A DNA stretch of 24,676 nucleotides from a virus, in IMG/VR virus record IMGVR_UViG_3300027793_000273, positions 1 to 24,676 of that record. One strand, written 5' to 3'. Shown one piece after another: positions 1 through 24,676 of the stretch; position 1 is the stretch's first letter, and every line of letters begins with the position of its first letter. A model generated the notes under the pieces. The model searched no databases and was not told the origin of the DNA. It saw only the letters and a list, made by a program, of their open reading frames with translations. Both the position numbers and the translations under genes were made by a program.

Positions 1-996
1 AAAATTAGAAGGAATTTGTTTATTTCTTTTTAAGCCATTAAAAGTATCTTCTGTTAACTGATAAAGACCTAATGCACCTTGGTTATTTCTATTCCAAGTA
101 TTAGGATTATTACCATAGTTAGTTTCCTGACCCATTGTAGCATTTTTCCATTCTTGAAACATATCTACTTTAGGTGCTTCGGTTACAGGAGGAGCTAGGG
201 TTTGTACCTTTGGTATACCGGGTTCTCCAGACATAACGCCACTAACTTTGTCAATCATCATACCTAATCCAGGTGCAGCTGTTCTAAGACCTTGTTGGAG
301 CCTATCTAAAAAACTTACACCAACACTACCATCTTGATAATACGCTACTTCAGTAGTACCGTCAGCATGCCACTGAGTAGCATTACGAGCAAAATTTGCT
401 TGCTTACGGGTATCAGGGTCATACTTACCTAATGGTGCAGCTAATACTTTTTGTGCATACTCTTGTACACTCATATCTGCGGCATCTGCTTTTCTAGTAA
501 ACTTACCCTTATTTTCTGGCTTAATATTAATTGAGCCATCAGCATAACCTTGTACTTTATTTTTCTTACGACCTTCATCAACCATGCGCTTAATCGCTTT
601 CTTATTCTTAGGATTCTGAGCAGCAGGTGCTGGGATAACGGCTTCACCGGGAGTAAGCATAGCAGGAACTGTATCTGTACCTTTTGGAATCATACCGGGA
701 AGACGTTTTTGACCTTGGCTTAATACCTCTGAACCAGCTAAAGGATTCATTGAAGGTAAGCCAAGCTTTTGTCTGTTAATACGTGGTACTTTAATAGTAC
801 CCTCAGCTAGTTTCATCGCATGGTTTTCTTCTTTGTGAGTAATACCTTGGGACGCTTTGGCACCAGCTTCTTTGAGCTTGAGTTGATGTAGCTGATCTTT
901 ACGTTGTTGTTCTTGAGCGAATGCAATGTTTTTACGTTGTTCATCAGCATCAAGTTTTAAATATTCTCTATGTTGTTTTGCGCTAAGCGGACCCAT
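1..996 (-). CDS. Internal virion lytic transglycosylase, partial
   Basis: The frame is open for 332 codons from an ATG at 996 to the left window edge, so the C-terminus is missing. The start has an ideal ribosome site (AAGGAG, 5 nt spacing). Residues 1-60 are charged and helical. Around 106-121 sits a GTDTVPAMLTPGE motif, which recurs in phage tape-measure and ejection proteins. Near the edge come Glu291 (in GQET) and GALGLYQLT at 307-315, which match the catalytic Glu and the downstream GLxQ motif of the SLT/lysozyme-like transglycosylase fold. From family knowledge such virion enzymes open peptidoglycan locally during DNA entry (T7 gp16-like role). It lies last in the visible late operon, after two ejection-type genes, which fits that role. 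The fold assignment is fairly sure; the full size and any further domains are unknown. Confidence 0.75.
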   Translation of the reverse strand, partial: MGPLSAKQHREYLKLDADEQRKNIAFAQEQQRKDQLHQLKLKEAGAKASQGITHKEENHAMKLAEGTIKVPRINRQKLGLPSMNPLAGSEVLSQGQKRLPGMIPKGTDTVPAMLTPGEAVIPAPAAQNPKNKKAIKRMVDEGRKKNKVQGYADGSINIKPENKGKFTRKADAADMSVQEYAQKVLAAPLGKYDPDTRKQANFARNATQWHADGTTEVAYYQDGSVGVSFLDRLQQGLRTAAPGLGMMIDKVSGVMSGEPGIPKVQTLAPPVTEAPKVDMFQEWKNATMGQETNYGNNPNTWNRNNQGALGLYQLTEDTFNGLKRNKQIPSNF

Positions 997-1009
997 AGTA
1001 TCTCCTTAG
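993..1009 (-). promoter_or_regulatory. Ribosome site shared word for word with the fibre gene
   Basis: The minus strand reads CTAAGGAGATACTATGG. It contains the TAA stop of the 185-aa gene, a GGAG Shine-Dalgarno and the ATG of the transglycosylase gene. The same 17 bases stand at 14314-14330 before the long fibre gene. Confidence 0.7.
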
Positions 1010-1563
1010 AAAATTCCTAGTTTCTTTGCTAATAAACCAGCACCAATAGCCCAACCGATTGGACCCATAGCAGCTAATGCAGCTTGACCACCAGCAGCGC
1101 CAGCAGCACCTAAACCTGCAGTAGCACCAGTAGCTAATGGGGCGGCAGCTGCAGCGGTACCACCCGCACCTAGAGCAGCGCCAGCAGCTGTAGACATTGC
1201 AGGTGCAGCAGTAAGTAAACCAGCTTCAGTTAATGCAGCTGCAGCAGGAGCAGCTACTGTAGGGGCTACACTCATAGCAGGTGCAGTAGCACCAATAACA
1301 GCATTAGCAGATAAAGGTGCCATAGAAGCCTGTGCTGCTTGTGCAGCCTGTGCGGTTTTGTAAGCTTCAATACCCTTAGTAACACCTTGTGTAGCACCTT
1401 CGGCAACCTTGCCAACACCCATAGATGTTAACTGTTGCATGGTAGGGTCAGGTTGTTCATACATAACACCGGGAGCTTGCTCTTGTGAAGGTTGAACAGA
1501 AGCGCCTAATGGGGCAACTGGTCTTTGTTGATTGGTCCATGCCCAAGGATCTTGTTCGTACAT
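1006..1563 (-). CDS. Ala/Gly-rich putative ejection (internal virion) protein
   Basis: This is a 185-aa protein. Residues 1-60 are polar with a repeated MYEQ (residues 1 and 35). The rest is strongly Ala/Gly/Thr-rich and ends with a hydrophobic stretch GPIGWAIGAGLLAKKLGIF. Such low-complexity amphipathic or hydrophobic tails are usual in podovirus ejection proteins that enter the host envelope (roles like T7 gp14 or P22 gp7/gp20); the exact family is not recognised. The ATG overlaps the preceding stop by one base (TAATG) and is preceded by GGAGG, so translation is both coupled and independently primed. Its place between another Ala-rich protein and a virion transglycosylase supports an ejection role. 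The function is inferred from composition and position only. Confidence 0.6.
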   Translation of the reverse strand: MYEQDPWAWTNQQRPVAPLGASVQPSQEQAPGVMYEQPDPTMQQLTSMGVGKVAEGATQGVTKGIEAYKTAQAAQAAQASMAPLSANAVIGATAPAMSVAPTVAAPAAAALTEAGLLTAAPAMSTAAGAALGAGGTAAAAAPLATGATAGLGAAGAAGGQAALAAMGPIGWAIGAGLLAKKLGIF

Positions 1564-2219
1564 TACTTACCTCCGGTTTGAACGGCTTGCTGCCTTGCAG
1601 GGTTACCATACACAGTAGAAGAATATCTCTGTAATGCTTGGTATGGTGCATCCAACATTTGCTGGTTAATACCACGTTCTTCGGAACCTAACTTAGCCAA
1701 ACCTGCAGTAGTTGCAGCTGCAGTAGATACACCTTGACCAACTGATGTACCAAGGGCTTGTTCTGCCGCTGCTTTATTTCTAATAACTTCTGAGGCAAAT
1801 TTAGCCTTAGCTGCATCTTCTGCTGTCTTTTCGGCTAATGCGTGTCTGGCAGAACCAAGCACACCACCAGCACCAAACTGATTACCTAGATTAGCAGAGG
1901 ACATACCAACATCTAACTTAAGTGCGTCTTGTAGTTCAGCTGCACCACCTGTCTGAGCCATTTCTTTTAGTCGGGCTTGTTGCTCTGCTAATGTACCTAA
2001 GCCACCAGCACCTGTAGATGAGATAGTACTGCCCATATCAAAAGCAGCTTGTTGGTTTTCGGTAGCACCAGCAACTCGACCTAACTCGCCTGATGCATAT
2101 TTATTTTCAGCTTCAGCTTGCACTCTTTGTAGGGCAGGTCTTGCCCATTCTGGGATTGTCTCAACTTCTCGGGTAGTCCCACCACCACCACCATATTTTT
2201 TAGTTACTTTATATTTCAT
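1563..2219 (-). CDS. Putative internal virion / DNA ejection protein
   Basis: This is a 218-aa Ala/Gln/Glu/Gly-rich, mainly helical protein. It has a basic Gly-rich N-terminus (KYGGGGG), a helix-forming region at about 25-110, and a glycine-rich turn with a GVLGSARHALA stretch at about 118-128, of a kind often seen in phage ejection and tail-associated helical proteins. There is no signal peptide and no enzyme motif. Its start overlaps the stop of the upstream GNAT-like gene (ATGA), and its own stop overlaps the next start, so the three genes are translationally coupled. The role in DNA delivery is inferred from composition and position next to a virion transglycosylase. A structural tail protein of another kind is possible. 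Confidence 0.55.
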   Translation of the reverse strand: MKYKVTKKYGGGGGTTREVETIPEWARPALQRVQAEAENKYASGELGRVAGATENQQAAFDMGSTISSTGAGGLGTLAEQQARLKEMAQTGGAAELQDALKLDVGMSSANLGNQFGAGGVLGSARHALAEKTAEDAAKAKFASEVIRNKAAAEQALGTSVGQGVSTAAATTAGLAKLGSEERGINQQMLDAPYQALQRYSSTVYGNPARQQAVQTGGK

Positions 2220-2632
2220 TCTAAATCCTTTCGCATTACCACGTAGGCTTGCTTAAATCCGGGTACATATTGAGGTAAGACTTTAGCCCAACCTTGCCGT
2301 CCCCATTGTTCAATCGCTTTACAACCATTGTCCCGAGCAAACTGCTCTACGGTTGGAAAGACTTTAGATTGTTCTTCAAAGTTACTGCCACTAAAGGCAA
2401 TAATGTGAAGTGTTTTATGTTGTGTATATTGTAAAAATTCAGTTAAACCAACTCCTACAATAGTACCATGATCAACAACTGCCCAACATTGAGCAATATT
2501 GACAAGTACTTTAGTTAAATAGTCTGTTAGTGTAGACTCTCCTTGTCCATGCTCAATTACTTGACGTAGATACCGAGATAATGTAGGCCAGTTTTCTACT
2601 GTTTGTTCTTTAGTTAGTTGTTGTATTTGCAT
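2216..2632 (-). CDS. GNAT-like acetyltransferase-fold protein, possibly T7 gp13-like
   Basis: This is a 138-aa protein. A central strand pair (CWAVVDHGTIVGVGLTEF, about 49-66), a strand around LHIIAF, a helix (about 86-101) and a C-terminal GRQGWAKVLPQY...YVVMRKDL segment fit a reduced GNAT fold with the usual closing strand. The R/Q-x-x-G-x-G/A acetyl-CoA loop is not clear, so enzyme activity is doubtful. Phage proteins of this fold and size sit among internal virion genes (T7 gp13 is also about 138 aa), and this gene directly precedes two ejection-type genes. The start is 5 bp after the cupin stop and I see no good Shine-Dalgarno, so coupling is likely. The fold is moderately sure; the function is inference. 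Confidence 0.5.
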   Translation of the reverse strand: MQIQQLTKEQTVENWPTLSRYLRQVIEHGQGESTLTDYLTKVLVNIAQCWAVVDHGTIVGVGLTEFLQYTQHKTLHIIAFSGSNFEEQSKVFPTVEQFARDNGCKAIEQWGRQGWAKVLPQYVPGFKQAYVVMRKDLE

Positions 2633-2637
2633 ATTTG

Positions 2638-2991
2638 TTATTTACATACTGGTGCAGATAAGCTTAAAGGGTTAACACCATCAGGAATCATTGAGGGATC
2701 AAGGATTTCGTTGTTATCCTTATCGCGTAACGCATGAATACAGTAAGCTACTGTTTCATCGGTAAGTGCTTCTAACTCATGGACTTTATCCTTGTGGATA
2801 TAAATCATATGAGGTGCAGTAAATTCAGTAGCAATACCCTCAACCGTTACTTTTAATTTACCTTTAGCAAGTAATGTAAGATGATCGAATTGGTGTGTGT
2901 GACCGATCTCGGTGTCGCCAGCTTTTTCAAATCGCATCATGCGTGAAAAAAGATTGGCAACGCAGCCAATGTGAACAATGGGTGTACTCAT
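2638..2991 (-). CDS. Cupin-fold metal-binding protein
   Basis: This is a 117-aa single-domain cupin. Motif 1 is GHTHQFDHLTLLAKG (30-44) with His31 and His33 as H-x-H, His37 in the position usually held by Glu, and Gly44 correctly spaced. Motif 2 is P60 to H71, with His71 as the last metal ligand. Four histidines could therefore bind a metal. Small cupins act as sugar isomerases, dioxygenases or plain sensors, and the substrate cannot be told here. The start overlaps the stop of the 84-aa fibre-type gene (ATGA). Its setting between small tail ORFs and ejection-protein genes is unusual for an enzyme and suggests a virion component or a modifier of host surface sugars. The fold is confident, the role unknown. 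Confidence 0.75.
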   Translation of the reverse strand: MSTPIVHIGCVANLFSRMMRFEKAGDTEIGHTHQFDHLTLLAKGKLKVTVEGIATEFTAPHMIYIHKDKVHELEALTDETVAYCIHALRDKDNNEILDPSMIPDGVNPLSLSAPVCK

Positions 2992-3242
2992 AAAATGCTA
3001 CCGAGAATTTCTCCGGATGAGGGTGTTGCTGTGATTTGCGGCGGAGGAGGCGGCGGCACGTATTCGGCAACAGGGCCATGCGTACCCGCAGACAACTCGG
3101 CAAAAAGCGTTCTCCCATGTTCCTCACTGTCATTTTGACTGGCGGTAAAAGGGATAGGGCCGAATTTTTCGTGCGTGACAACACAGTCAATTGCTGTATT
3201 TTCTTCGTTTGCCCAAGCGGGGTTTTGAATGTTTGTAAACAT
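2988..3242 (-). CDS. Small tail-fibre-associated protein with polyproline segment
   Basis: This is an 84-aa protein. A compact N-terminal domain (NPAWANEENTAIDCVVTHEK, then IPFTASQNDSEEHGRTLF) is followed by HGPVAEYVPPPPPP (residues about 55-68) and a short tail. Small proteins with the pattern W-n-e/a-t-I-d-c-v, pFtA-D and G-p-i-A-e-Y are common next to phage fibre genes, where they resemble fibre assembly or tip proteins; I do not recognise a named family with certainty. The start has GAGGA upstream at 9 nt. Base composition jumps here: 71 of 120 bases from 3001 to 3120 are G or C, against 19 of 60 at 3661-3720. This suggests recent exchange of a receptor-recognition cassette. Confidence 0.6.
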   Translation of the reverse strand: MFTNIQNPAWANEENTAIDCVVTHEKFGPIPFTASQNDSEEHGRTLFAELSAGTHGPVAEYVPPPPPPQITATPSSGEILGSIL

Positions 3243-3243
3243 A

Positions 3244-3582
3244 TTAAGAAATCCTCATCCAAAGTGTATTATAGGCAGAGCCATAACCATCATTGCCAAC
3301 GAATCTATTGCAAGCAACCCAAGTACCGCCAAGTCCGGGATTTATTACACCTGATAAATTTGGAGCAGTACTCGCAGTTAACGGAATAGCAGGATGTACG
3401 CGCAGTGCTGACCCCGCTACCGATGTTCCGGCTCCGTAAGTAGTCTGGCCAACTGTTGCTGTTGACCAGCCAGCAATGATGTTACCAACCGCACCATAAG
3501 ACGGAACGTATGGAGTGGCGGCAGTAGACTGCGTTGTGCCATTGTTGAAAAGAATATCGGTTCCCCGTACGGTTACTGGCAT
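3244..3582 (-). CDS. Short tail-fibre / receptor-tip-like protein
   Basis: This is a 112-aa protein. It opens with VRGTDILFNNGTTQSTAA, a pattern often seen in phage fibre tips (a beta strand followed by a G-T-x-Q-S/T turn), then a small-residue-rich beta region with YGAVGNII, LGGTWVACNRF and a final LWMRIS. The closing G-T-W ... L-W/F-x-R-I-S arrangement is familiar from C-terminal domains of aquatic phage fibres. A clear ribosome site (GGAGG, 5 nt) precedes the ATG. It lies 2 bp upstream of the 84-aa gene and shares its raised GC content. I read it as a free-standing fibre tip or adhesin subunit, with no specific family claimed. Confidence 0.55.
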   Translation of the reverse strand: MPVTVRGTDILFNNGTTQSTAATPYVPSYGAVGNIIAGWSTATVGQTTYGAGTSVAGSALRVHPAIPLTASTAPNLSGVINPGLGGTWVACNRFVGNDGYGSAYNTLWMRIS

Positions 3583-3619
3583 AATAGCCTCCAGTTAAAA
3601 TTAATCATATAAGTCCTTA

Positions 3620-3976
3620 TTAATAAACAGTAAAACCATCTGTAGGGTGCATAGAAAATTTTAAATCACCAGTAGACGTTTTAAAATAAAGTTGTCCTGA
3701 AACTTCTTCGACTAACCAATTTGTTGTTACAAGTTTTGTTGAGTTTGTAGCATTAGTAGCTGTATTAGCACTACCTGTAATACTAATATTCCACGTACCA
3801 GATGCATCACCACCAGTTCTTGTTGGTACATTTAAGTTAGCTCTGGCACCTGTTTCACTAGTTGCATTTGTACCTCCTTTTGCAATAGGTACTTGTGAGC
3901 TAAGTGCATTAGGGTCTACTTGCCCGGATGTATTTAAGTTATTAGCAAAGTTAGCTAAGTTACTTGCTTGTGTCAT
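3620..3976 (-). CDS. Small fibre-like protein with GGTNA motif
   Basis: This is a 118-aa protein. Residues 30-50 carry IAKGGTNATSETGARANLNV, a motif found in many phage tail fibres and also present in the long fibre of this window ([20 protein letters not shown], about residue 677). It is followed by GDASGTWNISITGSANTATNA, again shared in style with that fibre ([18 protein letters not shown]). The C-terminal 35 residues form beta strands ending KFSMHPTDGFTVY. The ATG overlaps the stop of the 715-aa gene (ATGA), with AAAGGTG upstream. It is likely a minor appendage component assembled with the 715-aa protein. The assignment to fibre-type proteins is fairly sure; the exact role is not known. 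Confidence 0.6.
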   Translation of the reverse strand: MTQASNLANFANNLNTSGQVDPNALSSQVPIAKGGTNATSETGARANLNVPTRTGGDASGTWNISITGSANTATNATNSTKLVTTNWLVEEVSGQLYFKTSTGDLKFSMHPTDGFTVY

Positions 3977-6120
3977 ATATCACCTTTTAATCTTTTAACT
4001 TCTTGTTGTAGTTCTTCAATCTGAGATTGTAACTCTAAAAACATATCTTTAATAGTTGCTTTCTTTTCAATCTCAATAGGTAAATCATAACCTAGTACAC
4101 CAGCAGAACTTAATGATCCTACCGATGCAGGGCCAGCACTAGTAAAAGAAGCGTATTGAGCAGGTTGTCCAGCAAAGTTTAATGGATCAACTAAATTTAA
4201 ACTATAGGCTAAATCCGTAGCTCCCGGTATCGTATAGTCAGATGTTGGTTTTAATAGTACCCCATTAAACCATATCAAAGAAGAGTTTCTTTGGTATGGA
4301 GTTGGGTAACTAATAATATTAGTTCCTGAAATTTTCTCTGAATAGTTTTCTGTAAAGATCAGTGCATTAGCATTGTTCTTAACGAACTCGACAATAGTTA
4401 GTATGCCACCAGTTGCTGGTGATTTAAGTTGATAACCTGCATTACTTGCTAAGTAAGTATAATCAGTATCTACTAATAAAACACCATTAATAAATAACAA
4501 TTCACTACCATCAACAGATGGTCTATTAACAATAGTTTGTCCATTTGTTAATGTAACATAACTATATGTGAATGGAACTTTATCGTTAGATGTTACTGCA
4601 TCAATTAACCTGATATAGTAAGCCATCATAGACTCACCACCGATACATGCTTGAGCTAATGTTAAATTAGTGCTAGTACGGGTATAGTCAGTACCATTCT
4701 GAAGAAGAATACCATTTTGAAATAGTAATACTTGATTAGGTTGTGCATTAGAAAAGGTGAATACGGACTGACCAGCAGCTGCATTAACCATACCTAAGCT
4801 AAATCTAACCTGATCTAAAGCACCAGCCTTAACTATCCTTCCAAATTGATCTACGTTAATTTCTGCTGTGGTTGCAGGATCAAATGAGAATCCACCCGAG
4901 TTTGCACCCTGACCATAAGGGTCTAAGTTAATATTATAAACACCTGTAGTGGTTTGTGTATAACCAATTCTACCATCAGTAGGTGAACTCAAGTCTGTAA
5001 CAACAGTACCAGATCGACTATATACATCAATGTAATTAAAAGAATTACTTTGATCAGTTACATTATACCATCCTGTAGAGTCAGGCGCTTCAGTATTAGT
5101 ATCAAAAGATACGATATTATTACCGATACTTCTAAACCAAAGTTTACGTACGCTTTCTCCAAAGGTGCCATTAGCACTAAACCATATAAAGTCATTAGCA
5201 GAAATATTATCGTAAAGAATATCTGAGGCTAACAGACCAAAGTAGGTTTTACCAGTAGCTGTATTACTTAAGCCTGAACCAATAATACTATCCGCATATT
5301 TAACTAACAAATACCTTGAAGATGAAATAACACTTAGTGGATCTTCATTAATAATACCAATACCATCAGTAACACTAAAGGTACTTACATCTAAGTTAAC
5401 AAAACTATTGTCAGTATATAGTACTAAACCTATAGGTTTGTTTTCATAAGGTACTATATCAATACTTCTACCACCATAACAGCGATAATATAACTCAAAT
5501 GTTATTCCAAAAGAAAATGGTGACCACTCATAATCCTTGGGGTCACTTGACGCTGTTTGGTTGTCAGATGTATAAATACCATAAAAGGTTTTATTAATAG
5601 GGCTTGTACTAAAACCACCTCCAGCGGAATCAGTAGCATACCTTATTGTTAAATACTTTTTATATTCAACAGTTAATCTATCAAGATCTAATGATCTAAC
5701 AGGGGCTAAAATCCAATCAGCATCATCTGGTGGTTCGATACCTACATAAAAACTTACTTGTCTATTACCTTGTTTAAGTAACCATAAATATTTATTAAAA
5801 CCAAAACTACCTTCTACAGGTATCCACGTATAGTCTGCCGGGTTAGTAGATTCGGTAGCTTGTGTTGTATTGTAAATACCAAAGAAAAGTCTACTAGTAG
5901 GTACATCCGAAATATTTGAACCAGTATTATCATCTGCATACTTAATACTTAGGTATCTATAAAGAAAACCTAAAATATTGTTATTACCATCAGTGATAAT
6001 ACCAGTATTTTCATCTGCAGTAACACCTTGGTTTTCTTGTAAAGCATTAATACCTAAATAAACATTATATAGGTAGGAATCTAAATCAGCATTACCAGTG
6101 TATGGTGGAATTAAAAACAT
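3973..6120 (-). CDS. Large tail appendage/spike-like protein with two sets of triplicated domains
   Basis: This is a 715-aa protein. Residues 1-50 form an N-terminal region with Y/L-rich helix. Three related modules of about 80 residues follow at about 55-138, 155-230 and 269-352, each opening YLxIxYA and containing G-x-x-x-S, FG-I/L-Y, D-Y/F-x-W and a final W or aromatic. At about 440-505, 515-582 and 588-640 there is a second trio, each with a strand-turn-strand signature (FQNGILLQNGTDYT, FINGVLLVDTDYT, WFNGVLLKPTSDYT). Residues 683-713 are a predicted coiled coil, probably for trimer formation. No glycosidase motif is visible. It sits directly after the nozzle gene (GGAGG ribosome site inside the last nozzle codons), which suggests attachment at the tail. 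The architecture is clear; a receptor-binding function is inferred. Confidence 0.65.
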   Translation of the reverse strand: MFLIPPYTGNADLDSYLYNVYLGINALQENQGVTADENTGIITDGNNNILGFLYRYLSIKYADDNTGSNISDVPTSRLFFGIYNTTQATESTNPADYTWIPVEGSFGFNKYLWLLKQGNRQVSFYVGIEPPDDADWILAPVRSLDLDRLTVEYKKYLTIRYATDSAGGGFSTSPINKTFYGIYTSDNQTASSDPKDYEWSPFSFGITFELYYRCYGGRSIDIVPYENKPIGLVLYTDNSFVNLDVSTFSVTDGIGIINEDPLSVISSSRYLLVKYADSIIGSGLSNTATGKTYFGLLASDILYDNISANDFIWFSANGTFGESVRKLWFRSIGNNIVSFDTNTEAPDSTGWYNVTDQSNSFNYIDVYSRSGTVVTDLSSPTDGRIGYTQTTTGVYNINLDPYGQGANSGGFSFDPATTAEINVDQFGRIVKAGALDQVRFSLGMVNAAAGQSVFTFSNAQPNQVLLFQNGILLQNGTDYTRTSTNLTLAQACIGGESMMAYYIRLIDAVTSNDKVPFTYSYVTLTNGQTIVNRPSVDGSELLFINGVLLVDTDYTYLASNAGYQLKSPATGGILTIVEFVKNNANALIFTENYSEKISGTNIISYPTPYQRNSSLIWFNGVLLKPTSDYTIPGATDLAYSLNLVDPLNFAGQPAQYASFTSAGPASVGSLSSAGVLGYDLPIEIEKKATIKDMFLELQSQIEELQQEVKRLKGDI

Positions 6121-6122
6121 AA

Positions 6123-7652
6123 TTACCTCCGGTCAGCAAGCTTAGCATCAAAGGCATATAATGGAAGTCTCCAGTTACCCATAGAAGAAATTTTAAAGTT
6201 CATAATACGACCATTTACCCTTGGATCAACTTTATAACCTTGTGATCTTTGATTATTTGGTTCAAATACAAATAAATCTTCTGAGGTAAATTCTGGATTA
6301 TCTACATAATTATTTTGAGCTTTGACGTAAATATTAATTTCGGAATCTAAAGGTACCGTATCAAATACAGGATATAAGGAGTTAATTAAACTACTTGCAC
6401 TAACTTGACCTGTGTTTAACTTTCTCTTTTCAATATAAGACTCATAAGGTACTAAATTAGTACCATTCCACATTACATATGAATCATCAGTAATAAGTGT
6501 TTGAGTAGTATTAGTAGTCATATATAATACTTTATTACTGTACTGCCATTGATTAGCAATATTACTAGGTCCATTAAATATCCAAGACACATTTGATAAT
6601 TGTCTTTTAGTCCATGTATTGCTTTTATAATTAAAAATTAAAGCTTCATTACAAACAGTTGAACTACCTTTAGGATAGTTAATCCAGATTTCTTTATAAA
6701 AGGGATTTCTTACCACTTGTACTTTATTAATAGCTGACCTATTTAAGTTTCTAAAGAAATATCTTTTAACTCTACCATCTGCAATAGGTTCAATTTGTCC
6801 TGATCCACTATGAATATAAATATCATTATTATCTACTACAAAATGCCTACCTTCAAACTCAACAACGCAGTCGGTATTTAAAATACCATATGAGTCAGAG
6901 TAACCACTTACATTAGCTCTACCTTGGTTAATAGACAACATACTGATACTATCAGATGTATAAATAAACATGTTGCCACGAAGGGTAGCCATATCTAGTA
7001 CTGGTGAAGTTGAGGATAATTCAAACTCATCAGCAGTATCAGTAGTTAAACCGGGTTGCCATGTTTGTGGAATACCACCAGTAGGTGCTTGTACAGATAC
7101 TCTAATAGTACCTGGTGCATAAGTAATTGTACCACCAGAACTAATAGTTAAATTACCAGCCACTAATGAATAATTTAATGCACGAATTACTTTGGCAGTT
7201 ACTGTTAGTCCTGCGGTGTAATTCCAGTTTGGTAGTGGTTGTAATGCATTGCTTGCGTTAACACTACCGAACAAACAATATAATGGGGTTGATTTACCAT
7301 TGTTAAATACAACAGCGTATCCACCATTAAAATAAGTAAATTGCCAGTCACTGTTTGCATATTCAGTAGCGGATGAACTGAACATGCTTGACTGATTACC
7401 AGCGGAATCTATACGAATAAAGTTACCATTTTTAGCAAAGATATTATATCCCTGATCTGGTCTTCTCCAATGCACACCAAAATCGGGTGCGATACTTACT
7501 ACTCTACCAGTAGTTTCTCCGGTAATTGTTTGAACAGAATCATCAAAAAATCGTACATTAAGAACATCTGTAAAGGTGTTTGGCGGTACGATCATTTGAG
7601 GTGCATCTGTGTTTAAACCACCGGAACCTAATTGTTTAATTTGTTCTGACAT
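6123..7652 (-). CDS. Tail nozzle / hub protein (T7 gp12 / P22 gp10-like)
   Basis: This is a 509-aa beta-rich protein. It begins GSGGLNTDAPQMIVPPNTFTDVLNVRFFDDSVQTI, the usual opening of podovirus tail tubular B/nozzle proteins. Repeated blade-like segments follow, for example YFNGGYAVVFNNGKSTPLY, MATLRGNMFIYTSD, FEGRHFVVDNNDIYIHSG, and FYKEIWINYPKG then ALIFNYKSNTWTKRQL, consistent with a beta-propeller. In the family this protein forms the distal tail tube through which DNA leaves and carries the fibres. Length is typical for the compact versions. It is followed after 2 bp by the 715-aa appendage gene and preceded after 14 bp by phoH. The class is confident by pattern; which family (T7 or P22 type) is not decided. 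Confidence 0.7.
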   Translation of the reverse strand: MSEQIKQLGSGGLNTDAPQMIVPPNTFTDVLNVRFFDDSVQTITGETTGRVVSIAPDFGVHWRRPDQGYNIFAKNGNFIRIDSAGNQSSMFSSSATEYANSDWQFTYFNGGYAVVFNNGKSTPLYCLFGSVNASNALQPLPNWNYTAGLTVTAKVIRALNYSLVAGNLTISSGGTITYAPGTIRVSVQAPTGGIPQTWQPGLTTDTADEFELSSTSPVLDMATLRGNMFIYTSDSISMLSINQGRANVSGYSDSYGILNTDCVVEFEGRHFVVDNNDIYIHSGSGQIEPIADGRVKRYFFRNLNRSAINKVQVVRNPFYKEIWINYPKGSSTVCNEALIFNYKSNTWTKRQLSNVSWIFNGPSNIANQWQYSNKVLYMTTNTTQTLITDDSYVMWNGTNLVPYESYIEKRKLNTGQVSASSLINSLYPVFDTVPLDSEINIYVKAQNNYVDNPEFTSEDLFVFEPNNQRSQGYKVDPRVNGRIMNFKISSMGNWRLPLYAFDAKLADRR

Positions 7653-7666
7653 ATACGATCTCCATA

Positions 7667-8350
7667 TTAAATCTTTTCTTTAATAAAGGCTCTTACTAAT
7701 TGACCAACAATATCTGACCTTACGATATCGTCTACTGTAAACTTTACAATAGGGATTTCAATATTATGTTTCTCACAGATTTTACAAAACTTAATAATAT
7801 TAGACCCATTATCAATATCTGACTGAGTAGCATCACCCATAAGAATCATCTTAGAGTTTTCACCTAATCGAGTTGTAATAGCTTTTAATTCTTCGATTGT
7901 AAGGTTTTGGCATTCATCAACTAGCACTAAAGAATTTTCAAATGATCTACCTCTAATAGTTTCAAGAGGCTGTAATTGAAGAATATTCTTTTCTAAAATA
8001 TAATCGTATTTAGTTTTGCCTAGTTGTTTTTCTAGTACACTAATTAATGGTAATAACCAAGGGGTTAGTTTTTCATTAATATCACCAGGAAAGAAACCTA
8101 AAGATCTACCTGTTGGTACGTTACTACGGGTAAGAATAATATGATCATACTTACCTGTTAAATATAATTGAGCTACTTTAGAGGCAGCACAATAAGTTTT
8201 ACCGACACCAGCAGCGCCTAGAGTGACGGTAATAGGGAATTCATGAATAGCGTCTAACAGTAGACGTTGATTTTCCGTTTTAGGTTGAATATGAAATGAA
8301 CGTTCATCACGTTGAATACGTTCACTACGCTGCTTATGTACTCTTTTCAA
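7667..8350 (-). CDS. phoH: PhoH-like ATPase
   Basis: This is a 227-aa P-loop ATPase of the PhoH family. Walker A is GAAGVGKT (45-52), the PhoH signature TRSNVPTGRSLGFFPGD spans 74-90, Walker B is LVLVDE (141-146) followed by CQN, and a sensor-like MGDATQ is near 170. The protein is complete and of the usual phage length. No ATG fits: the open frame starts at a TTG (8348-8350) with AAGGAT 7 nt upstream, and an in-frame stop lies 24 bases further up, so a TTG start is chosen. PhoH genes are widespread in aquatic phages; their proposed links to phosphate stress, RNA metabolism or translation are unproven. It lies between lysis and tail genes, so it is expressed late rather than with nucleotide metabolism. 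Confidence 0.9.
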   Translation of the reverse strand: MKRVHKQRSERIQRDERSFHIQPKTENQRLLLDAIHEFPITVTLGAAGVGKTYCAASKVAQLYLTGKYDHIILTRSNVPTGRSLGFFPGDINEKLTPWLLPLISVLEKQLGKTKYDYILEKNILQLQPLETIRGRSFENSLVLVDECQNLTIEELKAITTRLGENSKMILMGDATQSDIDNGSNIIKFCKICEKHNIEIPIVKFTVDDIVRSDIVGQLVRAFIKEKI

Positions 8351-8371
8351 TTTATAATCCTTAACTACAGA

Positions 8372-8644
8372 TTACCATTTAACTTTGTTTGCCCAATAAG
8401 CTGCGCTTAATGGACCCTTAGCAATATCTTTAGCATGTCTCGCTTTGAATGACTCTCTGCGATTACGATATGATTCAGACTCGCCTTCTTTTTTAGGGCT
8501 ACCTTGTGTACCTTGTTCACCAAACCTAATAAGTCTTACTTTAGTACCTTCTTTAACAAGTACAGCATGAGACTTAGTAGGGTGACTGGGTGTCCGCTTA
8601 GGTTTATTATAGCCCTCGAATTTTTCACCTGCATATTCAATCAT
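8372..8644 (-). CDS. Conserved small phage protein (RFG...FKARH...YW...W pattern)
   Basis: This is a 90-aa basic protein. Visible blocks are KSHAVLVKEGTKVRLIRFGEQG (25-46), SESYRNRRESFKARHAKDI (57-75) and LSAAYWANKVKW (79-90). Small proteins with the sequence RFG, then RR-x-SF-x-ARH, then YW-x-x-x-x-W at the C-terminus recur in aquatic and other large phages; I recall the pattern but not a proven function. There is no signal peptide or membrane segment. Its start overlaps the end of Rz by 8 bp and it is 21 bp upstream of phoH, so it is carried in the lysis/phoH transcript. Being rich in Lys/Arg, it could bind nucleic acid or sit in the virion, but this is speculation. Confidence 0.65.
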   Translation of the reverse strand: MIEYAGEKFEGYNKPKRTPSHPTKSHAVLVKEGTKVRLIRFGEQGTQGSPKKEGESESYRNRRESFKARHAKDIAKGPLSAAYWANKVKW

Positions 8645-9062
8645 TATTGTTTCCTATTAGGTTCCGCCTACAGGCCAGAAGTGATTGTTTTAAGATTTCG
8701 GCTTTGGAAGCTTCCCCGATAAGAAATTCTGCATCCTCTCTAAATAGTTGTTCTCCAGTGCTTCCTGCTCCTGAGCAGACAGAGGTGCAACTATTAACTT
8801 CTTTGATGGTAATTCTTTCGGGGCGGTTCCGCAAGCTACTAACAATGATACTATGCTTAGAATTAATAGCTTTAATTTCATTTTCTTTTTCTAGTTGAGT
8901 TGCAACAAATTCTTTTTGTAATTTTTTAAATTTAGTTTGTTGGTCTTCTAATTGTTTAATATAGGATTTTGATTGCCGATCAAATGCTGTCTTATAGCCA
9001 TAATCGTAGGATATATAACCGACAAATAAAATAAATAATAACTGTAAAATATATTTAACCAT
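8637..9062 (-). CDS. Rz: Rz-like i-spanin (inner membrane subunit)
   Basis: From the ATG at 9062, which overlaps the endolysin stop by 8 bp, the protein has 141 residues: an N-terminal membrane anchor (about 3-21, YILQLLFILFVGYISYDYG), a periplasmic coiled coil (KQLEDQQTKFKKLQKEF and on), the usual LRNRPER stretch and a C-terminal helical part. This is the type II topology of Rz spanins, which join with outer-membrane Rz1 to fuse the membranes in the last step of lysis. A longer in-frame start at 9164 would put 34 residues before the anchor and lie inside the endolysin gene; it is rejected. The Rz1 gene is nested entirely in another frame. A Gram-negative host follows from this pair. Confidence 0.85.
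   Translation of the reverse strand: MVKYILQLLFILFVGYISYDYGYKTAFDRQSKSYIKQLEDQQTKFKKLQKEFVATQLEKENEIKAINSKHSIIVSSLRNRPERITIKEVNSCTSVCSGAGSTGEQLFREDAEFLIGEASKAEILKQSLLACRRNLIGNNND
8690..8881 (-). CDS. Rz1: Rz1-like o-spanin lipoprotein nested in Rz
   Basis: This is a 63-aa protein read in a different frame wholly inside Rz. Residues 1-17 form a lipoprotein signal: two lysines, a hydrophobic core (LLILSIVSL) and a lipobox LVAC with Cys17 as the lipidation site. The mature part is about 47 residues and contains several prolines (21, 25, 33, 59, 61), as is usual for o-spanins, and it ends basic. It would be anchored in the outer membrane and bind the Rz periplasmic domain through its C-terminus. 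The ribosome site is weak (AGAAAAAGAAA), as often for embedded Rz1. The lipobox at the right distance and the position make this call firm despite the small size. Confidence 0.85.
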   Translation of the reverse strand: MKLKLLILSIVSLLVACGTAPKELPSKKLIVAPLSAQEQEALENNYLERMQNFLSGKLPKPKS

Positions 9063-9513
9063 TAATACACATCCTATATTCTTCTTGTCTACGTTTTGTA
9101 AGGCCAGGTAATGGGTTACCTTTAAACTTATCCCATCTAAGAATTTCTTTACATGCTGCCTCATAGTCGTATTCTTTTAATTTCTTAACTAGGGTGGACT
9201 TACAAAAAGCATTTTCACCGATATTGTAAGTTAGAGATACATAAGCATTATACTCGTAGGTGTGCATAGGAACTCCTGCACATCTTTTAACAGCCTTTTC
9301 AAATTTATCTGCATCACTAAGTAATCGAATTAACGCTCTCTCTACAGTTATTTTGTCACCAATTTTTACATTTTCAGTAGTACCAAAGCCAATGGTAGCC
9401 ACATCACCCTTAACTGGTGTGTAAGCTTCAGACCTAAAACCTTCATGTACTGCGATACTTACTAATGCAGATGCTGAAAGAGAAAGGGAAGCTACCTTCA
9501 TACGTTCAATCAT
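9055..9513 (-). CDS. Endolysin, GH24 lysozyme with SAR-like N-terminus
   Basis: This is a 152-aa lysozyme (N-acetylmuramidase). The catalytic region reads HEGFRSEAYTPVKGDVATIGFGTT (23-46), with Glu24 as catalytic acid, Asp37 in the GD turn and Thr40/Thr46 nearby, typical of the P21-type GH24 group. SLTYNIGENAFCKSTLVKKL is the usual second conserved block, and GLTKRRQEEYRMC closes the domain. Before Glu24 lies a weakly hydrophobic Ser/Ala-rich segment (about 7-22, VASLSLSASALVSIAV), which looks like a signal-arrest-release anchor; this would bring the enzyme across the membrane without a classic holin hole. The ATG follows GGGGG at 5 nt. It lies between the holin and Rz genes. The enzyme class is sure; the SAR mode is inferred. 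Confidence 0.92.
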   Translation of the reverse strand: MIERMKVASLSLSASALVSIAVHEGFRSEAYTPVKGDVATIGFGTTENVKIGDKITVERALIRLLSDADKFEKAVKRCAGVPMHTYEYNAYVSLTYNIGENAFCKSTLVKKLKEYDYEAACKEILRWDKFKGNPLPGLTKRRQEEYRMCING

Positions 9514-9530
9514 AGTAGCCCCCTTTGTAA

Positions 9531-9731
9531 TTAATTATTTTTATTTACAACATCTTTATAGATTGAATATAACTTATGACCAATCATTAAAATAGTATAA
9601 ATTAAAGTAGCCCAAAGAAGAACTTCAGATACTTGGTAGCCTGCAACAGTGGCTATTGAAACGGTTACGGGTGCAGCAGCTTTGGTAGCCATGCTAACTC
9701 CCGTTTCGGTAGTGTGTTGTAGTGTTGACAT
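9531..9731 (-). CDS. Small holin (class II-like), with possible internal second start
   Basis: This is a 66-aa protein. After a polar head (1-18) come a weakly hydrophobic segment (about 19-36, AAAPVTVSIATVAGYQV) and a strong membrane helix (about 38-56, LLWATLIYTILMIGHKL), ending in a short charged tail. This two-segment plan with a PVTVS-like first helix matches small class II holins, including pinholins that work with SAR endolysins. The first ATG (9731) has AAGGAT at 5 nt. A second ATG at 9692 (Met14) has its own GGGAG at 5 nt and would give a 53-aa form, so a holin/antiholin pair is possible. It lies 17 bp before the endolysin gene. Confidence 0.75.
   Translation of the reverse strand: MSTLQHTTETGVSMATKAAAPVTVSIATVAGYQVSEVLLWATLIYTILMIGHKLYSIYKDVVNKNN
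9692..9702 (-). promoter_or_regulatory. Internal ribosome site and second start in holin gene
   Basis: The minus strand has GGGAG, five bases, then an in-frame ATG for Met14 of the holin. It is at least as strong as the site of the first ATG. Two products differing by 13 N-terminal residues are expected if both are used. Confidence 0.5.
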
Positions 9732-9740
9732 TAAAAATCC

Positions 9741-10280
9741 TTATTTCCAACGAGGCCCCTCAATCCAAGTAACAAGGGAATGCCTTGAACCTGAAGTGAC
9801 AGGGGTTACTCTATGTTCTAAATATGATGGGAATACAAGGACGGATCCTTGCGGTCTGAAGTCCGGATTAGATGTTGTTTTAAAATTAAACTCACCACCT
9901 TCATACTCAGATGGATCATCTAGCTGGACAATTACCGTAAGTTTACGGTCAAAGGGTCTTTGGTTTTCCCAATCAACATCATGATGCCAATCGTAAAAAC
10001 CTTTATTTTCGGAATAATACTCAGTATACTGCACTTCATAAGGTCGATCAATATCAACACCAAAGGCATTTCTATTTGCATGAATAGCATACCCATGCAG
10101 TAGATCGCTGATAGATGAATCGTAAATCCATCTTACTTTAGATCTTCTGACAGAGGTATCTTCGGTATTGTTTGCAAAAATAGCTCCATCAACTGCAGGA
10201 TATGTTTCGCACAGCTCCTTAATAGCGTTACACTTGTCTTTTGTTAAGGCACTTGTCCATAGTTGCCATTGTTGTTTCAT
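9741..10280 (-). CDS. 2-oxoglutarate/Fe(II) dioxygenase (prolyl 4-hydroxylase-like fold)
   Basis: This is a 179-aa protein with a full double-stranded beta-helix core. The iron ligands are His99 and Asp101 (in WHHDVDW) and His156 (in LEHRVTPV); Arg166 (GSRHSLVTW), ten residues on, fits the 2-oxoglutarate carboxylate ligand. [18 protein letters not shown] (114-131) and GSVLVFPS (145-152) are the typical core strands of P4Hc-type enzymes. It would hydroxylate a protein side chain or small molecule using O2 and 2-oxoglutarate. Its ATG overlaps the stop of the collagen-like fibre gene (ATGA), so the two are made together; the fibre itself is therefore a candidate substrate. The family is confident, the substrate inferred. 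Similar genes occur in many aquatic phages without proven targets. Confidence 0.88.
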
Positions 10281-13200
10281 TGTTTACTTTCTAACGCCTT
10301 AATTTTATTTTCAAGTTCAATAACTTTTTCGGCAAGTTTAATTACGGATACTAATGCAGCATTACCATATGCAAGAGATAGAATACCATCCTCTGATTTA
10401 GACACAACTTCTGGAAGAAGCTTTTGCCAATCTTGAGCAGAAGAACCTGCTTGACGTTCTCCACTATCAATACGAGTGTAAGTACCGTACTTTGTTTTTG
10501 CTAGCTGCTCAACAAAATTATCAGGTAAATCAACCCAATCAGTTTTGAGGCTTTCATCAGAGTTTGCAACTAAGTTACCAGATGCTGTAAGGTTTCCGTT
10601 AGAGGCAAATTGAAATTGAGAACTGCCAAGGGTTGCAGTTCCAAAGTGCATCCCAATAGTATCGGTACCGCCCTGAAAATAACTAATTCCATAAGTATCC
10701 GCATTAGCAAAACTCCACATACGGTTTCTTCCGGCGCTATACGTTGCGCTTTGGAACCCTGCTTGACTTGCAATTACGATGCCGTTGGCATTGAAGTTTC
10801 CGGGCGATCCTTCTGCAAAACGAGCAGAATCAACGCGAATTCCGTAAGTGTTTGATCCATTCCAACCCATTAACGTAGGATAGGTTCCTGTCCAGCCGTT
10901 TTGTGGGTTTGTATTGTTGCAAGCAGTACCACTAGGTGTTGTGCTTGCGGACGCATCAAAAATTACATGACTGTTGCCGTAATTTTTCCAAGCAAGCAAC
11001 CCCACTGTATTGCCAATAGCACCAACAGTAGACCAGTTGCTTTGAGTTGCCAAAGTGCCAGAAGGCCCTGTAGGTCCGGTAGGTCCTGTAGGTCCTGTAG
11101 GTCCGGGAGAACCTGTTGGCCCAGTAGGTCCTGTATTACCTTGAATACCTTGTGGACCTGTAGCTCCTGTTGGACCAGTAGGTCCGGTAGCTCCAGTATC
11201 ACCTCTTGGAATTGTAAAGTTAAATACAGCAGCAGAAGATGTACCACTATTTGTTACAGAAGCATTTGTCCCTGCATTACCTGTTGTAGTAGTACCTACT
11301 GCAATACTAGCAACAGTACCTGCGGCTCCAGTAGGTCCAGTGGCACCTGTAGGTCCTGTAGCTCCAGCAGGTCCGGTAGGTCCAGTAGCTCCTTGAATAC
11401 CTTGTGGACCTGTAGGCCCAGTAGGTCCAGTAGGCCCGGTAGCACCAGCAGGACCAGTATCACCTCTTGGAATTGTAAAGTTAAATACAGCAGCAGAAGA
11501 TGTACCACTATTTGTTACAGTTGCAGATGTACCAGCGGCACCTGTAGTTGTTGTACCTGCAGCAACAGTAGCGGCTGCACCTGTAGCACCAGTAGGTCCT
11601 GTAGCACCTGTTGGGCCAGTAGGCCCGGTAGCACCAATAGGACCAGTAGGTCCGGCTAATGCTACCTCAGCAATAGTCGCCTTACGGGTTGCTCCAGCAG
11701 AAACATCATAGAAGGCTAACAAGTCAGATGACTGAGTAACGGACTCTGAGGTTAACCCATTAATGTTTAAATTATTAGCTGTTGCAGCTGTAGTAGCGGT
11801 TGCTGCATTACCTGAAATACCGATTGCCCAAGTACCTGTTGCATTAGCACCCGATACAGAAGGAGCACCAACATCTGAGTAGCTCAATACTACGGTACCT
11901 GTATGACCATTGACTGATACTACTAAATCTGTGTTATCAATCTTTTGCCAAGCTGTTCCACTATAAACTACCCAGTCACCAATATGCCAATCACCAACTC
12001 CATTTAGAATTGTGTTACCTGCAGCACTAACCACGTAGTAATAACCCTTTGACCCAACAGAAGAAGTTAGAGTAGGGGTATTTGTAGATGCATTCCATGT
12101 ACCTTGATAACTTAAAGCACCTTGTAATGATGCAGGAATCTGTGATAAAGGTACTGTACCGCTACTATCTAGTGTTGCTACGCCATCTGCTACACCAGCA
12201 TTAAGAGTAGCTGAAGTACCAAGCCCAAGGTTAGTTCTTGCTGTAGATGCATCACTTGCGTTAGTACCGCCATTAGCAATAGGTAACACACCAGTTACAC
12301 CAGTAGTTAAAGGTAAACCAGTAGCACCACTTAATACAGGTGAATTAGATTTTTCCCATAAACCGCTTGCGCTGTTATATACAAGTGTTTGACCATTAGT
12401 TGGGGTCTGTGCAGATACATCATGTAACTCATCTAACTCATAACCGTTTTGTACACGAACATAAATTTGTCCATTACCAGAGTTAGCTCTTTCAACAACA
12501 CCAATATAAACTAAATGGTTAGGTGCATACTGTTTAACATTAGTAATAGAACCGGGTGTTGAACCGAGGTATAAAGAGTCACCAACGTTAAAAGATGAAA
12601 GGTTTAAACCTTCAATAACACCTTGACACATTACAAAGCCAGTACCGCCAGCAGGAATCGCTTGATTAGCAAGACCAAAAGTTTTAGCTGAGGTTGCGTC
12701 TGAAGCGTTAGCAGCAAGTTTAACAGTAGCTCTGTCACCTTGCGCTCCAAACAAATATACTGCTTGACCTTTTTGAATGGTTACAGAGTCTGCGTTTGTA
12801 ACGCGAGCCATAACTGACTGACCAATACGAATAATACCGTCATCTAAGGCGTTAAATGCAATAGTACCCTGATTAGGATCCCAAACCATTTTACCTACAC
12901 CAGATGCTTCTGTAACAGTCGTATCAATCTGAACATAATCTCCGGTAAAACTATTACCAAATACATTGTTGTTATCATCAATAGTAACACCAGAATTTTG
13001 GATAGTGTAACCATTTGTCCCATCAAACTTAGGGATAGCATTGTCGGTTGCTGTTGGTGATTTGCCAACGAAACTAGTTGAAGGTACGAAAGCTGTTTCC
13101 CATGCAGTACCATTATAAGTACGCATTACATTGTTAATGGTGTTCCAATATAAAGCACCTGTTATTAATGCGTTACCATCATTATCAGTTGCAGGATCAG

Positions 13201-14317
13201 AGTTCTTTGCACCGAGGTAACGATCATCAAAGTTATCGTATAATGCAGCAGCATTAGTTTCAGAAATTAGTGCAGCTGCGGCACTAGCTGTTGCGGATGA
13301 GGCTTGAGTAGTAGCAATACCTGCTTGAGTGGTAGCAGTAGCTGCAGATGCTGTTGCAGAAATTGCGCTTGATGCTGCAGATGTAGCAGAAGTAGAAGCA
13401 TTAGTAGCACTTGTTGCTGCGGCAGTAGATGAATTAGCTGCATTTGTCGCAGAGGTACTTGCGGCTGATGCACTGCTAGTAGCACTAGAAGCAGAATTAC
13501 TAGCGGATGTAGCGGAAGAAGTTGCTTCACTTGCTTTAGTTGTTGCTGTGTTCGCAGAGGTTAATGCGTTTGCGGCTGAATCACTTGCCTCACTTGCTTT
13601 AGTTGTTGCTGTAGCGGCACTATTACTTGCTGAAACTGCACTATTACTTGCAGCTGTTGCAGAAGTAGCCGCACTATCTCTGTAATCCATTGCATCTGTT
13701 GCGCTATTTAATGCGTTTAATGCAGAAGCACTAGCCTCACTGGCTTTGGTAGTTGCAGTTGTTGCTGAAGTAGCTGCACTAGAAGCTGAGTTACTTGCAG
13801 CTGTTGCACTGTTAGCAGCATTTGAGGCACTCAAATCAGCTGCTGTAGCACTTAAAGATGCTTCTGAGGCTTTAGTTGTTGCTGTAGTAGCACTGTTAGC
13901 GGCATTAGTAGCTGATGTGCTTGCTTCTGAGGCTTTATTGGTAGCAATAGTTGCTTGAGATGTAGCTGTGGTAGCTGAGTTTGCAGCGGATGTAGCTGAA
14001 TTACTTGCGTTAGTAGCTGAGGTTGCAGCTGCTGAGGCGCTAGCAGAAGCTTCATTCGCCTTTTGAGTAGCAGTAGCTACATCGGCAGATACGCTAGCCG
14101 CACTATTTGCTGCAGACGTAGCTGAGTTAGCAGCAGAAGTAGCACTATTGGCGGCATTAGTGGCGGATGTATTTGCATTAGCAGCACTCTGAGCAGCTTC
14201 ACCTGCATACTCAGCAGCCAAATTACTGTAGCTTATAGAGTCAACTGAGTCTAAGTCATCATATTGGCCACCAGCAGAAATATTACCAGTGGAGCCAGGT
14301 TGTTGTTCATATGCCAT
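10277..14317 (-). CDS. Long tail fibre: Stf-like repeats, collagen-like blocks, S74 chaperone
   Basis: This is a 1346-aa fibre. Residues 1-34 are a probable virion-binding head. About 35-350 are Ala/Ser/Thr/Asn repeats (units such as SATSAAN and [11 protein letters not shown]), as in lambda Stf. About 365-410 hold a small fibre domain ([20 protein letters not shown]). A GGTNA motif is near 680. Three collagen-like Gly-x-y runs (889-915, 952-1002, 1039-1089) are separated by two copies of a beta module ending [13 protein letters not shown] beta-rich tip spans about 1093-1250. Residues 1253-1346 form an intramolecular chaperone (SDESLK, Ser1253/Lys1258; later [12 protein letters not shown] and a final coiled coil) that is expected to cut itself off before Ser1253 after trimerisation. 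GGAG at 5 nt precedes the ATG. It recognises the host surface by inference. Confidence 0.9.
11193..11259 (-). repeat. 67-bp exact direct repeat, copy 2 (transcription order)
   Basis: It is identical to 11454-11520, 261 bp (87 codons) away. It encodes the end of the beta module and the start of collagen block 3. Perfect identity, with diverged neighbours, points to recent duplication or gene conversion. Confidence 0.85.
11454..11520 (-). repeat. 67-bp exact direct repeat, copy 1
   Basis: This is the partner of 11193-11259. It encodes the same beta-module end ([12 protein letters not shown]) before collagen block 2. The pair could let the fibre gain or lose one 87-residue module by recombination. 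Confidence 0.85.
13265..14215 (-). repeat. Low-complexity Ala/Ser/Thr/Asn repeat region of fibre
   Basis: The coding sequence has degenerate repeats with units near 7 and 11-14 codons. SAT-[NS]-AAN recurs in tandem at the start, and a TKASEAS core recurs at least five times. Such regions form the extended, probably helical, shaft of Stf-type fibres. The opposite strand shows long Ala-rich open frames that are artefacts of this bias. Confidence 0.8.
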
Positions 14318-14330
14318 AGTATCTCCTTAG
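14314..14330 (-). promoter_or_regulatory. Ribosome site of fibre gene, identical to that at 993-1009
   Basis: The same 17 bases (CTAAGGAGATACTATGG) include the TAA stop of the adaptor gene, GGAG and the fibre ATG. The stop-to-start spacing is the same at both sites. Confidence 0.7.
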
Positions 14331-15202
14331 ATTAAGCCGCCAGTATTAAAGTTCATTTGAACGTTTCCACCTAAGCTACGTCTCCATTTTTCCTCTTTAT
14401 TTAATGAATTAATATTTTCAATAAATTTAACTTGATATCTTTTTTCCATAACATCATCAACTAAGTATGCACCAAGGTTATATAGTCCACCCCAAATGAG
14501 TAATCTTTCATTTTGGTCTCTTAACCAATTAGATACCTCGTTACCTGTATACATTTTAGTTGTAACTGTAGGGTTATATGCTTCTGCTTCGGCAAAAGAA
14601 CTAAAGCATTTAGTAATTGAGTTGGCTGTACTGAAATATAAATTAGTTCCACCGCTTACTACTAAAGTAAGGTACGGTTGGTTTGCATCAGATAAACCAA
14701 TAATATAGTTAATTGGAATTACGCTATATAAAGCATTTAACGAAGGGAGTCTCTTGTAGTAGTGTACTTCTAATTTAGTTCCTACAGCAAGTTGTGGCTT
14801 GACAAAGATCTTACCATCTTGCCACATCCAATATGTATCGCCATATGTTTCAGCTAAGGGGTCAAAGAAGGTACGCTTATCTGTTACCTCATTAAACATT
14901 GTTGTTTGTTGTGTAGCTGAGTCTACAGTTCTTAAGTAAATGAACTGTGTTAAATCTTCTGGAATAGGAAAAGATGTATATGATAAATAATCACCTGCAC
15001 TAGGAGTACCAGTATTATCATTCGAGGAAACAGTGTAAGTAACTGTTTCTTCTAGTGGAGGAATCCGTAGTAAACGATAACACTCATCAGCTGAATATTT
15101 TAGGCAATCCTGAATAACGCTTGTAGGGATAGTGTTTACTTCGGGTTTATTGCTCCAATCTCTTACTTTTGCTACGAGAGCGTCATACAAAGGGGTTGCC
15201 AT
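14327..15202 (-). CDS. Head-to-tail adaptor protein (SU10/T7 gp11-like)
   Basis: This is a 291-aa protein. An N-terminal helical part (MATPLYDALVAKVRDWSNKP ... VIQDCLKYSADECYRLLRIPPLEE) is followed by beta-rich sequence typical of phage adaptors: IPEDLTQFIYLRTVD, FFDPLAETYGDTYWMWQDGKIFVKPQL, then GTKLEVHYYKRLPSL. A C-terminal helix-rich part has LLIWGGLYNLGAYLVDDVMEKRY and a Gly-rich tail. In related podoviruses this protein forms the ring between portal and nozzle. It lies in the expected place, after capsid-region genes and before the fibre. GGAGAA precedes the ATG. The class is good by pattern and position; the exact family membership (SU10 adaptor or T7 gatekeeper) is inferred. Confidence 0.7.
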   Translation of the reverse strand: MATPLYDALVAKVRDWSNKPEVNTIPTSVIQDCLKYSADECYRLLRIPPLEETVTYTVSSNDNTGTPSAGDYLSYTSFPIPEDLTQFIYLRTVDSATQQTTMFNEVTDKRTFFDPLAETYGDTYWMWQDGKIFVKPQLAVGTKLEVHYYKRLPSLNALYSVIPINYIIGLSDANQPYLTLVVSGGTNLYFSTANSITKCFSSFAEAEAYNPTVTTKMYTGNEVSNWLRDQNERLLIWGGLYNLGAYLVDDVMEKRYQVKFIENINSLNKEEKWRRSLGGNVQMNFNTGGLI

Positions 15203-15214
15203 ATATTATTCTCC

Positions 15215-15538
15215 TTATAAGGCTTTAATATTACTTGTTTTAAGTAACGGATAGTCTGTTTCAATAATTTGTTTTAGTCGTCTTAGTTGGACAGGATCAC
15301 TCATAAATTCAGGTGAATGAATATCCATACCATACTTAGTTAAAATATCAATAGCAACAATATCAGGGATAATAGCAAATGAACGATATTGTCGGTTACC
15401 GGATACAAGTGAATCTTGTTGTCTTTGAAGATTAGCATAGTCTTTGTATGCTTGAACATCTTGTTCTAGTTGATAATCTTTTTCGCTTGTTTTTACAAAG
15501 AAACTATTAGCGTTGTCTTGTTGTGATAGAAATCCCAT
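15215..15538 (-). CDS. Conserved small neck/head protein of unknown function
   Basis: This is a 107-aa, mainly helical protein. Residues 15-45 are Gln/Asp/Lys-rich (EKDYQLEQDVQAYKDYANLQ) and could form a coiled coil; the second half, RSFAIIPDIVAIDILTKYGMDIHSPEF, is more hydrophobic and looks like the conserved core, followed by a helix LRRLKQIIETDYP. There is no signal peptide and no known catalytic motif. GGACACAA precedes the ATG. It lies between a small protein just after the capsid gene and the adaptor, a position usually held by head-completion or neck proteins. I do not recognise a named family, so the role is only a positional guess. Confidence 0.55.
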   Translation of the reverse strand: MGFLSQQDNANSFFVKTSEKDYQLEQDVQAYKDYANLQRQQDSLVSGNRQYRSFAIIPDIVAIDILTKYGMDIHSPEFMSDPVQLRRLKQIIETDYPLLKTSNIKAL

Positions 15539-15554
15539 TTGTGTCCTTTATATA

Positions 15555-15797
15555 TTAACGAGTTTTGTAGTTAGCTACGTGTGTGCTGAAAATATAGCTA
15601 TGCTCTAGTTCACCATATTCGTACATATCGTTTGTACCATCATAAGCAGCTACCGCTACTGTAACAGGGGTGCCTACATTATTAACGTAACTTGCACTAG
15701 TAATAATGTAGTTGGTATTAACAACTAATTCAAGAACGTTGTCATAGGGAATAAGCTTAGATGTACCATTAGGTGCTGTAATTTTAAGTATCTGCAT
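15555..15797 (-). CDS. Small beta-rich protein after the capsid terminator
   Basis: This is an 80-aa protein predicted to be mostly beta: MQILKITAPNGTSKLIPYDNV, LELVVNTNYIITSASYV, TPVTVAVAAYDG, LEHSYIFSTHVANYKTR. It is complete, with AAGG 7 nt before the ATG. No enzyme motif, membrane segment or named family is recognised. Its first codon lies just 12 bp after the T-run of the capsid terminator, so it is made only from transcripts that read through. The position after the major capsid gene would suit a decoration or head-completion protein, but nothing in the sequence proves it. Confidence 0.55.
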   Translation of the reverse strand: MQILKITAPNGTSKLIPYDNVLELVVNTNYIITSASYVNNVGTPVTVAVAAYDGTNDMYEYGELEHSYIFSTHVANYKTR

Positions 15798-15808
15798 TGT
15801 TTTCCTTT

Positions 15809-15845
15809 AAAATAAAAAGGGATAGGACATTACATCCCATCCCTT
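15809..15845 (-). terminator. Rho-independent terminator after the major capsid gene
   Basis: On the minus strand an 11-bp stem (AAGGGATGGGA with TCCTATCCCTT, one G-U pair; arms 15835-15845 and 15817-15827) with a 7-nt loop is followed by TTTTATTTT. It starts 17 bp after the capsid stop. It is the only clear intrinsic terminator in the window and probably reduces, rather than stops, transcription into the tail genes. Confidence 0.88.
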
Positions 15846-15861
15846 ATATTAGCTCAACTTA

Positions 15862-16971
15862 TCAAGCGCCAGATAGACCGAAGATTAAACCGCAGCCCTT
15901 AGGGTTACGGCACTCTAGGGTACCTTCTTCAACGATCTGACCGATGATAGAATCACCAAGTTGACCGAGGTCTACTTCCTGAGTAGGACGTAGGCTGGCA
16001 TAAGCAAACCACTGTGGATCATACACAAGAGCACTGAAGTTAGCAGTGTTGTCTAGACCAGAAACAGCGGTATTAGCAATACCCATTACGTAGTTAGGAA
16101 CTACCATGATGTCGCCGAAGTCAGACATGTAGATCTCAACTGACTGACGTAGTTTACCATCAGCGTCAATGTTACGGCGAACGTTACCGTCACCAGCATT
16201 GCTTGAGCTAGAACCAGCAGACTGTGCCTTAGCAGAGAATACACGGCGGTTAGCAGGGGATAGCATTAGCTTAGTAGCCTTACCACCGTTTTCGTAGATA
16301 GCTTGCATAACAGTATCAATGTGTGATAGCTGTAGTGAAACCTTGTCTGCGCTAGTAACGGTAGTGAAAGTACCAGCAACACCACCACCAGGATTAGTAG
16401 GAGCAGTGTACTCTGAGGGAGTAGCTAGTACGTTTAGAGCAGTACCGCCAGTAGCAGTACCGTAGTTAACCCAAGCTTGGTAACCACCGAAAGTACGGGT
16501 ACCGGAGCCATTGCTGGAGTTCCAGCTGTTAACCATGTCGAACTCAACGTCACGGCGCATTTCAGTGCCGCGCTTCTTGAGCTGGTATGCGTATTCGTCA
16601 GCAACACCAGCCTGATCGACAGCACGCTTAGTACCAGTAACGGTAACAGTCTTGCTGTTGATCTGGGTGTAGTTACCTAGACGAGTACGGAGAGGCTCAG
16701 CGCCTTGGGCAGCAGCTTGAGTAGCGTAAGAAACGCCTTCAGCAACAGCACCAGAAGCAGGAGCAGATAGTTCATCAGTTTGCCACTCGTGGAATACGGC
16801 AGTAGCTTTGGTCTTACCAATAGAGCTTAGGAAAGGAGTCTCATCGCGAGAGATCATTGAAATGAAATTCGCTAAGTCTTCTCTTTCAGAAGCGTTCATA
16901 GAGTTACCAGTAGCAGATGCGCTACGGGCGGCGGCCTTAGGGCCACCTGTGGAGAAATTACGTCCAGCCAT
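15862..16971 (-). CDS. Major capsid protein (SU10/DUF5309-like)
   Basis: This is a 369-aa protein. Visible conserved blocks are REDLANFISMISRDETPFLSSIG (about 30-52), EWQTDELSAPAS (62-73), YTQINSKTVTVTGTKRAVDQAG (100-121), ELK-like REMRRD-type helix KKRGTEMRRDVEFDMVNS (131-149) and a C-terminal VYDPQWFAYASLRPTQEVDLG. This order is that of the SU10-type capsid family with an HK97-like fold. It has AAGGAA 6 nt before the ATG, follows the scaffold gene by 31 bp and is followed by a strong terminator, as suits a very abundant product. Codons here use more C and G than the neighbouring genes, usual for highly expressed phage genes. The call rests on pattern and position and is strong. Confidence 0.85.
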   Translation of the reverse strand: MAGRNFSTGGPKAAARSASATGNSMNASEREDLANFISMISRDETPFLSSIGKTKATAVFHEWQTDELSAPASGAVAEGVSYATQAAAQGAEPLRTRLGNYTQINSKTVTVTGTKRAVDQAGVADEYAYQLKKRGTEMRRDVEFDMVNSWNSSNGSGTRTFGGYQAWVNYGTATGGTALNVLATPSEYTAPTNPGGGVAGTFTTVTSADKVSLQLSHIDTVMQAIYENGGKATKLMLSPANRRVFSAKAQSAGSSSSNAGDGNVRRNIDADGKLRQSVEIYMSDFGDIMVVPNYVMGIANTAVSGLDNTANFSALVYDPQWFAYASLRPTQEVDLGQLGDSIIGQIVEEGTLECRNPKGCGLIFGLSGA

Positions 16972-17002
16972 TTTATTTTCCTTTTTATTTTATAGAAACA
17001 AT

Positions 17003-18151
17003 TTAAAGTTTTTTGCTGACTGAAGAAATTCTTTTTAAGAAATCAAGTTGGTCTTGGTTAGAACCTTGACCGGAAAGAACACGTTTACGGGACTCTTGCT
17101 CTGCACTCTTTTGTTTTTGTAAGATGGGAGTACCCTTTTTAGTTGGTACCGATTTAACGGTGGGCACGGCTTTGCGTTTCACTTCGCCTTTTTCCTTTGC
17201 TGTTTTAAGTTTTCTATAATCGTTGATAAACTTAATAGCAGCAGGAGAATAAATTTGCTCCAATAACGCTTCAGGGATACCTTCTTTAATAGCAAACTCG
17301 CGAATACTCTTAGCAGTTGTTTCAGAGAAATCAGGAATGAAGTCTTTGATTGTTTCATTAAACTCTTTTAGTAGTTTAGTCTGCTGTTCTGCTTGTTGCT
17401 CTTGGATTTTAGCCACAACTGTTTTAGTACTTTCTTCACGTTTAGTACGTGCGTTCCAGTACGCTTCTTGAACTTCTTCTCTCTTTTCTTTAAGCTCACG
17501 GGCGGTGTACGTATCACCTTCCTCTTTTGCTTTATCGATCTGCGCAGATAGAGAGTTGTATTCTTGTGCAAGTTTAGTTTCTACGACTGTCATTTCTTCA
17601 TGAACGACTTGTCCTAGTGTAACTAACTCTTGTAGCTTTTCTGTTCTTTCTTGCTCGATTTGTTTCTTCAGTTCACCGAGTTCACGCCCCTTTTGAGATA
17701 GATGCTTGTCAGTAGAATAGCCCTTACGGATTTCTTCTAGGGTAACATACTCTGTTTTACCGTCAACGGTAACAGGTACTTTATAAGCCCAATCAATCTC
17801 CTCTTCAGAAGGTAATTCAGAATCTTGGGTAGACGTATCATCCTCATCTTTATCTTCTTCTTCAGAATCATTTGATTCTTCTTCTTCATCTAGGTCAGTT
17901 TCAGATTCCTCATCGGCATCAGGGACTTCTTCATTATCATCCGATGTTTCATCTGGACTTGGGACGCTATCATCTTCTTCGGGTAGAGATTCTTCTTGGT
18001 CTTTTAAACCGAGTAATTCCGCAGCAGGGGAATTACGAAGAATGTCATCAAGACTTTTTGCTTCCAAGTCTGCACTATAACTTCCGTCATCAAAGTCCTT
18101 GCTACTGATTTCAGAAGCAGGAGTATTGGTAGAGAGATGTGATAGATTCAT
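17003..18151 (-). CDS. Capsid scaffolding protein
   Basis: This is a 382-aa protein. Residues about 55-118 are extremely acidic (runs of Asp/Glu/Ser). A small domain follows, KVPVTVDGKTEYVTLEEIRKGYSTDKHLSQKGREL (about 125-160), and then a long charged coiled coil (160-270), a helical region and a basic C-terminus (KRKAVPTVKSVPTKKG onward). An acidic half with coiled coil and a basic tail that docks on the capsid is the classic plan of phage scaffolds, and the V-x-L-E-E-I-x-K-G-Y piece recurs in podovirus scaffolds. It lies directly before the capsid gene. The start at 18151 has AAGG 12 nt upstream, rather far. No protease motif is visible. The call is confident. Confidence 0.85.
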   Translation of the reverse strand: MNLSHLSTNTPASEISSKDFDDGSYSADLEAKSLDDILRNSPAAELLGLKDQEESLPEEDDSVPSPDETSDDNEEVPDADEESETDLDEEEESNDSEEEDKDEDDTSTQDSELPSEEEIDWAYKVPVTVDGKTEYVTLEEIRKGYSTDKHLSQKGRELGELKKQIEQERTEKLQELVTLGQVVHEEMTVVETKLAQEYNSLSAQIDKAKEEGDTYTARELKEKREEVQEAYWNARTKREESTKTVVAKIQEQQAEQQTKLLKEFNETIKDFIPDFSETTAKSIREFAIKEGIPEALLEQIYSPAAIKFINDYRKLKTAKEKGEVKRKAVPTVKSVPTKKGTPILQKQKSAEQESRKRVLSGQGSNQDQLDFLKRISSVSKKL

Positions 18152-18176
18152 ATTATTCTTTTGCCTTTATGTCCAA

Positions 18177-18416
18177 TTAATCTTTTGCAGCTGATGCTTT
18201 TGCAGCACGGGCAGCTTTCATACGTTCACCAAAATCAGATTTAGCATCTTGATCTAGTTCTTCAATAACCTTAATGGCATTATGAAGGTTAACTAAAATA
18301 GGTGCATAATTTTGGGACCGACCTGTACCGCCATTTTGCCCACATAGGGTTAATTCGCGGAGGATTTCTTCACGTGCTTTTTCAAGTACGTCTTTTGCTT
18401 GTTGATATTTACTCAT
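18177..18416 (-). CDS. Small helical protein of unknown function
   Basis: From the ATG at 18416 this is a 79-aa protein: an N-terminal helix (KYQQAKDVLEKAREEILREL), a loop with CGQNGGTGRSQ, a second helix with YAPILVNLHNAIKVIEELDQ and a Lys/Ala-rich tail ERMKAARAAKASAAKD. An ATG three codons earlier would lie too close to the GAGGAAG ribosome site, whereas 18416 has suitable spacing (9 nt) and overlaps the preceding stop by 8 bp. It sits between another small helical gene and the scaffold. Similar unknown small genes are common between portal and scaffold in podoviruses. No function is claimed. Confidence 0.55.
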   Translation of the reverse strand: MSKYQQAKDVLEKAREEILRELTLCGQNGGTGRSQNYAPILVNLHNAIKVIEELDQDAKSDFGERMKAARAAKASAAKD

Positions 18417-18780
18417 TACTGTCATCTTCCTCGTTCTCTACTGAGGATCCTTTTTGTAATTGTTGAATGTACTTGACATTATTACCGTAGGTTTCAATAC
18501 CTACTAGTTTTTCTTTAACTGAACCTAAAGCCATGGCTACTGAATAAAGGTACTCTCGTTCCTTCGTACAGTGTGGCTCTGACTTAAGCCAAGCAACAAA
18601 AAGATCAGATAAGATCTCACTGTATGCTTCGTTAAAGAATTGTTCTCGTTCGCGTTGAACGAATTGGGCTTGCCCTAAAGCAACTTGTGCATCACGGAAT
18701 GGTTCTACTTTGTATTCCATTGTTTCGTGATTCATCTTAGGTTTCATCTTCTGCTCGAAACTCTTCCGATATTTGTCCAT
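18409..18780 (-). CDS. Small helical protein between portal and scaffold genes
   Basis: This is a 123-aa, strongly helical and charged protein: a basic start (MDKYRKSFEQKMKPKM), a Gln/Glu-rich helix (VALGQAQFVQREREQFFNEAY), LSDLFVAWLKSEPHCTKEREYLYSVAMALGSVKEKLVGIETYG in the centre and an acidic end (ENEEDDSNE). There is no membrane segment. The central part resembles small proteins that recur upstream of scaffold genes in podoviruses, but I know no proven role. The ribosome site is poor (AAGAAA), and the region just upstream contains a stem-loop and a TTTCTTAAGAAA palindrome that could affect translation. Its stop overlaps the next gene. Confidence 0.55.
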   Translation of the reverse strand: MDKYRKSFEQKMKPKMNHETMEYKVEPFRDAQVALGQAQFVQREREQFFNEAYSEILSDLFVAWLKSEPHCTKEREYLYSVAMALGSVKEKLVGIETYGNNVKYIQQLQKGSSVENEEDDSNE

Positions 18781-18785
18781 TTTAT

Positions 18786-18834
18786 TTTCTTAAGAAAGTC
18801 CACCCGTACCTAGTATCGGCGGCAGAGGGGTGGA
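18786..18834 (-). other. Palindrome and stem-loop between portal and next gene
   Basis: In the 63-bp gap the minus strand forms TCCACCC/GGGTGGA (arms 18828-18834 and 18799-18805, 22-nt loop), then TTTCTTAAGAAA, a 12-bp perfect palindrome (18786-18797), just before the ATG at 18780. There is no T-run, so it is not a typical terminator; an RNA processing or translational control element is possible. Confidence 0.5.
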
Positions 18835-18843
18835 GCATATTGT

Positions 18844-21099
18844 TTACATCATTTGGTTAGGCATTGCTGCTGCTGGACCTTGTACTTCAGGAGTACCAAC
18901 TCCATTTACAGGTTTAGAAGCATCATTAGCAACATCCATCTTAATAGCTTTACTTGCTGTTTCAAACAAGTCAGTAGGGGTTGGATGTGGTGGTAATTCA
19001 ACACCTTCTTTGGCGGCACTAATGTATAGCTTAGCCCATTCTTGGTGTGACTTATCAAGAGCAACCATAAGCTGTTTGATATTGTCTTGCATAGAATTCT
19101 TAGATTGAACGTTAGTTAAGTCAATAGTAGCTTGCTGTTGAGCAATGCTTAACTGTTTAACTTGTTCTTCTAGCTGGCGCATCTTTTCATTAGCTGCCAT
19201 TTCATTCTTCTTAGACTCAGCTGCCTTTTGTTTAAACTCATCAGTAGTGTAGTCTTCTAGGTAGTCTAGAGGATCTAAGTCCAAAGCTTCAAGTGTTTTA
19301 GCAGCAATCTTAACTGCAGCATCTGGGCTTACAACACCACCAGCACCAGCTTGTTGTAGTGCGGGTAATAGTTGTTGACCAACCATAGTCATCTTCTTAA
19401 CAATATTACTGTTACTATTTTCACCTACATCAGCATCGATCTGAAGTAGCATGTTAGCGGGTAATGTTGAAGGGTCAATAGCTCTATACACTTCATTTTG
19501 ATCAAAGTAGTTTACAGTACGACCACGCATATTAGTGCGGATAGTCTTGTATACACCTTCAACAAGTCTCTTGATACCTGTCTCAACGAATCTACGGGCC
19601 ATGTACTGAATACGTACTTGTGCAGCACTCATAGCTCTTTGCATCTTTTCTTCGGAGTTACCAGATACATATAGTGTATCGTTCAAACCTTGCGCTGCCT
19701 TTGACAAACCAGTAGACTGTTCTTTGTGCATTTGTAGCATCTCAAGTAGAGGTACAGTGCCAGTGCTAATTGTGTCAGGAGTCATAGATGACACAGCAGT
19801 CTGGGGATTACCGTTCGTGGCGATAATCTGTTTAGGCTTCATGTTTTGAAGAGCACTAAAGTCAACTACGTTGGGGTCAGCAAGCTTAGGTGAATAGTTG
19901 GTCAGATACACGTTCTCTACGAAACCACGGAGAATAGCAGTGGTAGCAAGGGTAGAGGGACGAATCATATCTGCAACAGATAAACCAAAGAACTCGTGAG
20001 GAACTTCGAATGGGCATAGTGATGCCAGAGGAATCATATCACAATCTTCTTCAAGAAGAATGGTAGATCCTGCAATAATAAAGTGTTTTAACTCAGCGAT
20101 ACCATCACCGTCACGATCAACTCGTAACCAGCATTCAACGACAGTAACTTGTCTGTTAGCTTCAGTAGGATATAGTTCCCTAGAATTTCCACCTAGCCAG
20201 TACTCTTCACCAACCAGACGCTTTCGAGCAGCTTGCTCTTCGGTGTACTTGGTAGCCCAATCGTTGCTACCGTCTCCAATGGCGTCCCAGTCAATATTCT
20301 CTGCAATCTGGGGGAAATACTTTCTGATCTCTGAACGAGTCATGTCAATCTGAATACCGACAAAAGAAGCATCCTCAAAGTTGTGGGCATCTCTTGTAAT
20401 ACGGAAAGATTCAGGATGAATGTTTCTGAGTTCAACTCTTGTTTTGTTGTGCTTACGCTTTAGTCTTACATTAACGTATACCATGTCGTATGCAGCGTTA
20501 CCGTCTTCATCGGTAGTTAATTTTTGATCATACTCAAGCTGACCAACGACTTCGACATCATCATCAGCAAGTAAGCTGTCAAGATTTTCTTGAGAAATTT
20601 CATCATACTCTTCATATGAATAATCATAATCTTCGATGAATTCCCATCTGACAATAGAATTCTTCCACAGTAAAGCGGCCTTAACCCATGTGTTAAGTAC
20701 TTGCCAACCGGGGTTCTTTTTAAAGATTTCATAGTTAACCAAATCAGAAGCTACCTTGGCATCATGAAACGCTTTAGGTGACTGGTTGTATGGTGTAAAA
20801 CGTGCAATCTTATTGTTATTAAATAATAGCTCAGAGATAATAGCTGAGTAGCCTTCTACAGCTTCTACAGTATCTGAGGAAACAATCTGAGAAACACCCT
20901 GTGGTTTTAGGTGCATATCCGGCATCATGCCGTACTCAAATGTAGCCTTCTGTCTTTCTCGGGCCATGTCTGAACTATTTAGGAAGTCACCAACAGAGTT
21001 CATCACTCCTGTCTCGATCATACCAACTAGTTCTTCGTCTGTAACTCTCTCTTTGTATCCTTGAGAAATTCTAACTACGCTAGAAATATTGTCTGCCAT
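18844..21099 (-). CDS. Portal protein
   Basis: This is a 751-aa protein from the ATG at 21099 (AAGAAAGG 6 nt upstream); a TTG start 21 bp earlier is less likely. It has the order expected of long podovirus portals: an N-terminal helical region, VNYEIFKKNPGWQVLNTWVKAALLWKNSIVRWEF (about 115-150) in the wing/stem-like core, a beta-rich part with WLGGNSRELYPTEANRQVTVVECWLRVDRDGDG (about 305-340), PFEVPHEFFGLSVADMIRPST (about 365-390), and a C-terminal Gln-rich coiled coil (610-700) that could form a barrel. Twelve copies would make the DNA entry ring and bind the terminase. The position between terminase and scaffold agrees. The class is confident; the exact family is not fixed. Confidence 0.88.
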   Translation of the reverse strand: MADNISSVVRISQGYKERVTDEELVGMIETGVMNSVGDFLNSSDMARERQKATFEYGMMPDMHLKPQGVSQIVSSDTVEAVEGYSAIISELLFNNNKIARFTPYNQSPKAFHDAKVASDLVNYEIFKKNPGWQVLNTWVKAALLWKNSIVRWEFIEDYDYSYEEYDEISQENLDSLLADDDVEVVGQLEYDQKLTTDEDGNAAYDMVYVNVRLKRKHNKTRVELRNIHPESFRITRDAHNFEDASFVGIQIDMTRSEIRKYFPQIAENIDWDAIGDGSNDWATKYTEEQAARKRLVGEEYWLGGNSRELYPTEANRQVTVVECWLRVDRDGDGIAELKHFIIAGSTILLEEDCDMIPLASLCPFEVPHEFFGLSVADMIRPSTLATTAILRGFVENVYLTNYSPKLADPNVVDFSALQNMKPKQIIATNGNPQTAVSSMTPDTISTGTVPLLEMLQMHKEQSTGLSKAAQGLNDTLYVSGNSEEKMQRAMSAAQVRIQYMARRFVETGIKRLVEGVYKTIRTNMRGRTVNYFDQNEVYRAIDPSTLPANMLLQIDADVGENSNSNIVKKMTMVGQQLLPALQQAGAGGVVSPDAAVKIAAKTLEALDLDPLDYLEDYTTDEFKQKAAESKKNEMAANEKMRQLEEQVKQLSIAQQQATIDLTNVQSKNSMQDNIKQLMVALDKSHQEWAKLYISAAKEGVELPPHPTPTDLFETASKAIKMDVANDASKPVNGVGTPEVQGPAAAMPNQMM

Positions 21100-21116
21100 T
21101 ATAAACCTTTCTTGGT

Positions 21117-21132
21117 TCAATCAATCAATCAA
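21117..21132. repeat. TCAA tetranucleotide, four copies
   Basis: There are four tandem TCAA units just upstream of the portal ribosome site. Slippage here would alter only the untranslated leader. Confidence 0.7.
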
Positions 21133-21166
21133 GGCTATAACAGCCCATATAAGTCTTCCGGATATC

Positions 21167-21190
21167 CCACTTGCCGGTCGCCCCAAGCGG
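21167..21190 (-). other. RNA stem-loop upstream of portal gene
   Basis: On the minus strand CCGCTTG (21184-21190) pairs with CAAGTGG (21167-21173) with one G-U pair and a 10-nt loop. The G-U pair would be an A-C mismatch on the other strand, so the structure belongs to late mRNA. It lies in the 107-bp stretch between the 45-aa gene and the portal gene. Confidence 0.4.
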
Positions 21191-21206
21191 ACACAAAGGG
21201 ATAATC

Positions 21207-21344
21207 TTATTGCCCTCGGATGGGCAGTGTTCGTCCTGACTTTTCTCCGATTTTATCTTTCGGATTAAGTAGTTTGTTAGGTTGTTGTGGTTTAAGAAGC
21301 TTTTTAAAGCCTTCTTTTTCTTCACCACGTAATGGTACGTTCAT
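21207..21344 (-). CDS. Small basic ORF overlapping the terminase stop
   Basis: This is a 45-aa protein with ATGA overlap to the terminase stop: MNVPLRGEEKEGFKKLLKP ... KSGRTLPIRGQ. It is Lys/Pro-rich, probably disordered, with no known motif. A competing frame (21125-21328, 67 codons, GTG start) covers the same bases but has no ribosome site or overlap, so the ATG frame is preferred. It could be a small packaging or portal-related cofactor. It is also possible that neither is translated and the stretch is a structured leader. Confidence 0.45.
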   Translation of the reverse strand: MNVPLRGEEKEGFKKLLKPQQPNKLLNPKDKIGEKSGRTLPIRGQ

Positions 21345-22981
21345 AACCATGTTGTGTTTTCCTGTTGGAATGATCCCATGCGTTGTGTAAAGGGAACATT
21401 ATTAGTTGTTAGTTTATCACCGTGAGTACGGATTACTTCGAGTACAATAGCCAATGCAATAACTGTATCGTCATTATGACCCACAATAGCATTAGTTTTG
21501 CCATTGTCATCAGCAACATAGTTCATCAATTCACCTATAACAGTTCTTGATGGAATCCATACTTCATCATTCTCGATAGCGCTCTTTAAGAATCCGATAA
21601 TAGCTGGCTTAGATGCAGAAGTTGTTCTCCAACCTACTCGGCTACCTTCTTCTTTAGATACGTTAGCAATCTTTGTCTGATAGTACAAGTTAACGTAGTT
21701 CATCTGCGTTAGTCTGTTGAGTGTAGCAATACCCATAGAGTTAGACTCAACAGCAAGGAGAGCATTGTTGTAGTATCTGCCAAGGTAGAATAGTACATCA
21801 CCAAACTTAGATGGATCAATGGTATTGTTACGATATACAGCACAGATCTCCTTGTCCTTGTTCATCACAATAGCAGAAGAATAGTCCTTACCTACACCTA
21901 AGGCAACGTCTCCTGCAATAGCAAAAGAGTCTTCAAAGGTAGGATACTTGTAAATCTCGATAGAACCCCTTGGGGCATCCTCCATCATCTGAGACTCAAA
22001 GTTAAATTCCATCTGTTTGAGAATAGGTTGAGGAATTAAACCCATTAACTTTTCAATGTTAAATACGTTGGCCCCTGATACAACAAAAGCTTCATCAGGA
22101 GTAGCAGGGTACTCTTGTCTGAACTTATCTTGACCACCCTCGGCAATCTTTAATCTTCTCCAGTATAACTGGTCATTATCAAGATTAAACCGGGTAACCA
22201 ATACTTCTTCCTCTTCTGTTCTTTCAAAAGATTCAGGAGCAGTCCTACGGTACTCGGGCATAAGGAACCATGGTACGAAGATAGGAATATACTCGTTCTC
22301 TCCGGCTACAGCACCCTTCCACAATCTGTGAAACTCATTACCCACACCATTAGCAGTACTCTCAAGAATAACCTCGGTACCTGGTGCCTGTGAAATACCC
22401 TGAAACATACCAGCTAAAATCTTGGCATCATGAGTCCAGAAGGCTACCTCAGACAAGTGAGCAATAGTAGGAGTTGTACCTCTACCAGCCTCTGGAGAAC
22501 CAGCCGTATACAGCCTATACCCTGAATCATTATGTTCAAACATAATCTCTTTGGCATTAGACTTCTTAAACTTAGGTCTGAAATCCTCAGACATATTCGA
22601 GATAGTATTTCTACTCATAGAAAACAAAGAGTCAGAAGTAGCTGTATCATGAGCCATAACTACTGATTTGTTGTAAGCATTAAAGTAACTCTTCCAAAAT
22701 ACTCTGGCTGTAGTAAAGGTGCTTAGTCCCATCTGTCGAGCCTTAAGAATAATAGCTCTTACTCTACCAGTAGTTCTTAACTGTTCTTCAATCTTTTCAT
22801 TGACAATTCTTTGTGCCTCATTAAACACAAAAGGTTGAAACCCTTGAGAACTGTCTTTAGGTAAAATCTTAATCTGTTCTTTTGCGAATAACTCAAAGTT
22901 ACCTTTATATTCAGCTAACTTCTTTCGCTTATTTAACTCGCGTAGCGCGTCAAGTTTTTGTTTATTTGATATACTTGCCAT
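21341..22981 (-). CDS. terL: Terminase large subunit (ATPase and nuclease)
   Basis: This is a 546-aa protein. ATPase part: adenine-binding region FQPFVFNEAQ (48-57), Walker A-like KARQMGLST (80-88), Walker B region IAHLSEVAFW with Glu178 (173-182), and coupling motif LESTANG (206-212). Nuclease part, RNase H fold: Asp358 in IAGDVALG, Asp366, Glu412 in AVESN and Asp504/Asp505 in GHNDDTVIAL. It packages DNA into the prohead through the portal and cuts the concatemer. It is complete and of normal length. It is the first gene of the leftward late operon, starting just left of the control region; the ribosome site is modest (GGGG). No small terminase gene is seen next to it. Confidence 0.95.
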   Translation of the reverse strand: MASISNKQKLDALRELNKRKKLAEYKGNFELFAKEQIKILPKDSSQGFQPFVFNEAQRIVNEKIEEQLRTTGRVRAIILKARQMGLSTFTTARVFWKSYFNAYNKSVVMAHDTATSDSLFSMSRNTISNMSEDFRPKFKKSNAKEIMFEHNDSGYRLYTAGSPEAGRGTTPTIAHLSEVAFWTHDAKILAGMFQGISQAPGTEVILESTANGVGNEFHRLWKGAVAGENEYIPIFVPWFLMPEYRRTAPESFERTEEEEVLVTRFNLDNDQLYWRRLKIAEGGQDKFRQEYPATPDEAFVVSGANVFNIEKLMGLIPQPILKQMEFNFESQMMEDAPRGSIEIYKYPTFEDSFAIAGDVALGVGKDYSSAIVMNKDKEICAVYRNNTIDPSKFGDVLFYLGRYYNNALLAVESNSMGIATLNRLTQMNYVNLYYQTKIANVSKEEGSRVGWRTTSASKPAIIGFLKSAIENDEVWIPSRTVIGELMNYVADDNGKTNAIVGHNDDTVIALAIVLEVIRTHGDKLTTNNVPFTQRMGSFQQENTTWL

Positions 22982-23042
22982 CTGGCAGTGCCCCTTGTGT
23001 CTGTTTAATAGGAAAATATTATTCCTCTATTATGTACCGACT

Positions 23043-23071
23043 CTTTAGTAAGAATGTATACTAAAGTATAC
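23043..23071. promoter_or_regulatory. Two overlapping inverted repeats (operator-like)
   Basis: Repeat 1: CTTTAGTA (23043-23050) with TACTAAAG (23059-23066), 8-nt gap. Repeat 2: GTATACT (23056-23062), AA, AGTATAC (23065-23071). They share bases, so as RNA or cruciform only one can form at a time; as DNA, repeat 2 looks like a dimer-binding operator. Confidence 0.55.
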
Positions 23072-23082
23072 GTTTTAATAAT

Positions 23083-23104
23083 GAAATATATTGTATTATA
23101 TTTC
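23083..23104. promoter_or_regulatory. Inverted repeat GAAATATA / TATATTTC
   Basis: Perfect 8-bp arms (23083-23090, 23097-23104) with a 6-nt gap, 11 bp from the operator-like pair. It contains a TATAAT on the minus strand at 23095-23100, which could be the -10 of a late promoter for terminase, but the -35 is poor. Confidence 0.4.
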
Positions 23105-23361
23105 TTTGCGAGAAGGTACTTGGGATACTTTATTTAGGGTACCCCTAGTTTAATATTTTAGTTTAGGGATTGTAGTGTGGGTATGTGTCTTTTTGTGTGA
23201 AAGAAAGAATCAGTTGTTTATTTAGGTTAGCCCCTTTTGGTTTCGTGACCCCCCTAGTTCGCTCTGGTGGTCGCTGGCTCGCTGGTGGCGGTGCCTCTTC
23301 CCGTGTCGGCTGTGCTTGGCGCAGTGCAGTCGTCCTTCTTCTTTGCGCTATGGAGTCTGCT

Positions 23362-23517
23362 ATGTTTAACGCTCTTCTGTTTGCTCTGTTCGGTGGCATT
23401 ACAGTTTCTTGTTTGATACTAATGCTACTCTTCGGTCTGTGGCCCTTAGGTTATGTAGCTGTTTTCTCAGCTATTGTTATTGGTTGTATCTACTTTATTC
23501 ATGAGGAGGAACTCTGA
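23362..23517 (+). CDS. Small membrane protein with two hydrophobic segments
   Basis: From the ATG at 23362 (TGGAG 6 nt upstream) this is a 51-aa protein that is almost all hydrophobic: FNALLFALFGGITVSCLILMLLFGLW, a short turn with Pro, then YVAVFSAIVIGCIYF and an acidic end HEEEL. Two membrane helices with a tight turn are likely. A longer frame back to 23185 exists, but its sequence matches the GC-rich patch and lacks a ribosome site at its start. The stop overlaps the next start (TGATG). It would act in the inner membrane; small hydrophobic early phage proteins often target host functions, but the role is unknown. Confidence 0.55.
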   Translation: MFNALLFALFGGITVSCLILMLLFGLWPLGYVAVFSAIVIGCIYFIHEEEL

Positions 23518-23627
23518 TGTACTACATCTATTCAAAACGCTCTGGTCGTTTATTGTTTAAAACAACTAACAAAGAAGATCTTAGCCAATTCTTACCATCA
23601 CTAGTAGATGTACACTACTCACATTGA
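23517..23627 (+). CDS. 36-aa early ORF
   Basis: This short frame runs MYYIYSKRSGRLLFKTTNKE and on to a TGA at 23625. It has one of the best ribosome sites of the window (AGGAGG, 7 nt) and overlaps the upstream stop by one base. It is basic with aromatic residues and shows no known motif. Its strong initiation signal is the main reason to believe it. Confidence 0.55.
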   Translation: MYYIYSKRSGRLLFKTTNKEDLSQFLPSLVDVHYSH

Positions 23628-23637
23628 TGTGTGCTTG

Positions 23638-23660
23638 TAGGATATTCAATGAGTATCCTA
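23638..23660 (+). other. Stem-loop TAGGATA / TATCCTA
   Basis: Perfect 7-bp arms (23638-23644 and 23654-23660) with a 9-nt loop between two early genes. No T-run follows, so it is not an intrinsic terminator; it may be an RNA processing site or operator. A small GGAC/GTCC hairpin (23664-23676) follows at once. Confidence 0.45.
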
Positions 23661-23705
23661 TGAGGACATTTCGTCCATACAACTTGCCATTTCAAGGAGA
23701 AAATC

Positions 23706-23999
23706 ATGGCTGTAATCAAGACTGTTCCTGCTCAATACGCAACTAAAGGTGATACCACCACTGCAACATACACACAAGCAACATCTGTATTGATGGCTCT
23801 GTATATTGACAGTGAAAACAAGTACATTTATGCTGTTGATGATAAGCAAGTCATCCGTAAGATGTCTATCACTCGTGACGTTGAGTACGCACGTAAGCAA
23901 TTCCGTATTGCTAAGAAGCTTACAGGTAAAGCTGTTCGCTTTGGAGTTACCAGTGGATGGAACTCTGATGTATGGTTCAACGAAATCATTGAAGCTTAA
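23706..23999 (+). CDS. Early protein of unknown function (97 aa)
   Basis: This is a 97-aa protein with an AAGGAG ribosome site (6 nt). The N-terminus is Thr/Ala-rich (KGDTTTATYTQATSVLMALYI); the middle alternates strands and turns (YIDSENKYIYAVDDKQVIRKMSI); then comes a helix with DVEYARKQFRIAKKLTGKAV and a final strand-rich FGVTSGWNSDVWFNEIIEA. It has a folded, soluble look with mixed charge, and no motif is recognised. It is the first of three similar-sized plus-strand genes with good ribosome sites and short gaps, so they form an operon. By layout these are probably early genes acting on the host; no function is claimed. Confidence 0.65.
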   Translation: MAVIKTVPAQYATKGDTTTATYTQATSVLMALYIDSENKYIYAVDDKQVIRKMSITRDVEYARKQFRIAKKLTGKAVRFGVTSGWNSDVWFNEIIEA

Positions 24000-24021
24000 T
24001 CATTAACCAAAAGGACCTACC

Positions 24022-24267
24022 ATGAAATACCTTTTACTCACACCACTCATCCCATCTATGTTCGGAATGAACACATACGATGAAATCACAGAGTCACTGG
24101 AGGAATTTGGCTGTGGTACACTACAGTCAGTAGATCCACTGGGTAACGTTGTCTACTTTGCTACCGCAAAAACAACCGAAGCTATGACAAACATGACAGA
24201 ACAGGTAGAATTACCCGGTATTATCATAGAATATACCGCAGTATACGACCAAGCCATAATCCTTTAA
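24022..24267 (+). CDS. Early protein of unknown function (81 aa)
   Basis: This is an 81-aa acidic protein with AAGGA 7 nt before the ATG. The start MKYLLLTPLIPSMFGMNTYDEI is moderately hydrophobic but has no clear signal-peptide cleavage site. The rest, LEEFGCGTLQSVDPLGNVVYFATAKTTEAMTNM then PGIIIEYTAVYDQAIIL, suggests a small alpha/beta fold with two or three strands. It lies 22 bp after the 97-aa gene and 18 bp before the next. No family is recognised. It could be a host-takeover protein of the kind phages carry in early operons, but only position supports that. Confidence 0.6.
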   Translation: MKYLLLTPLIPSMFGMNTYDEITESLEEFGCGTLQSVDPLGNVVYFATAKTTEAMTNMTEQVELPGIIIEYTAVYDQAIIL

Positions 24268-24285
24268 CACAAAAGAGGTAAGAAC

Positions 24286-24510
24286 ATGCAACTAACTAAG
24301 CACCGTGATACATTTACACTGAATATGTCCTCAGAAGACCTAGTATTCTTAGTAAATAACCTGGGTAGTGACCCGGTATCAGTAGAACAACAAGAGAAAG
24401 TAACAAAGACACTCAAAGAACTTACTAAGTTTAAGGAGTTTGCTATATCTTTTGACCAATACATGCAGGAACAAGAGGCTATTGCAGAGAAATATACTGC
24501 AAATACATAG
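24286..24510 (+). CDS. Early protein of unknown function (74 aa)
   Basis: This is a 74-aa, mainly helical, acidic protein with GAGG about 8 nt before the ATG. DTFTLNMSSEDLVFLVNNLG (8-27) is followed by QQEKVTKTLKELTKFKEFAIS and a C-terminal helix DQYMQEQEAIAEKYTANT. The start resembles small proteins that open with a strand and then a helix, but no family is recognised. It is third in the plus-strand run of small genes. The next 160 bp have no convincing gene but a long inverted repeat. Confidence 0.6.
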   Translation: MQLTKHRDTFTLNMSSEDLVFLVNNLGSDPVSVEQQEKVTKTLKELTKFKEFAISFDQYMQEQEAIAEKYTANT

Positions 24511-24537
24511 TTTCACAGTAAATTCTACTGAGAAATA

Positions 24538-24613
24538 CCACAAGAACTATACCAAAAGACACCCTGTTGCGAGATGAGCAGGAAATTGTTTATGGTGAAG
24601 ACGGTTCTTGTGG
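24538..24613 (+). ncRNA. Possible structured RNA or leader
   Basis: CCACAAGAAC (24538-24547) pairs perfectly with GTTCTTGTGG (24604-24613), 10 bp. Inside, CCTGTT can pair with AGCAGG with one G-U pair around an 8-nt loop. This could be a leader of the next gene or a small RNA. No T-run follows. I found no tRNA-like arms. Confidence 0.35.
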
Positions 24614-24676
24614 GTGTATGAAAAGTTAAAGGTACCCAAACTACATTCCCAATAGAACAATTCCCAAATACCATGA

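Follow-up and report, generated by a model that had tools for sequence, protein, structure and literature searches.

The window, by which we mean the whole 24,676-base stretch analysed here, is a virus contig (record G000) and a fragment of an uncultured phage. The terL gene for the terminase large subunit occupies 21341 to 22981 on the minus strand. Leader comparison places the likely first rightward gene at 23362 to 23517 on the plus strand, where it would encode a 51-aa hydrophobic protein behind a GGAG ribosome site (23352 to 23355). A preliminary description had reported three perfect inverted repeats with arms of 7 or 8 bp within 62 bp, two of them sharing bases, between opposite transcription units, and all of this was found as described, the rightward unit being placed by its probable first gene.

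A search of 22982 to 23184 for perfect inverted repeats (arms of at least 7, spacer of at most 20) returned exactly three, all within 23043 to 23104. These are CTTTAGTA/TACTAAAG (23043-23050/23059-23066; arm 8, spacer 8), the palindrome GTATACT-AA-AGTATAC (23056-23062/23065-23071; arm 7, spacer 2) and GAAATATA/TATATTTC (23083-23090/23097-23104; arm 8, spacer 6), the first and third being assigned to neither strand. The first two overlap at 23056 to 23066. When the same 62 bp were dinucleotide-shuffled 2000 times, they held 0.45 such repeats on average, as against the three observed (P = 0.007), and the top 62-bp count on a 3-base grid across the 203-bp intergenic stretch gave P = 0.04; both tests are post hoc, as the spot was picked for having repeats. 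The whole window is repeat-rich, with 49 such repeats where 20 shuffles averaged 31 (sd 3.7), and no other 62-bp stretch of it has three (5-base grid).

In a nucleotide search, the terL region matched one phage record, Roseobacter phage CRP-7 (MK613349), the only cultured relative found; its TerL is 58% identical to that of the window, and the next best 32%. CRP-7 has been described as representing a new group; its RNA polymerase is less than 25% identical to those of the Autographivirinae, and the accessible part of its description does not contain the word 'promoter' (PMC6918029). The word is likewise absent from the accessible parts of a further roseophage paper, which concerns another family. 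Relatives were compared through IMG/VR, where the best 80 of 224 by TerL were kept; 72 rows had enough upstream DNA, giving 58 distinct upstream regions, window included. One record that begins inside terL (L008) was dropped, leaving 57 regions, which we sorted by control region into groups labelled A to D, group A consisting of the window, L003, L005 to L007 and L010. A search for isolates sharing the control region gave only four matches of 35 to 37 bases (E 0.4). We also sought more close relatives by the flanking pattern and rejected this route: of the 10 stretches that it returned, 5 had been found before and the other 5 showed no relationship.

On the minus strand, 23023 to 23042 carries AGTCGGTACATAATAGAGGA, the predicted promoter for the phage-encoded T7-like RNA polymerase, and a second copy of the motif, AGGCGGAACCTAATAGGAAA, lies at 8650 to 8669 on the same strand. 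The motif AGYCGGTACCTAATAGRRAA (at least 16 of 20 positions matching the consensus) recurs 8 to 9 times per genome in five relative records, against 0 to 0.4 times in shuffled sequence. When the sites of these five relatives were pooled with the two of the window, 39 of 43 were intergenic and 35 of 43 preceded an ORF on the same strand. Upstream of terL, the promoter was found in 57 of 57 regions with 13 to 17 of 17 core positions matched, the values of 13 to 14 belonging to group C. T7-like RNA polymerase (PF00940) scored above the cut-off in 12 of 12 records searched, namely 11 relatives and CRP-7, a set that does not include the window fragment.

Like the promoters of the single-subunit polymerases of T7, SP6, Syn5 and KP34, the predicted promoter is about 20 bp long and asymmetric, with an AT-rich TAATA before the starting G, and like T7-type promoters it has many intergenic copies and a PF00940 polymerase in the same genome. 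Unlike them, it would have a recognition core of its own, CGGTACC. The string GTACCTAATAG gave a literature match only on an unrelated subject, among the matches listed. By analogy with T7 promoters, we take the leftward start to be the G of TAATAG at 23027. The terL transcript would then begin with a leader (22982 to 23027, minus) bearing a short 5' hairpin at about 23010 to 23026, which is predicted in 6 of 6 group-A phages with varying sequence and in part of group B (mean z −0.79 over 57 regions). As a feature common to all phages this hairpin was rejected: group C has none, and much of group D has a weak one or none. Separately, we noticed a palindrome, GGGTACCC, at 23134 to 23148 (plus), which many relatives have at or close to this position and which resembles the GGTACC core of the phage promoter.

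Of the representatives searched, all 22 yielded one motif, at 19.6 bits against 9.3 to 10.3 in 8 shuffled sets. Its site in the window is the position of the palindrome (23056 to 23071, plus), and every other representative has a matching site; the family consensus of this 16-bp element is GTAATNTTTNGTATAC, or GTATaCnAAAtATTAC on the terL strand. The representatives were drawn from 44 phages, the 13 without a visible copy having been left out before the search, and they are related phages, whose counts are not independent events. With a scoring matrix trained on 22 of the 44 element-bearing phages, the best site per phage scored at least 9.9 in 44 of 57 and at most 0.6 in the remaining 13 (group C, L014 and L021), where the element is absent.

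The element is nearly single-copy. Its top genome match is at the terL locus in the window and in G002, G004, G005 and G009; in G001, the terL copy ranked only fifth (12.0; the best, 14.4, lies elsewhere). GTAAT/ATTAC half-sites are enriched outside the element too (17 against 7.5; 0/500 shuffles). The exact palindrome occurs nowhere else in the window. It is present in 65 stretches of viral_contigs, which we considered as further cases and rejected, as none was beside the phage promoter (best match 13/21 within 120 bases downstream).

Whether the palindrome itself is kept can be judged from the relatives. Within group A, the window and L003 have the complete 16-bp palindrome with its 7-bp arms; L010 retains two GTATAC half-sites, and L005 to L007 do not. 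Pairing across the six group-A phages amounts to 69% of cells with no pair changed on both sides, and four of the seven pairs are broken in 3 to 4 of these six closest phages. Over the 22 representatives, the inverted match between the halves of the element is 3.64 of 6 within a phage and 3.64 of 6 between phages, and the halves match as a direct repeat at 3.45 of 6; compensating inverted repeats upstream of terL, and then a pure direct repeat, were tried as rules and rejected on these values. Since the halves match no better within than between phages, what is conserved is the element, not a palindrome. Its position and core are kept in the relatives that carry it: the outer GTA...TAC is widely retained, and the central A-tract is asymmetric (17 to 21 of 22). 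This kind of conservation is expected of a protein-binding site, and the alignments partly support such a role.

The predicted −10 box of the rightward promoter is TATTAT at 23094 to 23099 (plus), with a predicted start at about 23106. The box matches TATAAT in 5 of 6 positions, and L005 to L007 have TATAAT there. Of the 22 representatives, 9 have a TATAAT that starts 20 to 24 bp to the right of the element, where 500 shuffles gave 0.22 (maximum 3), and 24 of the 44 phages have TATA at this distance, where shuffling gave 2.1 (maximum 8); the window is among the 20 of 44 without TATA at this gap. In the 44 phages, anything from 16 to 72 bases separates the element from the core of the leftward promoter. 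Because the TATA spacing is steady whereas the leftward gap is variable, the element would belong to the rightward promoter, at about −42. A gap of 20 to 24 puts its centre at −40.5 to −44.5, and at −42.5 in the window as counted from the predicted start, a position that would favour an activator or a −35 replacement. By inspection, no −35 box (TTGACA) was seen 16 to 18 bp upstream of TATTAT. A consensus sigma-70 scan gave 2 sites against 0.7 expected, one of them at 23075 to 23102 in a slightly different register; its −35 matches were of the TTAATA type only, in other registers.

This arrangement is not uniform across the clade. L012 and L013 have TATAAT at a gap of 14 instead of 20 to 24; exact TATAAT at 20 to 24 was found in none of the seven group-B phages L015, L017, L019, L020, L027, L034 and L047 nor in any group-D phage, and many group-D phages have TATAG-type boxes. 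As the element is missing from group C, L014 and L021, their early promoter would have to work without it. In L027, L034 and L007, we also observed tandem repeats of 15 to 16 bases (such as TTTTAATAGAGAGTG), which vary in number and separate the predicted early promoter from the leader box.

Gene layout was examined in the relative G001, where an identical run of 35 residues is encoded at either end of the record. Its main ORFs lie on the terL strand from about 2 to 34 kb, with long virion-type ORFs, and on the other strand from 34 to 59 and 0 to 2 kb, with genes for DNA polymerase, primase/helicase, RNA polymerase and ribonucleotide reductase. From this strand layout, we infer that a replication-type operon begins at the divergent region. 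The early ORFs of G001, 48 in number, matched 41 Pfam and 89 PHROG families; among the 25 listed from each database there was no regulator or repressor, and one PHROG annotated 'DNA binding protein'. PHROGs gave no family for four of the rightward ORFs of the window.

Downstream of the predicted early promoter, the plus-strand leader from 23188 to the ATG at 23362 is conserved across divergent groups, with length changes that break the reading frame. It starts with a conserved box, TCTTTTTGTGTGAAAGAAAGAATCA (23188 to 23212, plus); the box in the leader stretch 23188 to 23364 has the form TGTGTG...AAAGAATCA. The leader hairpin P4 (23307 to 23332, plus) is the only clearly covarying structure found near the repeat cluster, as judged from the alignment of relatives: over 22 phages, 91.2% of cells are paired and 40 cells are changed on both sides, and its score of 0.603 compares with 0.278 when shuffled (0/500) and 0.272 for the best slid version. 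A P4 model trained on these phages (37 sources) gave one match each in G001, G002 and G005, a weak one in G009 and none in G004 or CRP-7. Rfam returned nothing at threshold for 22900 to 23750, with one sub-threshold match of 18.4 bits against 208. Two further candidates were rejected. Long-range leader stems P1 to P3, one of which pairs with the ribosome site, gave the same alifold pairing in three groups, and they are nearly invariant and so show no covariation; the fold of the whole leader was not strand-specifically better than shuffles (mean z −0.74 on the plus and −1.06 on the minus strand, n = 52).

Taking into account the motif, its spacing and the gene layout, we consider it moderately probable that the locus is a divergent promoter region. 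Leftward, the T7-like RNA polymerase of the phage would start at 23027 and transcribe terL and the structural genes, presumably late; rightward, a host-type promoter with the TATA-like −10 box would start at about 23106 and drive the putative early operon. A host or phage regulator most likely would bind the element, centred at about −42 where the −35 box is missing, and would activate or, less likely, repress early transcription. The perfect palindrome and the repeat at 23043 to 23066 would be incidental results, as GTATAC is self-complementary and the stretch is AT-rich. In class II activator-dependent promoters of the CRP and FNR type, the activator site is centred near −41.5; the predicted early promoter resembles them in its TATAAT-like −10, the lack of a visible −35 and an element centre near −41 by the predicted start, but differs in that its element is not a covarying dyad.

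The preliminary description had instead read the 16-bp repeat as a repressor site, at which a dimeric repressor would shut off the early promoter or terL. We regard this as possible but rather unlikely. The operators of lambda and P22 are short dyads by divergent promoters, and the window likewise has a perfect 16-bp dyad adjoining its predicted divergent promoters; L003 and L010 carry two GTATAC half-sites, the outer GTA...TAC is widely kept, and the repeat does coincide with a conserved element. The repeat at 23083 to 23104 overlaps the predicted −10 box and is partly kept in the closest relatives, being 85% paired in the six phages, among which two of its pairs show changes on both sides. 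Unlike in lambda and P22, however, the dyad is not conserved or maintained by paired changes, its centre is asymmetric, there is about one site per genome, and the matches listed for G001 contain no repressor. Conservation of the arms in relatives held for 23083 to 23104, largely failed for the palindrome and failed for 23043 to 23066.

Returning to the activator reading, a more specific form of it, which we think doubtful, has a single conserved activator-type site that would replace the −35 box, while P4, a short way before the ribosome site of the first gene, would add another layer of control in the early mRNA leader. If true, infection would start only in cells with a particular host regulator.

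It is improbable that the three palindromes are functionless chance products of AT-rich intergenic DNA. In keeping with chance, the window is repeat-rich overall, and the repeat at 23043 to 23066 is no better paired than shuffled columns (45.8% against 49.7%), so that the mutually exclusive hairpins suggested earlier find no support; this repeat is probably a by-product of the neighbouring element. Folding of the 62 nt as single-stranded DNA is unusual in the window (z −3.6 and −4.4), but not on average in the 57 phages (mean z −0.69). Against chance, the palindrome falls exactly on the conserved element.

A replication origin seems very improbable. The primary origin of T7 is AT-rich DNA beside a phage RNA polymerase promoter, and here too an AT-rich, palindromic stretch adjoins the promoter, with an AT-rich leader on the terL side; yet the AT-rich block precedes the promoter instead of following it, and group C is without it. 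We give hardly any credence to a cruciform promoter or RNA switch with alternative hairpins, as in the hairpin-controlled virion-polymerase promoters of N4, because, despite the folding of the window, its close relatives L005, L006 and L007 reach only z −1.4, −1.3 and −0.2, the arms are not kept, the largest ORFs (1262 aa in G001, 1346 aa in the window) fall short of the N4 enzyme of about 3500 aa, and neither of the predicted transcripts, starting at 23027 (minus) and about 23106 (plus), would contain the repeats, making RNA hairpin switching unlikely.

CRP-7 shares with these phages a T7-like RNA polymerase and a similar structural gene order; its genes upstream of terL, unlike those of the window, run the same way as terL, not divergently, and it has no site of the window's phage promoter at 14 of 17 positions or better. 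Overall, the spot resembles an ordinary, though previously undescribed, phage control region, and regions of this general kind are known; its phage promoter sequence is new, and it includes a putative early-promoter element. For a phage clade that is related to CRP-7 but uncultured, this amounts to an initial map of regulation, including an early leader with structure and an early switch that is a candidate for host dependence, and a phage polymerase with its own promoter sequence may be a new enzyme for in vitro transcription. The locus also illustrates that a self-complementary half-site can mimic a palindromic operator in one genome, as relatives reveal.

Several minor observations concern the terL side. 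Group C (e.g. L023, L040, L052) has no element and a shorter control region, and its terL promoter is a variant, AGTCCCCTAATAGAGAA. The 5' hairpin of the predicted terL mRNA has a different sequence in each phage in which we noted it (window 22982 to 23027, L005, L006, L007, L010, L017, L027). GTTAGC-type hairpin inserts of related sequence occur in the terL leaders of the otherwise different L006, L016, L039, L042 and L058. In L056, L066, L069 and L077, a short GC-rich repeat of approximately GTCGCAGACACTGCTCC stands upstream of the phage promoter, or in or just after the start of terL, a placement like that of a small mobile repeat.
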